Shown here one piece after another: positions 1-64,000 of a stretch of DNA of 64,000 bases. The position numbers and the translations under genes were made by a program. A model generated the notes under the pieces. That model was not told the DNA's origin. It worked only from the letters and a program-made list of their open reading frames with translations, and did no database searches. This stretch comes from Hoeflea algicola (GTDB lineage Bacteria; Pseudomonadota; Alphaproteobacteria; Rhizobiales; Rhizobiaceae): the NCBI RefSeq assembly GCF_026619415.1, contig NZ_JAOVZR010000001.1, positions 1,054,001 to 1,118,000 of the forward strand. Reading direction: 5' to 3'. Numbering within the stretch: the stretch's first letter is position 1; each line of letters begins with the position of its first letter.

Positions 1-234
1 CAGCAGCGCGCCGGCGACATTGGGGTGTGTGCACAGCCGCTCCATCATCACCTGCGCATATTCATTGGGAAAACAGCCGGGAAAACCGATCACCTGAACA
101 TCCTGATCGCGAAATTCCTGAGCGATTTCGGTGGCGACGAAATGCGCGCATTCGACCAGATAGGCGACCACGATCGTGTTGCGGATACCCTTCCGGCCGT
201 CCTTGCGCTGGTACCCCATGATGCTGCTGGTCAT
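1..234 (-). CDS. UxaA-family altronate dehydratase-type large subunit (N-terminal part, cut by window edge)
   Basis: The first 78 codons are visible and the frame stays open to the window edge. Residues 7-19 read GYQRKDGRKGIRN, the signature start of the large domain of altronate/galactarate dehydratase and sulfolactate sulfo-lyase enzymes, which use an Fe-type centre to eliminate water or sulfite from hydroxy acids. The start ATG at 234 overlaps the stop of the upstream SAF-domain gene (ATGA), so the two are translationally coupled and probably form a split UxaA enzyme. It belongs to the sugar-acid operon. The substrate cannot be told from the sequence: a sugar acid such as an altronate-like compound fits the neighbours, and a sulfo-lyase is the main alternative. 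Confidence 0.85.
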   Translation of the reverse strand, partial: MTSSIMGYQRKDGRKGIRNTIVVAYLVECAHFVATEIAQEFRDQDVQVIGFPGCFPNEYAQVMMERLCTHPNVAGALL

Positions 235-542
235 GATGCTTTCCTTTCCACGCCGTCGGTGTCGCGCAGCGAATAGGTCGGCGTATAGTCGCTACGGATA
301 TTGTGAACATGCACATGCCGCCCGACGGCGATGTTGGCGGTGGCACGACCGATCGGCATTCCGTATTTGACGATGACATCACCGGCTGAAATCGGAGATG
401 CGGCGATCTTGTGAGCCCGGGCGATGTTGTCGGTCAGCACCACATCGCGGCCATCAATGGAGATCGGGGTGCCTGCTTCGACCATTTTCAGCGCCACCAG
501 CACATTGTCTTCAGGGTGAAGTCGCAGAAAAGCATCCATCAC
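231..542 (-). CDS. SAF-domain small subunit of a UxaA-type hydro-lyase
   Basis: About 103 residues with an N-terminal DNVLVAL (12-18) and HKIA (44-47), the layout of the small SAF domain that in classical altronate dehydratase is fused in front of the large domain. Here it is a separate gene placed directly before the large-subunit gene, as in split UxaA and SuyA/SuyB-type enzymes. The start is GTG (542) or the next codon ATG (539). The GTG overlaps the stop of the upstream MaoC gene, so the genes are read as one coupled transcript. Family assignment is firm; substrate is unknown. Confidence 0.82.
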
Positions 543-991
543 GCAGCATCCTTCATGTCGACCAGCAGAATATGATCAGTCGCCAGAACCGTTTCATCCT
601 TCTGGTTGATGATTTCACAGCGTTCGATCACCTGTCCCTTGCCGGGCCGTTTGGGATCCGGCTTCTTGTCGGAGATCGTCACCCGAGTATGAATCGTGTC
701 GCCGATGAAAACCGGCCGGATAAAGCGCAGCCGGTCGTAGCCATAGGAAAACGCGACCGGGTTGATGACGCTGGCGGTGAGCCCGATGCCGATTGAAAAC
801 ACCATCGTGCCATGGGCGATGCGCTGACCGAACGGCAACGTCTTGCAGAACTCGGCATCGAGGTGATGGGGAAAGAAATCGCCGGTATGACCGGCATGAA
901 CCACGAAGTCCGTCTCGGTAATTGTGCGTCCCACCGTTTCGCGCGATGCACCCAGCTCGTAGTCTTCATAATAGATCTTCTCGGTATGCAT
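539..991 (-). CDS. MaoC-type hot-dog hydratase/dehydratase (first copy)
   Basis: A 150-residue single hot-dog domain. Residues 36-48 ([13 protein letters not shown]) carry the hydratase-2 Asp/His pair (D38, H42/H43), and RIAHG (57-61) is the usual second conserved loop. Members of this family add or remove water from enoyl-CoA-type thioesters. It shares a block around residues 81-102 (SYGYDRLRF then VFIGDTIHT) with the second MaoC gene at 8757-9260, so the two are paralogs within one cluster. It lies between the Gfo/Idh/MocA gene (3-nt gap) and the SAF-domain gene (overlap). Its presence suggests that a CoA ester is an intermediate of this pathway; that is inference. Confidence 0.85.
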
Positions 992-994
992 ATC

Positions 995-2062
995 TCAATC
1001 CTTGGTGGCCAGCGGCGTCGCCGGCGATGCGCTGCTCTGATAGGCGGCCTCGACCAGTGCCATGGTGTACCAGGCATCCTCCACCCCAGAGACCAGTTCG
1101 TCCTCCTCGCCGGTGGCAAAGCGTTGCAGCTGAGCCATCCGGTGGGTAAAGGCGTCAGGAAACCAGGCGCCCTCGAGCGGAACCTGCTGCCATTCGCCAC
1201 CGGTATTGAGCCACAACTCGTCGGGCTCGCCGCGCGGGTAATCGAGATTGACCCCGAGCTTGACATAGGCAGCACCCTCAAGCCCACAGATGCGAAATTC
1301 GCAGGCCTGGAACTTGCGCCCGAAAGCGTGGTTGTGGTTGATCGAAAGCGCGCAACGCGTGCGCGCGCCATAATCAAGAATTGCGGCGGTTCGGGTCTGT
1401 GCGATCTTGGAGGAAGGATGGCCCAGGCTCTTGGCATGCACGCCTTGCGGGTTGCCGAGGATACTGCGGACGAAATCAAGATAATGTATCGAGTGCAACG
1501 AGATCTCGACACGCGGCGCGGTTTCCAGAAATTTCCACAGATGCCAAGGCGTATCGAGCGCCAGCCAGGCATCGAAATCCACCACTTCACCAAGCACGCC
1601 CTTGTCGATGGCGTCGCGCAGCGCCAGCATCATCGGCGAAAACCGCAGCTGGAAATTGACAGCCGCGCGCAATTTGCGCTCGCGGCAAATCCTCAGGATC
1701 TCCGTGGCGCCGGCAAGATCGCTGCCCATCGGTTTTTGCAGCAGCACCGGCGCGCCTTCAGGCAATTGCCGCAGAATGTCGGCATGGACGTCGGGCGGGG
1801 TCGCCAGATCAAACACCACACCTTGCTGTGCAGCCGCGGCCTCAGCCGTCTCGTAGGCGCTAACGCCCCACTTTTCGGCCAGCGCCCGTGCTTTTTCAAG
1901 ATCAGGGTCGTAAATGCCGGCCACCGGAAAACCGCCATTGCGATAGGCCGGCAGATGCGCGTCTGTAACAATCGAGCCGGCGCCGAAAATGACGATCGGC
2001 ATTGCCTGCGCCGGACGCGGCCAGCTCTGATTGAGTGCGGGCAAGGATGTTCTGTCAGTCAT
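995..2062 (-). CDS. Gfo/Idh/MocA-family oxidoreductase
   Basis: A 355-residue NAD(P)-dependent dehydrogenase. The Rossmann glycine motif GAGSIV is at 27-32, and QKP at 109-111 replaces the usual EKP, keeping the catalytic Lys (K110). SLHSIHYLD in the second half carries the family His. Such enzymes oxidise sugars or inositols to lactones or keto compounds in the cytoplasm. The start ATG at 2062 overlaps the stop of the mutarotase gene by 8 nt, so both are in one operon. In this context it may be the sugar 1-dehydrogenase of a non-phosphorylative pathway, but Gfo/Idh/MocA proteins have very varied substrates. Confidence 0.85.
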   Translation of the reverse strand: MTDRTSLPALNQSWPRPAQAMPIVIFGAGSIVTDAHLPAYRNGGFPVAGIYDPDLEKARALAEKWGVSAYETAEAAAAQQGVVFDLATPPDVHADILRQLPEGAPVLLQKPMGSDLAGATEILRICRERKLRAAVNFQLRFSPMMLALRDAIDKGVLGEVVDFDAWLALDTPWHLWKFLETAPRVEISLHSIHYLDFVRSILGNPQGVHAKSLGHPSSKIAQTRTAAILDYGARTRCALSINHNHAFGRKFQACEFRICGLEGAAYVKLGVNLDYPRGEPDELWLNTGGEWQQVPLEGAWFPDAFTHRMAQLQRFATGEEDELVSGVEDAWYTMALVEAAYQSSASPATPLATKD

Positions 2063-2384
2063 GGTGAAACACGTCCTCCATCATCGCCCACCACTCGCCC
2101 TCGGCGCGGCTTTCCAGCGGTACCTGAGCGGGCATGCAGACATCCCACCAGCGCTGGGTTTCCGGATCAGCCGCCATTTTCGCGGCGTCAGCGGCAAAAT
2201 CCTCGCCGTGGTATTCCCAATAGCCAAACAGCAGGTTTTCCGGCTCGCGCAGGAAGATCGTGTAGTTGCGGATATTGCATTCGCTGATCTTGGCCAGCAC
2301 GCCGGGCCATACGTCAGCATGGAGCTTCTTGTACTCCGCAATCTTTTCGGGCTTCAGCCCGATCACCATTCCCATTCGCTGCAT
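2055..2384 (-). CDS. L-rhamnose mutarotase-like protein
   Basis: A 109-residue protein of the RhaM/COG3254 family of ferredoxin-like anomerases. RMGMVIGLKPEKIAEYKKLH at the start and NYTIFLREPENLLFGYWEY in the middle match the conserved face that holds the sugar ring. These proteins speed up alpha/beta interconversion of L-rhamnose or related deoxy sugars. The ATG at 2384 was chosen because AGGAGC lies just upstream; the longer frame has no ribosome binding site and would run into the preceding gene. It sits between the enolase-superfamily gene and the oxidoreductase gene, which points to a pyranose as the imported substrate. Confidence 0.83.
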   Translation of the reverse strand: MQRMGMVIGLKPEKIAEYKKLHADVWPGVLAKISECNIRNYTIFLREPENLLFGYWEYHGEDFAADAAKMAADPETQRWWDVCMPAQVPLESRAEGEWWAMMEDVFHHD

Positions 2385-2394
2385 GATATTGCTC

Positions 2395-3507
2395 CTAAGC
2401 CGAAATATCGATCGACAGGCCATCGATCCTGGCAGCGGCGATGGCGTCCCAGTCCCAGGCGATGCCGAGGCCCGGTTCAGCCGAGGGAATCGCCCGCCCG
2501 TCCTTCATTTCCATGCCCTCGGTGGTGAGTGAATCAAGCTGCGGAATGTATTCGAGCCAGGGCGCATTGGGGATCGCGCAGACCAGGCTCACATGCAGTT
2601 CCATCAGGAAATGCGGACACACCGGCACATTCTGCGCCTCGGCCATATGGGCAACCTTGAGCCATGGCGTGATGCCGCCGATGCGGGCCACATCGACCTG
2701 GACGATCGAGGCGCCGCCCAGCGTCAGGTAATCCTTGAACTGGCTGATCGAATACATGCTCTCGCCAACCGCTATCGGCACACTGGTCGAGGCCGCAAGC
2801 CGCACATGCTCCATCACATCGTCGGCCGGCATGGGCTCCTCGAACCAGGCAATATCATGCCGCTCAAGCACCTTCGCGCGACGTGTGGCTTCAGCCCGCG
2901 AAAATGCCTGGTTGGCATCGGTCATGATCTCGTAGCCCGGGCCGACCGCTTCGCGCACCGCACGAAGGCGCGCGTCATCTTCGCTCAGATGCGGACGACC
3001 GATCTTGATCTTGGAGCCGCAAAAGCCCTTGGCCTGCGCCGCGAGCGCATCATCGACCAGCGCCTGGGTTTCGATATGTAGCCAGCCGCCTTCGGTGGTG
3101 TACATCGGCACGCTGTCCTTGGAGCCACCGGCCATCTTGTAAAGCGGCAGCTGGGCGCGGCGGCAGCGCATATCCCACAGCGCAGTATCGACGGCGGCGA
3201 GCGCCAGCGAGGTGATCGCGCCAACCGCGGTTGCGTGGGTTGAAAACAAGAGCCCTCGCCAGATCCGCTCGATGTTCTCCGCATCCTGCCCCAACAGCCG
3301 CGGTGCCAGCGTGTCGCGCAACAGCGACATGATCGCCGGTCCGCCCTGCCCGATGGTGTAGCTGTAACCGGTGCCGGTGGCGCCATCAGCATCGGTGATC
3401 CGCAGGATCGGTGTTTCCTGGCTTTCAAACGACTGGATGGCGTCGGTCCGCAAGACTTTCGGCTTGAGATCGACCATGAAAACTTCGACGCGTTCGATAA
3501 TGGCCAT
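2395..3507 (-). CDS. Mandelate racemase/muconate lactonizing enzyme-family sugar-acid dehydratase
   Basis: A 370-residue enolase-superfamily enzyme. Visible active-site elements are KIK (K166, K168), the metal ligands D197 (in MTDANQAF), E223 and E249 (in GES), and the general-base His299 in CPHF. This Lys/His pattern is typical of acid-sugar dehydratases that turn aldonates into 2-keto-3-deoxy acids. The gene lies directly between the importer ATPase gene (2-nt gap) and the mutarotase gene. The sugar acid (for example a rhamnonate-, fuconate- or talarate-like compound) cannot be assigned by eye. Confidence 0.85.
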   Translation of the reverse strand: MAIIERVEVFMVDLKPKVLRTDAIQSFESQETPILRITDADGATGTGYSYTIGQGGPAIMSLLRDTLAPRLLGQDAENIERIWRGLLFSTHATAVGAITSLALAAVDTALWDMRCRRAQLPLYKMAGGSKDSVPMYTTEGGWLHIETQALVDDALAAQAKGFCGSKIKIGRPHLSEDDARLRAVREAVGPGYEIMTDANQAFSRAEATRRAKVLERHDIAWFEEPMPADDVMEHVRLAASTSVPIAVGESMYSISQFKDYLTLGGASIVQVDVARIGGITPWLKVAHMAEAQNVPVCPHFLMELHVSLVCAIPNAPWLEYIPQLDSLTTEGMEMKDGRAIPSAEPGLGIAWDWDAIAAARIDGLSIDISA

Positions 3508-3509
3508 GA

Positions 3510-4601
3510 CTACCTCAGCGATTGTTCGGTTTCAGCATCAAACAGATGGCACTTGGCCAGATCGAGCTGGAAACGCAGCGTCTCGCCAATGGTGACTGGA
3601 CGCGGGTTGAGCATCTTGGCCTGAACCTGCTCTCCGGCGATTTCGCCAAAGAGCAGCGTTTCCGCGCCAAGCGGTTCGGTCAACGACATCGTCATGTCGA
3701 TCTCGGCGCTCTCGCTGCCCTGCGGCAAGGCATGGCCGATCGGCATCAGATTGTCAGCGCGGAAGCCCAGCGTCACCTTGCGCCCGGGCTTCAGCCCCTT
3801 GAAGGCTGACGGCAGCGGCAGTTGCACGCCTTCCGCCATCTCAAGCGTATCACCACCCGCAGCAATCGTGGCCGGAATCAGGTTCATCGGCGGTGATCCG
3901 ATGAAGGTGGCGACGAAGGTGTTGACCGGGTTCTCGAACACTTCGAGCGGTGTGCCCTGCTGTTCGATAATGCCGTCACGCATGATGACGATACGATCAG
4001 CCAGCGTCATCGCTTCGACCTGATCGTGGGTCACATAGATGATGGTGGTCTTGACCTTGTGGTGCAGCTTCTTGATTTCGACCCGCATCTGCGCACGCAA
4101 CTTGGCGTCGAGATTGGACAGCGGTTCGTCAAACAGGAACACGTCGGGATGGCGCACGATGGCGCGCCCCATGGCCACGCGCTGGCGCTGGCCACCGGAC
4201 AGTTCGGAGGGCCGACGGTCGAGATACTCGTTGAGGCTCAGGATGGTTGCCGCCGCATGCACGGCCGCATCGATCTCTTCCTGTGTTTTCTTGGCGATCT
4301 TCAACGTGAAACCAAGATTTTCACGCACGGTCATATGCGGGTAGAGCGCATAATTCTGAAACACCATCGAGATGTTGCGCGCCCGCGGCGGCAGATCGTT
4401 GACCAGCGCGTCACCGATATAGACCTCGCCGCCAGAGATATCCTCCAGTCCGGCAATCATCCGCAGCGTGGTCGACTTGCCGCAACCGGAGGGACCGACC
4501 AGAACCACAAACTCTCCGTGGGCGATGTCGAGGTCGATGCCATGCACGACGCGCAGCGAACCATATTTCTTTTCAACGTTTTTAAGGTGGACCTGAGCCA
4601 T
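3510..4601 (-). CDS. Sugar ABC transporter ATP-binding protein (UgpC/MalK type)
   Basis: A 363-residue ATPase that powers the importer encoded just upstream. Walker A GPSGCGKST is at 36-44, the Q-loop FQNYALYPH near 81-89, the signature LSGGQ at 134-138, and Walker B FLFDEP at 155-160. The C-terminal third is the TOBE-type regulatory domain of MalK/UgpC proteins. The start ATG at 4601 was chosen because the family N-terminus (MAQVHLKNVEKKYG) begins there; a longer frame to 4817 only reads out-of-frame through the permease gene. Gaps to both neighbours are 2 nt. Confidence 0.92.
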   Translation of the reverse strand: MAQVHLKNVEKKYGSLRVVHGIDLDIAHGEFVVLVGPSGCGKSTTLRMIAGLEDISGGEVYIGDALVNDLPPRARNISMVFQNYALYPHMTVRENLGFTLKIAKKTQEEIDAAVHAAATILSLNEYLDRRPSELSGGQRQRVAMGRAIVRHPDVFLFDEPLSNLDAKLRAQMRVEIKKLHHKVKTTIIYVTHDQVEAMTLADRIVIMRDGIIEQQGTPLEVFENPVNTFVATFIGSPPMNLIPATIAAGGDTLEMAEGVQLPLPSAFKGLKPGRKVTLGFRADNLMPIGHALPQGSESAEIDMTMSLTEPLGAETLLFGEIAGEQVQAKMLNPRPVTIGETLRFQLDLAKCHLFDAETEQSLR

Positions 4602-4603
4602 GA

Positions 4604-5470
4604 CTATCCCTTGACGCCTCCGAATGTGAGGCCAGCAATGAGGTGTTTCTGGACGAGGAAGGTGAGGATCAGCGCCGGGATGATCATCACCACCGCAAGC
4701 GCCGACATCCCGCCCCAGTTCAACGTGAATTCCGAAGTGAAATCGAGCAGACCAACCGGCATGGTCTTGGAATTGACCGACCGGGTGAGCTGGCTGGCCA
4801 GCGCATATTCGTTCCATGATGTCAGGAAGGCGAAGATGCCGGCCGAGGCAACCCCGGCCTTGGCTACCGGAAACTCGACCTTCCAGAACGCCTGCCAGCG
4901 GGTGCAGCCATCAATTTCGGCGGCTTCAGCCAGTTCCCGCGGCACCTGCCGGAAGAACCCGTCGATCAGCCAGATCGTAAACGGCACGTTCATGGCGACA
5001 TAGGCCAGGATCAGCCCGAAATGAGTATCGATGATGCCAAGCCTGGCAAAAACGATGAACAGCGGCAGAGACAAGGCAATTCCGGGCACTGCGCGGGTCA
5101 GCATCATGCCCACAAAGATCGCCGCCTTGCCGCGGAACCGGTAGCGCGCGAACGCATAGCCACCGGCCATGCCGACCAGAATGGCGATGACAGTAGAGGT
5201 CACCGAGATGATCAACGAATTGGTGAAATAGCGGATCACCGGAATGCCGCCCTCGCCCGCAGCACCGAACATGGCGCGGTAGTGGTCGAGATTGAGTTCG
5301 TTGGGGATCCAGACCGGCGGTTTTGCCATGATCTCGACGGTTGGCCGGAACGAGTTCAGCACCACCCAGAGCCCGGGCAGGCAGATGATCGACATCGCGA
5401 TAAACAGCGCCACGAAATGGGCGAGCTTCAGTGCACGACGATTGAAACGGTGTTTGGCGTTGAGTTCCAT
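4604..5470 (-). CDS. Sugar ABC transporter permease (MalG type)
   Basis: A 288-residue inner-membrane protein with about six hydrophobic helices. The cytoplasmic EAA loop reads ELAEAAEIDGCTRWQAFWKV in the second half and contacts the ATPase. The start at 5470 follows a GGGGGA ribosome binding site and gives the family N-terminus, with a positively charged stretch before the first helix. It pairs with the permease at 5475-6374 (4-nt gap) to form the channel. The MalG/UgpE family handles mono- and oligosaccharides or glycerol phosphates. Confidence 0.9.
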   Translation of the reverse strand: MELNAKHRFNRRALKLAHFVALFIAMSIICLPGLWVVLNSFRPTVEIMAKPPVWIPNELNLDHYRAMFGAAGEGGIPVIRYFTNSLIISVTSTVIAILVGMAGGYAFARYRFRGKAAIFVGMMLTRAVPGIALSLPLFIVFARLGIIDTHFGLILAYVAMNVPFTIWLIDGFFRQVPRELAEAAEIDGCTRWQAFWKVEFPVAKAGVASAGIFAFLTSWNEYALASQLTRSVNSKTMPVGLLDFTSEFTLNWGGMSALAVVMIIPALILTFLVQKHLIAGLTFGGVKG

Positions 5471-5474
5471 CTGA

Positions 5475-6374
5475 TCAGTCCCCCATTCCGACAACCTGCC
5501 GCGACGCACTGAGCTTGCGGAAGAAGAAGATGGTGAAGAAGATCGCCAGGGCGATCGAGATATAGCCCATGGCGTTGGCCAGGCCCATCTTGGCATCCAC
5601 ATAACCGGTCCGCGCCAGCATCGTCCAAATCAGCTCGGTACGATGCGCAGGCCCGCCATTGGTCATGATCTTGACGATGTCATAGGCCCGCGCCACATCG
5701 AGGCTGCGGATGGCAAGAGCAATGTTGATGAACGGCATGATGAACGGCAGCGTGATGTGGCGAAACGTCTGCCACGAGGTGCAGCCATCGACTTTGGCCG
5801 CTTCCAGCGGATCACGCGGAACCGCAAACAACCCGGCAAGGATGAGGATGGCAAAGACCGAGGTCGACATCCAGACTTCGGCGAAGATGATCGCGAACAT
5901 CGCCAGTTTGCCATCGACCAGCCAGGGAATAGCGGCCTCGGTCAGCCCTAGCGACTGCAGTGCATTGTTCATCAACCCGATATTGTCGTTGAAGATGAAC
6001 TTGAACTGGAACCCGACCAGGATCGGCGAGAACATCATCGGAAACATCATGATGGTGCGCAGCCCGCGCTGGCCCCAGGTGACCTTGTTGACCAGAAGCG
6101 CCAGCCCGAGCCCCAGCAACATCTCCACATTGAGTGCAACCGTCAGCAGAAAAACCGTGCGGCCAAAGGCCCACCAGAATCCCGCGTCACCGAACAGCCG
6201 CACGTAATTGCGCAGCCCGATCCAGGTGAAGATGCTCTCAGGCCTCGTCAGCCGGTAGGCCGTGAAGCTCGAATAGAAAGACAACACCAGCGGCACCAGC
6301 ACGACCGCAGCCAGGATAATAAGAGCCGGCAATAATAGACTAAGCCAGGGCGGCAGTTTGAGCCGTCGCATCAT
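5475..6374 (-). CDS. Sugar ABC transporter permease (MalF type)
   Basis: A 299-residue permease with six predicted helices; the first (LSLLLPALIILAAVVLVPLV) follows a short basic N-terminus. The EAA loop is DPLEAAKVDGCTSWQTF. The start is one of GTG 6377, ATG 6374 or ATG 6371; I chose 6374, with GGGACG just upstream. A stable hairpin lies in the gap between this gene and the binding-protein gene, so it is probably expressed below the level of the binding protein. Confidence 0.9.
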   Translation of the reverse strand: MMRRLKLPPWLSLLLPALIILAAVVLVPLVLSFYSSFTAYRLTRPESIFTWIGLRNYVRLFGDAGFWWAFGRTVFLLTVALNVEMLLGLGLALLVNKVTWGQRGLRTIMMFPMMFSPILVGFQFKFIFNDNIGLMNNALQSLGLTEAAIPWLVDGKLAMFAIIFAEVWMSTSVFAILILAGLFAVPRDPLEAAKVDGCTSWQTFRHITLPFIMPFINIALAIRSLDVARAYDIVKIMTNGGPAHRTELIWTMLARTGYVDAKMGLANAMGYISIALAIFFTIFFFRKLSASRQVVGMGD

Positions 6375-6401
6375 CACGTCCCGTATCGCATGAGGAAAAA
6401 G

Positions 6402-6432
6402 GCGAAGCCGGCCACCAGGTGCCCGGCTTCGC
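6402..6432 (-). terminator. Intercistronic hairpin after the binding-protein gene
   Basis: Read on the minus strand, a perfect 10-bp stem (GCGAAGCCGG paired with CCGGCTTCGC) with an 11-nt loop follows the stop of the binding-protein gene and is followed by CTTTTTCCTC. Such partial terminators or 3'-end stabilisers are common between the binding-protein gene and the permease genes of ABC importers, where they raise binding-protein expression. The stem is seen directly; the regulatory role is inferred. Confidence 0.65.
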
Positions 6433-6448
6433 GAGGTCTTGGGAGACC

Positions 6449-7750
6449 CTAGTAGACGCCGTTATCCTGCATCATCTCGTCAACCGCTTCCGATGCATCT
6501 GCCAGAGCCTGATCGACGGTCTTGTCGCCGAGGATAGCTGCCTGCAGTTCCGGGAAGATCAGGTTGCCCGCTTCGATCCAGTATGGTGTCGGCGGAACCG
6601 GAAACGCAGTCTTGGCGGTTTCCTGGAAAGCCTGCAGAACTTCGTTCTTGTAGGCATCATCCTTGGCCTGCTCGATCACCCAGTCCCACACAGCCGATCG
6701 CGTCGGCAGCGGGCCTGCGCTTGATTCGAGCTTCTGGCTGTCCTCATTGGTCAGGAAATCCACCAGCGAAGCGGCTGCTTCCTTGTTGGCGCAAGCCTCG
6801 GTGACCGAGAAGCCATGGAAGCCGGACCAACCGGTCCGCACGCCGGCCGACCCCTTGGGTGCCGGCGCCACGCCAACATTGCCCGCCACCTTGGATGCGG
6901 ACGGATCGTTGAAAAAGCCCGACCAGCCCGGCCAGTCCAGATTCAACGCAATCGTGCCTGACGCAAAGCCGTTGCCAAGATCGTCCCACAGATAGTTGGT
7001 CGTGCCCGGAGGAACCGCACCGGCCTTGTAGAGATCAACAAACCACTGCAACGCTTCCTTACCAGCATCCGAGTTGAACGCAGGCGAGAAGTCATCATTG
7101 AGCATCTTGCCGCCATTGGCGACGATCAGTTCATAGAACCGGCCATTGATCGCTTCATCCTTGCCCGCATACTGCGTGCCATAGAAATTCGGCGGATCGG
7201 CAAAGAACATAGCCTGTTCGCGGAACTGGTCCCAGGTTTCAGGCGGGGCCAGATCATAGCCGTGTTTTTCCTTGAACGACGCGGCCTTGTCGGCGTCCTC
7301 ATAGAGGCTCTTCTGGTAATACAGCGCCGAAACATCGAACTGCGCACGCGGCAGCATCACCAGCTTGCCATCCAGCGTCGCCGCAGCAATGTTGGCAGGC
7401 ACAAATTCGGCCACTGTTTCGGCCGGGATCAATGCCGACAAATCAGTGTAAAGCGCCGGGTACTGCGAGGCGAATGACGAATGGTTGGAGCCGACGCACC
7501 AGCCGGTCGTGCCGGCAGCGAGATCGGATTTGAATTCCTTGTCCAGCTCGAAATGATTCTTCTTCGAGATGATCTGCACCGTGGCGCCGGTCTCCTTTTC
7601 CCACTCGGCGATACGGCTGTAGAGTTTTTCGTACTGCTCGCCGCCAATCAGTTTGGCTTCGAGCGTTATTCCATCAAACTGGCCTGCGCCGGCTGAGGCT
7701 GTGCTCAGCAACAACGCGGCAAGCGTAAGGTGCAAATGCGAACGTTTCAT
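6449..7750 (-). CDS. Extracellular sugar-binding protein of the ABC importer
   Basis: A 433-residue periplasmic solute-binding protein of family 1. The N-terminus is a signal peptide (basic MKRSHLHL, a hydrophobic stretch LTLAALLLSTASA, then AGAGQ). The ATG at 7750 is preceded by GGGAGGAC, whereas the longer frame from 7768 would spoil the signal peptide. It heads the importer operon and delivers the substrate to the two permeases. The motif W-N-D-G type ligand contacts cannot be assigned by eye, so the sugar is unknown. Confidence 0.9.
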   Translation of the reverse strand: MKRSHLHLTLAALLLSTASAGAGQFDGITLEAKLIGGEQYEKLYSRIAEWEKETGATVQIISKKNHFELDKEFKSDLAAGTTGWCVGSNHSSFASQYPALYTDLSALIPAETVAEFVPANIAAATLDGKLVMLPRAQFDVSALYYQKSLYEDADKAASFKEKHGYDLAPPETWDQFREQAMFFADPPNFYGTQYAGKDEAINGRFYELIVANGGKMLNDDFSPAFNSDAGKEALQWFVDLYKAGAVPPGTTNYLWDDLGNGFASGTIALNLDWPGWSGFFNDPSASKVAGNVGVAPAPKGSAGVRTGWSGFHGFSVTEACANKEAAASLVDFLTNEDSQKLESSAGPLPTRSAVWDWVIEQAKDDAYKNEVLQAFQETAKTAFPVPPTPYWIEAGNLIFPELQAAILGDKTVDQALADASEAVDEMMQDNGVY

Positions 7751-7883
7751 AATGTCCTCCCGATTCAAATCCTCTGGCGCGGCGTCACAACAAGCGCTTC
7801 CAATTCGCTAGAGATTTTTGTATGTAAACGTAACTTTCAAATATGGTCAAGGCAAATCTACCTCGACGAAAGGCGCACCACCG
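7751..7883. promoter_or_regulatory. Divergent promoter region of the catabolic cluster
   Basis: This 133-bp AT-richer gap separates the divergently read importer operon and amidohydrolase gene, so promoters for both must lie here. I see no clean operator: the sequence around 7820-7835 (TGTAAACGTAAC) only faintly recalls a LacI-type half site. No regulator gene of the cluster lies inside the window. Confidence 0.4.
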
Positions 7884-8723
7884 ATGTTTTTTGATACCCA
7901 TCTGCATCTGATCGACATGGACAGGCTCGAATATCCCTGGCTTGATGAAGCCCCGGCCCTGCGCGCCAATGCATCTTTCGAGGACTATTCCCGCACTGCC
8001 CGCCGGGTCGGCATCACCCGTACATTGCACATGGAAGTCGATGTCGCACCGGCTCAGCAGATGGCCGAAACCGAAATGGTGGAGGAACTGATGGCAGTGC
8101 CCGACAGCCTGATCTGCGGCGCCATCGCATCCTGCCGACCGGAAAACGAAGGGTTTCCAACTTACGTGGAGAATGTACTGCAGCGCCCTGCCGTAAGGGG
8201 TCTGCGCCGGGTTTTGCACGTTGTGCCCGACGGGGTTTCGCGCCAGCCTCTGTTTCGCGCCAACATCAACCGGCTGGCAACCACCCGCCTGACCTTCGAT
8301 ATGTGTTTTCTCGCCCGGCAATTACCAATTGCTGCGGAACTGGCCGATGCCTGCCCCGATGTAACCTTCGTACTCGATCACGGCGGCGTGCCCGATATTC
8401 GCGGCGGCGACCACGCCAACTGGGCCCGGGATCTGCGCGCATTGGCAAAGCGCCCCAATGTGATTGCCAAGCTGTCCGGCTTCATCGCCTATGCCGATCC
8501 CGACCGCTGGACGCTCAATGATCTGCGCCCCTATGTCGAAACGGTGATCGACGCCTTCGGATTCGAACGGCTGGTGTGGGGCAGCGACAGCCCGGTCGTA
8601 ACCCTGGGCGGCAGTATCGAGACATGGGTGGCTGCGACCCAGGCGCTGATCGCGGACTGCTCGGCGCGGGAGCGGGCGTTGCTGACCCATGAAAATGCCG
8701 AGAAACTGTGGCTGGCGGACTGA
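7884..8723 (+). CDS. Amidohydrolase-2-family hydrolase (possible sugar lactonase)
   Basis: A 279-residue metal-dependent TIM-barrel hydrolase. HLH (H6, H8) gives the first metal ligands, VLDHGGVPD lies mid-protein, and WGSDSPV near the C-terminus carries the conserved Asp. Relatives include L-fuconolactonase/L-rhamnonolactonase-type lactonases and decarboxylases of the ACMSD type. Given the mutarotase and acid-sugar dehydratase across the divergent promoter, opening of a sugar lactone is the most likely role. The start at 7884 fits the family N-terminus; the upstream 22-codon extension reads through the promoter region and was dropped. Confidence 0.82.
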   Translation: MFFDTHLHLIDMDRLEYPWLDEAPALRANASFEDYSRTARRVGITRTLHMEVDVAPAQQMAETEMVEELMAVPDSLICGAIASCRPENEGFPTYVENVLQRPAVRGLRRVLHVVPDGVSRQPLFRANINRLATTRLTFDMCFLARQLPIAAELADACPDVTFVLDHGGVPDIRGGDHANWARDLRALAKRPNVIAKLSGFIAYADPDRWTLNDLRPYVETVIDAFGFERLVWGSDSPVVTLGGSIETWVAATQALIADCSARERALLTHENAEKLWLAD

Positions 8724-8756
8724 CCGCCCGCCGCCACATCTTTCGACAGCCCCGAA

Positions 8757-9260
8757 TCAGGCGACCTCGGTAGGCCGACCGTAGCGGTATTTCACCGTTT
8801 GCAGATGTTCGCAGTAGAGCACCAGTTCCTCCTCGCCCTTGAACACCTCGTAGCTCACCCGCACATTGCCGAGTTCATCGGTGCGCGGCGTTTTCTCCAG
8901 ATTGGTGCGTACCGTGTGGATGGTGTCGCCAATGAACACCGGAGCAATGAATCTGAGCCGGTCATAGCCATAGCTGAAAGCATTGATGTTGTTGTTGGCC
9001 ATCAGGCCCAACCCGTAGGAGAACACCATCGCGCCGGCCACCAGCCGCCGCTTGAACATTCCATCCTCGCGGGCGAAAATCTCGTCGGCAACATAGGGAT
9101 GATTGTCCATCACCAGGCAATTGAAGCTCATCGCCTCGCCTTCCGAAATGGTCCTGCGGATCGAGCGGACTTTTTGGCCGACCTCGAACTCCTCGTACAT
9201 CCAGGTTTCGACATTGTACAAAGGGATGTCGCGTTTTTCACTGTAGTAACCGTCTGCCAT
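8757..9260 (-). CDS. MaoC-type hot-dog hydratase/dehydratase (second copy)
   Basis: A 167-residue hot-dog protein. [13 protein letters not shown] near residues 51-63 occupies the place of the hydratase loop and [14 protein letters not shown] follows. The block [10 protein letters not shown] / [10 protein letters not shown] is shared with the MaoC gene at 539-991, indicating duplication within the cluster. The usual G-D of the first active-site loop is replaced by M-D, so its activity may differ from the first copy. It is divergent from the CoA-transferase gene, with an 80-bp gap. Confidence 0.82.
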
Positions 9261-9340
9261 GGTGCCTGACCTCCTCGAAGCGCTTGACGTAATTCTTATA
9301 TAAAACTAGTTTTCGCATACAAACAATAGAGGATGCGCCG
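9261..9340. promoter_or_regulatory. Divergent promoter region between MaoC and CoA-transferase genes
   Basis: An 80-bp gap between divergent starts. On the plus strand TTGACG (9284-9289) is followed after 17 nt by TAGTTT (9307-9312), a weak sigma-70-like pair in front of the CoA-transferase gene. The sequence TTATATAAAA between them is unusually AT-rich for this region. Assignment is tentative. Confidence 0.35.
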
Positions 9341-10501
9341 ATGACTGACACAAAGCCCGCTCCTGCCCTGCCGCTGGCCCCTGCCCTGCCACTGGAAGGA
9401 CTTCGGGTTCTCGACTTCGCGCAGTTTCTGGCAGGCCCCATGGCGGCGCTGCGCCTGGCCGACCTCGGCGCCGAGGTTATCAAAGTCGAGCGCCCGCAAG
9501 GCGGAGACCTGTGCCGCAAGCTGGTGGTAGCCGATCAGATGTTTGGCGATGACAGCCTGCTGTTCCACACCATCAACCGCAACAAGCGCAGCATGGCAGC
9601 CGACCTCAAGAACGCCGACGATCTTGAAAAGGTGCAGGCCCTGATCGCATCCGCCGATGTCATGATCCACAATTTCCGCCCCGGCGTGATGGAGCGCATC
9701 GGGCTCGATCATGCCAGCGTCGCGGCGATCAACCCGCGCATCGTCTATGGCACGGTCACCGGCTATGGCAACTCCGGGCCGTGGCGCGACAAGCCCGGCC
9801 AGGACCTGCTGGTCCAGTCGCTGTCGGGCCTGACATGGCTGTCGGGCAACCGCGACGACGGCCCGGTTCCGGTCTCGTTTGCGGTTCTCGACATGGCCAC
9901 CGGCAACCATCTGGTTCAGGGCATTCTCGCAGCCCTCGTCCGCCGTGGCGTTACCGGTCGCGGCGGTCTCGTCGAAGTTGACCTGATGAGTTCGGCTGTC
10001 GATGCCCAGTTCGAACAACTCACCTCGTTTTTCAATGGCGACCGGAAACAACCGCCGCGCAGCGCCGTTGCCAATGCCAGCGTCCATGGCGCCGCCCCCT
10101 ATGGCATCTACCAGACAGCCGACGGCTATCTGGCGATTGCCATGGCGCCGATTGCCACGCTCGCCGATCTAATGGAATGCGAGGCGCTTGCGCCCTACCG
10201 CGACCCAGCCATCGCGTTCAGCAAGCGTGACGAAATTAAGCCGGTTCTCGCAGAATTCCTCAAGACCGGAACGACTCGGGCCTGGCTCGACCGCCTTGAA
10301 CCCGCCGACATTTGGTGTGCCGAAGTTCTCGACTGGCCGCGATTGTCTCAAACCGAAGGCTTTGCAGCACTCGACCCACTGCAGCAGGTGACCTCCGAGG
10401 ACGGCGCCACCATGACCACCACCCGTTGCCCGATCCGCATCGACGGCCGCACGCTCACCTCTCCAAGAGGCGCACCACGGCTCGGCGAATACAACAGCTG
10501 A
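9341..10501 (+). CDS. Class III CoA-transferase (CaiB/BaiF family)
   Basis: A 386-residue member of the family that moves CoA between carboxylic acids through a mixed anhydride on an aspartate. GLRVLDFAQFLAGPMAALRL (20-39) and DLGAEVIKVE (41-50) are the classic N-terminal blocks, and D184 in VLDMATG is the probable catalytic Asp. Family lengths are 380-430 residues, so it is complete. It is divergent from a MaoC hydratase gene, and the two would make a logical activation-plus-hydration pair. The acid substrate is unknown. Confidence 0.88.
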   Translation: MTDTKPAPALPLAPALPLEGLRVLDFAQFLAGPMAALRLADLGAEVIKVERPQGGDLCRKLVVADQMFGDDSLLFHTINRNKRSMAADLKNADDLEKVQALIASADVMIHNFRPGVMERIGLDHASVAAINPRIVYGTVTGYGNSGPWRDKPGQDLLVQSLSGLTWLSGNRDDGPVPVSFAVLDMATGNHLVQGILAALVRRGVTGRGGLVEVDLMSSAVDAQFEQLTSFFNGDRKQPPRSAVANASVHGAAPYGIYQTADGYLAIAMAPIATLADLMECEALAPYRDPAIAFSKRDEIKPVLAEFLKTGTTRAWLDRLEPADIWCAEVLDWPRLSQTEGFAALDPLQQVTSEDGATMTTTRCPIRIDGRTLTSPRGAPRLGEYNS

Positions 10502-10595
10502 TGCCCGGCCCGTTGCCATTGCAAAGATGACCGGACCTGTTTGAAACCACATTTTCGGGGATGATCTAGATGATACAAGACCACGTCGGAAAATC

Positions 10596-10682
10596 TGGTG
10601 CGGACGACGGGAATCGAACCCGTACAGCCTCGCGGCCGAGGGATTTTAAGTCCCTTGCGTCTACCAGTTTCGCCACGTCCGC
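10596..10682 (-). tRNA. tRNA-Leu (anticodon UAA)
   Basis: Read on the minus strand, an 87-nt cloverleaf with a 7-bp acceptor stem (GCGGACG with CGTCCGC), the loop CTTAAAA giving anticodon UAA, a long variable arm typical of class II leucine tRNAs, the T-loop GGTTCGATTCC and an encoded CCA end. All arms pair well. It stands alone between the CoA-transferase gene and wrbA. Confidence 0.95.
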
Positions 10683-10822
10683 ACGTGTTCTAGTCGGTAA
10701 ACGACCATTCCCCAGCAAGCAAGTCTATCCACGCGGTTTAGACGACAAATCGGAAACGACCCGCACAAGATGCGGGGCGTTCAGTCATCCGCCTTGCGGA
10801 TCAAGATAACGTCTGGATGGTG

Positions 10823-11422
10823 TCAGGCGACCAGCTTGGCGGTAATTTCCGCAACCCGCTTGCCCTGGAATTCCGCACCTTCGAGTTCCTGTTCGGACGG
10901 CATCCGCGAACCATCGCCATTGCTGGTGGTGGTCATGCCGTAGGGCGAACCGCCACGCACGACGTCATTGCCCATCTGATCCTGGTAGGCATAGGACAGC
11001 GGCACGATGATCATGCCGTGGTGCTGCAGGGCTGCTTGCGTGGAAATGATTGCCAGTTCGGCGCCGCCATGCTGGGTGGCGGTCGATACCATCACTGAAG
11101 CCACCTTGTTGATCAGCTTGCCTTCGGCCCACAGCGGTCCTGTCTGGTCGAGGAAATTCTTCAATTGCGACGCCATCATGCCGTAGCGTGTGGAGACACC
11201 GAAGATGATCGCGTCGTAATCGACCAGTTCCAGCGGCTGAGCGATTTCGGCTTCCTGATCGAGCTTGTAGTGGGCGGCTTTGGCCACTTCTTCCGGAACC
11301 AGTTCGGCAACCCGCTTGATCGTCACCTCCGCACCGGCAGATGCGGCGCCCTTGGCAGCGGCCTTTGCCATCGCTTCCATGTGACCCCAGCTCGAATAAT
11401 AAAGCATCAGAACCTTCGTCAT
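10823..11422 (-). CDS. wrbA: NAD(P)H:quinone oxidoreductase WrbA
   Basis: A 199-residue flavodoxin-fold protein of the usual family length. The FMN-phosphate loop YYSSWGHME is at 8-16, and [18 protein letters not shown] is the WrbA-specific segment next to the isoalloxazine ring. WrbA is a tetrameric cytosolic FMN enzyme that reduces quinones by two electrons and protects against redox cycling. Starts and length fit; a GAAGGAGA-like ribosome binding site on the minus strand supports the ATG at 11422. Confidence 0.93.
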
Positions 11423-11615
11423 CTCATTCTCCTTCGTATGGTCCCCGCCCGCGGCGGTTCATGGATCAGGAGATAGCGACTATATCGTTCACCGAAACCC
11501 CTCAAACACAGCACAGATTGTTCACCCGTCGTCGCATCCGCGTGCAGCCAGGTATGAGCTTGCAAGTTGGCTGGCAACGGGTCTATCCAGAACGCCTTGT
11601 CATAGGAGTAAGACC

Positions 11616-12377
11616 ATGAGCAAAGCCCCGCGCGTGACAGCCGCCGCACTGGCAATTGGTGATGAACTCTTGTCCGGTCGAACCAAGGACAAGAATATCG
11701 GTCATCTGGCGGAAATGCTGACCGCCGCAGGCATCGAACTCGAGGAAGTCCGGATCGTGCCCGACGAACAGGAACGCATCGTCGAGGCGCTCAATGCGCT
11801 GCGGGCGCGTTATACCTATGTGTTCACCTCGGGCGGCATTGGACCGACCCACGACGACATCACCGCCGATGCGGTCTCTGCGGCCTTCGGTGTCGCCTGT
11901 GACCATGATGCCGACGCGGTGGCCCTGCTCGGCGCGATGTATGTCGAACGCGGCATGGAATTCACCGACGCGCGGCGGCGTATGGCGCGGATGCCGGTAG
12001 GCAGCCGTCACATCGAAAATCCGGTCAGCCGCGCACCAGGCTTTGTCATCGGCAACGTCTATGTGATGGCCGGTGTTCCCGCCGTTTTCCAGGCGATGCT
12101 CGACAATGTCCTACCAACGCTGCAGACCGGGATCAAGATCCTGTCGGACAAGGTCGATTGCCCATTCGGCGAAGGCGACATCGGTGACGCGTTGGCGGTG
12201 ATTGCCAAGGCCCATCCTGACGTCAATATTGGCTCCTATCCACGCTTTTCGGGACAGAAATTCTCCACCGAAATCGTCATCCGGGGGCGCGACCTGCAAG
12301 CGATCAACAACGCCAAGGCTGATGTCGAAGCGATGCTATCGGATATCGCCTCCCACAAGGCCGCCACAGTCGTTTGA
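11616..12377 (+). CDS. CinA N-terminal-type molybdopterin-binding protein
   Basis: A 253-residue protein with a MoCF/MoeA-like domain: AAALAIGDELLSGRTKD near the start and TSGGIGPTHDDITADAV at about 69-85. The C-terminal nicotinamide-nucleotide amidase domain of full CinA is absent, as is normal for the short alphaproteobacterial form called competence/damage-inducible protein A. Its exact reaction is unclear; related CinA domains act as ADP-ribose or FAD pyrophosphatases. It is followed after 106 bp by the stress-protein gene. Confidence 0.87.
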   Translation: MSKAPRVTAAALAIGDELLSGRTKDKNIGHLAEMLTAAGIELEEVRIVPDEQERIVEALNALRARYTYVFTSGGIGPTHDDITADAVSAAFGVACDHDADAVALLGAMYVERGMEFTDARRRMARMPVGSRHIENPVSRAPGFVIGNVYVMAGVPAVFQAMLDNVLPTLQTGIKILSDKVDCPFGEGDIGDALAVIAKAHPDVNIGSYPRFSGQKFSTEIVIRGRDLQAINNAKADVEAMLSDIASHKAATVV

Positions 12378-12483
12378 CAAGGATCAATGCGAAGCCATGA
12401 TGTCAGACGCATGGTTAGGAAGCGGGATCTGACCTTTGTCTCGTCCCTGCGCTTCGCCGCATTCCACTTGAGGAGTTTTTCCC

Positions 12484-13326
12484 ATGGGTTTTTATACGAT
12501 TCTTGCCGTACTTTCGACCGTGGCCGATGTCACGCCGGTCACTTCCGCCATCGCCGGGTTCGCAGAAAGCGACAAAATCCATGTGATCGGCTGCCATGGC
12601 GAGCCCTCGCAATTTGTCGTGCTGTCCGCCCCCATCGATGTGCCCGACGCGGCCACCATTGCAGCACTTTACGAGCAGGCCGACCAACGCATGCGCGAAG
12701 TTGGCGACGCATTCAAGTTGGCCTGCAACACTGCCGGCCTGTCGCATGAATGGCGTCCGGTGCGCTCGGCCGGCGGCGACAGCGCGGTATCGGCGCTGAC
12801 CACCTCGCGCTCCTGCGATCTGGTGATGGTGCGTCAACCCGACCGCGAAGCCGATGAAGACATGGCAACCAATATCGATGCTCTGCTGTTTGAAGGCGGG
12901 CGCCCGGTGTTGTTTTTGCCGCCGAGCGGAGAACTCGCATCACCGGTCGAGCGGATCCTGATTGCCTGGGACGGTTCACGCGAAGCAGCCCGGGCCGCCC
13001 ATGACGGCCTGCCCCTGCTCAAGGCGGCCAAGTCCGTCGACATCGTCATCGTTAATGCCGAAAAATTGCCCGATATCGACGCCCCACTGGCCGGTACGGA
13101 TATCGCCGCCAGCCTCTCGCGCCACGGCGTCCACGCCAATGTGACCACGGTCTCAAAGGGGGCCGGATCAACGGCTGAGGCCATCGCCGCGCAGGTGACA
13201 GCCAGCAACGCCGACCTGGTGATCATGGGCGCCTATACACATCAGCGGCTGCGCGAATGGCTTTTTGGCGGCGTTACAAGGGCGTTTCTCGACCGCACCC
13301 CGGTTGCGGTTCTGATGTCTCGCTGA
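12484..13326 (+). CDS. Universal stress protein (tandem UspA-like)
   Basis: A 280-residue cytosolic protein with a recognisable C-terminal Usp domain: LIAWDGSREAARAAHDGLPL in the second half and MGAYTHQRLREWLFGGVTRA at the end, containing the Gly-rich nucleotide-contact loop. The N-terminal half looks like a diverged second Usp fold. Length and pattern match the tandem UspA proteins common in Hyphomicrobiales. TTGAGGAG precedes the ATG at 12484. Confidence 0.87.
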   Translation: MGFYTILAVLSTVADVTPVTSAIAGFAESDKIHVIGCHGEPSQFVVLSAPIDVPDAATIAALYEQADQRMREVGDAFKLACNTAGLSHEWRPVRSAGGDSAVSALTTSRSCDLVMVRQPDREADEDMATNIDALLFEGGRPVLFLPPSGELASPVERILIAWDGSREAARAAHDGLPLLKAAKSVDIVIVNAEKLPDIDAPLAGTDIAASLSRHGVHANVTTVSKGAGSTAEAIAAQVTASNADLVIMGAYTHQRLREWLFGGVTRAFLDRTPVAVLMSR

Positions 13327-13384
13327 CCACAATTGCGAAAGATGCGCGGCCCGTCTCTGACCGCGCATCATGACGCGTGGTAAA

Positions 13385-13980
13385 TCAGTTCAAAAGCATC
13401 CATAGCGCTACACCGACAAGCACGGCGGCAAAGCCGGCATTGAGCATGTGCGCGCTGGATTTTCCGCGAAACAGACTTCCAAGACGGTCTCCGGCCAGCG
13501 TCCAAAGCACAAACGCCAGAAAATTGTTTATTGTGAACACCGCTGTAATCAGCGCCACCTGACCCAATAGGTCGAAGGGCCCGGCACCCGCGAATTGAGT
13601 AAACATCAACAGGATGATCACATAGGCTTTGGGATTGAGCACCAGAAGCAGCGCGCCATCCCCGAAACCGCCTGCCCCTTGCCCGCGCCGTTGGCAACCG
13701 CGCCCGCCCGCAGCATCTTGTAGGCCAACCATAATACATAGAACGATCCCGCAGCCTTCATCACCTCAAACACCATCGAGCCAGGATTGATCACACTGAC
13801 CAGTCCCAGCCCAATCAGGAAAGTCGCGACCAGAGTAGCCAGATGATAGCCCAAATTCGGGGGGATCGTTGAGGCAAACCCGTGACGTGCGCCAAGGGCC
13901 ACGAAAAACATGTTGCCAGGCCCCAGGCTATAGGCAAGAGGAAACAGAAACAACACAAGCGACAGGATTAGGGCGGTCAT
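13385..13980 (-). pseudogene. LysE-family amino-acid exporter, frame broken by one nucleotide
   Basis: Two overlapping frames together give a complete LysE/RhtB-type exporter of about 198 residues. The first part runs from MTALILSLVLFLFPLAYSLG (ATG at 13980) through GPGNMFFVALGARHG to about residue 100; the second resumes with GDGALLLVLNPKAY and ends with the last hydrophobic helices at 13385. The frame changes near the CCCC run at 13675-13678: restoring one more G on the coding strand (K-G-A-G-G-F) rejoins the parts. The family moves amino acids or homoserine lactones out of the cell. Either a recent mutation or a homopolymer sequencing error. Confidence 0.8.
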
Positions 13981-14169
13981 TGAGAAGGTCTCCGGATTGC
14001 GTTGCCTCAGTTTCGCCCGCCGTTTGTTCCGCTGCCACCCGATTTCAGCCGGGACAATATTCATTGCCACCGCCTCTCCCTTGCGCTCACGCCTGAATTC
14101 CGGCTATTTGCGGCGATTGAGCTCAAACGCAAGCGCGATCTGGCGCTTGCCAATGCGAGGGTGCACGTC

Positions 14170-14667
14170 ATGTCTCTTCCAGATAAAGCGTTTCCGGTCT
14201 CATGGGACCAATTCCACCGTGATGCGCGTGCGCTCGCCTGGCGGCTCAGCGGCTCCGGCCAGGCCTGGGACACCATCGTCTGCATCACCCGCGGCGGGCT
14301 GGTTCCGGCAGCGATCATTTCGCGTGAACTCAACATTCGCCGCATCGACACGGTTTCGGTGGCTTCCTACCATGACTACGTCAACCAGGGTGACATGCAG
14401 GTCCTCAAGGAAATCAACGTCGACATTCTTGAGACCGAGGGCGAAGGCGTTCTGATCATCGACGATCTGACCGACACCGGCAAGACGGCCGCAATTGTCC
14501 GCGCCATGCTGCCCAAGGCCCATTTCGCCACGGTCTACGCCAAGCCCAAGGGCCGTCCGCTGGTCGACACCTTCGTCACCGAGGTCAGCCAGGATACCTG
14601 GATCTATTTCCCATGGGACATGGGCTTTGCCTATGTCGAGCCGATCGCCAAGGATACCCGCGGCTGA
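14170..14667 (+). CDS. gpt: Xanthine-guanine phosphoribosyltransferase
   Basis: A 165-residue type I phosphoribosyltransferase. The PRPP-binding motif [14 protein letters not shown] is at 94-107, ITRGGLVPA at 39-47 is the base-side loop, and the C-terminal [10 protein letters not shown] matches XGPRT. It salvages xanthine and guanine to their monophosphates. The ATG at 14170 was chosen because conserved sequence begins at [20 protein letters not shown] and GAGGGTG lies upstream; the longer frame from 14002 overlaps the divergent exporter leader. Confidence 0.92.
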
Positions 14668-15040
14668 GCCAGCCACCATTTTTTTAAGAATCGGGCTTTC
14701 CGACTGATCAGCAGCCGCAATTGATGATGTGGATGCGGTCCTCGCAGCCATGATCATTAATGCGCCACCTGCTGATCGGGTCCATACTTCTGTGGCCCTC
14801 GCTGCGGCATGTCCGGCTTGTGTATGGCGGCATCAACCCGCCTCGAACACGCAACAAACCCGGTTTATCTGGGGGGCCATTTTTAACCGTCGCATATTTA
14901 GATTTAAATCAACTCAGACCGGTTAGAACTGGTCCGGCTGGAATGACATCAGCTTGCTAAGCCTTCTTGCGAGGCATGTATCGCAGCTTACTGGCACATC
15001 ATTCATCTTCATGCAGCACCCCACACCATCATCTAATACC
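14668..15040. other. Non-coding gap upstream of the chemoreceptor pair
   Basis: No convincing gene in 373 bp. The right part is AT-rich. An imperfect inverted repeat GACCGGTT-AG-AACTGGTC lies at 14917-14934, next to the small palindrome GATTTAAATC at 14901-14910; either may be an operator for the downstream small gene and chemoreceptor, but no family can be named. Confidence 0.4.
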
Positions 15041-15346
15041 ATGCTCAGCCAATGCCGCATTGTCGGTATCAACCTTGCGGTGATTGCTGTTGTGTTGTCG
15101 GCAGCCGCCATCTTTCCGCGGAACGGTCAGGCATTGGTGATAGTTCCGCCCTGGAGCGAACCCGGACGGGTCATCGGGGTCATCGCTGACGCCGGTGGAT
15201 CGGTCATCAACGGCACCGACGCTCCCTATGCCGCAATCGCCCATTCAGACGAACCCGGCTTCGCTTTCCGCTTGTTTAAGTCCGGCGCAATGCTGGTTCT
15301 CGACGGCAGTCTCGCATTCTTTTGCAGGAGTACACCTTCGCTATGA
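15041..15346 (+). CDS. Small membrane-anchored hypothetical protein coupled to the chemoreceptor
   Basis: About 101 residues: one N-terminal hydrophobic segment (NLAVIAVVLSAAAIF), then a short periplasmic-looking domain (ALVIVPPWSEPGRVIGVIAD). I do not recognise a family. Its TGA overlaps the ATG of the chemoreceptor gene (ATGA at 15343-15346), which strongly suggests it is real and translated together with the receptor. The start could also be 15011 (adding 10 residues); neither has a clear ribosome binding site. It might be an accessory or ligand-sensing partner of the receptor, but this rests on position only. Confidence 0.6.
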   Translation: MLSQCRIVGINLAVIAVVLSAAAIFPRNGQALVIVPPWSEPGRVIGVIADAGGSVINGTDAPYAAIAHSDEPGFAFRLFKSGAMLVLDGSLAFFCRSTPSL

Positions 15347-17046
15347 GTTACATGACCTCGCTCCGCACCCGCGCCGCCATTGCAATCGTATCGCTGTTAT
15401 GGATCAACGTCGGCATGATGGCCCTTCGATATTGGTGGGGCATGGAAGCCGATCCGGTCATCGTTCTGGGCGGCGGCGCTGCAATCGCCGTTGTCGCAAC
15501 CCTGACATGGTGGCGTGACCGCACCGGCACGGCAACTCAGATCTCAACGGCGCTGGCGCATGCGGCAAGCGTTGCCTTGCTGGTCTACGCGTTTTCCGGA
15601 TCACCCCTTCAGATTGACATGCATATGTATTTCTTCGCCAGCCTGGCGATCTGCGCATCCTGGGTCGACTGGCGGCCGATACTGGCATTCTCAGGTCTGA
15701 CGGCTGTGCATCATCTCGTGCTGTTTTTCATTATTCCCGCAGCCGTTTTTCCAGGCGATACGAATCTAAGCCGCGTCATCTTGCATGCTGTCATCCTCAT
15801 TCTGGAGGCAGGCGCCCTGGTGGCTTTGGGTCATTCGCTCGCCAAGGCCTTTGCCCAGAACGACGAAGCGATGCACAACACCCAAATCGCCAATGAGCAG
15901 GCGAGTCAAATGTCGCAGAAGGCAGAACAGGCCCAGCAACAGAACCTCGAGGACGCCAAACGTCGCGAAGCTGAACGTACCGGCGACACTGAGCGTCTGC
16001 AGTTCGCCATGGACTCTCTTGGCCGTGGGCTTCGTCAATTGGCCGAGGGAGATCTTCGTTTCCGCATCACCGACCGTTTTGACGATACGCTTGAGGTTCT
16101 CAGAGGCGATTTCAACTCATCCATGCAATCACTCGAACAACTGGTCGCTGAACTCGGCGATTCCGCGCGCCAGATGAGCGAAGGCTCCAACGGTGTGTGC
16201 AGCGATGCCGAGCGAATTTCCCAGCGCACCGAACAACAGGCCGTCTCACTGGAGGAAACCGCCGCAGCGATCGGACGCATCACCGAAAACGTCCAGACAG
16301 CCTCTGAGCGTGCCGGGGAGGCCGGACGCCTGGTCGACGAAGCCACGAAAGATGCGTCTGTCTCCGAAGAGATTGTTTCCAAGGCCGTCAACGCCATGAC
16401 CGAAATCGAAGGATCTTCGCGTCAAATCGGACAGATCATCACCGTTATCGACGAAATCGCGTTCCAGACCAATCTGCTGGCTCTCAATGCCGGAGTGGAA
16501 GCCGCCCGCGCCGGGGAGGCAGGCAGAGGCTTCGCGGTGGTGGCTCAGGAAGTGCGTGAACTGGCGCAGCGCTCGGCAAGCGCCGCCAAGGAAATCAACG
16601 CCCTGATCGAAACATCAACAACCCACGTCAGCAGTGGCGTTACCCTGGTCAACCAGACCGGGGAAGCGCTTCGCTCGATCGGCGATCAGGTCAAGCACAT
16701 CAACGAGTACATCGCCAAGATCGTCGACACCGCACGTGAACAGGCCACCGACATCTCCGAAATCAATTCGGCGGTCGTCAGCATGGACCAGACGACCCAA
16801 CAAAACACCGCCCTTGTCTCTGACACCACCAAGTCGATTCGTGCCCTTGCCACCAATGCCGACAGATTGGTGGCAAAACTGGCCGTTTTCAGCGTCAATG
16901 AAACGACCACAACCCAACCGTCCGGCAATTCGAAACCAACTATCGCCACGCCGAATCCGATGGCACACGCACCCAGAGCGGTACGCCATTCCGGCGGTCC
17001 TGGCGCAGCAGCAACCGCTGTTGCCCAGCAATGGGACGAATTCTGA
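15343..17046 (+). CDS. Methyl-accepting chemotaxis protein with multi-helix membrane sensor
   Basis: A 567-residue chemoreceptor. The first 175 residues contain about six hydrophobic segments with little periplasmic sequence, so the sensor is within the membrane, unlike classical receptors with a periplasmic loop. A Gln/Glu-rich coiled coil (about 180-225) and a HAMP-like stretch (LRQLAEGDLRFRITDRF) follow. The signalling tip reads EIAFQTNLLALNAGVEAARA, then GEAGRGFAVVAQEVRELAQR. The C-terminal QWDEF resembles the CheR/CheB-docking pentapeptide of alphaproteobacterial receptors. No che genes are nearby. The start at 15343 overlaps the preceding gene. Confidence 0.9.
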   Translation: MSYMTSLRTRAAIAIVSLLWINVGMMALRYWWGMEADPVIVLGGGAAIAVVATLTWWRDRTGTATQISTALAHAASVALLVYAFSGSPLQIDMHMYFFASLAICASWVDWRPILAFSGLTAVHHLVLFFIIPAAVFPGDTNLSRVILHAVILILEAGALVALGHSLAKAFAQNDEAMHNTQIANEQASQMSQKAEQAQQQNLEDAKRREAERTGDTERLQFAMDSLGRGLRQLAEGDLRFRITDRFDDTLEVLRGDFNSSMQSLEQLVAELGDSARQMSEGSNGVCSDAERISQRTEQQAVSLEETAAAIGRITENVQTASERAGEAGRLVDEATKDASVSEEIVSKAVNAMTEIEGSSRQIGQIITVIDEIAFQTNLLALNAGVEAARAGEAGRGFAVVAQEVRELAQRSASAAKEINALIETSTTHVSSGVTLVNQTGEALRSIGDQVKHINEYIAKIVDTAREQATDISEINSAVVSMDQTTQQNTALVSDTTKSIRALATNADRLVAKLAVFSVNETTTTQPSGNSKPTIATPNPMAHAPRAVRHSGGPGAAATAVAQQWDEF

Positions 17047-17118
17047 GCCCGCGGGCCGGCCACAGTCGGGCTTCAGGCTGACGAGGCCTTGGACTCACGA
17101 CGTCAACCATTTATATCA

Positions 17119-17149
17119 GGGACACAGACACCACTGTGTCCCCTTTTTT
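17119..17149 (+). terminator. Rho-independent terminator of the chemoreceptor gene
   Basis: A perfect 9-bp stem (GGGACACAG with CTGTGTCCC) with a 6-nt loop, followed by one C and six T. It lies 72 nt after the chemoreceptor stop codon. Confidence 0.88.
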
Positions 17150-17332
17150 GACTGCGGATTTTCTACCCTCTACCCGCACCTTGGGGTTGAGAACCCAAGC
17201 CCGGTGCAGATTTGAATTCCATTGCCGCATCGAACGGCCGTGATGTTTATTTTCAGTGTTTCAAAACAGTCACAATCCAGTGCCAGGATAATATTCCACG
17301 CCAAAGACAGACAAGGAGACGATTCGCGCACC

Positions 17333-17821
17333 ATGACCACATTCGACCGCCTGAAAAGTCTGCTTGATCTGTTCCGCCTCCCTGCTGGCGGCGGTAGCAA
17401 GCCCAAACGTCAGGTCGCCGCCGTCGTGGTCCGGGGGACGGGCGAAAGCCGTGAAATGCTGTTGATTACCAGCCGCGACACCGGCCGGTGGATTGTGCCC
17501 AAGGGCTGGGTTGAACGCGGCGAGGACGGCGTTGAGGCAGCGCTGAGGGAAACCTGGGAAGAAGCGGGCCTGATCGGCGAAGCCTGTTCCGACGTACCGG
17601 TGGGCTATTATCGCTATGTCAAGCATCGCCCGCGCCGCGGCAACGCGCTGTGCGAAGTCGAGGTCTATCTGGTCCGAATGATCGAGCAAAAAGATCAGTG
17701 GCCTGAAAAGGGCCAGCGCAAGCGCAAGTGGTTTCCAGTCGCCGCGGCAATCAGCCTGGTCAGCGAGATAGAGCTGAAAGACGTGATTCGCGACGCCGTG
17801 CAGCTCCACAAGGCTGCCTGA
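17333..17821 (+). CDS. NUDIX hydrolase
   Basis: A 162-residue NUDIX protein. Residues 58-80 match the Nudix box exactly (G-x5-E-x7-RE-T-W-EE-x-G-L), supplying the Mg-binding glutamates. The preceding VVVRGTG and ITSRDTGRWIVPKG are typical of the small alphaproteobacterial group related to diadenosine and inositol polyphosphate hydrolases. Substrate is unknown. The ATG at 17333 lies 14 nt after AAGGAG, a slightly long spacing, but no better start is present. Confidence 0.88.
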   Translation: MTTFDRLKSLLDLFRLPAGGGSKPKRQVAAVVVRGTGESREMLLITSRDTGRWIVPKGWVERGEDGVEAALRETWEEAGLIGEACSDVPVGYYRYVKHRPRRGNALCEVEVYLVRMIEQKDQWPEKGQRKRKWFPVAAAISLVSEIELKDVIRDAVQLHKAA

Positions 17822-18207
17822 CGGCGCTTTCGGGGATGATCGCCGCGCCTGCCTGCACAGCCGGGCCGCACGCGGGCCCGACCTGCCCCGTATTTTTTGC
17901 CCCGCGCATAGCCCCGCTGGTGGTATTTTCGTGTTTGTCCTCGTTTTCCACAACACCAACTCACAAGATATGGTGGTCATTAATCGGGTACAAACTACCC
18001 CTTGACGCGTCCGCCCGAGTCGCTGCTTATAGGTCAAACGTTGCGGCGGCGGCGTGGCTGGAATGTTTCGAGGCCAGTCAAATCCTGTCATTTTCGGGTC
18101 CACAAGTCTGACTTCGTGCTGGTTTGCACGGCGGTCGGAGGGGTAAGTTTTTGTGTCCGGAATTGGTGTCGCTGAATGCGAATAGGGCTGGAAAAAACCT
18201 TCTGTTA
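17822..18207. other. Non-coding gap between the NUDIX gene and the nrdJ control region
   Basis: No gene seen. A 6-bp GC stem (CGGGCC at 17862-17867 with GGCCCG at 17875-17880) followed after 12 nt by TATTTTTT may end the NUDIX transcript, although the T-run is farther from the stem than in standard terminators. A loose NrdR-like sequence (CAAGATATGG) occurs near 17964-17973. Confidence 0.35.
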
Positions 18208-18254
18208 ATACTATATTTAGTGTTTGCAAGCAGCCTAACCACAAGATAGAGGAT
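18208..18254 (+). promoter_or_regulatory. Probable NrdR box pair in front of nrdJ
   Basis: Box 1 (18208-18223, ATACTATATTTAGTGT) agrees with the NrdR consensus acaCwAtATaTwGtgt at 14 of 16 positions. A weaker second box (18239-18254, CCACAAGATAGAGGAT, 11 of 16) has its centre exactly 31 bp downstream; NrdR box pairs in bacteria are typically about three helical turns apart. NrdR is the nucleotide-sensing repressor of ribonucleotide reductase genes. Consensus from memory; binding is inferred. Confidence 0.6.
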
Positions 18255-18356
18255 CCCTGTACGGGAACCACACCATGTGACCGAGTTGAGATGGGCTGCG
18301 CAATGACTACGCTGCCTACGGGGAAGATATTGTCGTGACGCAAGGAATGCGCTCGG
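18254..18356 (+). ncRNA. Candidate structured leader RNA of nrdJ (three-way junction)
   Basis: The transcript just upstream of nrdJ can fold into a compact form: a small hairpin TCCC/GGGA (18254-18266); P1 CCGAG(T) 18281-18286 with (G)CTCGG 18351-18356; inside it P2 18292-18300 with 18310-18318 (nine positions with one U-U mismatch, 9-nt loop) and P3 CGCA/TGCG 18339-18351 with loop AGGAA. The 3' strand of P1 lies about 15 nt before the ribosome binding site AGAGG. No cobalamin-box sequence is present, so it is not a standard B12 riboswitch. Fold drawn by hand, not computed. Confidence 0.4.
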
Positions 18357-18380
18357 CTGAGGCTATTAAAGAGGACTACA

Positions 18381-21300
18381 ATGCGCATCGACCGACGGTT
18401 CACCAAAGACGGCCAGTCCGCCTACGCAGAAATCGAATTCCGCAAGGCCACGAGCGAGATCAGGAATCCTGACGGCTCCATCGTCTTCCGTCTGGCCGAC
18501 ATTGATGTGCCGGTGCAGTTCAGCCAGGTTGCAGCCGACATTCTGGCACAGAAGTATTTCCGCAAGGCCGGTGTCCCGGCCCGCCTCAAGAAGGTAGAGG
18601 AAAATTCGGTGCCGTCCTGGCTGTGGCGCTCGGTCGCTGATGAAAAGGCCCTCGAAAAGCTTCCCGAAGACGAGCGCTACGGTTCCGAAACCGATGCCCG
18701 TCAGGTGTTTGACCGGCTCGCCGGCACCTGGACCTATTGGGGCTGGAAGGGCGGCTATTTCACCTCCGAGGATGACGCCTGCGCCTTCATGGACGAGCTT
18801 GCCTACATGCTCGCCACCCAGCGCGTTGCCCCCAACTCGCCACAGTGGTTCAATACCGGCCTGCATTGGGCTTACGGCATCGACGGTCCCGGCCAGGGCC
18901 ATTTCTATGTCGACCCGTTCACCGGCAAGCTGAAGAAGTCCGAATCCTCCTACGAGCACCCGCAGCCGCATGCCTGCTTCATCCAGTCGGTCGAGGACGA
19001 TCTCGTCAACGACAACGGCATCATGGATCTGTGGGTGCGTGAGGCACGGCTGTTCAAATACGGTTCCGGCACCGGCTCCAACTTCTCGCATCTGCGCGGC
19101 GAAGGCGAAAAGCTCTCGGGCGGCGGCAAGTCGTCAGGCCTGATGAGCTTCCTCAAGATCGGCGACCGCGCCGCAGGCGCCATCAAGTCGGGCGGCACCA
19201 CCCGCCGTGCAGCCAAGATGGTGGTGGTCGACATCGATCACCCCGATATCGAGGCCTACATCAACTGGAAGGTCAAGGAAGAGCAGAAGGTTGCAGCCCT
19301 CGTCACCGGTTCGAAGATCGTGGCCGTGCACCTCAAGGCGATCATGAAGGCCTGCCTCAACTGCGAGGCCGACAACGACGCCTGCTTCGACCCCAAGCAG
19401 AACCCGGCGCTGAAGCGTGAAATCAAGGCCGCCAAGAAGAACCAGGTGCCTGAAAACTACGTCAAGCGCGTCATCCAGTTTGCCAAGCAGGGCTACACCG
19501 ATATTGAATTCAAGACCTACGACACCGACTGGGATTCGGAAGCCTACCTCACGGTTTCAGGCCAGAACTCCAACAATTCGGTCTCGATCAAGGACGACTT
19601 CCTGCGCGCTGTCGAAACCGACGGCGAATGGCACCTGACCGCCCGCAAGGACGGCAAGATCATGAAGACGCTGAAGGCGCGCGACCTGTGGGAACAGATC
19701 GGCCATGCCGCCTGGGCCTCGGCTGATCCGGGCCTGCACTTCAACACCACCATGAACGACTGGCACACCTGCCCAGCGGAAGGCCCGATCCGCGCCTCCA
19801 ATCCGTGCTCGGAATACATGTTCCTCGACGACACCGCCTGCAACCTGGCCTCGCTCAACCTCTTGCAGTTCAAGGACGCCGACACCAAGCAGATCGATAT
19901 CGCCGATTACGAACACGCCGTCCGGCTCTGGACCATCGTGCTCGAGGTCTCGGTTATGATGGCCCAGTTCCCCTCGCGCCAGATTGCCGAGCAGTCCTAC
20001 AAGTACCGCACCCTGGGTCTGGGCTTTGCCAATATCGGCGGCTTGCTGATGACCACCGGCATTCCCTATGATTCCAAGGAAGGTCGCGCCATCTGCGGTG
20101 CCCTGTCGGCGATCATGACCGGCGTTTCCTACGCCACATCGGCTGAAATGGCCGGCGAGATCGGCCCCTTCGCCGGTTTCAAGGAAAACAAGAAGAACAT
20201 GCTGCGGGTGATCCGCAACCACCGCCGCGCCGCCCATGGCGAAACCGGCGGCTATGAGGACCTGTCGGTCGATCCGGTGGCGCTGATCCATCAGGACTGC
20301 CCCGATCCGGACCTGATCGCCCACGCAACGTCTGCCTGGGACAAGGCGCTGGAGCTCGGTGAAAAACACGGCTACCGCAATGCTCAGGTTTCGGTCGTCG
20401 CGCCAACCGGCACCATCGGCCTAGTGATGGATTGCGACACCACCGGCATCGAGCCTGATTTCGCGCTGGTCAAGTTCAAGAAGTTGGCCGGTGGCGGTTA
20501 CTTCAAGATCATCAACAACGCCGTGCCCGAAGCGCTGCGCACATTGGGCTATTCCGAAGCCCAGTTGGCCGAGATCGAGGCCTATGCGGTCGGTCACGGC
20601 AACATCAATCAGGCGCCGGCCATCAATCCCGGCTCGCTGAAAGCCAAGGGTTTCACCGACGAGAAGATCGAAGCCATCAACGGCGCCACCAAGGCCGCCT
20701 TCGACATCAAGTTCGTGTTCAACAAGTGGACGCTGGGCGAAGACTTCTGCAAGGATGTGCTCGGCCTCACCGACGAGCAGATGAACGACTTTTCCTTCGA
20801 CATGCTGTCGGCCATCGGGTTCGCCAAGAAGGACATCGAAGCCGCCAACATCCATGTTTGCGGGGCGATGACGCTGGAAGGTGCACCGCACCTCAAGGAA
20901 GAGCACTATCCGGTGTTTGATTGCGCCAATCCTTGCGGCAAGGTCGGCAAGCGCTATCTGTCGGTCGACAGCCATATCCGCATGATGGCTGCCGCCCAGC
21001 CGTTCATCTCGGGCGCGATCTCGAAAACCATCAACATGGCCAATGACGCCACCGTCGATGATTGCAAGAACGCCTACATGCTCTCCTGGAAGCTGGCGCT
21101 GAAGGCCAACGCGCTCTACCGCGATGGCTCGAAGCTCAGCCAGCCGCTCAATTCCTCGCTGATCGAGGATGATGAGGACGAGGGCGACGCAATCGAAGCA
21201 CTGGCTGCCCAACCACAAGCAGCCCAGGCTGTCACGGTCACAGAAAAGATCGTCGAACGGGTGGTCGAAAAACTGGTGCACGATCGCGAAAGAATGCCCA

Positions 21301-22190
21301 ACCGGCGCAAGGGCTACACCCAGAAGGCAGTGATCGGCGGCCACAAGGTCTATGTCCACACCGGCGAATATCACGACGGCCGGCTGGGCGAGATCTTCAT
21401 CGACATGCACAAGGAAGGCGCTGCCTTCCGGGCGATGATGAACAATTTCGCCATCGCCATCTCGATCGGCCTGCAATATGGCGTGCCGCTGGAGGAATAT
21501 GTCGAGGCCTTCACCTTCACCCGGTTTGAACCCGCCGGCATGGTTCAGGGCAATGACGCCATCAAGAACGCCACCTCGATCCTCGACTATGTGTTCCGGG
21601 AACTGGCCGTCTCCTATCTCGGCCGCAACGATCTGGCCCATGTCGACATGTCGGACTTCTCCAACACCACGATGGGCAAGGGGATTTCCGAGGGCAAGGC
21701 GAGCCCGTTCTCCAAGGGACTGACCCGTGGCGCCTCGCTCAAGGTCGTTACCGGCCATGGCATTGGCGCAAACTCCGAGCCCAAGGGCCAGGCCGCCAAC
21801 GCCCCCTCCTCCGGCGCCTCGGTGATCACCGGATCGTTCGCCTCCAAGAGTTCTGGCTCGGCCAAGGGATCGGCCAATCTGGCGGTCAAGTCCCAGCCCG
21901 AGGAGATCGAGACCGACGGCGCCATCGCCTTCAGGCGCGATTATGAAGAGCGTGCCGAGGAACTGGCCGCCGAAATCGCGCTGGTCGAAAACGAGGCGGA
22001 AGAGCTGTTCTCCGACATCGCCGAATCCGAGGCCCGCGACGCCAAGGCCAAGGCCGCCGCCCGCCGCGCCCGGTCCCTCGCCCAGGGCTACACCGGCAAC
22101 ATGTGCACCGAATGCCAGAACTTCACCATGGTGCGCAACGGCACCTGCGAGAAGTGCGACACCTGCGGGGCAACGAGCGGGTGCAGCTAG
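18381..22190 (+). CDS. nrdJ: Adenosylcobalamin-dependent ribonucleoside-diphosphate reductase
   Basis: A 1269-residue class II ribonucleotide reductase of the long NrdJ type. SPQWFNTG lies near 154-161; the active-site triad N-x-C-x-E is in [12 protein letters not shown] (N474, C476, E478); VAPTGTIG follows near 675-682. The C-terminus has paired CxxC motifs (MCTECQ, then CEKCDTCG) that act as the redox-active or metal-binding tail. It makes deoxyribonucleotides with B12 and needs no oxygen, and is the usual sole or main reductase of Hyphomicrobiales. AAAGAGG precedes the ATG at 18381. Probable NrdR boxes and a foldable leader lie upstream. Confidence 0.97.
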
Positions 22191-22220
22191 ATAGCCAAAT
22201 TAGGGCCAAAAACAAATTTT

Positions 22221-22247
22221 ATAGGGCCGCGCACTGCGCGGCCCTAT
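22221..22247 (+). terminator. Strong hairpin after nrdJ
   Basis: A perfect 12-bp stem (ATAGGGCCGCGC with GCGCGGCCCTAT) closed by a 3-nt loop, 30 nt after the nrdJ stop. There is no T-run after it on either strand, so it may act as a 3'-end stabiliser or rho-assisted terminator, and may insulate the accessory gene that follows. Confidence 0.6.
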
Positions 22248-22299
22248 TGCGTAGTGGAAACGAAGATGTTCTGAAATCAACGAATTCGGACGATATGAG

Positions 22300-23043
22300 A
22301 TGACGATACGAACAGCAGAGGAAGCTCTACAGCGGTACAAAGAGAAAATGGGAGATGAGTTGGGCTCCACTTTTCATTTGTGCTTACAGGAATTGTATTG
22401 GGTATCAAGCACATGGGATATCCACGAGACTTTGTTCCATGATTCGAACACAGTTGAACTCATCAATAGTGCCAATGGTGGCGTGTCCTTTGCAATCCAA
22501 ACCGTGTTTTTTGAATATGTCCAACTGGGCGTTTGCCGCTTAACGGACCCGGCTACGCAGAGGAAATCCAAAAACCTCACAGTCCGAGCATTACCGGATT
22601 TGGTCATCGAAGATTTAAAACTTGAGATCGATCAGCTTGTCTCAGAATCTCTCAAAGCGACGGAGGCTGCGCGGGACTGGCGAAACAGAAAAATTAGTCA
22701 CAGCGATTTTCACCTCAAGGCGTCTCAAGCGAAGCCATTGAAGTCCACGAGCAGGATTGCAACAACCGAAGCTATTGCGCGAATTCATCGTGTTCTTCAA
22801 CCGATTGCCTTGCACTACTGTGAGACGAATTTGATTTTGCCTGAGCTCGGTGACAATAATGCCATGAGCTTTTTGCTCCATCTGTTCGCTGGCCAACAGA
22901 AAAAAGAGGCCGATTTAGAAGCGGTAAAAAGCAGGGATTATAAAACTCTTGAGAACAGATTCCCGGATTGGCTAAAAAGGCATGGCTCCATGGGAACTCG
23001 ATACGATTTGGATCGCATATTGAAGGTTCCGCGAGAACATTGA
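22300..23043 (+). CDS. HEPN-motif protein of unknown function (possibly AbiU2-like)
   Basis: A 247-residue protein whose codon use and base composition are visibly AT-richer than the genes around it, indicating transfer. I do not recognise it firmly. Residues 126-136 (DWRNRKISHSD) contain RN-x4-H (R128, N129, H134), the catalytic pattern of HEPN-domain RNases, in a mainly alpha-helical context; the overall look recalls AbiU2-type HEPN proteins. HEPN proteins are frequent toxins and phage-defence effectors. No antitoxin or nucleotidyltransferase partner gene is adjacent, so it would have to act alone or be regulated otherwise. It sits between the nrdJ terminator hairpin and the repeat array. 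Confidence 0.6.
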   Translation: MTIRTAEEALQRYKEKMGDELGSTFHLCLQELYWVSSTWDIHETLFHDSNTVELINSANGGVSFAIQTVFFEYVQLGVCRLTDPATQRKSKNLTVRALPDLVIEDLKLEIDQLVSESLKATEAARDWRNRKISHSDFHLKASQAKPLKSTSRIATTEAIARIHRVLQPIALHYCETNLILPELGDNNAMSFLLHLFAGQQKKEADLEAVKSRDYKTLENRFPDWLKRHGSMGTRYDLDRILKVPREH

Positions 23044-23051
23044 ACGCGCGC

Positions 23052-23221
23052 CCTCACCTGAAATTTCTAGGACTTATCCCGCGGCTAAGATGCTGATTGC
23101 TTCCTCTCCCAAATTGGGAAGAGGAGAAGACGGAAAACGCGGCACGCTCCCTCTCCCTTGGTGGGAGAGGACACAAAATCGCGGCCTTAGCGCAGCTAAG
23201 TCGCAGATTTTGTTGGTGAGG
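23052..23221. repeat. 170-bp interspersed repeat, left copy
   Basis: Begins near CCTCACCTGAAATTT and ends at TTGGTGAGGGGG. It contains the hairpins CTCTCCC/GGGAGAG (around 23150-23170) and CTTAGC/GCTAAG (around 23186-23201). A clearly related direct copy lies at 24611-24790 with substitutions and small indels throughout. The two bracket the palindrome/GIY-YIG array. Confidence 0.8.
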
Positions 23222-23249
23222 GGGTCACGCAACACTCGCCTCCATCATA

Positions 23250-23308
23250 CCGGACTTGATCCGGGATCCAGCCACCGCGCGTTGGTGCGGTCAGAGACGA
23301 TTCGTCCA
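23250..23308. repeat. Palindromic repeat of the CCGGACTTGATCCGG type
   Basis: Contains CCGGACTTGATCCGG followed by CCAGCCACCGCGC and a GTGCGG arm that can pair. The same combination recurs at 40781-40838 with substitutions, so it belongs to a dispersed family. It lies just left of the first palindrome doublet. Confidence 0.7.
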
Positions 23309-23320
23309 CACCCCCACATT

Positions 23321-23458
23321 ACGGAATGGATCCTCGGCTCGAAGGCCGAGGATGACGACGGGGAAAGTGAACCAGGACGATAGTCAGATGCTGCCGAGAC
23401 AGACGATTCCCCCGGACTTCGTCATCCTAGGGCTCCGACCCTAGGATCCATTCCGTGA
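23321..23458. repeat. REPIN-like inverted palindrome doublet 1
   Basis: Left hairpin 23330-23353 (ATCCTCGGC, 6-nt loop, GCCGAGGAT) and right hairpin 23424-23447 (ATCCTAGGG, 6-nt loop, CCCTAGGAT), 70 nt apart and in inverted orientation: the outer flanks are CGGAATGG on the left and CCATTCCG on the right. Stem sequences differ between the two hairpins by paired changes that keep the pairing. Confidence 0.85.
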
Positions 23459-23510
23459 TCCCACAGCACGGCAAGACCCATCGCAGGGCAAGGGTCCGAT
23501 TACATTGGCC

Positions 23511-23600
23511 CATCACCACCCGGTGCCGCTAAACAATTCAAACCAATCCGGATTGGACTTCTCTACGAGATTAACCGTCCGTTGTTACGGCCAGCGCTTG
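23511..23600 (-). pseudogene. GIY-YIG nuclease gene remnant 1 (3' end only)
   Basis: About 90 bp align with 24173-24262, the last 29 or so codons of the intact GIY-YIG gene, at roughly 80 percent identity by eye (for example the shared stretch AAACAATTCAAACCA). Homology stops at CCAGCGCTTG, where the intact gene continues with its catalytic middle part but the remnant continues into unrelated sequence. The catalytic N-terminus is missing, so it cannot encode a nuclease. Confidence 0.75.
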
Positions 23601-23660
23601 CCCCACCTCTGACACTAGAACGCGGCATACAGGCAGCTCAGTTTCTCACGCAACAGCACG

Positions 23661-23790
23661 GGATGGATCCTCGGCTCGGAGGCCGAGGATGACGACGGGG
23701 AGAATGCCAGGACGATAGTCATATGGTGCCGAGACGATTCCCCCGGACTTCGTCATCCTAGGGCTCCGACCCAGGGATCCATTCCGTGAT
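23661..23790. repeat. REPIN-like inverted palindrome doublet 2
   Basis: Left hairpin 23667-23690 (perfect 9-bp stem) and right hairpin 23755-23778 (ATCCTAGGG with CCCAGGGAT, one mismatch and one wobble), spacer 64 nt, same inverted arrangement and outer flanks as doublet 1. Confidence 0.85.
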
Positions 23791-23841
23791 CCCGCAGCAC
23801 GGCAAGACCCATCGCAGGGCAAGGGTCCGATTACATTGGCC

Positions 23842-23931
23842 CATTACCACCCGGTGCCGCGAAACAATTCAAACCGATCCGGATTGGACTTCTCTATGAG
23901 ATTGTCCGTCCGTTGTTACGGCCAGCGCTCG
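23842..23931 (-). pseudogene. GIY-YIG nuclease gene remnant 2 (3' end only)
   Basis: A second copy of the same truncated 3' segment, 331 bp after the first, ending at the same breakpoint (CCAGCGCTCG). It is closer to remnant 1 than to the intact gene, so the truncated form was duplicated after truncation. Confidence 0.75.
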
Positions 23932-23991
23932 CCCCACCTCTCACACTAGAACGCGGCATACAGGCAGCTCAATTTCTCACGCAACAGCACG

Positions 23992-24122
23992 GGATGGATC
24001 CTCGGCTGGGAGGCCGAGGATGACGACGGGGAGAATGAGCCAGGACGACGGTCAGATGGTGCCAAGACGATTCCCCCACACTTCGTCATCCTAGGGCCCC
24101 GACCCTAGGATCCATTCCGTGA
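23992..24122. repeat. REPIN-like inverted palindrome doublet 3
   Basis: Left hairpin 23998-24021 and right hairpin 24088-24111, both with perfect 9-bp stems; spacer 66 nt. Its right end lies about 60 bp beyond the stop codon of the intact GIY-YIG gene. Confidence 0.85.
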
Positions 24123-24175
24123 TCCCGCAGCACGGCAAGCCCCATCGTCGGACACAGCGTTAATCGCACTGGTCA

Positions 24176-24463
24176 TCACCAACCGGTACCGCGAAACAAT
24201 TCAAACCAGTCCGGATTGGTCTTTTCGATCAGTTCGATCTTCCACTGCCGCGGCCAGCGCTTGAGCGATTTCTCACGCTGGATGGCATCGCGGATATCGA
24301 AATGCTCCTCATACCAGACCAGTCGCCGCACGCCGTAACGGTTGGTGAAGCGCGATCCGGTTCCAGCCACATGTTCAGGCACGCGACGGCCCAGATCATT
24401 GGTCACGCCGATATAAATGGTCCCGCCCTTCCGGCTGGCGAGCATGTAGACATACCCCGCCAT
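24176..24463 (-). CDS. Single-domain GIY-YIG endonuclease (intact copy)
   Basis: A 95-residue protein consisting only of a GIY-YIG nuclease fold. GYVYMLASRKGGTIYIGVTN (3-22) holds the name motif; R26/R27 and H31 (LGRRVPEH) and E64 (QREKSLKRW) are the expected catalytic and metal-binding residues. Family length is 90-100, so it is complete. Cellular function of this stand-alone group is unknown. The ATG at 24463 was chosen over an upstream TTG because the domain begins there; no strong ribosome binding site is seen. It is flanked by palindromes on both sides and preceded in the array by two truncated copies of itself. Confidence 0.88.
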   Translation of the reverse strand: MAGYVYMLASRKGGTIYIGVTNDLGRRVPEHVAGTGSRFTNRYGVRRLVWYEEHFDIRDAIQREKSLKRWPRQWKIELIEKTNPDWFELFRGTGW

Positions 24464-24492
24464 CGGCAAAAGATACCGCAAGTTGCAACATC

Positions 24493-24540
24493 ACGGAATG
24501 GATCCTCGGCTCGGTGGCCGAGGATGACGACGGAGAGTGT
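24493..24540. repeat. Single palindrome upstream of the GIY-YIG gene
   Basis: Hairpin 24502-24525 (ATCCTCGGC, 6-nt loop, GCCGAGGAT) with the left-type flank ACGGAATGG. Homology with the doublets continues about 30 bp past the hairpin and then ends, so the right half of a doublet is missing. It lies about 30 bp upstream of the nuclease start codon. Confidence 0.85.
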
Positions 24541-24610
24541 GAACCCGGACGACGGCGGGGACTGAGAACGGCGACGGAGCGGTGGAAGCCGGACAAGGAC
24601 GGCGCAATCG

Positions 24611-24790
24611 CCTCACGTGCAATTCCCAGCACTTAGCCTGCGGCTAAGGCGCTGAAATTGCTTCCTCTCCCACAATGGGGAGAGCCAAATTTGGCAAACA
24701 CGCGGCACCCTACCTCTCCCTTGGTAGGAGAGGATACAAAAAAACCGCGACCTTAGCGTAGCTAAGTCGCAGATATTGTTGGTGAGGGGT
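24611..24790. repeat. 170-bp interspersed repeat, right copy
   Basis: Direct copy of 23052-23221 with substitutions: the same order of CTCTCCC hairpins, CTTAGC/GCTAAG hairpin (CCTTAGCGTAGCTAAGTCGC) and TTGGTGAGGGG end. The 364 bp between the GIY-YIG start and the next gene hold this copy, the single palindrome and no gene. Confidence 0.8.
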
Positions 24791-24827
24791 GGGATCGGCC
24801 GGGGTGAACCCGGCCCAAGCCTCGGTA

Positions 24828-25202
24828 TTACCTGGCCTTGCGGGCCGCATAACGGCGGTCGCGCTTCTCCTTCATGGCGGCCATATCGGCAACCGCGCGT
24901 TCGGCGCGCGCCTTTTCTTCTTCCTCGCGGGCCAGACGTTCGGCATGTTCAGCCGCGTAGGCCGCTTCCGCATCAGCTGCTTCCTGCGCTGCCTTGCGTG
25001 CTTCTTCTTCGAGCTTCAGCCGCGCGCGTTCGGCGTGGCGAATTTCGCGCGCCTTTGCCACCGCTTCGCGCTCGGCGCGCCTGGCGACAACCTCCGGGTC
25101 ATCAGCCTTCGGCGCTGCCTTCATTTTTTCCAGCAGTTTCTTTTTGGCCTCCATGGCATCCTGGCGGCGGTCGGTGAAGGTCGTACGTACTTGGTTTTTC
25201 AA
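24828..25202 (-). CDS. DUF6481-like charged coiled-coil protein
   Basis: A 124-residue, Ala/Glu/Arg-rich, probably fully helical protein. FTDRRQDAMEAKKKLLEKMK near the start matches the small DUF6481 family of alphaproteobacteria as I recall it; function is unknown. I chose the TTG at 25202 because AAGGA lies 9 nt upstream and conserved sequence starts just after it; there is no ATG nearby in frame, and the longer frame to 25313 has unrelated sequence. Ends RRYAARKAR. Confidence 0.7.
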   Translation of the reverse strand: MKNQVRTTFTDRRQDAMEAKKKLLEKMKAAPKADDPEVVARRAEREAVAKAREIRHAERARLKLEEEARKAAQEAADAEAAYAAEHAERLAREEEEKARAERAVADMAAMKEKRDRRYAARKAR

Positions 25203-25419
25203 ACGAAATTCGTCCTTGGTTGGAAATGAAGCCGATATGGCAAAGGCGCCCAAACAAGGCGCTCTCAATGTATTTGGTGTTCCAACCGCGCTTGTACACC
25301 CATTTGGGGCCATTTTAACAGGAACATTTTGCAGCGCACCGCCTTCTCTGGCTCCAGCATTGGCTTGACGGAACCATTTCTCAACCCGTTGTTGTCACCA
25401 TGGCGCAAGGAGAGGCGCG

Positions 25420-26004
25420 ATGGGCAAGGTTTACCGGTTCAAGCCAAGACGACGATTCGCCAGTGGCCAGTTTGCGCTCGCCGGCGCCGACCGCCCCGCC
25501 CGCAAACATTCCAAAACCCACCCGCAGTCCCTGCCACGACGCTCCGCTCCATTTTTGCTGGCCGGCTTGCTGCTGGCGCTCATCAGTTACAACCTGCTCC
25601 AGCCGTCGCTCGCCTTGCCGTCGCTCGGAAGCGTCAGGGACGCGGCGCAATTTCATCACTCTTTTTCCGTTTGCAGCGGCAGCGCCCGGATAAACTGCGT
25701 CATCGACGGCGACACGATCTACCTTGACGGCGAGAAAATCAGGATCGCCGATATCAACACGCCGGAAATCTCCCGCCCCGCCTGTCATCGCGAACGCACA
25801 TTGGCAAACCAGGCCCAGATCCGGCTGGTGGAATTGCTCAATGCCGGCCCGGCGGAATTACGGCGAACCGAAACCCGTGACCGCGATGTCTACGGCCGCA
25901 AGCTCAGAAGCATCTACCGCAACGGCCGCTCGCTCGGAGATACGCTGATTGACGAGGGTCTGGCGCATCGTTGGCGCGGCTACAAACAGTCCTGGTGCAA
26001 CTAG
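25420..26004 (+). CDS. Membrane-anchored thermonuclease-family protein
   Basis: A 194-residue protein with a basic N-terminus, one hydrophobic segment at about 44-60 (PFLLAGLLLALISYNLL) and a C-terminal staphylococcal-nuclease-like domain: CVIDGDTIYLDGEKIRIADI, NTPE, then RDVYGRKL. The domain binds Ca and cleaves nucleic acids in its family; here it would face the periplasm. AGGAGAGG precedes the ATG at 25420. Three Cys residues (SVCSGSARINC, PACHRER) may be oxidised outside the cytoplasm. Confidence 0.87.
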   Translation: MGKVYRFKPRRRFASGQFALAGADRPARKHSKTHPQSLPRRSAPFLLAGLLLALISYNLLQPSLALPSLGSVRDAAQFHHSFSVCSGSARINCVIDGDTIYLDGEKIRIADINTPEISRPACHRERTLANQAQIRLVELLNAGPAELRRTETRDRDVYGRKLRSIYRNGRSLGDTLIDEGLAHRWRGYKQSWCN

Positions 26005-26124
26005 GCGCCAGGCGTCCGCGCAAATTCGGCCAAATATAATTCTCCACGCCGCCGCGCACCCATCCAATTTCCCGGTTAGACTTCTGCCGATATGGAAAAC
26101 CGAATCTCTGAGCCCGGAGTGAAA

Positions 26125-26805
26125 ATGCCCCTCACCTATGCCATCGGCGATGTTCATGGCCGCAGCGACCTACTGGCGGCACTGCTGGAGGCGATCGGCG
26201 AGGACATGGCCGGGCGTGTGGCGCGGATCGTTTTTCTGGGCGATGTCATCGACCGCGGGCCCGACAGCCGAGGCTGCCTTGATCTGGTGATCGGGGCGTT
26301 GGCCCAATACCCCGATTCGCGGCTGGTGCTGGGCAATCACGAGGAATTCCTGCTGCGCTTCATCACTCCTGATGACGATCACCAAGACGTGGTGCGGGTT
26401 TGGTATCCCAATGGCGGTATCGCCACCCTGCAGTCCTACGGGCTGGATGCGCGTGATCCGATCGACAGCCTCGCCACAACGTTCACCCGCGAATTTCCCG
26501 GCCATATCGCCACACTTCGCGCCGCCAGCTGGATGGTCGAAGGTGAGCACCATGCCCTCGTCCATGGAGGCATCGATCCACATCTCGGGCTCGCAGCCCA
26601 GGAACCCCGCACCACCCGCTGGATCCGCGAAAAATTCCTTAGCTTCGCCGGGCCACTGCCCAAGACCATCGTTCACGGCCATACGCCGACCGAATCGAGC
26701 CTGCCGGAAATCCACCCGAATCGCATCGCCATCGACACCGGTGCCTATTATTCCGGCCACCTCACCTGTGTGGTTCTTAACGGCGCCACAGCACCCGGTT
26801 CCTGA
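26125..26805 (+). CDS. Calcineurin-like serine/threonine phosphatase
   Basis: A 226-residue metallophosphoesterase. All five family motifs are visible in order: GDVHGR (9-14), GDVIDRGPD, GNHEEF, VHGGID and VHGHTP, which supply the two metal sites. The group includes PrpA/PrpB-type and diadenosine-tetraphosphatase-related enzymes. The ATG at 26125 follows GGAG; an upstream in-frame ATG at 26092 lacks a ribosome binding site. It stands alone between the thermonuclease and PhnA-like genes. Confidence 0.9.
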   Translation: MPLTYAIGDVHGRSDLLAALLEAIGEDMAGRVARIVFLGDVIDRGPDSRGCLDLVIGALAQYPDSRLVLGNHEEFLLRFITPDDDHQDVVRVWYPNGGIATLQSYGLDARDPIDSLATTFTREFPGHIATLRAASWMVEGEHHALVHGGIDPHLGLAAQEPRTTRWIREKFLSFAGPLPKTIVHGHTPTESSLPEIHPNRIAIDTGAYYSGHLTCVVLNGATAPGS

Positions 26806-26958
26806 CCACCAGCGTCCATGACGGGCAGATCACTGTACGCCAGGCACAGCCACTCGACCGCTGCTGACGTTTTTTCCGGACAATCCGGCGCTCACCCCTT
26901 TTCATTTCCCGTCTCCGCGGGCTAAACCTCTGCGAACTCAAACACAAAGGCGAACGAG

Positions 26959-27178
26959 ATGAGCGACGAAACCCGGGATCTCGAACGGCACGGTATTGAA
27001 CGATGGCGACAATGTCACCGTGATCAAGGACCTCAAGGTCAAGGGCACCTCGTCGACCGTCAAGCGCGGCACTATGGTCAAGGGCATCCGGCTGACCGGC
27101 AATCCCGACGAGGTCGAATGCCGGGTCGAAAAGATCAAGGGGCTGGTGCTGCGCACCGAGTTTTTGAAAAAGGCCTGA
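26959..27178 (+). pseudogene. PhnA/YjdM-like small protein, frame broken by one nucleotide
   Basis: The ATG at 26959 with the ribosome binding site AACGAGATG area starts MSDETRD, but the family continuation NGTVLNDGDNVTVIKDLKVK is in another frame, reached only if one nucleotide is removed near 26979-26982 (GATCTCG). The rest (KRGTMVKGIRLTGNPDEVEC, ending FLKKA) is the complete short form of the so-called alkylphosphonate utilisation protein, about 72 residues. Translation could alternatively start at TTG 26996 and give a 60-residue protein. Function of the family is uncertain. Confidence 0.7.
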
Positions 27179-27244
27179 GGGCGCACAGCCCTTATCGGCA
27201 TCATCCCCGGGCGTGCTCCGGGGATGCCTCCCACGCCTCCGGCG

Positions 27245-28444
27245 TCAGGTTTTGCCAATACGCCTTGCCAGCGGTGTCGAACTCAGGCCGTGGGCAAGGA
27301 TCGAAAACGCCACCGTCATCGAAACGCAGGCCAGCAGCTCGTCCGCGTTGGCAAACACGTATTCGTCCATGATGATCAGCGTGAACAGGATCGAGGCCAA
27401 CCCGCGCGGCCCGAACCAGCCTAAAAACAGCTTCTCCTTGATCTTGAGCCCGGTGCCCAGCAGCGACAGCCAGATCGCCGCCATCCGCACCACGGTGAGA
27501 AACAGCACGGCAATGATCACAGCACTTGCCGTGGCATGCTCAATGCCGTCGGGCAGCAACAGCGCGCCAAACACCAGAAACGACGTCATCGTCAGCAATT
27601 GCCCGGCGCCATCCATGAATTCGCGGATGAAGCGGATATGGTGCCGATAGGTGTTTCCGAACACCATGCCGCCGACAAAGGCGGCGATAAAACCATTGCC
27701 ACCAATCACCTCGGCAAACACATATGCAGCAAAGGCGGTTGCCACAAACACCACGCCCTCGGCGGATTCGGCAATCAGCTGCCGAGTTTGCGCCAGATCG
27801 AGCAGCCGCGCCACGCTCCAGCCGACCGCAATGCCCGCCAGCGGCCCGAGCACGATCTGGATCAGGGCGGCGATGGCAAGCCCGTCGGTATTGGCGTCCG
27901 ACACCCCCGCCGAGGCCAGGATCGCGCCCAGCAGCACCACCGGCAGCACCAGTCCATCATTGAGCCCGCTTTCGACATTGATTGTTTCACTCAGCCGCTC
28001 CGGCACATCAGGGCTCGAAACCACGGCTTGTCCGAGCGCCGCATCGGTGGGCGAAAGCAGCGCCGCCGTCAGCAACGCCATCGCAATCCCGCCCTCGGGG
28101 CTGATCAGGTAAACCGCCAGCGTTCCAAAAATAAGCGACAGCGGCAGGCCGATCAAAAGCATCCGGCCCGGCAACTGCCAATTCTGCTTGAGCTGGGAAA
28201 ACCGCACATGCGAGGCATCGGCGAACAGCACCAGCACCAGCGTGAATTCCGCCAGCAACCGCTTGCCCTCGCTCAGAATTTCCGGCGGCGCGGCGGCACG
28301 CAACGGGTCGGAGACCAGATACCCCACCCCCATGAAGATTATCGGCAGCGTCAGCAGCGACCGATCAACCGCTTTCGTCAACAACGAATAGGCAATGAAG
28401 GCCGCCAATATGCCCAGGATCACCCAGTCAAAGTCGACGCCCAT
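27245..28444 (-). CDS. Cation:proton antiporter (CPA1/NhaP type)
   Basis: A 399-residue inner-membrane protein with about eleven hydrophobic helices. ALLSPTDAALGQAVV and ESGLNDGLVLPVVLL carry the paired acidic residues of the CPA1 ion-binding site. These carriers exchange Na+ or K+ for H+ and help pH and salt balance. It ends soon after the last helix with no large cytoplasmic domain. The start at 28444 is the only good ATG; no operon partner is adjacent. Confidence 0.9.
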   Translation of the reverse strand: MGVDFDWVILGILAAFIAYSLLTKAVDRSLLTLPIIFMGVGYLVSDPLRAAAPPEILSEGKRLLAEFTLVLVLFADASHVRFSQLKQNWQLPGRMLLIGLPLSLIFGTLAVYLISPEGGIAMALLTAALLSPTDAALGQAVVSSPDVPERLSETINVESGLNDGLVLPVVLLGAILASAGVSDANTDGLAIAALIQIVLGPLAGIAVGWSVARLLDLAQTRQLIAESAEGVVFVATAFAAYVFAEVIGGNGFIAAFVGGMVFGNTYRHHIRFIREFMDGAGQLLTMTSFLVFGALLLPDGIEHATASAVIIAVLFLTVVRMAAIWLSLLGTGLKIKEKLFLGWFGPRGLASILFTLIIMDEYVFANADELLACVSMTVAFSILAHGLSSTPLARRIGKT

Positions 28445-28578
28445 GCCGCGTCCTTTCCGTTCACGAATCCGGTTGCCGGACGACTATGGCGCGCGGCAGT
28501 GCGCATGGCTACCGCCATCAGGCAATTGATCAATCAAAGCTGTAGGCTGGACCGTGAGCGACCGGGTGGTTCGGGCCG

Positions 28579-30057
28579 TCAGGTGCCGCAATAGGTAGTG
28601 TAGGCGCCAAATCCAGAGGGCGCGCCCAGCGCATAGACTTCCAGTCCGGCGCGCGCCTCAAATGGGTTTGCCAACACCTCGACCAGCCGTTCGAACGGCT
28701 TGAGATCGCCTTTGGCTGCCGCCTCAAGGGCTGCTTCCACCATGTGGTTGCGCGGGATATAGACCGGATTGGCGCGGTTCATCGCCGCAGCACGCTCTTG
28801 GACCGTGCCCGGCTCACGCAGCAACCGCTCCCGATAGGCTGCAAGCCAGCCATCGAAGACGGCAGGATCGTCAAACAAGGTCCGTGCGGCTTCAGCTTGG
28901 CCCGCTGCGACATGGGAGAGGCTGCGGAACAGCTGCGTGAAATCAACATTCTGGCCTTCCATCACCGAAAACAGGTCGGTGGCAAGTTCCATGTCAGTAT
29001 CTTCCTCGCACTCAAGGCCAAGTTTTTGGCGCATACCTTCAAGCCATGCGTCCTGATAGGCTTCTGGAAAACCGTTTATTACCTCGCTCGCCATCCGCAC
29101 CGCCGCATCGCTGTCATCGGGGTTGATCAGGTCGAGCAGGGTTTCAGCCAGCCGCGCCAGATTCCACTGGGCAATTTGCGGCTGGTTGCCATAGGCGTAA
29201 CGCCCGTTCTGGTCGATTGACGAGAACACCATCTTCGGGTCGTAGACATCGAGAAAGGCGCAGGGGCCGTAATCGATGGTCTCACCGGAAATCGTCATGT
29301 TGTCGGTGTTCATCACCCCGTGCACGAAGCCAATCAGCATCCACTTGGCAATCAGCGCCGCCTGCCGGTCGCGCACCTGCACAAGCAGTTGCAGATAACG
29401 GTCGGGCTTGCCTGCGAGCGCCGGGTAGTGTCGGGCGATGGCGTAGTCGGCGAGTTGCCGCAAACGGTCGGTTTCGCCGCGCGCTGCAAAGAACTGGAAC
29501 GTGCCCACCCGCAAATGGCTCGACGCCACCCGCGCCAGCACAGCACCTTGTTCCGCGCCGGCCTGACGCATGATGCTTTCGCCGGTCATTACTGCCGCCA
29601 GCGCCCGCGTGGTCGGCACGCCCAGCGCATGCATCGCCTCCCCGATGATATATTCACGCAGCACCGGCCCGAGCACCGCCTTGCCATCGCCACCGCGTGA
29701 AAACGGCGTCCGGCCGGAACCTTTGAGGTGGAGGTCGCGGCGCTCGTCGTGGCTGTCGATCACCTCTCCCAGAAGCAGCGCCCGGCCGTCGCCGAGCTGC
29801 GGTGAAAAACCGCCGAATTGGTGCCCGGCATAGGCCATCGCCAGCGGTGTAGCTCCCTCCGGCGCTGTATGGCCCGAAAGAATGGCTGCACCCTCGGCGC
29901 TGTCGAGCGCATCGGCATCAAGCCCCAGCTCCACCGCCAGTTCTCGATTGAAGCGGACCAGTTTCGGTGCAGGCACCTCGGCGCCCTTCCATGGTACGTA
30001 AAACCCTTCGAGTTCGCGCGCGTAGCTGTTGTCGAATTTCAGTCCTGCAATGCTCAT
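28579..30057 (-). CDS. selO: Protein adenylyltransferase SelO (YdiU/UPF0061)
   Basis: A 492-residue pseudokinase-fold enzyme that in known members transfers AMP from ATP to protein Ser/Thr/Tyr in response to redox stress. HQFGGF (79-84), LHLKGSGRTPFSRGGDG (109-125, with K112) and MNTDNMTISG mid-protein are the family landmarks. It ends TYCGT, keeping a Cys near the C-terminus. The ATG at 30057 has GGGA at a proper distance; the ATG three codons upstream does not. It precedes msrAB and a thioredoxin-fold gene on the same strand, which fits a redox-stress neighbourhood. Confidence 0.93.
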   Translation of the reverse strand: MSIAGLKFDNSYARELEGFYVPWKGAEVPAPKLVRFNRELAVELGLDADALDSAEGAAILSGHTAPEGATPLAMAYAGHQFGGFSPQLGDGRALLLGEVIDSHDERRDLHLKGSGRTPFSRGGDGKAVLGPVLREYIIGEAMHALGVPTTRALAAVMTGESIMRQAGAEQGAVLARVASSHLRVGTFQFFAARGETDRLRQLADYAIARHYPALAGKPDRYLQLLVQVRDRQAALIAKWMLIGFVHGVMNTDNMTISGETIDYGPCAFLDVYDPKMVFSSIDQNGRYAYGNQPQIAQWNLARLAETLLDLINPDDSDAAVRMASEVINGFPEAYQDAWLEGMRQKLGLECEEDTDMELATDLFSVMEGQNVDFTQLFRSLSHVAAGQAEAARTLFDDPAVFDGWLAAYRERLLREPGTVQERAAAMNRANPVYIPRNHMVEAALEAAAKGDLKPFERLVEVLANPFEARAGLEVYALGAPSGFGAYTTYCGT

Positions 30058-30107
30058 TGGCTTCATTCCCTGTTGCGTCGCACGCCGATACCAGCGCCGG
30101 CGCCCAC

Positions 30108-30605
30108 TCAATCGATCTCGAATTCCAGGCTCTCAAATCCCAGCGCTTCCAGGAAGCGACGCGGGTCGAGACCGAAATCGGCATAGATAACCTGATTGTT
30201 CTGATCGATGATAGTAAACCACGGCGTGCCCGCCGAGCGGTAATCCTGCATGAAACTCGGATAGGTCTCATCTTCCCGCGCCAGGTCATGGCCGAACGGA
30301 ATGGGAAGTTCAAAGCGTTGCTGGTTGATCCTGAGCTTGTCGACGGTGTTGTCCTTGAAGTCCTCGAACACCGTCTGGATCGCCGCAAAGCCGACGCCCC
30401 GTGCAGCCAAGTGATGATGCAGATAGCGCAGCACCGGAAAGCCGCGCGAATGGCATCCGGGACAGGCATGCTGGAAGCAAAACAAGATCTTCAGGCCGCC
30501 ACCCAACTCGGACAAGGCCAACGGGGGCCGCGCCTGCCCTTCGCCGTCAATCCAGTGCTGACCCCTCAGTTCCGGTGCGGTGCGGTGTAGAGAGCCGAAT
30601 TGCAT
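30108..30605 (-). CDS. Thioredoxin-fold redoxin
   Basis: A 165-residue protein with CPGC (C48, C51) in FCFQHACPGCHSRGFPVL and a later TPWFTIIDQNNQVIYADF strand-cis-Pro region, the layout of thioredoxin/TlpA/AhpC-like redoxins. It has no signal peptide, so it should act in the cytoplasm. AAAGGT upstream supports the ATG at 30605. Directly upstream of selO (50-nt gap) on the same strand; the pair may act together in redox control, but this is inference. Confidence 0.85.
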   Translation of the reverse strand: MQFGSLHRTAPELRGQHWIDGEGQARPPLALSELGGGLKILFCFQHACPGCHSRGFPVLRYLHHHLAARGVGFAAIQTVFEDFKDNTVDKLRINQQRFELPIPFGHDLAREDETYPSFMQDYRSAGTPWFTIIDQNNQVIYADFGLDPRRFLEALGFESLEFEID

Positions 30606-30718
30606 GACGTGACCTTTCCGCAGTCTTGCACCGGGCCTGGGCAGCCGCCCGATACCGTCGCAGTGGCAATATCGGTTATTGCCACTGGCTCCTTTATCGT
30701 CAAGCCTATGGGCTTGAG

Positions 30719-31225
30719 CTACTCGGCCGCCTCGCGTCTGGGCAACACCCAGTCGGGCCGTGGGAAATGGCAACTATAGCCATTGGGAATCCGTTCAAGA
30801 TAGTCCTGATGCTCAGGCTCCGCTTCCCAAAACTCACCCACCGGTTCAACCTCGGTCACAACCTTGCCTGGCCATAGCCCAGAAGCATTGACATCGGCGA
30901 TGGTGTCGAGCGCAATCTGGCGTTGCTCTTCGTCGGTGTAGTAGATCGCCGAGCGGTAGGACATGCCGCGGTCATTACCCTGCCGATTCGGGGTTGATGG
31001 ATCGTGGATCTGGAAGAAGAATTCCAGAAGCTGGCGATAACTGATCCGGTTGGTATCATAGATGATCTCGACTCCCTCGGCATGGGTACCGTGATCGCGG
31101 TAGGTGGCATTTTCCACATCACCACCGGTATAGCCGACGCGGGTATTCAAAACGCCCGGAAGTTTGCGGATCAGATTCTGCATACCCCAAAAGCATCCCC
31201 CGGCTAGTACTGCACGTTCAGTCAT
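30719..31225 (-). CDS. msrA: Peptide-methionine (S)-S-oxide reductase
   Basis: A 168-residue MsrA. GCFWG with the catalytic C11 is at 10-14, and [12 protein letters not shown] and the HQDYLE motif follow. It repairs the S-epimer of methionine sulfoxide in proteins. Its ATG (31223-31225) directly abuts the msrB stop codon (31226-31228), so the two are co-translated. Confidence 0.95.
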
Positions 31226-31675
31226 CTAGATATCCTCTACTTGTTCAATATATTCGCCATAGCCTTCGGCTTCCATTTCGTCCTTTGGAACGAACCTCAG
31301 CGAGGCGGAATTGATGCAATAACGGAGCCCTCCCCGGTCCTGCGGTCCGTCAGGGAACACATGGCCGAGATGGCTGTCACCATGTTTGGAGCGCACCTCG
31401 ATGCGGACCATGCCAAGGCTGGCATCCCGCAATTCGGTGACGTGCGCGGGTACGATCGGTTTGGTGAAACTGGGCCAGCCACAACCGCTTTCAAACTTGT
31501 CGGACGAGGCAAACAACGGCTCTCCCGAAACAATGTCGACATAGATTCCAGCAGCCTTGTTATCGTTGTATTCACCCGTAAACGGCCGTTCGGTGCCGTT
31601 TTGCTGGGTCACTCGGAATTGCTCCGGCGTCAACGCGGCGATGGCATCTTTGGACTTTGAAAACGCTTTACTCAT
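31226..31675 (-). CDS. msrB: Peptide-methionine (R)-S-oxide reductase
   Basis: A 149-residue MsrB with the catalytic Cys at 120 (RYCINSAS) and a possible resolving Cys at 65 (ESGCGWPSF). The zinc-binding CxxC pairs of many MsrB proteins are absent (GIYVDIVSG in the first position), so it is the zinc-free form. It repairs the R-epimer and complements MsrA, encoded immediately downstream. The ATG at 31675 follows CAGGGA; the longer frame to 31744 is not supported. Confidence 0.95.
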
Positions 31676-31818
31676 GGATTGGTTCCCTGCAGGATGATCG
31701 ATCTTATCAAACACCAAAATGTGGCTCTTTGGAGAGAATTTCAATCACCGGCGACGACGCGTCGCAGGCTGTAACGCCCGCAACCGTTCAACTTGTGGTG
31801 ATCATGCTTGAAAGCGGC

Positions 31819-34800
31819 TCAATATTCGCGTTCGAAGAAGATGCCGCCCTTGGTTTCTCCGTCCGCACCGGCTTCGCCACGCAACTTGACGCCGCGGCCG
31901 ATATCCAGATCGATGCGCGCCTTGCTGGATCCGGCACCGGTGCCGCTCTCGAGTCCCAAATAGGTCCGGTCATTGAGGTATTTTCCGACCCCCAGCGAGG
32001 TTTCGCCGGTGTCCTCGTCGGTGCGCACGTCGATATCGTCAACGCCAGTGGCCCGGCGTAGTTTCTCCACCAATCCGCCGCCCTTGACCACACCGGTCAG
32101 TTGTCCTGCGGCTTCGGCCAATTGGGCAATCTGAATCGCCGAAAGATCGTTGAGCGAGCGGCCGAAGATCAGCAACGCCAACACTTCATCTTCGGGCAAT
32201 TCCGGACTCGATGTGAAGCTGAATTCAGGCCGATCGGCCGGCCCGGTCACCAGAACCGTGACAGTCGTACTGCCGGCCCGGTTCGATGCGGCGAAATCCA
32301 GAACTGGAACCATCGATCCGGCAAAGCCGATCTTGCCCCTATCAAAATCAAGCCGTTTGCCCAGAATGCTCAACCGGCCCCGCTCCAGCTCGAATCCCCC
32401 GGCGGCCGAGGGCGAATTCGAGCTGCCGGACAACCGCACCGATCCTGCAAGTTCCACGTCCATCCCCCGGCCGCGAACAAAGATCCGGGTTGCACGGACG
32501 GTCAGATCAAGCCCAAGTCCGCCCGAACCGCCGCCGCCAGCATCCGCCGACAACCGCTCGGATTGCGCTTCCACAGCTGCTGATGCGTTCTTGTGGGTAA
32601 CATCAAGCTGTGAAATCGAGGCCGGCAGACTATCGGGCACGGTAATCGTCGTCTCGTCGAGTTGCACCGTGCCACTAAGCGACGGTCGTTCCAGAAGCGC
32701 GCCCGAAAGCGCCAAATCGGCATCAAAGCGTGTCGCCACCATCTGGCCGTCAGCATAGCGTCCGCGCATCACTTTGAGTTTCAAATCAGCTGGGTAGCCT
32801 GATCCAGGTTGAATACCGATGGTTCCCGAACCGCTGATCTGGCCACCAGAGGACAATGTTCCGGATAGCGACCGGATCGATGCCTGACCTGGTGTCAACC
32901 CCACTTCGGCCGTCAGCTTGTCAATTGCCAACCCGGACCGGCCATCGACCAGCCGCGCATCCGATGTCGATATTGTCCCGGCGATCTGCGGCGCCGCCGC
33001 CGTTCCGGAAATCGAGATGTCGGCATTGGCGGCACCACTGAGCGCCAGCCCCTGCGCGGCCAGTTGCCGCGAAAGCAGAGAGAACGGCACCGTGCCGTTG
33101 ATATTGGCAGACAATTGCTTTGCACCGGCGGTATCGAGGCCACCGGTCGCAGTAAAAGACAGACCACTGCCTTCCGCCCGAGCGTTGAAGCTGAGCCTGC
33201 CGCCTTGAAGACCGCCGGTCGCCGTAACCGCCAGCGGCACGTCGGCGACAGAGGAGGCCGCGGCTGCCCGCAGATTGCTGACATTGAGATCATAACTGAC
33301 CACCGGTGCCGCACCAGTGCCGCCGATCTTGACCTGCCCCGACAGCGTTCCCGAAAGCCCCGCGCCCGGCGCGACCGCGTTGGCCGATGCAAGCGGCAAC
33401 CCTGACAGGTCTGCGACAATATCGAGTTTCTCGCCAGCGGTGCCCGACACCGCGATCCGGCCACCGCCGGGCGAAATCGCCAACCGTTCTATGTTGGCCA
33501 CCCCGTCACGGATCACCACCCGCGCCGGGTCACTCAGCGTTATGGCCAGCCCCTGGTAGGCGGTGCGCCCGCTTTCAAACTCCAGTTCAGTTCCTGCCTC
33601 ACCCGGCCGAACCCGTCCCTTGAGCGCAACCGGGAACCCGGCGGCTTGCGCCTTGGCGTCAAACACCGTCCACCCCTGTGCCTGCGAAAACTCGACCCGC
33701 AGCCCCGATACATCCGTCTCACCAGCCTTCACTGAGGCAACATCCAGCGTGCCCACAGGGCTTGGCGTGCCCATCAGATCATCCACGCTCAGGGCGATAC
33801 GCGCATCGCGCACCGCATAGCCCTCACCGCTCAATTTCGGGAAATCCAGTGCTATGTCAGCCAGAGAACGGCTGTCGCGCACGTCAAATTTGATCGTGCC
33901 GCCGCCATTGCCGCTAATGTTCTGCAAGGCCAGCGCTGCCAATGGGCCAATGCCTTTCAGATCGAGTTCAATTGTGCCCTTGGGACGGTAGGTCTCGTCA
34001 AGAACCAGCGTTCCGGAAATCAGGTTGTCAGCCACCTGCAGCCGCAACGGGTCGATCTGCACCACCCCACCGGCCTGCGCCAGCCTGGCTGTTCCGGCAA
34101 TCGGTTGCCCGTCAAGGGTTCCGCTCAGCTCGATATCCGCCTGCGGCGCCGCGGTATCGGCCACGCCGCTGGCTTCAAGCAGCAGTCCGGAAAGGTCTCG
34201 CCCCTGAACAGCCAGCGCATTGCCCGACAGTTTTGCTTCAAACGCCGGCGCGGAACTCTGTCCCGAGAGCGTCGCCGAGAGTTTCAGCCCGCCGCTGACC
34301 GCCGTATTAAAACCTGCCAGATTGCTCAGCTCGGCCTCGACATCACCGGCAATCTGGCCATCGCTGTCGAGCGCCACGCCACCCGATGCGGTGGCGAATT
34401 GGGAAGAAAGCTGAAAGTCACGCACCGAAACCGAACCGACGTCGTCGCGAACCACCTCGGCTATAAATTTGAGCTCTTCGCCGAGCACGCCCCCGGCCTG
34501 ATCCGACAGCACTGCGCTGCGCACAGCCCCTGAAAGGCGGGCAGCAAGGTCACCGGCAGTCCCGACGGTGATGTCTTCGAGCGCAACATTGGTGACACCG
34601 GATTTAAGCGTAATCTTGTCGCTGCTGACAGACCCATCTTCGGCCAGAGCCACCGCCCCAGATACATTAACGCCACCGGCAACCGCGCGGGCGACGATCT
34701 CGTTGGTCGATCCGACCGCGCCAATATCGAGTTTGATGGTTCCCTCGCCGCTGCGGGTGGCCATCGAAAATTGCCCGAAATCAACCACCGCCGACACCTC

Positions 34801-36012
34801 GTCGGCACTGAAATCGGCACCCTCGATGCGCGCGGTCGAAGCCACCAGATGGATGCTCGCCTCCTCGGCATTGCCCGACACCCGCATTTCCGCTTCAGGA
34901 ACGGACAGGCTGACCTGCGCGCCGTCCGTGCCGAAACTCAGCATCCCGGCACCCGGTTGCGGCGAGATCGACGCGGTCAGATCGACTTCGCCCTCTAGCG
35001 CCACCCGGCCACGTCCTTCCGCCGACAGCCGCGCCGAGGCAAAGGTGAAGATGTCGATCACCGCGCCGCTGCGGTCCGGCTCAATCACCCCTTCAAGGCT
35101 CAACGCGCTGCGTCCTGCAACAATCTGGCTAAGCGTTGGCGGCAGGAACTGCTCAAACGCGCCTTCGGCCTGCAGCGAAACTGCTTCGCCAGCTTCACCG
35201 GCGATCAGTTGCAAATGCGCTTCGGCAACAATTTCATCGTTGATCGTGCCGGCCACATTGAGTTTCCAGTCGGCAAGCGTGCCTTGCGACGTTGCGCTGA
35301 CGCTGATGGCATCCTGCGGCGCCAGTTGCAGCAAATGCGCCAGCACTCCCCCCGGTGGTTCCGACAGCTTGGCAGAAACATTGAGCAGGTCCTCGCCCTT
35401 CCGGTAATCCGCATCGACAGTAAGTTCGCCGCCAACCCCATCGATCCGCTTGACCACGAGATCGGCCAGCGCGGTGGAAACACTCGCATCGACCTGGAGA
35501 CTGCCCTTCGCCTCAAGCCGAGCCACCCGGCCGGCAACCGGTTCGCCAAGCAGAATGTCGGGCGCGGACAGCCGCTTGATATCCAGCGCCAGTGGCAGCA
35601 CCAGTTCGCTGCTTACTTCATCTTGCTTCTCTGCAGGTTTCGGTAAACGTGCCAACTCGACCCGCTCAATGGTCAGATCATCAATCGCCAGCCCGGCGCT
35701 GAGTAGCGCCAGCGGCGACCAATCGATCTTGATGCCTTTGATCAGCAGCCACGGCTCGCCCTCGGCATCCTTGACCAACACATGACCGATCGACGTCGAG
35801 CCCGACAACAACCCGTCGATCCGGTCGATCTCAACGCTCTGCTCCGCCCCCGACCCGAGGCGGTTCAGTGTCAGCACAATCAGCCGCCCGCCAGGCGTGG
35901 TCGAAACCAGCAGAATCAGAAAGGCGGCGATGACAAGAATGAGAATGATGAACCACCGCGCCGCGCGCCAGAACACTCCCGGGCGCCGTTTGCTCGTTGT
36001 TGCGGCGGTCAT
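31819..36012 (-). CDS. tamB: Translocation and assembly module inner-membrane protein TamB
   Basis: A 1397-residue AsmA/TamB-type protein. One N-terminal membrane helix (about 17-38, WFIILILVIAAFLILLVS) anchors a very long beta-rich repeat region that spans the periplasm; the C-terminal DUF490 domain ends DGETKGGIFFEREY. TamB works with TamA in moving proteins or lipids to the outer membrane. tamA lies directly upstream with a 1-nt gap, so the operon is tamA-tamB. Confidence 0.95.
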   Translation of the reverse strand: MTAATTSKRRPGVFWRAARWFIILILVIAAFLILLVSTTPGGRLIVLTLNRLGSGAEQSVEIDRIDGLLSGSTSIGHVLVKDAEGEPWLLIKGIKIDWSPLALLSAGLAIDDLTIERVELARLPKPAEKQDEVSSELVLPLALDIKRLSAPDILLGEPVAGRVARLEAKGSLQVDASVSTALADLVVKRIDGVGGELTVDADYRKGEDLLNVSAKLSEPPGGVLAHLLQLAPQDAISVSATSQGTLADWKLNVAGTINDEIVAEAHLQLIAGEAGEAVSLQAEGAFEQFLPPTLSQIVAGRSALSLEGVIEPDRSGAVIDIFTFASARLSAEGRGRVALEGEVDLTASISPQPGAGMLSFGTDGAQVSLSVPEAEMRVSGNAEEASIHLVASTARIEGADFSADEVSAVVDFGQFSMATRSGEGTIKLDIGAVGSTNEIVARAVAGGVNVSGAVALAEDGSVSSDKITLKSGVTNVALEDITVGTAGDLAARLSGAVRSAVLSDQAGGVLGEELKFIAEVVRDDVGSVSVRDFQLSSQFATASGGVALDSDGQIAGDVEAELSNLAGFNTAVSGGLKLSATLSGQSSAPAFEAKLSGNALAVQGRDLSGLLLEASGVADTAAPQADIELSGTLDGQPIAGTARLAQAGGVVQIDPLRLQVADNLISGTLVLDETYRPKGTIELDLKGIGPLAALALQNISGNGGGTIKFDVRDSRSLADIALDFPKLSGEGYAVRDARIALSVDDLMGTPSPVGTLDVASVKAGETDVSGLRVEFSQAQGWTVFDAKAQAAGFPVALKGRVRPGEAGTELEFESGRTAYQGLAITLSDPARVVIRDGVANIERLAISPGGGRIAVSGTAGEKLDIVADLSGLPLASANAVAPGAGLSGTLSGQVKIGGTGAAPVVSYDLNVSNLRAAAASSVADVPLAVTATGGLQGGRLSFNARAEGSGLSFTATGGLDTAGAKQLSANINGTVPFSLLSRQLAAQGLALSGAANADISISGTAAAPQIAGTISTSDARLVDGRSGLAIDKLTAEVGLTPGQASIRSLSGTLSSGGQISGSGTIGIQPGSGYPADLKLKVMRGRYADGQMVATRFDADLALSGALLERPSLSGTVQLDETTITVPDSLPASISQLDVTHKNASAAVEAQSERLSADAGGGGSGGLGLDLTVRATRIFVRGRGMDVELAGSVRLSGSSNSPSAAGGFELERGRLSILGKRLDFDRGKIGFAGSMVPVLDFAASNRAGSTTVTVLVTGPADRPEFSFTSSPELPEDEVLALLIFGRSLNDLSAIQIAQLAEAAGQLTGVVKGGGLVEKLRRATGVDDIDVRTDEDTGETSLGVGKYLNDRTYLGLESGTGAGSSKARIDLDIGRGVKLRGEAGADGETKGGIFFEREY

Positions 36013-36013
36013 C

Positions 36014-37951
36014 TCAGAAGGCCTGCCCTATCCCGGCATAAATTCCGTAATCCGGGTCGGTCGGGCCCTTGTTGAGTGGCAGCGCCACATCAACCCGCAA
36101 CGGCCCGAACGGGGTAGCATAACGCAGACCCACACCGGCGCCGACCTTGAATTCGGCACCGGAAAAACTGTTGCCGGCGCTGACCATGCCAGCATCAACG
36201 AACGGGACAATGCCAATCGTGTCGGTGATGCTGATGCGCAGTTCAGCCGAGGTTTCGATCATCGCCAAACCGCCAGTCGGCGCGCCTGTGGCGTCCACCG
36301 GACCAATATCCTGATATCCGTATCCGCGGACCGAGCCGCCACCACCGGCATAAAACCGTCGGTTGGCCGGAACATCTGACAGCCTCGCACCATAGATCGC
36401 CCCGGCAGCAACCCGCCCGGCCAGCACAAAACGCTTCGCCGCGTCCAGCGCCCGGTAGGCCGAGCCCTCAGCGCGCAGTTTTACAAAGGTGGCCCCATTG
36501 TTGATCTCGTGGGCCGGTTCGACCAGTAGCGACAACCGTGTGCCGGAGGCCGGGTTGAGCCGGTTGTCACGGGTGTCGCGCACATATTCGAGCGGCAGTG
36601 CGATCGTGATTGTCTCCTGGTCAACATTGAAGCTGTCGGTCAGCGTGGCATATTCTACCTCGACACCGGCGGAAACCGTCTGTTTTTCCGTCAGTTCATA
36701 GGAAACACCCACAGCGCCCACGACCGAGAATCGGCGATAGGCGTCCGGGTTTTCCTGCTCCAGTTCAAGCCGCGAGGTGAATTTCGAAGCCGGCCCCAGC
36801 ACACCGGGCTTTTCAAACAACACCGCTCCGCGCCAGGTCATGTCCTCGGCCTCGCTGGTGCTGCCAAGCCCGCTGACCGAGCCTTCAACCCGTAGCTTCT
36901 CGGCACGACCGAACAGGTTGCGGTGCCCCCAATAGGCCTCCGCGCCACCGCCGTCGGTGGAAGAATAGGTCGCGCCAAGACCCAGAAAGCGGTGCTTGCG
37001 TTCCGACACATTGACCTCGACCGGAACCGCACCGGCCTCTGTCAGGTTTTCGCCGCCACGCACGGTGACGCTGGAAAACACCTCCAGCGCCCGCAGCCGC
37101 TTGGCAGCCGCCATCAGAGCTGCCGGATCATATTGTTCGCCTTCGGGAATGCCGGCCATCATGGCGATGAAATCCGAATCCACCGACTGGGCGCCGTCGA
37201 CAGCGGTCTGCCCGAACGGCGCCACTGGCCCGGCTTCAAGCGTCAGCGACACATTGATCACACCGGTTGCGTGATCAGCCACCACATCGCGGTCGGAAAT
37301 CCGCGCCAGCGGGTGGCCGGTCTTTTCAAGTTCTTTCACCAGCGCTTTCTCGGCATCGAGAATCACTGTCGATTTTGCCAGGCTGCCCGGGGTCAGTCCC
37401 TGCGCATCGGCAGTATAGGCGCGACCATCAACATCGCGGATGTTCACGTCGCCAAAACGGAATTGCTGCCCTGGTACGACCATGATCCGCACCGGAACCG
37501 GTCCGGTGCTTCGCAAATCGGCGTCAGGCGGCAGATCGGCCAGGCGCTTGCCTGCAATCAGGATCTGCACTTGCCCGCCATAACGGGCGTTTTCATAAAG
37601 CGCCGCCACCAATTGCTCAAAATCGCTGTTGGCCCGCTGAATCAGCCCGATCGAGCCGGAAACCGGGCGTTCGGCACCCTGGACCAGTTGCGACGCCACT
37701 TCCAGTTCGCTGCGCAAGGAACCGTCGGGATCGGCACCGCTGACTTCCAGCGAAACGCTGTAAGACAACGGATCGACAACTGCGACGGTGTCAGCCTGCT
37801 CGTCTTCGAACAGTTTCAGCCCAAAGATTTCCAGCGCCTGACCAGCCGTGGACGGGATTGCGAGTGCCATGGCCAAACACAAGACATGCGGCAGCCTTCG
37901 CGGCCACAAGGGACCGCGCGCTCGGCAATCTATGGTCCGCGCGTGTGTCAT
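36014..37951 (-). CDS. tamA: Outer-membrane assembly factor TamA (Omp85 family)
   Basis: A 645-residue protein: a signal peptide (ALAIPSTAGQA near 28-38), a POTRA region in the first half, and a C-terminal 16-strand barrel ending GIYAGIGQAF with the terminal Phe that the Bam machinery reads. The YGYQDIGPVD and RFYAGGGGSVRGYGYQ segment is the conserved VRGY/F loop of Omp85 proteins. The ATG at 37951 was preferred over TTG 37960. Partner of TamB. Confidence 0.94.
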   Translation of the reverse strand: MTHARTIDCRARGPLWPRRLPHVLCLAMALAIPSTAGQALEIFGLKLFEDEQADTVAVVDPLSYSVSLEVSGADPDGSLRSELEVASQLVQGAERPVSGSIGLIQRANSDFEQLVAALYENARYGGQVQILIAGKRLADLPPDADLRSTGPVPVRIMVVPGQQFRFGDVNIRDVDGRAYTADAQGLTPGSLAKSTVILDAEKALVKELEKTGHPLARISDRDVVADHATGVINVSLTLEAGPVAPFGQTAVDGAQSVDSDFIAMMAGIPEGEQYDPAALMAAAKRLRALEVFSSVTVRGGENLTEAGAVPVEVNVSERKHRFLGLGATYSSTDGGGAEAYWGHRNLFGRAEKLRVEGSVSGLGSTSEAEDMTWRGAVLFEKPGVLGPASKFTSRLELEQENPDAYRRFSVVGAVGVSYELTEKQTVSAGVEVEYATLTDSFNVDQETITIALPLEYVRDTRDNRLNPASGTRLSLLVEPAHEINNGATFVKLRAEGSAYRALDAAKRFVLAGRVAAGAIYGARLSDVPANRRFYAGGGGSVRGYGYQDIGPVDATGAPTGGLAMIETSAELRISITDTIGIVPFVDAGMVSAGNSFSGAEFKVGAGVGLRYATPFGPLRVDVALPLNKGPTDPDYGIYAGIGQAF

Positions 37952-38162
37952 CCGTTCCAATCTACAGCGCCATGGTGAACAGGCCCTGAATCCTTTTAGC
38001 CCAAAAAATCCGATTTAAATAAGGGCGTTGTGAAAAAACTATGGTCGTCAAAGATAATGGCAAGCCTGCGCTGCTCGGTTTTAGCGGCGATGTCGCAATT
38101 ACCTCTTGTGCGGCGGGATACGATTTCGCAATCTGCCGCCTAAATCAGGCCGGGGGTGGACC
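37952..38162. promoter_or_regulatory. Divergent promoter region of tamA and the FAD/GcvT gene
   Basis: 211 bp between divergent starts; AT-rich around 38010-38060. Promoters for both genes are expected, but I cannot mark a convincing -35/-10 pair or operator. Confidence 0.4.
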
Positions 38163-40718
38163 ATGAAATCGCATGTCAGAGCAGTTGTGATCGGGGGCGG
38201 CGTCGTTGGCTGTTCAGTGCTCTATCATCTTGCCAAGGCCGGATGGAGCGATGTCATGCTGATTGAACGCTCGGAATTGACCTCTGGTTCCTCATGGCAT
38301 GCGGCGGGTGGCTTTCACACACTCAATGGCGACCCCAATGTCGCCAAGCTGCAGGCCTACACGGTGAGCCTCTACGAGGAACTTGAAGCGCTCTCCGGCC
38401 AGTCCTGTGGCCTGCACCTGACCGGCGGCGTGATGATGGCTGACAGCCCCGAGCGCATGGATTTCCTGCGCCTGGTCCACGCCAAGGGCCGCTATCTCGG
38501 CATGGAAACCGAACTGATCACCCCATCCGAAGCCAAGGCGATGTTCCCGCTGATGAACGAGAGCAATTTCGTCGGCGCTCTGTGGGATCCTGTCGAAGGC
38601 CATCTTGACCCCTCCGGCACCACCCATGCCTACGCCAAGGCCGCGCAAAAGCTTGGCGCGGAGATCGTACTGCGCAACCGCGTCACCGAGCTGACCCAGG
38701 AGGCCGACGGCACCTGGAATGTCATTACCGAGCAAGGCACGGTGAAAGCCGATCACGTGGTCAATGCCGGCGGATTGTGGGCGCGCGAAGTCGGCCGCAT
38801 GGTCGGTCTTGAATTGCCGCTTCTGGCCATGGAGCACATGTATCTGCTTACCGAGGAAATGCCCGAAGTGCTTGAGTTCAACGCCAAGACCGGCCGCGAA
38901 CTGGTTGGCGTCATTGACTTCAAGGGCGAGATCTACACCAGGCAGGAACGCTCCGGCATCCTGCTTGGCACTTATGAGAAAGCCAGCAAGCCCTGGTCGC
39001 CAATCGACACGCCGTGGGATTTCGGCCACGAATTGCTGGCGCCGGATCTCGACCGCATCGCGCCGTCACTGGAAGTCGGGTTCAAGCATTTCCCGGCGAT
39101 GGAAAACGCCGGCATCAAGCAGATCATCAACGGCCCCTTCACCTTTGCGCCCGATGGCAACCCGCTGGTCGGCCCCGTGCCGGGCCTGACAAATTACTGG
39201 ACCGCCTGCGCGGTGATGGCCGGCTTCAGCCAGGGCGGCGGTGTTGGCCTGGCGCTGTCGAACTGGATGGTCCATGGCGATCCCGGTGCCGATATCTGGG
39301 GCATGGACGTATCGCGTTACGGCGAGTGGGCAACTCTGCGCTACACCAATGCCAAGGTGCGCGAGAACTACTCCCGCCGATTCTCGATCTCCTTTCCCAA
39401 CGAGGAACTGCCCGCCGCCCGCCCGCAGCAGACCACACCGCTCTACGATGTCATGGTGCGCGACAATCACGCCGTGATGGGCGACAGCTGGGGACTGGAG
39501 ACACCCTTGTGGTTCGCCCCCACTGCGGACGAAGCTCATGACGTGCTGTCCTTCCACCGATCCAATGATTTTAAGCACATAGGCAACGAAGTCCGTGCTG
39601 TGCGTGAGAGGGTCGGCGTCACCGAGATCGCCAATTTCGCAAAATACCGGGTCAGCGGTCTGGGCGCCGAGGCCTGGCTGTCGCACCTGATGACCAATAC
39701 CATGCCCAAGCCCGGACGTATCGTACTGACCCCGATGCTCAATGAATTCGGCAAGCTGATCGGCGATTTCACCATCGCCAAAGCTGGCGACGAGGACTTC
39801 ATGGTCTGGGGTTCCTCAGCCGCACAACGCTATCACATGCGCTGGTTCAACAAGCACCTGCCCGCTGATGGCAACGTCCGCATCCACCGCTATGACCTTA
39901 CCTTGGTAGGACTATCGATTGCCGGCCCCCGCGCCCGCGATCTGCTGGCAAAACTCACCGATGACGACGTTTCCAACGCGGCCTTCCGTTTCATGGATTT
40001 CCGTCAGATGGATGTTGGCGGAGCGCCATGCATGGTCAATCGCGTCACCTATACCGGCGACCTCGGCTACGAAATCTGGATGGAACCGGCCTACCAGCAG
40101 GCCGTCTACCGCGCCATCAAGGCAGCGGGCGAAGAGTTCGGAATCACCGACTTCGGCATGCGCGCGCTGCTGTCGATGCGGCTTGAGAAGAATTTCCCGA
40201 CCTGGTTCCGTGAACTCAGACCCATCTACGGCCCTTACGAAGCCGCCATGGATCGCTTCATCAAACTCACGAAAAACGATTTCATCGGTCGCGAAGCCGC
40301 CGCCAAGGAACATGCCGACGGTCCGAAACTGATGCGGACCTCGTTCCTGGTTGATGCGCTCGACGCCGATGTGATGGGAGACGAGCCGGTCTGGGCCAAG
40401 GTCGGCGACACCGACTACGGCACCGTCGAGGCACCGCATGGCTATGGTGCGCCGCGCTTTGATTCGAACGGCACAGAAATCGCCAAGCCCGAAGGCGGCA
40501 CGCTGCGCGATGGCGACTGGCGCGTGGTTGGCTGGATTACCTCCGGCGGCTATGCCCACACCATCGGCCAATCGATGGCGCAGGGCTACATCCCGGCAGC
40601 ACTTGCCAGCAACGGCGGCAGCGGCATGTTCGAGATAGAGATCATGGGCATCCGCCGCCCGGCCCGGATCGCGCTGGAAGCACCGTTCGACCCGATGGGC
40701 GAAAAGATGCGGAGTTAG
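38163..40718 (+). CDS. FAD-dependent oxidoreductase with GcvT domain (dimethylglycine/sarcosine dehydrogenase type)
   Basis: An 851-residue fusion. The N-terminal FAD domain has VVIGGGVVGCSVLYHLAKAG (8-27) and SGSSWHAAGG (41-50); H46 is the position of the covalently bound flavin in dimethylglycine and sarcosine dehydrogenases. The C-terminal half is an aminomethyltransferase (GcvT) fold that would pass the released methyl group to tetrahydrofolate, with SYGY-type GDLGYEIWM visible. The substrate is likely an N-methylated glycine derivative. GGGGGTGG precedes the ATG at 38163. No neighbouring one-carbon genes. Confidence 0.9.
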   Translation: MKSHVRAVVIGGGVVGCSVLYHLAKAGWSDVMLIERSELTSGSSWHAAGGFHTLNGDPNVAKLQAYTVSLYEELEALSGQSCGLHLTGGVMMADSPERMDFLRLVHAKGRYLGMETELITPSEAKAMFPLMNESNFVGALWDPVEGHLDPSGTTHAYAKAAQKLGAEIVLRNRVTELTQEADGTWNVITEQGTVKADHVVNAGGLWAREVGRMVGLELPLLAMEHMYLLTEEMPEVLEFNAKTGRELVGVIDFKGEIYTRQERSGILLGTYEKASKPWSPIDTPWDFGHELLAPDLDRIAPSLEVGFKHFPAMENAGIKQIINGPFTFAPDGNPLVGPVPGLTNYWTACAVMAGFSQGGGVGLALSNWMVHGDPGADIWGMDVSRYGEWATLRYTNAKVRENYSRRFSISFPNEELPAARPQQTTPLYDVMVRDNHAVMGDSWGLETPLWFAPTADEAHDVLSFHRSNDFKHIGNEVRAVRERVGVTEIANFAKYRVSGLGAEAWLSHLMTNTMPKPGRIVLTPMLNEFGKLIGDFTIAKAGDEDFMVWGSSAAQRYHMRWFNKHLPADGNVRIHRYDLTLVGLSIAGPRARDLLAKLTDDDVSNAAFRFMDFRQMDVGGAPCMVNRVTYTGDLGYEIWMEPAYQQAVYRAIKAAGEEFGITDFGMRALLSMRLEKNFPTWFRELRPIYGPYEAAMDRFIKLTKNDFIGREAAAKEHADGPKLMRTSFLVDALDADVMGDEPVWAKVGDTDYGTVEAPHGYGAPRFDSNGTEIAKPEGGTLRDGDWRVVGWITSGGYAHTIGQSMAQGYIPAALASNGGSGMFEIEIMGIRRPARIALEAPFDPMGEKMRS

Positions 40719-40777
40719 GCAAGCCAAATCACAGCACACTTCAGGAATCCGGAAGAGGTCTGATCATCTCCGGCTTC

Positions 40778-40923
40778 CGTCACCCCGGACTTGATCCGGA
40801 TACCAGCCACCGCGCGTCAGCGCGGTGAGACACGCTTTCATGTGTTGAACAGGTTTGGGCCCCCGGCTCGCGAACGGTCGCCTGCTGAATGCGGGATCAA
40901 GTCTGGCAAGACGATGACGGGAG
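40778..40923. repeat. Second palindromic doublet (CCGGACTTGATCCGG family)
   Basis: The left arm has CACCCCGGACTTGATCCGG followed by a hairpin CACCGCGC/GCGCGGTG. About 100 nt later the arm returns inverted (GCGGGATCAAGTCTGGCAAG, then ACGATGACGGGA). It is related to 23250-23308. The 344-bp gap between the FAD/GcvT gene and sufA holds this repeat and the suf terminator, and no gene. Confidence 0.7.
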
Positions 40924-40978
40924 ATCCCGCCAAACTCCAGCACTGGCATTGCCGTCACACACGTCCTAAAGACAACAA

Positions 40979-41006
40979 TGCCCGCAAAATCAGCGACTTG
41001 CGGGCA
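40979..41006 (-). terminator. Probable terminator of the suf operon
   Basis: A perfect 9-bp stem (TGCCCGCAA with TTGCGGGCA) with a 10-nt loop, 57 nt after the sufA stop. On the minus strand it is followed by TTGTTGTCTTT, a loose U-rich tail. Confidence 0.7.
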
Positions 41007-41062
41007 CTTCAGGACTCAACTTGCAAACGTCTTAACTCAACCTGCGTGAGATATTGGCCAAC

Positions 41063-41452
41063 TCAATCGGTACGCACCACCGGGTTGCCCTCGGCTGCCA
41101 GCTTGGCCAGATCGGCAGGCTTAAGTTCGACCGATTCACCGCAGCCGCAGGCCGATGTCTGGTTGGGATTGTTGAAGGTGAACCCGGAGCGCAGCTTGGT
41201 CACCTCGTAATCCATCTCGGTGCCAAGAAGGTACAAAACCGCTTCCGGCGCCACGAATATAACCGCACCATCGCGCTCGATCCGATCATCCTTGGGATTG
41301 GCCTCGGTGGCCAGATCGATGGCATATTCCATCCCGGCACAGCCACCCTTCTTGATGCTGACGCGGATGCCTTCGGCACCCGACGCCGCTTTCAATACTG
41401 TCTTGACGCGGTCGGCCGCAGCCTGCGTCAAACTCATCACGGCAAAACCCAT
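41063..41452 (-). CDS. sufA: A-type Fe-S cluster carrier SufA
   Basis: A 129-residue HesB/IscA protein with the three cluster-ligand cysteines C38 (GGCAG), C102 and C104 (ACGCG). It receives clusters from SufBCD and passes them to apo-proteins. It is the last gene of the suf operon, as in related Hyphomicrobiales. The gap to the preceding sufX-like gene is about 105 nt. Confidence 0.93.
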   Translation of the reverse strand: MGFAVMSLTQAAADRVKTVLKAASGAEGIRVSIKKGGCAGMEYAIDLATEANPKDDRIERDGAVIFVAPEAVLYLLGTEMDYEVTKLRSGFTFNNPNQTSACGCGESVELKPADLAKLAAEGNPVVRTD

Positions 41453-41557
41453 TACGGTCTCCTTCCGCAGAACGGGTTCAAGGCCCGCTGCTTCGTTCCA
41501 TGAATGTAGTGTGGAGCAGTCAACTTAACAAGAAGCTGACATGCCCGAGCGCGTAGA

Positions 41558-41938
41558 TCAATACCAGCCGACGGCAACCTGGGCTTCTTCGCTCATCCGG
41601 TCAGGCGACCACGGCGGGTCAAATGTCATGGACACTTCTACGCCCGAGATACCTTCAACCGTGTTGACCGCGTTTTCGACCCAGCCCGGCATTTCGCCTG
41701 CCACCGGGCAGCCCGGTGCAGTCAGCGTCATCTCGATCTTGACCATCCGGTCATCCTCGATGTCGATCTTGTAGATCAGCCCGAGCTCGTAGATGTCGGA
41801 AGGAATTTCCGGGTCATAGACGGTCTTCAGCGCCGAAATGATATCGTCGCTCAGCCGCGCCAGCTCTTCGCGCGGAATCGCTGATTCCGCCACCGCATTG
41901 CCGGTTTCGTTGGTGTCATCTGTGGGTGCGTCGCTCAT
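41558..41938 (-). CDS. DUF59/MIP18-type Fe-S assembly protein (sufX position)
   Basis: A 126-residue protein with a variable acidic N-terminus and a DUF59 domain: YDPEIPSDIYELGLIY and LTAPGCPVAGEMPGW, whose Cys is the expected cluster or sulfur contact. In Agrobacterium-type suf operons this position is called sufX; other names for the family include SufT. It helps mature Fe-S proteins. The ATG at 41938 has GGAG upstream. Confidence 0.88.
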   Translation of the reverse strand: MSDAPTDDTNETGNAVAESAIPREELARLSDDIISALKTVYDPEIPSDIYELGLIYKIDIEDDRMVKIEMTLTAPGCPVAGEMPGWVENAVNTVEGISGVEVSMTFDPPWSPDRMSEEAQVAVGWY

Positions 41939-41951
41939 CGGCTTTGCTCCT

Positions 41952-43190
41952 TCAAGCGAAAAAAGATCGCGCTTTGTCAAGCGCCTCGACCAGCACGTCT
42001 ACTTCCGCGCGGGTATTGTACATCCCGAATGAGGCACGACAAGTCGACGTTACCCCGAACCGCTTGAGCAGCGGTTGCGCGCAATGCGTTCCCGCCCGCA
42101 CGGCAACCCCGGACCGATCGATCAGCATCGAGACATCATGGGCGTGAATGCCCTCGATCTCGAAGGCGAAGATCGCTCCCTTGTCCGGCGCTGTACCGAT
42201 CATTCTGAGTGCATTGACCGCCGACAGTTTCTCCGTTGCATACCGCGCCAGATCGGCCTCGTGGGCGGCAATCCGCTCGCGGCCTATCCCGTCCATGTAA
42301 TCAAGCGCAACGCCGAGCCCGATCGCCTGCACGATCGGCGGTGTTCCCGCCTCAAAACGGTGCGGCGGATCATTGTAGGTGACACCATCTTCGGACACGT
42401 CGACGATCATCTCGCCGCCGCCCATGAATGGCTGCATCGCCTTCAGCGCCTCGGTCTTGCCGTAGAGCACACCAATTCCGGAAGGGCCGTAAAGCTTGTG
42501 ACCGGTCATCACGAACCAGTCGCAGTCGATATCCTGCACGTCGACCGACAAATGCACCGCTGACTGACTGCCATCGATGAGCACCGGCACGCCCTGCTCG
42601 TGGGCGATCCGGCAGATCTCCTTGACGTCGACCACGGTGCCGAGCACGTTCGACATATGCGTCACCGCCACCATCTTGGTCCGGTCGGTCAACGCCTTGC
42701 GGAAATCATCCGGGTCGAGCCGGCCCTGATCATCAACGCCGACCCAGACAATCTTGGCGCCCTGACGTTCGCGCAAGAAGTGCCAGGGCACAATGTTCGA
42801 ATGGTGCTCCATCACCGAAATGATGATCTCGTCACCTTCGCCAATCTTTGGCATGCCATAGCCATAGGCCACCGTGTTGATCGCCTCGGTGCTCGATTTG
42901 GTGAACACCACATTGTCGACCGATGGCGCATTGAGAAATCGCCGCACGATCTCGCGGGCATTCTCATAGGCGTCGGTGGCGGCGTTGGAGAGAAAATGCA
43001 GGCCACGATGCACATTGGCATATTCGTTCGAATAGGCACGGCTGACCGCGTCAATCACCACCTGCGGCTTCTGCGCCGAAGCGCCGTTGTCGAGATAGAC
43101 CAGCGGCTTGCCATGCACCATCCGCGAAAGGATTGGAAAATCCTTGCGGATCACGTCAACATCATACTCGTGATTCAAGATCTCAGGCAT
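41952..43190 (-). CDS. sufS: Cysteine desulfurase SufS
   Basis: A 412-residue PLP enzyme of group II. The PLP lysine lies in MTGHKLYGPSGIG, the sulfur-carrying Cys in RAGTHCAQPLLKRFG, and the N-terminal HRGLHFLS segment is typical. It takes sulfur from cysteine for cluster assembly on SufBCD. The ATG at 43190 overlaps the sufD stop by 8 nt; a TTG at 43214 would add residues from within sufD. Confidence 0.94.
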   Translation of the reverse strand: MPEILNHEYDVDVIRKDFPILSRMVHGKPLVYLDNGASAQKPQVVIDAVSRAYSNEYANVHRGLHFLSNAATDAYENAREIVRRFLNAPSVDNVVFTKSSTEAINTVAYGYGMPKIGEGDEIIISVMEHHSNIVPWHFLRERQGAKIVWVGVDDQGRLDPDDFRKALTDRTKMVAVTHMSNVLGTVVDVKEICRIAHEQGVPVLIDGSQSAVHLSVDVQDIDCDWFVMTGHKLYGPSGIGVLYGKTEALKAMQPFMGGGEMIVDVSEDGVTYNDPPHRFEAGTPPIVQAIGLGVALDYMDGIGRERIAAHEADLARYATEKLSAVNALRMIGTAPDKGAIFAFEIEGIHAHDVSMLIDRSGVAVRAGTHCAQPLLKRFGVTSTCRASFGMYNTRAEVDVLVEALDKARSFFA

Positions 43191-44454
43191 GGTCGACAAG
43201 CCATTGTTCAACAAGGGTTTTCAGCACCTCAACCAGATCCTCATTGTCGAGCTCATCAATCAACTCGTCGACAAAGCCGTTGACCAACAGCGAGCGCGCT
43301 GATTTTTCGGTGATGCCGCGCGCCATCAGATAAAACAGATGACTGCTGTCGAGATCGATCACCGTTGCCCCGTGCGCGCAAATCACGTCGTCGGCAAAAA
43401 TCTCCAGTTCCGGCTTGGCCGCAAACTCACCGTCATCGGACAGAAGCAACGTGTTGCAGGCCATCTGCGCGTCGGTTTTCTGCGCTTCGCGGTTAACCCG
43501 GATCTGCCCCTGGAACACGCCGCGGGCGCGATCCAGCACCACGTTGCGGATGATCTCCGAAGAGGTTGTGTTGGGCACATCATGACCCAGTGTCAGCGTC
43601 ACATCGGTATGGCTGTCGCCGGCAAGCAGATTGATGCAGCGCATGTCGAGATGGGCGCCCTCGCCCGCAACCTCGATATGCACCTCCTGGCGAACCAGCT
43701 TGCCACCGGCGTTGACGATATACACCTTGAGCCGCGCGTCAGTACCAAGCCGGGCATTGAGCTGGGCCAGGTGCTGATCATTGTTACCGCGCCCCTGCAG
43801 GATGATCCACGTCGCCTCGGCGCCATCGGCCACATCGAGCGTGCTGATCGAGGTCGACAGACCGGTCTGGCCGGCGTCGCCAAGATGGCGCTCGATCACG
43901 GTCGCCTTCGATTTACGCTCGAAATTCACAACAAAACGGTTGTGAACCTGCCCGCCTGACTGCACCGACTGCAGTTCGACAATTTCTTCGAACTCGGTAT
44001 CGGCGGCAACGCTCATTCGGTACCCGTCACCGACAAAGGCGCCATTGTAACGCCCGATCAGATCGTCAGCGCCACGCTCGGTCAGCATTTTGGCTGCTTC
44101 GCCGGACACCAGCAGATCCATGAATGGTTCGAGGCTCAGGCCGTCGGGAGACGTTAGCTCGGCGCTGCGGCCCTGTACCACCGGCAGCACCAGACTGCCG
44201 CCAACCAGCGGGTCGATCTGTTTGGCCGCCCCGCTTTCAGGATCGGCCACACCACGCAACAGATTGCGCAAATCGGTGTAATGCCAGCTCTCGACCCGCC
44301 GGGTCGGAAGCCCGGCCTGGGAGATATCGTAAAGCAGCTGGTCGCGCGCCTTGGTCACGGGCGCATCGCCGGGCAAATCGCCCATCATCTCGGTGAAGCT
44401 GTCCACGATCGCCTGTTCTGCGGCGGTCCGGGGCGGTTTTGTCTGCAAATTCAT
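43183..44454 (-). CDS. sufD: Fe-S scaffold subunit SufD
   Basis: A 423-residue SufD with a helical N-terminus and a beta-helix core (RHLGDAGQTGLSTSISTLDV mid-protein); the C-terminal GEFAAKPELEIFADDVICAH (conserved Cys/His) and LFYLMARGI are the SufB/SufD family block. It pairs with SufB and the ATPase SufC. Overlaps sufS; 44-nt gap from sufC. Confidence 0.93.
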   Translation of the reverse strand: MNLQTKPPRTAAEQAIVDSFTEMMGDLPGDAPVTKARDQLLYDISQAGLPTRRVESWHYTDLRNLLRGVADPESGAAKQIDPLVGGSLVLPVVQGRSAELTSPDGLSLEPFMDLLVSGEAAKMLTERGADDLIGRYNGAFVGDGYRMSVAADTEFEEIVELQSVQSGGQVHNRFVVNFERKSKATVIERHLGDAGQTGLSTSISTLDVADGAEATWIILQGRGNNDQHLAQLNARLGTDARLKVYIVNAGGKLVRQEVHIEVAGEGAHLDMRCINLLAGDSHTDVTLTLGHDVPNTTSSEIIRNVVLDRARGVFQGQIRVNREAQKTDAQMACNTLLLSDDGEFAAKPELEIFADDVICAHGATVIDLDSSHLFYLMARGITEKSARSLLVNGFVDELIDELDNEDLVEVLKTLVEQWLVDHA

Positions 44455-44498
44455 GCTGTCTCTCCTGACCGGCTTTCCGGCCCGTCCATCAACGCCAC

Positions 44499-45254
44499 TC
44501 AGGCGGCGGCTTCAATAATCCCGGCATAACCATTGGCTTCCAGATCGAGCGCAAGGTCCTTGTCGCCGGTCTTGATCACCTGGCCCTTGTAGAGCACATG
44601 CACGCTGTCGGGCACGATGTGCTCGAGCAGCCGCTGGTAGTGGGTAATCACGATCACAGCGCGATCGGGCGAGCGCAGCGCGTTGACGCCATCGGACACG
44701 ATCTTCAGTGCGTCGATATCAAGGCCCGAATCGGTCTCGTCGAGCACGCACAGCTGCGGCGCCAGCAGTTTCATCTGCAGGATTTCCGCACGCTTCTTCT
44801 CGCCGCCGGAAAACCCGACATTGAGCGGACGCTTGAGCATGTTCATGTCGATATGCAGGCCGGCGGCTGCTTCCTTGACCAGGCGGATGAAATCCGGGGT
44901 CTTCAGCTCTTCTTCGCCGCGCGCCTTGCGCTGTTCGTTCATGGCCACCTTGAGGAACTGCATGGTGGCGACGCCGGGAATTTCCACCGGGTACTGAAAC
45001 GCCAGGAAAATGCCCTTGGCTGCACGTTCGGACGGGTCGAGCCCAAGAATGCTCTCGCCATTGTACAGAATGTCGCCCTCGGTCACTTCGTAATCGGAGC
45101 GGCCCGCCAGAATGTAGGACAGGGTCGATTTACCCGAGCCGTTCGGCCCCATGATGGCCGCCACTTCGCCTGCCTTGACCTTCAGGTTGAGGCCGCGAAT
45201 GATTTCCGTACCGTCTTCGGCGATGCGGGCGTGAAGGTTCTTGATCTCTAGCAT
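44499..45254 (-). CDS. sufC: Fe-S assembly ATPase SufC
   Basis: A 251-residue ABC-type ATPase. Walker A GPNGSGKST is near 34-42, the signature SGGEKKRAEI mid-protein, and CVLDETDSGLDIDAL combines Walker B with the SufC-specific D-loop. It drives the conformational change of SufBD during cluster assembly. The start ATG 45254 follows GGGAAAT. Confidence 0.95.
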   Translation of the reverse strand: MLEIKNLHARIAEDGTEIIRGLNLKVKAGEVAAIMGPNGSGKSTLSYILAGRSDYEVTEGDILYNGESILGLDPSERAAKGIFLAFQYPVEIPGVATMQFLKVAMNEQRKARGEEELKTPDFIRLVKEAAAGLHIDMNMLKRPLNVGFSGGEKKRAEILQMKLLAPQLCVLDETDSGLDIDALKIVSDGVNALRSPDRAVIVITHYQRLLEHIVPDSVHVLYKGQVIKTGDKDLALDLEANGYAGIIEAAA

Positions 45255-45397
45255 GTCGTTATTTCCCAAATCGAATTCACGTTTATCTCTTGGCCGTCGG
45301 CGCAGGCCCCAAACCCGTTACAATAAACCGACCGAAACCATCCGCACAGGCAGTTGGAGCATCGATCTGGTTTCCGGTCCGTTCCCGCCGACGTGCC

Positions 45398-45565
45398 CTA
45401 CAATCCCAGAGTCGATCTGACTGCTGGCAGCAAAGTTGCGGCGATGATGCCGACAATCCCGCCGATGATTATCCGCAACCCGCGTCCGCCAAAGCTTGGC
45501 GCCAGCGCCGACAGACCACCGCAGATCACCGCATACCAGGCCACAGCTGTCATATCGACGCTCAT
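45398..45565 (-). CDS. Small 55-residue membrane protein within the suf operon
   Basis: A frame too short for routine gene calling: MSVDMTAVAWYAVICGGLSA at the start, a Gly-rich turn (PSFGGRGLR) and a second hydrophobic stretch (IIIGGIVGIIAATLL), so two short membrane helices. TGGAGTG sits 7 nt upstream of the ATG. It lies between sufC and the 70-residue protein gene, all in one direction. No function known; the ribosome binding site, the amphipathic layout and the position in the operon argue that it is real. Confidence 0.65.
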   Translation of the reverse strand: MSVDMTAVAWYAVICGGLSALAPSFGGRGLRIIIGGIVGIIAATLLPAVRSTLGL

Positions 45566-45592
45566 CTTGCACTCCAGATCTGACCCGGTGCC

Positions 45593-45805
45593 TCAGTCAT
45601 CATCGTTCTGCAAACCTTGCAAACGCCGCGCAATGGACGCCAATTCCATGCGCGCGCGGTGCAACTCGGTACTCAGCATCTTCTCGCTGGTTCCTGTTGA
45701 CCCTCTGGAAATAGCTTCCAGAAGATCATCAATGGAACCGCCCAGGTCCTTGTAACGGCCCTTGAGCTTGTCGATTTCGACCTTGGTTTCCGGTTCAAGT
45801 TTCAT
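45593..45805 (-). CDS. 70-residue hypothetical protein in the suf operon
   Basis: A short, charged, mainly helical protein ([20 protein letters not shown], then [19 protein letters not shown]), with a possible coiled coil. Its ATG overlaps the sufB stop (ATGA at 45802-45805), so it is coupled to sufB. I do not recognise a function; a stability or partner role for SufBCD is a guess from position. Confidence 0.7.
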
Positions 45806-47271
45806 CCCACGCTTCCTTCAAGACTGATTCCGATCAGCTTTTGCGCTTCGACCGCAAATTCCATCGGCAGTTCCTGGATCACGTCCTTGACGAAGCCGTT
45901 GACGATCAGCGCGATCGCCTCTTCCTCGGGAATGCCGCGAGCCAGGCAGTAGAACAGCTGGTCCTCGGAAATCTTGGAAGTGGTTGCTTCGTGTTCGAAC
46001 TGAGCGGTCGAGTTCTTGGCCTCGATATAGGGCACTGTGTGGGCGCCACACTGGTTTCCGATCAGAAGGCTGTCGCACTGTGTGAAGTTGCGGGCATTTG
46101 ACGCCTTGCGGTGGGCCGAAACCTGGCCGCGATAGGTGTTGTTGGAGTTGCCCGCCGAAATCCCCTTCGAGATGATGCGGCTCGAGGTGTTCTTGCCCAG
46201 ATGGATCATCTTGGTGCCGGAATCGATCTGCTGATAGCCGTTCGACACCGCAATCGAATAGAACTCGCCGCGCGAACCGTCGCCGCGCAGGATACAGGAC
46301 GGGTATTTCCAGGTGATCGCCGAACCGGTTTCGACCTGGGTCCATGAAATTTTCGAGTTCTTGCCACGACAATCGCCGCGCTTGGTCACGAAATTGTAGA
46401 TCCCGCCCTTGCCCTCCTTGTCGCCCGGATACCAGTTCTGCACGGTCGAGTACTTGATCTCGGCATCGTCGAGCGCAATCAGTTCGACAACGGCCGCATG
46501 CAACTGGTTCTCGTCGCGCTGCGGCGCGGTGCATCCCTCGAGATAGGAGACATAGGCCCCCTCCTCGGCGATGATCATCGTGCGTTCGAACTGGCCGGTG
46601 TTCTTCTCGTTGATGCGGAAATAGGTCGACAATTCCATCGGGCAACGCACGCCCTTGGGCACGAACACGAACGAGCCGTCGGTGAATACCGCCGAATTGA
46701 GCGTGGCGTAGTAATTGTCGGTCACCGGCACCACGGTGCCGAGATATTTCTGCACCAGTTCCGGATGCTCGCGCATCGCTTCCGAGATCGACATGAAGAT
46801 CACGCCGGCCTTCGCTAGCTCCGCCTTGAAGGTGGTGACCACTGACACTGAATCGAACACCGCATCGACAGCGATCTTCGGTCTTTCAACGCCCGCCAGA
46901 ATTTCCTGCTCGCCGAGCGGAATCCCGAGCTTCTCGTAAACCCGGAGCAATTCCGGGTCGACCTCGTCAAGCGACTTCGGCCCCGATGTGCTCTTGGGCG
47001 CGGAGTAGTAGTGGATGTCCTGGAAATCGATCTTCGGATAGTCGACCCGTGCCCAGGTCGGCTCCTCCATCGTGAGCCAGCGCTTGAAAGCGTCGAGACG
47101 CCATTCGAGCATCCATTCTGGCTCGTTTTTCTTGGCTGATATCATCCGGATGGTGTCTTCGGTAAGACCCTTCGGCGCGGTATCGCTCTCGATTTCCGTT
47201 TCGAAACCGTACTTGTATTGGTCCACATCAATTTGGCGGACCTGATCAATGGTCTCCTGCACCGCAGGCAT
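45802..47271 (-). CDS. sufB: Fe-S scaffold subunit SufB
   Basis: A 489-residue SufB of normal length. The C-terminal block with [20 protein letters not shown] and [13 protein letters not shown] is diagnostic, as are [16 protein letters not shown] and [17 protein letters not shown] in the middle. It is the main scaffold on which the cluster is built. The ATG at 47271 follows GGAGAG; the TTG at 47283 adds only MESA-type residues with no support. Confidence 0.95.
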
Positions 47272-47436
47272 GGCGCTCTCCAATCTCGCCGGGTCAAGGC
47301 CGGCAGCTTGTTAACGTCGTGTGATACGCCCTTGCAGGCCCATCACTATGTAGGGCGAGACGGTTGTCTGCGCCATGTCATTCGCGAAATAACTTGGTTC
47401 GCGAATGGAATTTCGTGCGCGGCGTCAGGCCGCGGC

Positions 47437-48597
47437 TTACGCGCCCTGGCGGGCAATCCGCCGGGCATTGATGCGTTTAAACACATCCAGGAATTGCGCA
47501 ATGTCTTCCTGGCCGTGGTCACGACCCAGACTGACCCGGATCGCGCCCAGTTCAGCATCGGCGCCCATCGCCGCGAGCACGTGGCTCGGCCCGATCTTGC
47601 CCGACGAACACGCCGACCCCGCCGACACCGCAGCGCCTTCCACGTCGAAGGCGATCTGCGCCGTTTCGGCCTTGAGACCGGGCAGTGCGAAGAAGCAGGT
47701 ATTGGCCAACCGCTCGACTTCGCCACCATGGATGATGACATCCGGCGCAATGGCGCGCATTTCCGATTCCATTTGGTCACGTAGCGCCAAAAGTTCGACC
47801 ACGCTGCCAAGCGCAACGATCGCGGCCTCTGCTGCAGCGCCGAAGCCGACGATCCCGGTCAGGTTCTCGGTGCCACCGCGATGGCCCTTCTCCTGGCCTC
47901 CGCCGGCCAGCAGCGGCGCCGGCATCAGCGTTTCGCCGGCGCTAATCAAGGCGCCAATCCCTTTGGCCGCGCCGACCTTGTGACCCGAGAGAATCAGGAA
48001 ATCAGCTCCCAGCTCCGCAATCGATAACGGCAGCCGGCCAGCGCCCTGCACGGCATCGACCACCAATAACCCGTGATACGCTTTCACCAGATCGGCCGCT
48101 TGCCGCACAGGCTGGATCACGCCAGTCTCATTGTTGGCAAGTTGCAGCGCCAGCATGATCTGTCCGTCAGACGGGTCTTGCGCCGCTAACGCCTCTTCAA
48201 GCGCCCCAAGATCAATCCGCCCATGGCCGTCAACCGGCACAATCGTGACCTGGTCGGGCGCAAATCGTCCGCCGGCAAGGACCGCCGGATGTTCAACCGC
48301 CGAGACAAACAGTCGCGACAGCCTGACCGGCGCCCGCCCCATTCTGAAATCCGGGGTCAGCACGTGGTTGGCAGCCTCGGTGGCACCCGACGTGAAGGTA
48401 ACCTGAGCAGCCGGAACGCCTGCAAGCCGAGCGACGGCATCACGGGCCTTGGCCACCAATGCCCGCGCCTTGCGGCCTTCCGCATGCACGGAGGAAGGGT
48501 TGCCCGGCAGCGCCATCGCATCAATCATCGCTGCCCTCGCCGCTGGTAAAAGCGGCGCGGTTGCGTTGTGATCGAGGTAGAGGCGCCCGTTCGCCAT
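47437..48597 (-). CDS. Cysteine desulfurase (NifS/IscS type), first gene of the suf operon
   Basis: A 386-residue group I desulfurase: YLDHNATAPLLPAAR at the start, the PLP lysine in LSGHKVGAAKG, and the active Cys in SAGSACSSGK. In Agrobacterium the matching gene is named sufS2 and heads sufS2BCDS1XA. Two desulfurases of different groups thus serve the operon. AAGGAC precedes the ATG at 48597. A 165-bp gap separates it from sufB. Confidence 0.92.
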   Translation of the reverse strand: MANGRLYLDHNATAPLLPAARAAMIDAMALPGNPSSVHAEGRKARALVAKARDAVARLAGVPAAQVTFTSGATEAANHVLTPDFRMGRAPVRLSRLFVSAVEHPAVLAGGRFAPDQVTIVPVDGHGRIDLGALEEALAAQDPSDGQIMLALQLANNETGVIQPVRQAADLVKAYHGLLVVDAVQGAGRLPLSIAELGADFLILSGHKVGAAKGIGALISAGETLMPAPLLAGGGQEKGHRGGTENLTGIVGFGAAAEAAIVALGSVVELLALRDQMESEMRAIAPDVIIHGGEVERLANTCFFALPGLKAETAQIAFDVEGAAVSAGSACSSGKIGPSHVLAAMGADAELGAIRVSLGRDHGQEDIAQFLDVFKRINARRIARQGA

Positions 48598-48706
48598 GGT
48601 GTCCTTCACCTGTTGCAAGGCCTGCATAAAGATGCAGGCGCATTTTTCTTGAATTTTCAGTGCCCAATGCCGTAAGACACTCACACTTTCAGCAAACCCG
48701 CTGCAG

Positions 48707-48723
48707 TTTCGAATGATTCTAAA
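48707..48723. promoter_or_regulatory. Irr/ICE-type iron-control box upstream of the suf operon
   Basis: TTTCGAATGATTCTAAA is a 17-bp near-palindrome matching TTTAGAA-N3-TTCTAAA with one mismatch. That pattern is the iron control element bound by the haem-responsive regulator Irr in Hyphomicrobiales; RirA sites are AT-rich palindromes of similar look. It lies 110 bp before the first suf gene in the 245-bp divergent gap with the alpha/beta hydrolase gene. Box seen; regulator inferred. Confidence 0.6.
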
Positions 48724-48842
48724 CTAGGTTCTAGGGAGCCGCCCCGCCGCCGTCAAGAGCGCGGACGCGATATCCACCCGCCGGCCCGTGTCCAAGTTGA
48801 CGCACCGCAGGCGCGCGAACCCAGCTCACGTATGGAGTACGA

Positions 48843-49520
48843 ATGCCTGAAGTCATTTTCAATGGCCCCGCCGGCCGCCTCGAAGGCCGCTACCAGCCGG
48901 GCAAGGAAAAGAACGCGCCCATCGCCATCATATTGCATCCGCACCCACAGTTCGGCGGCACTATGAACAATCAGATCGTCTACAACCTGTTTTATATGTT
49001 CCAGCAGCGCGGTTTCACCACGCTGCGCTTCAACTTCCGCAGCATCGGTCGCAGCCAGGGCGAATTCGACCATGGCGCGGGTGAATTGTCCGACGCCGCA
49101 GGCGCGCTCGACTGGGTTCAGAGCCTGCACCCCGATTCCAAGAGCTGCTGGGTTGCCGGCTATTCTTTTGGCGCCTGGATCGGCATGCAGTTGCTGATGC
49201 GCCGCCCGGAAATCGAGGGCTTCTTCTCGATCGCGCCCCAGCCCAACACCTATGACTTCTCGTTCCTGGCGCCCTGCCCCTCGTCCGGCCTGATCATCCA
49301 TGGCGATGCAGACAAAGTGGCGCCGGAAAAGGACGTCATTGGCCTGGTTGAAAAACTCAAGCTGCAAAAGGGCATTCTGATCACCCAGAAGACCATGCCC
49401 GGCGCCAACCACTTCTTCACCGGTAAGGTCGACGAGTTGATCGGCGAGTGCGAGGATTATCTCGACCGCCGCCTGGCCGGCGAACTGGTCCCGGCAACGG
49501 CTGCCAAGCGCCTGCGCTGA
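48843..49520 (+). CDS. Alpha/beta hydrolase (COG2945 type)
   Basis: A 225-residue serine hydrolase. The nucleophile elbow GYSFGA places Ser at 108; HGDADKVAP supplies the Asp and PGANHFF the His. ILHPHPQFGGTMNNQIV near 30-46 is the conserved oxyanion region of this small bacterial group, for which no natural substrate is well established. A strong terminator follows. Confidence 0.9.
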   Translation: MPEVIFNGPAGRLEGRYQPGKEKNAPIAIILHPHPQFGGTMNNQIVYNLFYMFQQRGFTTLRFNFRSIGRSQGEFDHGAGELSDAAGALDWVQSLHPDSKSCWVAGYSFGAWIGMQLLMRRPEIEGFFSIAPQPNTYDFSFLAPCPSSGLIIHGDADKVAPEKDVIGLVEKLKLQKGILITQKTMPGANHFFTGKVDELIGECEDYLDRRLAGELVPATAAKRLR

Positions 49521-49544
49521 CACCGCCACAATCAATACGAATGC

Positions 49545-49576
49545 AAAGGCATGGCGGCGCTCGCCATGCCTTTTTT
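49545..49576 (+). terminator. Rho-independent terminator of the alpha/beta hydrolase gene
   Basis: A perfect 9-bp stem (GGCATGGCG with CGCCATGCC), extended by flanking A/T pairs, with a 5-nt loop and a run of six T at 49571-49576. Confidence 0.92.
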
Positions 49577-49888
49577 GTTTGAGAGTTGATATCGGCCTCT
49601 TGGTGTCGGACCCCATGAACCAATGGCGGTCGGACGACAGCTTTGCAGTATTTCGAATCTTACGGATTCTGTCGCAGCCTGATCAAGCAACTATGCGGTT
49701 TTGATTGTTCCCGAAAAACTGATAATGCCAATTTTCCTATCAAAGCGCAGATGTTGGTCCGGTTGCTTATGCAGATCGGTCCGAGGGCCATTGTGAGGCT
49801 CGTGAAGCGACACCCAAGAACGAAAAAGGCTGGAGGAAGCGGCAAGAGCGTGATGAAACACGTCTGACTCCGCCCCCTGAGGAATATC
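49577..49888. other. AT-richer gap before the DMT transporter gene
   Basis: About 310 bp with lower GC than its surroundings. A TTG-started frame (49643-49867) is present but has no homology I recognise and no ribosome binding site. No repeats or clear hairpins were seen. The region probably carries the promoter of the transporter gene. Confidence 0.35.
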
Positions 49889-50746
49889 ATGACTGTCTTC
49901 GGATTTACGCTCGTACTTGCGGCCGCCTTTTGCCACGCAACCTGGAATTTCCTCGTCAAACGTATAAATGGCGGACCAGAACTCGTCTGGCTTTTCTCAG
50001 CTGTTTCGGTGCTGATATACATTCCGATTGCCGGCTACATCATCATAACCGACAGGCCACATTTCGGGTTTTGGGAAATTCTGTTCGTGGCTGGCAGCAT
50101 ACCGCTCCACCTTGGTTATTTCCTGCTCTTGCAGACAGGATACCGAAAAGGCGACTTGTCACTGGTCTATCCGACGGCGCGCGCCACCGGACCTTTTCTG
50201 TCGACGACTTTCGCCGTTTTGTTTCTTGGCGAGAACATGACCGCTCAAGTCGCGCTTGGAGCGGGCGCTGTGATTATCGGCGTGGTTGGTCTGACAGGGG
50301 GAATAAAAAGCCGCGCGAAAAACCTGACCACGTCGATCGGGTTTGGCATCGGTGCGGGCGTGCTGATTGGGAGCTACACCATCTGGGATGCGTACGCCGT
50401 TTCTGTCGTGTTGGTCTCGCCAATTCTTCTCGACTTCGTTTCAAACATCGGACGCACCATACTTCTCACGCCAATCGCCTTAAAACGCAAAGAGCGCGTG
50501 GCATACTATTGGCGGGAACACAGGCTTGATGTGGTGGCAGTCGCGGTATTCAGTTCGCTTGCCTATGTGCTTGTTCTGTATGCACTTACCTTCACGCCAG
50601 TCGTATATGTTGCTCCTACCCGTGAGATCAGCGTCTTGCTGACCGTGCTGATGGGGAGCCTGTTGCTCGGCGAAGGTGATCTGGCGCGGCGAATGAAATG
50701 GGCCCTGCTGATTTTGATGGGTGTTGCGTTGCTGGCAACAGCTTAG
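49889..50746 (+). CDS. EamA/DMT-family transporter
   Basis: A 285-residue membrane protein with ten predicted helices in two EamA repeats; the second-repeat signature APTREISVLLTVLMGSLLLG is near the end. Family members export amino acids, metabolites or drugs. GAGGA precedes the ATG at 49889. Base composition is lower in GC than the flanking hydrolase and lolD genes, so it may be an insertion into an otherwise conserved region. Substrate unknown. Confidence 0.87.
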   Translation: MTVFGFTLVLAAAFCHATWNFLVKRINGGPELVWLFSAVSVLIYIPIAGYIIITDRPHFGFWEILFVAGSIPLHLGYFLLLQTGYRKGDLSLVYPTARATGPFLSTTFAVLFLGENMTAQVALGAGAVIIGVVGLTGGIKSRAKNLTTSIGFGIGAGVLIGSYTIWDAYAVSVVLVSPILLDFVSNIGRTILLTPIALKRKERVAYYWREHRLDVVAVAVFSSLAYVLVLYALTFTPVVYVAPTREISVLLTVLMGSLLLGEGDLARRMKWALLILMGVALLATA

Positions 50747-50819
50747 AAGCCGCAAACACGACCAATTTCACATCGCCAACTGCCTTGATCAACGACAGGC
50801 ACTTCAGCGCGGACAAGCT

Positions 50820-51524
50820 TCAATCCAGTTCGACGACCATGCCATCCTGTAATGTCACGCGGCGGTCCATCAGACCGGCCAGGTCGTGGTTGTGGGTGGC
50901 TATCACCGCCGACAATCCCGATTGCCGGACCAGCGCGTCGAGCGCTTCAAACACATAGCCGGCGGTCTCGGGGTCGAGATTGCCGGTCGGCTCGTCCGCC
51001 ATCAGGATCAGCGGCGCATTGGCCACCGCCCGGGCAATCGCCACCCGTTGCTGTTCGCCGCCCGAAAGCTCCGAAGGCCGGTGCTCGCCGCGATGGCCGA
51101 TCCGCATGTAATCGAGCAATTGCGCGGCGCGCTCCTTGGCGTCGGCATTCGACAAGCCCGAAATCAGTTGCGGCATCATGATGTTTTCAAGCGCCGAAAA
51201 CTCGGGCAAAAGATGATGAAACTGGTAGACGAAGCCGATCTCGGAGCGCCGGATCGCGGTGCGGCGGTCATCAGAAAGCTGGCCGCAAGCCTCGCCGTCG
51301 ATGATCACGTCGCCCTCATCGGGCCGCTCAAGCAGCCCCGCCAGATGCAAAAGAGTCGATTTGCCGGTGCCCGATGGCGCAACCAGCGCAACCGTTTCGC
51401 CGGGCTGCAGCGCAAAATTCGCACCGTCCAGAATTGATATCTGGTTTGTACCCTGGACGAAATGGCGTCCGACATTGACCAGTTCAAGAACGGGGCGGAC
51501 GCCGCCAGAGGCCGTTTCATTCAT
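50820..51524 (-). CDS. lolD: Lipoprotein-releasing ABC transporter ATPase LolD
   Basis: A 234-residue ATPase of the LolD/MacB group: Walker [10 protein letters not shown], the characteristic [22 protein letters not shown]-loop region, [14 protein letters not shown] and [11 protein letters not shown]. It energises the release of outer-membrane lipoproteins from the inner membrane. The start overlaps the end of lolC by 8 nt. Confidence 0.93.
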
Positions 51525-52846
51525 ATCGCAACGCCTGTACCGGATCGAGCTTGGAAGCCCGCCACGAGGGAATCAACGTGGCAATGAAAGACAGAACCAG
51601 CGCCACGACCAGCACAACCACGGTCTCGCCCGAATCCATGTCGGCAGGCAACTGGCTGAGGAAATAGAGTTCCGGATTGAACAGCGATGTGCCGGAAATC
51701 CAGGAAAAGAACTGTCGGATGCTCTCGACATTGAGGCAGACCACCACGCCGAGCAGAAAACCGGCAAAGGTGCCGGTCACGCCGATCGCCGCGCCGGTCA
51801 TGAAGAAGATCCGCATGATCGCTCCGGACGTCGCCCCCATGGTACGCAGGATGGCGATATCGTGACCCTTGTCCTTGACCAGCATGATCAGCCCCGAAAT
51901 GATATTCAGCGCCGCCACCAGAATGATCAGCGTCAGGATCATGAACATCACGTTGCGCTCGACCTGCAATGCCGAGAAGAAGGTCTGGTTGCGTTGCCGC
52001 CAATCGGTAATGAAGATCTGCCGGTTCGCCGCAGCCTCGATCAGCGGCCGCATCTCGTCGATATTGTCGGGATTCTTGACAAAGATCTCGATCGATTGCA
52101 CCAGCCCTTCGGAGTTGAAGTAGAGTTGTGCCTCCTCGAGCGGCATGTAGATGATCGAGGAATCATATTCCGACATGCCGACTTCGAAAATCGCCGACAC
52201 CGCATAGGCCTTGACCCGCGGCGTCATGCCGAATGGCGTGACATCGCCCTCCGGCGCCACCAGCGTGATCAGGTCACCCGCGACCAACCCCAGCGACTGC
52301 GCCATCCGCGATCCAATCGCCACACCCTCACCTGAGGTAAATCCGACCAGGTCGCCGGACCTGACATTCTCCGCGACAATCTTCATCGATTGCAGGTCTT
52401 CCGGACTGATGCCACGCACCAGCGCACCGGTTCCCGCGCCGCCCACTCCCGAAGCCAGCGTCTGGCCTTCCACCAGCGGGATCGCGGTAATCACGCCGTC
52501 GACTGCCTTCAACCGTTCCGCCAGAGCAACATAATCATCAAGCGGTCGGTCGATCGGCTGAACCACCATATGCCCGTTGATGCCCAGGATTCTGCGTGAT
52601 CAACTCACCGCGAAACCCGTTCATTACCGCCATCACGATGATCAGCGTTGCCACACCCAGAGTGATGCCGACAAAGGAAAATCCGGCGATCACCGAAATG
52701 AAGGCCTCTTTGCGCCGTGCCCGCAGATAACGCCAGGCCACCATCCGTTCAAACGCAGAAAACGGCTTGGCCGACGGCGCATCTGCATGGCCCGCAGGGA
52801 CTACTGGATGGGGACTGCTTGCTGTGGCGACGTCCGGATCGGTCAT
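51517..52846 (-). pseudogene. lolC: Lipoprotein-releasing permease LolC/LolE, frame broken by one nucleotide
   Basis: Two frames give one complete permease. Codons from 52846 encode a variable N-terminus, the first membrane helix (FISVIAGFSFVGITLGVATL) and VMAVMNGFRGELITQ; after that the frame is wrong, and the continuation (I-L-G-I-N-G-H then MVVQPIDRPLDDYVALAERL) to the last three helices is one frame over. Removing one T at 52590-52591 restores the full reading frame of about 442 residues. As LolCDE is generally needed for growth and the rest of the gene is undamaged, a sequencing error or very recent mutation is likely. The family name is by operon position with lolD; LolC versus LolE is not resolved. 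Confidence 0.88.
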
Positions 52847-52873
52847 GTGGCTATCCTTTGGACAAACCTTCGC

Positions 52874-54217
52874 CTAGCGGGCTTGCGCGAGGCGGTTGAT
52901 GGCGGCTTCGATCGACAGTGTCTCGCGCTCGCCGGTTGCCCGGACCTTGATTTCGACATTGCCGTCGGCGACGGACCGTGGTCCAGCGATGACCTGCAGT
53001 GGCAAACCGATCAGATCGGCCCTGGCGAACTTGCCACCGGCGCGCTCATCAGTGTCATCGTAAAGCACCTCAAGCCCGGCATTCTCCAGTGCTGTCTCAA
53101 TCTGCTCGCAGGCAGCATCGCAACCCGCATCGCCTGGCTTCATGTTGATCAGCCCGACGTCGAACGGCGCCACGCCTTTTGGCCAGATGATGCCGTTTTC
53201 ATCATGCGATGCTTCGATAATGGCGCCGAGCAAGCGCGACGGACCGATACCGTAAGAGCCCATCGACACGAAATGCTGCTTGCCGTCTGCCCCCTGAACA
53301 GAAGCATTCATCGGCTCGGAATATTTGGTGCCGAAATGGAATATGTGGCCGACTTCAATGCCACGGGCCGAGACGCGGGTATCTTCGCTGAGCCCATCCC
53401 AGGCATCGCGCGCCCAGTCTTCCGCCTCCATGATTTCGTCGGTGGCGGCGAACGGCGTTGTCCACTTCTCGACCACGGCGGCGACGGCGGCGGCATCATC
53501 ATAGTTCATGTCCGCGCCTGGCACGGCAAAGCCTTCGAAGTCGCGGTGGCAGAAGACCTGGCTTTCGCCGGTTTCGGCCAGCACGATGAATTCATGGCTC
53601 AGGCTGCCGCCAATCGGCCCCGTGTCCGCGCGCATCGGGATCGATTTGAGCCCGCAACGTTCAAATGTACGAAGGTAGGACACGAACATTCGGTTGTAAG
53701 CAGCCTTCGAGGCCTCGTAATCGAGATCGAAAGAATAGGCGTCTTTCATCAGGAATTCACGACCGCGCATCACGCCAAAGCGGGGCCGGCGCTCATCGCG
53801 GAACTTCCACTGGATATGATAGAGATTGAGCGGCAGATCCTTGTAGGACTTGACGTAGGAGCGGAAAATGTCGGTGACCATTTCCTCGTTGGTCGGCCCG
53901 TAGAGCATCTCGCGGTCATTGCGATCATTGATGCGCAGCATCTCCTGACCGTAATCATCGTAGCGGCCGCTTTCCTTCCAGAGGTCTGCGGGCTGAATGG
54001 TGGGCATCAGGATCTCGATGGCGCCGGCCCGATTTTGCTCTTCGCGGACGATGTTGCAAACCTTGTCGAGTACCCGCTTGCCCAGCGGCAACCAAGAATA
54101 GACCCCCGCGGATTGTTGCTTGATCATGCCCGCCCGCGCCATCAGCCGGTGGGAGACGATTTCCGCATCCTTGGGATTTTCCTTGAGGATGGGCAGGAAG
54201 TACTTCGACAAGCGCAT
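52874..54217 (-). CDS. proS: Prolyl-tRNA synthetase (short form)
   Basis: A 447-residue class II synthetase. [18 protein letters not shown] (motif 1 region), [20 protein letters not shown] (motif 2) and [14 protein letters not shown] (motif 3) are clear, followed by the anticodon-binding domain. The insertion domain that edits mischarged Ala-tRNA in longer bacterial enzymes is missing, which is normal in alphaproteobacteria. First gene of the proS-lolC-lolD series on the minus strand. Confidence 0.96.
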
Positions 54218-54397
54218 GGGATGATCCGGTTTGGTCTTGAGCCTTGAAGGCAGAATCGGGCAAAATGAGGGTAGTTACGCAGTGCGTTCTTATCCGCTTC
54301 GCGGGGTAAAGAAAACCCGTAGTGCCGCCAGCTTGCGCCATCCGGCGGCACTTCGTCCCAACCAATCACTTCATGTTACAAACCACCCAAAAAGCGC
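54218..54397. other. Gap upstream of proS
   Basis: No gene. On the minus strand it must hold the proS promoter. An 8-bp inverted repeat (GTGCCGCC at 54322-54329 with GGCGGCAC at 54344-54351) with a 14-nt loop could fold in a proS leader. Confidence 0.35.
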
Positions 54398-54426
54398 GTG
54401 ACAAGCGCTTTGGATTGAGTTAAATA
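54398..54426 (+). promoter_or_regulatory. Promoter of the small RNA gene
   Basis: GTGACA (54398-54403) and TAAATA (54421-54426) are separated by 17 nt, a good sigma-70-type pair; transcription would start near 54433. Confidence 0.6.
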
Positions 54427-54432
54427 AAGCAC

Positions 54433-54583
54433 ACAAATGAGGCATTCCTTTGAGGAAATGCCCAATTCGCGGTCAAAGTCTTGGGAGGATAAGATCTCAG
54501 GCGCGCTTTGTTCGCAGCCCCCGGGCAACCGGGAAACAGATCACGCGACACCTGAACAACAAGGCTTCTGCCTTGTTTTTTTT
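54433..54583 (+). ncRNA. Trans-encoded small RNA candidate next to proS (possibly alpha-r9 family)
   Basis: About 150 nt bounded by a promoter and a strong terminator, with no open frame of note. It can form a 5' hairpin (54441-54462, nine pairs with one bulged A), a tetraloop hairpin CCCGG-GCAA-CCGGG (54520-54533) and the terminator hairpin. A single-stranded stretch with GGGAGGAT lies between. Position beside proS and length resemble, as I remember it, the alpha-r9 (Smr9C) sRNA family of rhizobia; that name is uncertain and needs a covariance search. Confidence 0.6.
54558..54583 (+). terminator. Rho-independent terminator of the small RNA
   Basis: An 8-bp stem (AACAAGGC-type arm with GCCTTGTT) closed by TTCT, running into a T-run at 54576-54583. 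No protein gene on the plus strand ends before it, so it must end an RNA gene. Confidence 0.85.
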
Positions 54584-54685
54584 GCCCGCATTTGGCGAGT
54601 TCCGATCAAACCGGCGCTCTGACACCGTGACGGCACCTGCCGCGCAGCGCATAGAGCGCGCGCACGGCCGCCGGATTCAACCCGC

Positions 54686-54919
54686 TCAATCCTGCTTACG
54701 TGCGCCCTTGCCGAGTTCTTCCTTGGCGCGAGTGTCCTTATCCATCTTCCTGAGGCTGTCCTTGACGCTGTCATCTGCTTTCTGCTTAACGTCAGGAACC
54801 GCGTGCCGCTGGTTGCGTACACTGGCCTGATCGTTGCCCTGCAGGTCATTGTCGCCCATCTTGTCCTGAGCGAGGTCGGTTTCCGTCAATGTCGGTGTTT
54901 TGCCTGGTGTCTCCGCCAT
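54686..54919 (-). CDS. 77-residue hydrophilic hypothetical protein
   Basis: A short, highly charged, probably disordered or helical protein (LTETDLAQDKMGDNDLQGND, then VRNQRHAVPDVKQKADDSVK). No function known; similar small proteins occur in relatives next to DUF1467, as I recall. The ATG at 54919 follows GGAGACC; the longer frame to 54973 reads through the leader. Confidence 0.75.
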   Translation of the reverse strand: MAETPGKTPTLTETDLAQDKMGDNDLQGNDQASVRNQRHAVPDVKQKADDSVKDSLRKMDKDTRAKEELGKGARKQD

Positions 54920-55045
54920 ACCTGGTCTCCATTGGTTGTTGCGTACCTCTCGTGAACGGAGAGAGGTTCGCAAAGTTCCAATGAAAATGTGATTCGCGGG
55001 GTAAGCCGCTGCGCTCGGGCGCCTGGCAGGCAGATCAGTTTGGAA

Positions 55046-55318
55046 TCAGGACTTGAAGTCCGGAGCCAAGGCAATCAGGTCATCGAGCGTGTAGCCGCCG
55101 CCCAGCGTGATCAGCAAATAGATGGCAAGCAGCACCAACGAGATCAGCGTGGTGCGCCAGAAGATTGGCGCGAAGCGGAAATGCGCTGGCGCGCTGTGGG
55201 TGGTTCCAAGCGTCACCTCCCCCTCGTCGGCCTGGCTGCGTGCTGAAAACGGCAACACGGTAAACAGCACCACCCACCAGATGATGAAAAAAATCGCAAA
55301 GCTGGTTCCGAAAACCAT
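55046..55318 (-). CDS. DUF1467-family membrane protein
   Basis: A 90-residue protein with two hydrophobic helices (FGTSFAIFFIIWWVVLFTVL at the N-terminus, TLISLVLLAIYLLITLGGGY near the C-terminus) and a short loop. The WWVVLFTVLPFS motif is the DUF1467 hallmark. Its function is unknown, but the family is regularly found between mce and proS in this order. Confidence 0.9.
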   Translation of the reverse strand: MVFGTSFAIFFIIWWVVLFTVLPFSARSQADEGEVTLGTTHSAPAHFRFAPIFWRTTLISLVLLAIYLLITLGGGYTLDDLIALAPDFKS

Positions 55319-55446
55319 TGTCTCATTCCTCTACAGCGCCGGTCTCTACAGGCTTAGCCCAGTCATTGATGCGCATCATACCGCCTGAATGCGGTAAAAC
55401 CATGCAAATGCGGTACCCCCGCCGGCGTAGCCGTGCCGGCATCGCC

Positions 55447-55851
55447 TCAGGCTTGTTCGAGCTCGATCAACGTGCCGTTGAAATCCTTCGGGTGCAGAAA
55501 CAGCACCGGCTTGTTGTGGGCGCCAATCCTCGGTTCGCCGTCGCCCAGCACCCGCGCGCCCTCCTGCTTGAGCTTGTCACGGGCAGCCAGAATATCTTCG
55601 ACCTCGTAGCACACATGATGCATCCCGCCGGAGGGGTTCTTAGCCAAAAACGCTGCAATCGGTGAGTCAGGTCCCAACGGTTCAAGCAGTTCGATCTTGG
55701 TGTTGGGCAGCATGATGAACACCACGGTGACACCGTGCTCGGGCAGCACCTGCGGCTCTGTCACCTCGGCGCCCAGCATGGTCTGGTACTGGGCGCTTGC
55801 CGCGGCGAGATCAGGCACCGCAATGGCAACATGGTTCAGTCGTCCAAGCAT
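55447..55851 (-). CDS. mce: Methylmalonyl-CoA epimerase
   Basis: A 134-residue glyoxalase-fold protein: LGRLNHVAIAVPDL at the start (metal His7), FIMLPNTKIELLEPL, GGMHHVCYEVEDI and GTLIELEQA at the end carry the metal-binding His/Glu. It interconverts the (S)- and (R)-forms of methylmalonyl-CoA in propionate breakdown; the mutase that follows uses B12, like NrdJ in this window. 10-nt gap from rnj. Confidence 0.92.
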   Translation of the reverse strand: MLGRLNHVAIAVPDLAAASAQYQTMLGAEVTEPQVLPEHGVTVVFIMLPNTKIELLEPLGPDSPIAAFLAKNPSGGMHHVCYEVEDILAARDKLKQEGARVLGDGEPRIGAHNKPVLFLHPKDFNGTLIELEQA

Positions 55852-55861
55852 GATCGTCCTC

Positions 55862-57529
55862 TCACACCTTGCTGACGAACACTGTCACCACGGGCTTCTT
55901 GCCCCATACCTCGTTCGCAGCTGCACGAACAGAGCGACGGATTGCCTCGCGCACCCCGTCGATGTCCTTGCGGCGCCCACGCGGGATGCTCTCGACCGCT
56001 CCCAGGACGGAATCATAGAGAATATCCTCCATGTCGTCGCCGCTGTTGTCGAATGCCGGCAGGCCGATTGCCGAGACCACCGGATCGCGTTGAAATTCAA
56101 AACGCTGATCAAGCATCACATTGACCGAGACATGGCCTGCGAACGACAGCTTGCGCCGTTCGGAAATCCCCATCTCGTCATAATCGCCGATCAGCTGGCC
56201 ATCCTTGTAGACCCGGCCATGCGGCGCTTCGCCGATTACTTCCGGCGCACCTGGCGCCAGCCGCAGGATCGAGCCGTTGCGCACACGCGGGGTCAGCGCG
56301 ATGCCGGAAGCCTGCGCCAGAGCGGCCTGCGCGGTCAGATGCGCCGCCTCACCATGCACCGGCACAAGGATCTTCGGCTTGACCCACTCGTACATCTGCA
56401 CCAGTTCGCTGCGCCGTGGGTGACCGGAGACATGCACCAGTGCGTCGCCGTCCGAGATCACCTTCACGCCCTGATCGATCAGCGCGTTCTTGATCTCGAT
56501 AATGCCCTTCTCGTTGCCGGGAATGGTTCGTGACGAAAACACCACCGTGTCGCCGGCAGCAAGCGCAACATTGCGCATCTCGTCGCGCGACAGTTTGGCC
56601 AGCGCCGCACGCGGCTCACCCTGGCTGCCGGTCAGGATCACGACGACCTTGTCGCGCGGAATATATCCGTATTCGTCTTCGGCAAGAAAGCCGGGCAGTC
56701 CGTCCATCATGCCCAGATCGGTCGCCACATTGACAACCCGCTTGATCGAGCTGCCGAGCAACAGAACTTCCCGTCCTGCGTCGCGCGCAGCCTCGGCGAT
56801 CGACCGGATTCGGCCGACATTGGACGAGAACGTGGTGATCGCCACCCGGCCTTCAGCCTGCTCGATGACTTCGCGCAGACCCTGGCTGACTTCTTTTTCC
56901 GACGGCGAAATTCCCTCGCGCATGGCGTTGGTGGAATCGCACATCATGGCAAGGATTCCCTCCTCGCCCAACTGCCGGAAACGGTTCTCGTCGGTCAACG
57001 GTCCGAGCGACGGCGTGGCGTCGATCTTCCAGTCACCGGTATGAATGAGATTGCCCAGCGGCGTCCGGATCGCCAGCGAGAACGGCTCGGGAATCGAGTG
57101 GTTAACCGCCACCGGTTCGATTTCGAAGGGACCGACTTGGAACCGCTCACCCGCCTTGAAAACGGTTACCGGCACTTCGGCCCGAGTCCGCTCATAGGCG
57201 CGCTTGGCTTCCAGCATGCCGGCGGTGAACGCCGAGGCATAGACAGGCACCTTGAGCTGCGGCCAGATCGGCGCAAGCCCGCCATAATGGTCCTCATGGG
57301 CGTGGGTGATAATGATTGCCTTGAGCTGATTGCCAAGCTTCTTGACGAAATCGATATCGGGCAGAATCAGATCCACACCGGGCAGTTCCGGCCCGGGAAA
57401 CGTCACCCCGCAATCAACCATGATCCATTCACGCTGTTTGGGAGAGCCATAGCCGTAAAGCGCGAGATTCATGCCGATTTCGCCAACGCCGCCGAGCGGG
57501 ATGAATACGAGATCCTGGTCTTTTGTCAT
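55862..57529 (-). CDS. rnj: Ribonuclease J
   Basis: A 555-residue metallo-beta-lactamase/beta-CASP RNase. The zinc motif HAHEDH (76-81) is intact, and the beta-CASP region with SGHPRRSELVQM and PVHGEAAHL (H, D contacts) follows. RNase J has 5'-3' exonuclease and endonuclease activity and matures rRNA and mRNA in alphaproteobacteria alongside RNase E. The ATG at 57529 has AGGA 6 nt upstream; a TTG three nucleotides farther was not chosen. Confidence 0.94.
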   Translation of the reverse strand: MTKDQDLVFIPLGGVGEIGMNLALYGYGSPKQREWIMVDCGVTFPGPELPGVDLILPDIDFVKKLGNQLKAIIITHAHEDHYGGLAPIWPQLKVPVYASAFTAGMLEAKRAYERTRAEVPVTVFKAGERFQVGPFEIEPVAVNHSIPEPFSLAIRTPLGNLIHTGDWKIDATPSLGPLTDENRFRQLGEEGILAMMCDSTNAMREGISPSEKEVSQGLREVIEQAEGRVAITTFSSNVGRIRSIAEAARDAGREVLLLGSSIKRVVNVATDLGMMDGLPGFLAEDEYGYIPRDKVVVILTGSQGEPRAALAKLSRDEMRNVALAAGDTVVFSSRTIPGNEKGIIEIKNALIDQGVKVISDGDALVHVSGHPRRSELVQMYEWVKPKILVPVHGEAAHLTAQAALAQASGIALTPRVRNGSILRLAPGAPEVIGEAPHGRVYKDGQLIGDYDEMGISERRKLSFAGHVSVNVMLDQRFEFQRDPVVSAIGLPAFDNSGDDMEDILYDSVLGAVESIPRGRRKDIDGVREAIRRSVRAAANEVWGKKPVVTVFVSKV

Positions 57530-57532
57530 CAA

Positions 57533-58297
57533 TTATCCTGTCTGGTCATTTCCATGAGCGGGGAAAAACACGTCGCCGGAGGCGATCATCTGCTTGTTCC
57601 CGTCCGGCGTTGCAAGAATTAGCCTGCCCTCGCCGTCTATACTGTCAAACAGACCATGTATTTGGCGGTCTGGCAAATTCACCGTTACCGGTTTTCCGAT
57701 CCCGTCGACACGCGTCATCCAGACATCCCGGATGGCGGTGAGGCCGCGTCCCTGATCCCATTTTGACAGTGCCAAATCCATCGACACCACCAACCGTGCG
57801 AACAGTTCCTGCGGCGTAGCAGCACTTCCCCGCTCGTGAAGGCATGTCGCCGGATAGAGCCCGGCTTCGGGACGATGAGCGATATTGATGCCGCATCCGA
57901 TTACCACCGCGGTGCCGCCCCCAGGGAGCTGTTCGGCTTCAATTAAAATACCTGCGGTCTTGCGGCCATCAAGCAACAAATCGTTGGGCCACTTGATCCG
58001 CAGCTTGCCTGCATCGCTCGGCAACACCGTCGATATCGCGTCGTGGACAGCAATTGTCACAGCCAGCGGCAGGCTTGCCATCGCTTCCCACGGTGCTGGA
58101 TCAATCAGCAACAGCGATGCATAGAGATTGCCCGGTTCGGATACCCAGACCCGCCCCCTGCGGCCACGACCACCGGTCTGGCGCGCCGCGGTGATCCACA
58201 ATCCACCCTGATCGCCCGACCGCGCCCGGTCCATGCATTCGGCATTGGTGGATGCCACATCCCCCAACTCGATATGTCGAAAATCTGGACCCCTCAT
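57533..58297 (-). CDS. birA: Biotin--[acetyl-CoA-carboxylase] ligase
   Basis: A 254-residue biotin protein ligase. QTGGRGRRGRVWVSEPGNLY is the biotinyl-AMP loop and KWPNDLLLDGRKTAGILIE the substrate site. The N-terminal DNA-binding domain of the Escherichia coli protein is absent, so it is a ligase only. It attaches biotin to carboxylase carrier domains. Located between nuoN and rnj, the usual place in Hyphomicrobiales. Confidence 0.93.
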   Translation of the reverse strand: MRGPDFRHIELGDVASTNAECMDRARSGDQGGLWITAARQTGGRGRRGRVWVSEPGNLYASLLLIDPAPWEAMASLPLAVTIAVHDAISTVLPSDAGKLRIKWPNDLLLDGRKTAGILIEAEQLPGGGTAVVIGCGINIAHRPEAGLYPATCLHERGSAATPQELFARLVVSMDLALSKWDQGRGLTAIRDVWMTRVDGIGKPVTVNLPDRQIHGLFDSIDGEGRLILATPDGNKQMIASGDVFFPAHGNDQTG

Positions 58298-58315
58298 GCG
58301 GGCAACCGCGGCATG

Positions 58316-59758
58316 CTAGAAGAATGTCTTCGCGGCAACATCGGCGGCAAGGCCCAGCGGGTTGGAGATAACCACGAAGAACAGCACAAACAGGCCGGCG
58401 ATTCCAAACACCAGTTTGAGTTCGCCCGCCACCGGAACAAAACTGTCAGACGGCTCATCGAACCACATGATCTTGACGATCCTGAGATAGTAGTAGGCCC
58501 CTACCACGGAAGCCAGCACGCCGATGATCGCCAACGCGTAGAGCTTGGCTTCGATGGCTGCAACGAAGACGAAATACTTGCCGAAGAACCCTGCCAGCGG
58601 CGGAATGCCGGCCAGCGAGAACATCATGATCGTCATCATCAACGCCATGAACGGATTGGTCTTGGCAAGACCGGCAAGATCGGTGATCTGCTCGACATTG
58701 CCCTCTTCCTTGCGACGCATCGCCAGAATGACGGCGAATGTGCCGAGCGTCATCACCATGTAGATCAGCATGTAGAGGATGACACCGCGCACCCCGGCCT
58801 GGCTGCCAGCAGCGAGACCGACCAGCGCGAACCCCATATGACCGATCGACGAATAGGCCATCAGTCGCTTGATACTCTTCTGACCGATCGCCGCAAACGC
58901 GCCAAGCACCATAGAGGCAATCGACATGAAGACGACAATCTGCTGCCAGTCGAGCGAGATCGGTTCGAACGCCTCGATCACGATGCGAATGAATACCGCC
59001 ATGGCGGCAATCTTCGGCGCAGCCGAGAAAAAGGCCGTCACCGGTGTTGGCGCACCTTCATACACATCCGGGGTCCACATGTGGAAAGGCACGGCCGAAA
59101 TCTTGAAGGCGATACCCGCAAGCACGAACACCAGGCCGAACACCAGCCCCAGCGAGCGGTCGTTGCTGGCAATCGCCGTGGCAATCTCGTCAAACCCGGT
59201 AAAGCCGGTGTAGCCGTAGACCAGCGATGCGCCGTACAGCAAAAGCCCTGAGGACAAGGTCCCGAGAACAAAATATTTAAGGCCCGCTTCAGTCGACCTC
59301 GAGCTCTCACGGTTGATCGCGGCGACCACGTAAAGCGCCAGCGATTGCAGTTCCATGCCCATATAAAGCGCAATCAGATCATTGGCCGAAATCATCAGCA
59401 GCATGCCGAGCGTCGCCAGCACGATGAGAACCGGAAACTCGAACTTGTCGATCCGTTCTGCCTTGGCATGACCCACGGTCATCACCATCGCGGTAATCGA
59501 GCCGATCAGCACCAGCACCTTCATGAAGCGTGCGAACGGGTCGGACAGGAAGGCCCCGTTATAAGCTTCGCCATTGCCGGTGAGCAGCACAAGCACCAGG
59601 CCGGCGGCAATCAGCAGCGCCACGGCCAATCCGTTGACGAGTGTCACCGACTTCTCGCCGGAGAACACACCCACCATCAACAGCAGCATGGCGCCCCCGG
59701 CCAGCATGAGCTCGGGCACAGAAAGCTGTAGGCTCGAAAAGAGGATATCTGGCGTCAT
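58316..59758 (-). CDS. nuoN: NADH-quinone oxidoreductase subunit N
   Basis: A 480-residue antiporter-like membrane subunit of complex I with about fourteen helices. [14 protein letters not shown] and [20 protein letters not shown] (proton-channel Lys/His region) are diagnostic. It forms one of the proton paths in the membrane arm. Last gene of the nuo operon; birA follows after 18 nt. Confidence 0.96.
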
Positions 59759-59778
59759 GGTCCCGCAGTCTCCGTGGC

Positions 59779-61290
59779 TCAGTTCACAGTCAGCGCGAGA
59801 TCGCGCGCTGCTTGCAGCGAAGCCGAGTAGTTGTTGATCAGCGCGTCAACCGAAGCCGCCGTCGCATCAAAGATCGGCGCCGGATAGACGCCAAAGAAGA
59901 TAATAAGCACGATCAGCGGATACAGGATCGCCTTCTCGCGGCCCGACAGGTCGAGCATGGCTTTCAGGCTTTCCTTTTCCAGCGCGCCGAAGACGACACG
60001 GCGGTAAAGCCACAAGGCATAGGCAGCCGACAGTATCACGCCGATCGTGGCAAACAGCGCCACCATTGTATTGGCCTGGAAAACGCCCATCAGCGTCAGA
60101 AATTCACCGACGAAGCCGGAGGTGCCCGGCAGGCCGACATTGGCCATGGTGAAGATCATGAACGCAACAGCGTATCTCGGCATGTTGTTGACCAGCCCGC
60201 CATACGCCGCAATGTCACGGGTGTGAAGCCGGTCATAGATCACGCCGACACAAAGGAACAGCGCACTCGAGATCAAACCGTGGCTGAGCATCTGGAAGAT
60301 TGCCCCCTGCACGCCCTGCTGGTTGGCGGCAAAGATACCCAGAGTCACGTAGCCCATATGCGCCACCGACGAATAGGCGATCAGCTTTTTCATGTCGGTC
60401 TGCATCATCGCCACCAGCGAGGTATAGATGATCGCCACCACCGAAAGGGTGAACATGAACGGCGCGAAATCGGCGGAAGCCAGCGGGAACATCGGCAGCG
60501 AAAACCGCAGGAAGCCGTAGCCGCCGAGCTTCAACAAGATGCCTGCCAGGATTACCGACCCCGCGGTCGGCGCTTCCACGTGCGCATCCGGCAACCAGGT
60601 ATGAACCGGCCACATCGGCAGCTTGACTGCAAACGACGCGAAAAACGCAAGCCATAGCCAGGTCTGCATCTCCGCCGGGAAATCATGCGCCAGCAGCGCC
60701 CGGATATCGGTCGTGCCTGCATCCCAGAACATCGCCATGATCGCCAGCAGCATCAGCACCGAACCGGCGAGCGTATAGAGAAAGAACTTGAAACTCGCAT
60801 AGACACGGCGCTTGCCGCCCCATACGCCGATGATCAGGAACATCGGTATCAGGCCGGCCTCGAAGAAGACGTAGAACAGCACGATATCGAGCGCACAGAA
60901 CACGCCGATCATCATTGTTTCCAGGATCAGGAAGGAGATCATGTATTCGCGTACGCGCGTCTCCACCGACTTCCAGCTGGCCAGCACACACAGCGGCATC
61001 AGGAAGGTAGTGAGGATAACGAACAGCATCGAGATGCCATCCACACCCATCGCGTAGGAAAACATCGATCCGGGCAAATCGATGGCTTCCACCATCTGGA
61101 AGCCGGGATCGGCTGCATCAAAATTCGCCCAGATCAGCAACGACATGATGAAGGTCGCGGTGGTGCCGAGCAACGCCACCTGGCGAATATTGCGACGACC
61201 AATCTCTGTGTCATCCTTGATTGGCAGGATGAACAGGACACAGATCAAAGGTATGAAAGTGACGACGGACAGAAGAGGCCAATCGGTCAT
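59779..61290 (-). CDS. nuoM: NADH-quinone oxidoreductase subunit M
   Basis: A 503-residue antiporter-like subunit. [19 protein letters not shown] and [20 protein letters not shown] hold the conserved Glu and Lys of the proton channel. The ATG at 61290 overlaps the nuoL stop by one base (TGATG), which fixes the start; the ORF beyond it is out of step with the family. Gap to nuoN is 20 nt. Confidence 0.96.
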
Positions 61291-63275
61291 CAGAATGCAC
61301 TCCCGAGCATCATCCATGTGACAAGCGCTGCAATTCCGATCAGCATCACGAAGGCGTAGTGGTAGAGATAACCGGACTGCAGTCGGACGACCCGGCCGGT
61401 GATGTCCTGAACCCGAGCGGCAATGCCATCGGGGCCGTATCTGTCAATGACGCGACCATCGCCCTGCTTCCACAGAAACTGGCCAAGCCATTTGGCGGGA
61501 CGGACAAAGATGAAGTCGTAAAGCTCGTCAAAATACCATTTGTTGAGCAGGAACTGGTAGAGGACGCGATGATCCTCGGCCAGCCGCTTGGGCGTTTCGG
61601 GCGAGCGGATATAGAAGAACCAGGCCGTCAGCAGTCCCAGGAGCATGGCCACGAACGGGCTCAGCTTGACCCACAACGGCACGTGATGGAATTCATCGAG
61701 GATCGTGTTGTCGGGCAGCGTAAACAGTGCCCCCTTCCAGAATTCTGCATATTCATGGCCGAAGAAGTATCCCTCGAACAGAACACCCGCAAACAACGCG
61801 CCCGCGGCCAGAATGAACAGCGGAACCAGCATCACCAACGGTGATTCATGCGCGTGATGCATCACGTCGGCTGATGCCCGCGGCTTGCCGTGGAAGGTCA
61901 TGAAGATCAGCCGCCAGGAATAGAAGCTGGTAAACATCGCCGCGATCACCAACAGTCCGAAGGCGATGCCGGCAGCCGGGTTTTCCGCAACATAAGCGGA
62001 TTCAATGATGATGTCCTTGGAGAAGAAGCCGGCGGTACCCAGCATGGTGCCGGGAATGCCGACGCCGGTCAGCGCCAGCGTACCGATAATCATCATCCAG
62101 TAAGTTACGGGAATTTTTTTCCGCAACCCGCCCATGCGCCGCATGTCCTGCTCGTCGGAGACAGCGTGGATCACCGAGCCGGAACCAAGAAACAACAGTG
62201 CCTTGAAGAAGGCGTGCGTGAACAGATGGAAGATTGCCGCGCCATAGGCGCCGATGCCGAGCGCTACGAACATGTAGCCGAGCTGCGAACAGGTCGAATA
62301 GGCAATCACCCGTTTGATGTCGTTCTGGACCAGACCGACGGTAGCGGCGAAGAACGCCGTGATAGCGCCAATTGAGACAACTACGGTCAAGGCGTCGGGC
62401 GACAGTTCGAAAATCGGTGACATCCGCGCCACCAGGAACACGCCCGCCGTCACCATGGTGGCGGCATGGATCAGCGCCGACACCGGAGTCGGGCCTTCCA
62501 TCGCGTCAGGCAACCATGTGTGCAGCAGGAACTGGGCTGACTTGCCCATCGCGCCCATGAAAAGCAGCAGGCAGACACCGGTGATCGCGTGCGCCTTGTC
62601 GAGCTGCATGCCGAACAGGTTGATCACCGCATCGCCGGCCGGTGCACCTTCTGCCGGCAGGAAATCCACGGCAGCGGCAAAGATCGTTTCGAACGAGGCC
62701 GAACCGAACAGCACGAACAGACCAAAGATGCCCAGCAGGAAGCCAAAGTCACCGACCCGGTTGACGACGAACGCCTTTATCGCCGCGGCATTGGCCGATG
62801 GCTTCTTGTACCAGAAACCGATCAGCAGATAGGAGGCGACGCCAACCCCTTCCCAGCCGAAGAACATCTGCAGCAGGTTGTCCGATGTCACCAGTGCAAG
62901 CATGGCGAAGGTGAAGAACGAGAGATAGGCAAAGAACCGCGGGCGGTGCGGGTCATGATGCATGTAGCCGATCGAATAAACGTGCACCAGGCAGGACACG
63001 GTGTTGACCACCACCAGCATGACCGCGGTCAGTGTGTCGATCCTGAGCGCCCAATCGACGCTGAAAGCACCCGATTCCATCCAGCGCATCACCGGGATGC
63101 GGACAGTTTCGCCATCCCCGATGGCGACCGAGTAGAACGCCACCCACGACAGCAGCGCCGCAACGATCAGAAACAGGGTCGTCACATATTCCGACGCCTT
63201 GGCACCGATCGCACGGCCGCCAAGACCGGCAATGAGCGCGCCGATAAGGGGAAGAAAGACGATAGCTTGGTACAT
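61290..63275 (-). CDS. nuoL: NADH-quinone oxidoreductase subunit L
   Basis: A 661-residue antiporter-like subunit with the long C-terminal lateral helix typical of Nuo[21 protein letters not shown] and [20 protein letters not shown] are the family blocks. It is the distal proton pump of complex I. Start ATG at 63275; nuoK ends 7 nt upstream. Confidence 0.96.
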
Positions 63276-63282
63276 GGCTCTC

Positions 63283-63591
63283 TCAGCCCTTCATCATGTT
63301 GACGTCTTCCACGGCGATCGAGCCGCGGTTTCTGTAAAAGACGACGAGAATGGCGAGCCCGATGGCGGCCTCCGCTGCGGCAACCGTCAGCACCATGAGC
63401 GCGAACACCTGGCCGACCATGTCGTTGAGGTGCATCGAGAACGCAACCATGTTCACATTGACGGCAAGCAGGATCAGTTCAATCGACATCAGCATGATGA
63501 TCACGTTCTTGCGGTTCAGGAAGATCCCGAAGACGCCGAGCGTAAACAGGATCGCACTGACTGTCAGATAGTGGGGAAGTCCGATTTCCAT
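63283..63591 (-). CDS. nuoK: NADH-quinone oxidoreductase subunit K
   Basis: A 102-residue three-helix subunit. [20 protein letters not shown] carries the two buried glutamates of the proton path (the second, in [13 protein letters not shown], is also seen). Between nuoJ (26-nt gap) and nuoL. Confidence 0.96.
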
Positions 63592-63617
63592 TCGCTTGTT
63601 CCTTCACGCCTCCGCGT

Positions 63618-64000
63618 TCAAATGCCCTGGCCAGGCTTGACGTTGACCACCTTGATGGCGGTCTCCGGCGTCCGGGCAACCTGATGGGAGATGTCTTGCC
63701 GCTTGATATGTTCACGATGCCTCAGTGTCAGCACGATGGCCCCGATCATGGCCACCAGCAGCACCATTCCGGCTGTCTGGAAGTAGAAGATGAAGTCCGT
63801 ATACAGCACATCGCCGAGCGCTTCGGTATTGGTTCGCTGCGACAGCGCCGGGATCGGGCTGGCGCCACTGACCGCCGCCGACGAGATAAAGGTGTTGCCA
63901 GCCAGAACCACGATCAGTTCCGCAGCCAGGATCAACCCGACCACCACGCCCATCGGCGCATATTCGAGCGCACCCGCCTTCATTTCGGCAAAATCCACAT
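63618..64000 (-). CDS. nuoJ: NADH-quinone oxidoreductase subunit J (C-terminal part, cut by window edge)
   Basis: About 127 codons up to the window end, open beyond it; NuoJ is normally about 200 residues, so roughly the N-terminal third is outside. Membrane helices GVVVGLILAAELIVVLAG and FYFQTAGMVLLVAMIGAIVL and the end HREHIKRQDISHQ match NuoJ. Four further nuo genes follow it in the standard order. Confidence 0.92.
   Translation of the reverse strand, partial: VDFAEMKAGALEYAPMGVVVGLILAAELIVVLAGNTFISSAAVSGASPIPALSQRTNTEALGDVLYTDFIFYFQTAGMVLLVAMIGAIVLTLRHREHIKRQDISHQVARTPETAIKVVNVKPGQGI

Follow-up and report, generated by a model that had tools for sequence, protein, structure and literature searches.

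Between positions 23327 and 24529 of the window, by which we mean the whole 64,000-nucleotide stretch of Hoeflea algicola DNA that was analysed, a scan of the sequence finds seven palindromes with 9-bp stems and 6-nt loops, interspersed with an intact GIY-YIG nuclease gene and two remnants of such a gene. The hairpin cores lie at 23330-23353, 23424-23447, 23667-23690, 23755-23778 (with one mismatched stem pair), 23998-24021, 24088-24111, and 24502-24525. Each palindrome forms part of a 31-nt element, here termed REP, that consists of a CGTC tag, a 9-bp stem starting with AT, a 6-nt loop, and a CCA tail. Minus-strand REPs carry the stem CCTCGGC and plus-strand REPs the stem CCTAGGG, one of them imperfect. 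The 31-nt pattern matches the window exactly six times and 100 shuffles of it not at all. These components agree with a preliminary description of this DNA, which had grouped the palindromes into three doublets with spacers of 64-70 nt; in our scan the three gaps measure 70, 64, and 66 nt.

The repeating unit in the window is a tags-outward pair of REPs framing a GIY-YIG gene, present once intact, twice with a truncated gene, and once as a lone end. Read along the gene, the order is REP, intact gene, and inverted REP, then a spacer, two successive sets of REP, remnant, and inverted REP with a spacer between them, a further spacer, and the lone REP. The intact unit 3 (24084..24529) comprises a plus-strand REP (24084-24114), the gene, and a minus-strand REP (24499-24529), with the tags pointing outward and the tails inward. 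Beyond the spacer at 24026..24083, unit 2 (23751..24025) holds the mismatched plus-strand REP (23751-23781), a minus-strand gene remnant at about 23847-23954, and a minus-strand REP (23995-24025). The spacer at 23695..23750 leads to unit 1 (23420..23694), composed of a plus-strand REP (23420-23450), a minus-strand 3' remnant of the GIY-YIG gene at about 23516-23611, and a minus-strand REP (23664-23694). Past the last spacer (23358..23419), which is the interior of the first doublet of the preliminary description, the lone minus-strand CGTC REP (23327..23357; tag at 23357, tail at 23327) matches the pattern exactly and is the right end of a unit otherwise missing.

At least part of the array is the product of tandem duplication. 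Units 1 and 2 are 96% alike across a 300-nt repeat that includes the truncated gene, so the unit was broken before its tandem copy arose. In a relative (G109), a locus of this kind contains three near-full-length gene copies, one with a stop, so that the remnants in the window are naturally read as decayed tandem copies of the gene.

Five loci of the Hoeflea group (L017, L018, L019, L024, and L098) align to the flanks of the window array on one or both sides, the alignments reaching the end of the large ORF 18381-22190, which from reading we take to be a ribonucleotide reductase, and/or the DUF6481 gene region or repeats beside DUF6481. Adjoining the array, the plus-strand ORF 22300-23043 contains a HEPN_AbiU2 domain (PF18734, 45.2 bits) and is possibly an abortive-infection gene. 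The whole array is bracketed by direct copies of about 175 bp that belong to another repeat family (23051-23227 and 24604-24789) and also occur in L024 and L098. By eye, a decayed REP of another type (CCGGA), with the tag CATC, can be recognized at 23243-23271, although a GIY-YIG search of the own genome gave only the window gene and one 700-aa frame. Rfam families were absent from the array at E <= 1.

The nuclease gene (24176..24463, minus strand, stop included) encodes 95 amino acids from an ATG at 24463. Its ORF extends open to a TTG at 24481, yet the ATG is the likely start because most aligned homologues begin at the equivalent position. The preliminary description had placed half a doublet some 30 bp before the start; a hairpin is indeed found there, but at a distance of 35 bp from the likely ATG and 17 bp from the TTG of the ORF. 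With a PF01541 match of 61.7 bits (cut-off 22.6), the protein belongs to the GIY-YIG superfamily, and the earlier call of an intact single-domain gene holds. Residues Y12, G25, R33, E70, and N89 are invariant in 27 homologues and Y23 is nearly so; R33, E70, N89, and Y23 are presumably catalytic, judging by their roles in I-TevI. The gene is evidently under purifying selection: when six orthologues are compared in 15 pairs, dN/dS is estimated at 0.03-0.15. A confident AlphaFold2 model (pLDDT 88.8) has as its best PDB match the UPF0213 structure 1zg2, followed weakly by Slx1; the GIY-YIG fold is what the protein has in common with UPF0213 (1zg2, 1ywl) and, through weak matches, with Slx1.

The same REPs occur elsewhere in the genome and the genus. 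Searching the own genome with the 31-nt pattern at up to 3 mismatches returned 14 sites, of which seven lie in the array, six form three pairs, and one appears chance-like; the reversed pattern, used as a control, gave zero sites in the same genome. All three gene-less pairs (C1:1246205, 2998070, and 3443980) have outward tags and inward tails. Across 18 genomes of the genus we counted 136 REP sites (up to 2 mismatches), 28 of them at gene loci. Gene-less pairs of about 107 bp are dispersed across these genomes: of 31 close pairs located away from the gene, 29 point their tags outward, and in 28 of these the start-to-start spacing is 75-79 bp. Close pairs at gene loci are reversed in 10 of 12 cases, being junctions between units. 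The tails-out doublets that the preliminary description had regarded as the unit are such junctions, and we rejected the doublet as a mobile unit on the grounds that its orientation is opposite to that of the dispersed pairs.

One pair of the own genome (stray pair 1) has a counterpart at the orthologous site in G103. The comparison of this place covered G103 and 13 other fetched genomes, with three genus members outside it. No REP was found by the detector in 11 of the 13, although in one of these, G112, inspection by eye reveals what looks like a decayed REP. In G110 a REP pair lies on the far side of the neighbouring gene, and G116 has pairs of the B type introduced below. G112 also contains ten copies of a variant REP with the loop region CCGTCGTG and a CTA or CTG tail, several of them in direct orientation. 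A repeat of about 540 bp (L009, ~860-1405), covered by no Rfam family, occurs in many copies in many genus genomes, often with REP pairs directly downstream. At L249/L250 in G046, two REP pairs lie about 8 kb apart with spacers that by eye are near reverse complements, which suggests an inversion between hairpins.

The association between gene and REPs recurs widely, in many genera and with differing stems. We assembled 143 homologous loci from three gene searches, none selected for repeats. The first search dropped the fragments G095:C172 and G073:C56, the neighbour G007:C26:174107, and the own genome. From the second we used 49 genomes, all from outside the family and taken in order of rank. 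G285 was skipped because of an internal stop and G351 because of a contig end, and a contig end in G343 led us to use a lower-ranked place there. The third added the 28 best-ranked non-alphaproteobacterial genomes and 8 further alphaproteobacterial loci; its nine own-family rows were counted apart and showed a REP in 7 of 9. The family set amounts to 58 loci, with some genomes contributing two or three, and it shares the genus loci L098 and L189/L266 with the genus rows. Class and phylum of the surveyed G genomes are kinship labels.

With our main detector, which accepts CGTC REPs with loops of 3-40 nt within 600 bp of the gene, 93 of the 143 homologues have a REP nearby (43/58 in the family, 32/57 elsewhere in the class, and 18/28 in the rest of the phylum), and 50 have none by this detector. 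A first detector restricted to short loops had given 38/58, 31/57, and 18/28, respectively. Shuffles of the surveyed stretches contained a REP in 1 of 1430 cases. The control was another GIY-YIG subfamily from related genomes, only weakly similar to this one, which may or may not be UPF0213 itself; a REP lay nearby at 0 of its 24 genes. This comparison sustains the earlier proposal that the nuclease family is tied to the palindromes by position. REP density, measured with the short-loop detector, is 3.9 per kb up to 100 bp from the gene and, at distances greater than 600 bp, 0-0.22 per kb in every 100-bp bin. Stems vary among genomes. One stem position was unconstrained in the search pattern, and the bases there are still complementary in 112 of 113 copies from the fetched loci, counting copies whose surroundings differ; the paired stem changes remarked on in the preliminary description are therefore real.

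The reading by which the link is chance or hitchhiking, with the gene merely sitting in repeat-rich intergenic DNA, could draw on the copies of another repeat that flank the array (23051-23227, 24604-24789). We rejected it in view of the shuffles, the control subfamily (0/24), and the steep density gradient; with the link present in many genera and different stems, its probability is close to nil. A second reading holds that the hairpins are terminators or mRNA-end structures for the nuclease gene and its neighbours, so that the link reflects expression. In keeping with such a role, the four single window hairpins that we examined are more stably folded than their shuffles (z -2.7 to -3.7), and one is placed downstream of the gene. 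However, another hairpin precedes the start by 17-35 bp, conservation extends beyond the stem to tag and tail, and the other GIY-YIG subfamily lacks such hairpins at all 24 loci, which makes this reading very improbable.

Arrangement around the gene is less uniform over the 143 loci than in the window. By the short-loop detector, the nearest upstream REP is '>' in 42 loci and '<' in 23, the nearest downstream REP is '<' in 33 and '>' in 31, and REPs on both sides of the gene are present in only 42 of 143. The orientation REP > gene < REP is thus not general, and in L064 and L090 all REPs point in the same direction. In the flanks of L116 and L295, REPs of two stems alternate with regular spacing beside the gene.

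The framed arrangement is common in a set of 77 named loci, mostly from Mesorhizobium, 54 of which contain a REP-gene-REP unit; 49 of these 54 units measure 505-526 bp. The nearest upstream REP is '>' in 62 loci against 6 in the reverse orientation, and the nearest downstream REP is '<' in 59 against 7. Loops of Mesorhizobium REPs are mostly 28-31 nt. We had considered Mesorhizobium an exception, with REPs of loops up to 8 nt in 9 of the 77 loci, and dropped this idea once allowing long loops raised the count to 74. Inverted repeats at the ends of a one-gene unit, a trait of insertion sequences, are accordingly present in 54 of 77 named loci and once in the window.

Evidence on mobility came from 33 flank pairings of the named loci, in which neither a clean empty site nor a target duplication was found. 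Twenty-five pairings were filled (at least 5 being one locus fetched twice), 6 were of other kinds, and 2 were short; of the short pairings, one represents a solo-hairpin derivative, and in the second the gap consists of unrelated sequence inside another repeat. In the solo-hairpin case, L022 carries a full unit, and at the matching L073 site there is a single hairpin bordered by CGTC and GACG; the alignments of the two flanks (87% over 110 bp and 79% over 115 bp) reach the hairpin borders. This pair of loci marks the borders of the unit and, from the alignment, looks like an internal deletion or the reverse. Gene copies within the same genome are only 81-96% identical in seven Mesorhizobium assemblies, and hence show no sign of recent transposition of the gene. 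Together with the mostly shared positions of the units, these identities make the gene-bearing unit look old and vertically inherited.

We compared REP numbers with gene presence in 101 Rhizobiaceae genomes, scoring the gene as present at E <= 1e-15 and using a pattern that covers CCTNGG stems only. Of the 45 genomes with the gene, 25 contain at least two palindromes that share a stem class, compared with 6 of the 56 without it (Fisher p = 1.3e-6). The preliminary description had expected palindromes to accompany the gene and to fall to near zero where it is missing; the first part agrees with these counts, and the second does not. G097 has 41 REPs and G004 has 19, the sole GIY-YIG found in both being UvrC-sized, and G041 has 13 with only a gene of the weak subfamily. 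Likewise, 9 of the 11 genus members without the window gene keep 1-19 copies of its REP, ten of the 19 in G112 being the variant.

Paralogues permit a finer comparison. In the genus, gene A (the window gene) and gene B (about 57% identical) are flanked by different REPs. We counted gene B as the paralogue in G046, G104, G106, G109, G112, and G116, leaving aside a 52%-identical copy in G107, and REP B with a pattern for the 29-nt form only. REP A averages 11.6 copies with gene A versus 5.0 without it (one-sided Mann-Whitney p = 0.005), a difference that is modest outside the gene locus (7.6 versus 5.0, p = 0.046), and REP B 11.7 with gene B versus 3.7 without it (p = 0.044), while the cross tests of REP A with gene B and REP B with gene A are flat (p 0.54 and 0.52); all these p values are optimistic because the genomes are related, and the sample is small. 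The number of each REP type thus modestly tracks its own gene within the genus. Nine genomes have at least two such genes; among their 13 paralogue comparisons, 9 show two or more differing stem bases, and in the remaining 4 the nearest stems are 0 or 1 base apart.

The palindromes have a published counterpart. In the 2013 paper by Di Nocera et al. (PMC3733652), CGTC-tagged REPs are described as widespread in Alphaproteobacteria, as "apparently" without a dedicated transposase, and as a superfamily that includes neisserial dRS3 and rickettsial RPE-4 and RPE-6. The window elements share with them the CGTC tag, the AT-first stem of 8-9 bp, and the CCA tail that define these REPs there, and, as here, the described elements form mostly inverted pairs and are found mainly in Alphaproteobacteria (PMC3733652). 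The tabulated loop is 4-5 nt, compared with 6 nt in the window and mostly 28-31 nt in Mesorhizobium; there the shorter loop is typical rather than defining, and some species have other loops (PMC3733652). The paper found no dedicated enzyme and closes with the enzyme behind CGTC REPs unnamed, whereas a GIY-YIG gene is the recurrent neighbour in our survey (PMC3733652).

REPIN/RAYT systems are similar in several respects: small palindromes with a tetranucleotide tag that form regularly spaced, dispersed inverted pairs (PMC3116915, PMC8266576, PMC8049555), tandem clusters beside the enzyme gene with an own REP type per paralogue (PMC3116915), and vertical inheritance of the enzyme (PMC8049555). 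E. coli TnpA-REP recognizes single-stranded REPs and needs the GTAG tag, with other TnpA-REPs tolerating tag changes better (PMC8266576). Regularly spaced, dispersed inverted pairs with the same REPs at the enzyme gene are likewise found here. The tag, however, is GTAG in those systems and CGTC in the window, and the enzyme is a Y1 HUH transposase there and a GIY-YIG protein here. By membership, the window system is therefore not REPIN/RAYT. GIY-YIG and HUH enzymes differ in fold and chemistry, the former being nucleases that form no covalent tyrosine link.

A further parallel concerns Neisseria. Ssn nucleases, reportedly described in 2025, are GIY-YIG enzymes said to form a widespread family, to cut single-stranded DNA site-specifically at a repeat of Neisseria, and to modulate transformation. 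Ssn is a single-domain GIY-YIG protein linked to a neisserial repeat, and the window protein has a relative in such a setting: a homologue in the gonococcus, with 49% identity over 90 aa (E 4e-30), is encoded within a CGTC-repeat array, with repeats on both sides. A link between enzyme and repeat is therefore probably already known for Neisseria and perhaps beyond. Apparently new, although the Ssn report may already cover some of this, are the identity with the CGTC-REP superfamily across the phylum, the REP-gene-REP unit, and the accompanying gene-less pairs. Neisserial CGTC-1 elements are equated with dRS3 in PMC3733652. In the open-licence literature we found no published GIY-YIG/REP link, although one may still be in print, and the available portion of PMC1564403 makes no mention of palindromes.

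These parallels bear on the reading that the protein is a sequence-specific nuclease kept for host benefit, which uses REPs as marks and trims or steers REP-bearing single-stranded DNA during uptake or recombination, the REPs having spread by other means. Besides the reported role of the Ssn family and the gonococcal homologue in its repeat array, the purifying selection, the shared positions of units, and the persistence of REPs without the gene would all fit. On its own, however, this reading would leave unexplained that paralogues mostly have their own flanking REP type, and it does not account for the uniform dispersed pairs and the units resembling insertion sequences. We consider it less likely than not.

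We lean instead, with some caution, towards a CGTC-REP/GIY-YIG system in which the REP-framed nuclease cuts REP hairpins and perhaps thereby spreads REP pairs; the GIY-YIG nuclease is probably the long-missing partner that recognizes CGTC REPs. By the chemistry of the family and by analogy with E. coli TnpA-REP, the nuclease would recognize the CGTC tag and hairpin in single-stranded DNA, as arises on the lagging strand, in repair, or during DNA uptake, and would cut there. Less certainly, the cut may allow a REP pair, sometimes with the gene, to be copied or recombined into new places. This step is modelled on the presumed role of RAYTs for GTAG REPs, and the dispersed pairs would then be dependants of the gene. 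Once placed, a gene-bearing unit would mostly be inherited vertically. The furthest version of this proposal, which we put forward tentatively and hold to be somewhat short of an even chance, is that CGTC REPs represent a second, independent REP world, in which a domesticated GIY-YIG nuclease copies or recombines hairpin repeats in place of an HUH transposase. Hoeflea and Mesorhizobium would harbour its autonomous form resembling an insertion sequence (about 450-525 bp overall, made up of hairpin ends and one gene of roughly 290 bp), with the gene-less pairs as its dependants.

The surveys name a candidate enzyme for CGTC REPs, and the paralogues receive candidate targets of their own. Should the nuclease move the repeats, REPs would have arisen twice, with unrelated enzymes; should it not, a role would still be needed for a conserved nuclease whose matching hairpins number up to dozens in a genome.

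A protein search also matched 40 plasmid-collection and 3 phage records. Among five plasmid-collection stretches, three have CGTC REPs by the gene, and those from Novosphingobium and Planktothrix have none. On the Planktothrix agardhii plasmid (L376), where the detector finds no CGTC REPs, the homologue lies between an MmeI-type restriction gene and the DISARM gene drmA. On an Azospirillum lipoferum plasmid (L373), the homologue and three REPs are situated between sufB and sufC, splitting the suf cluster.
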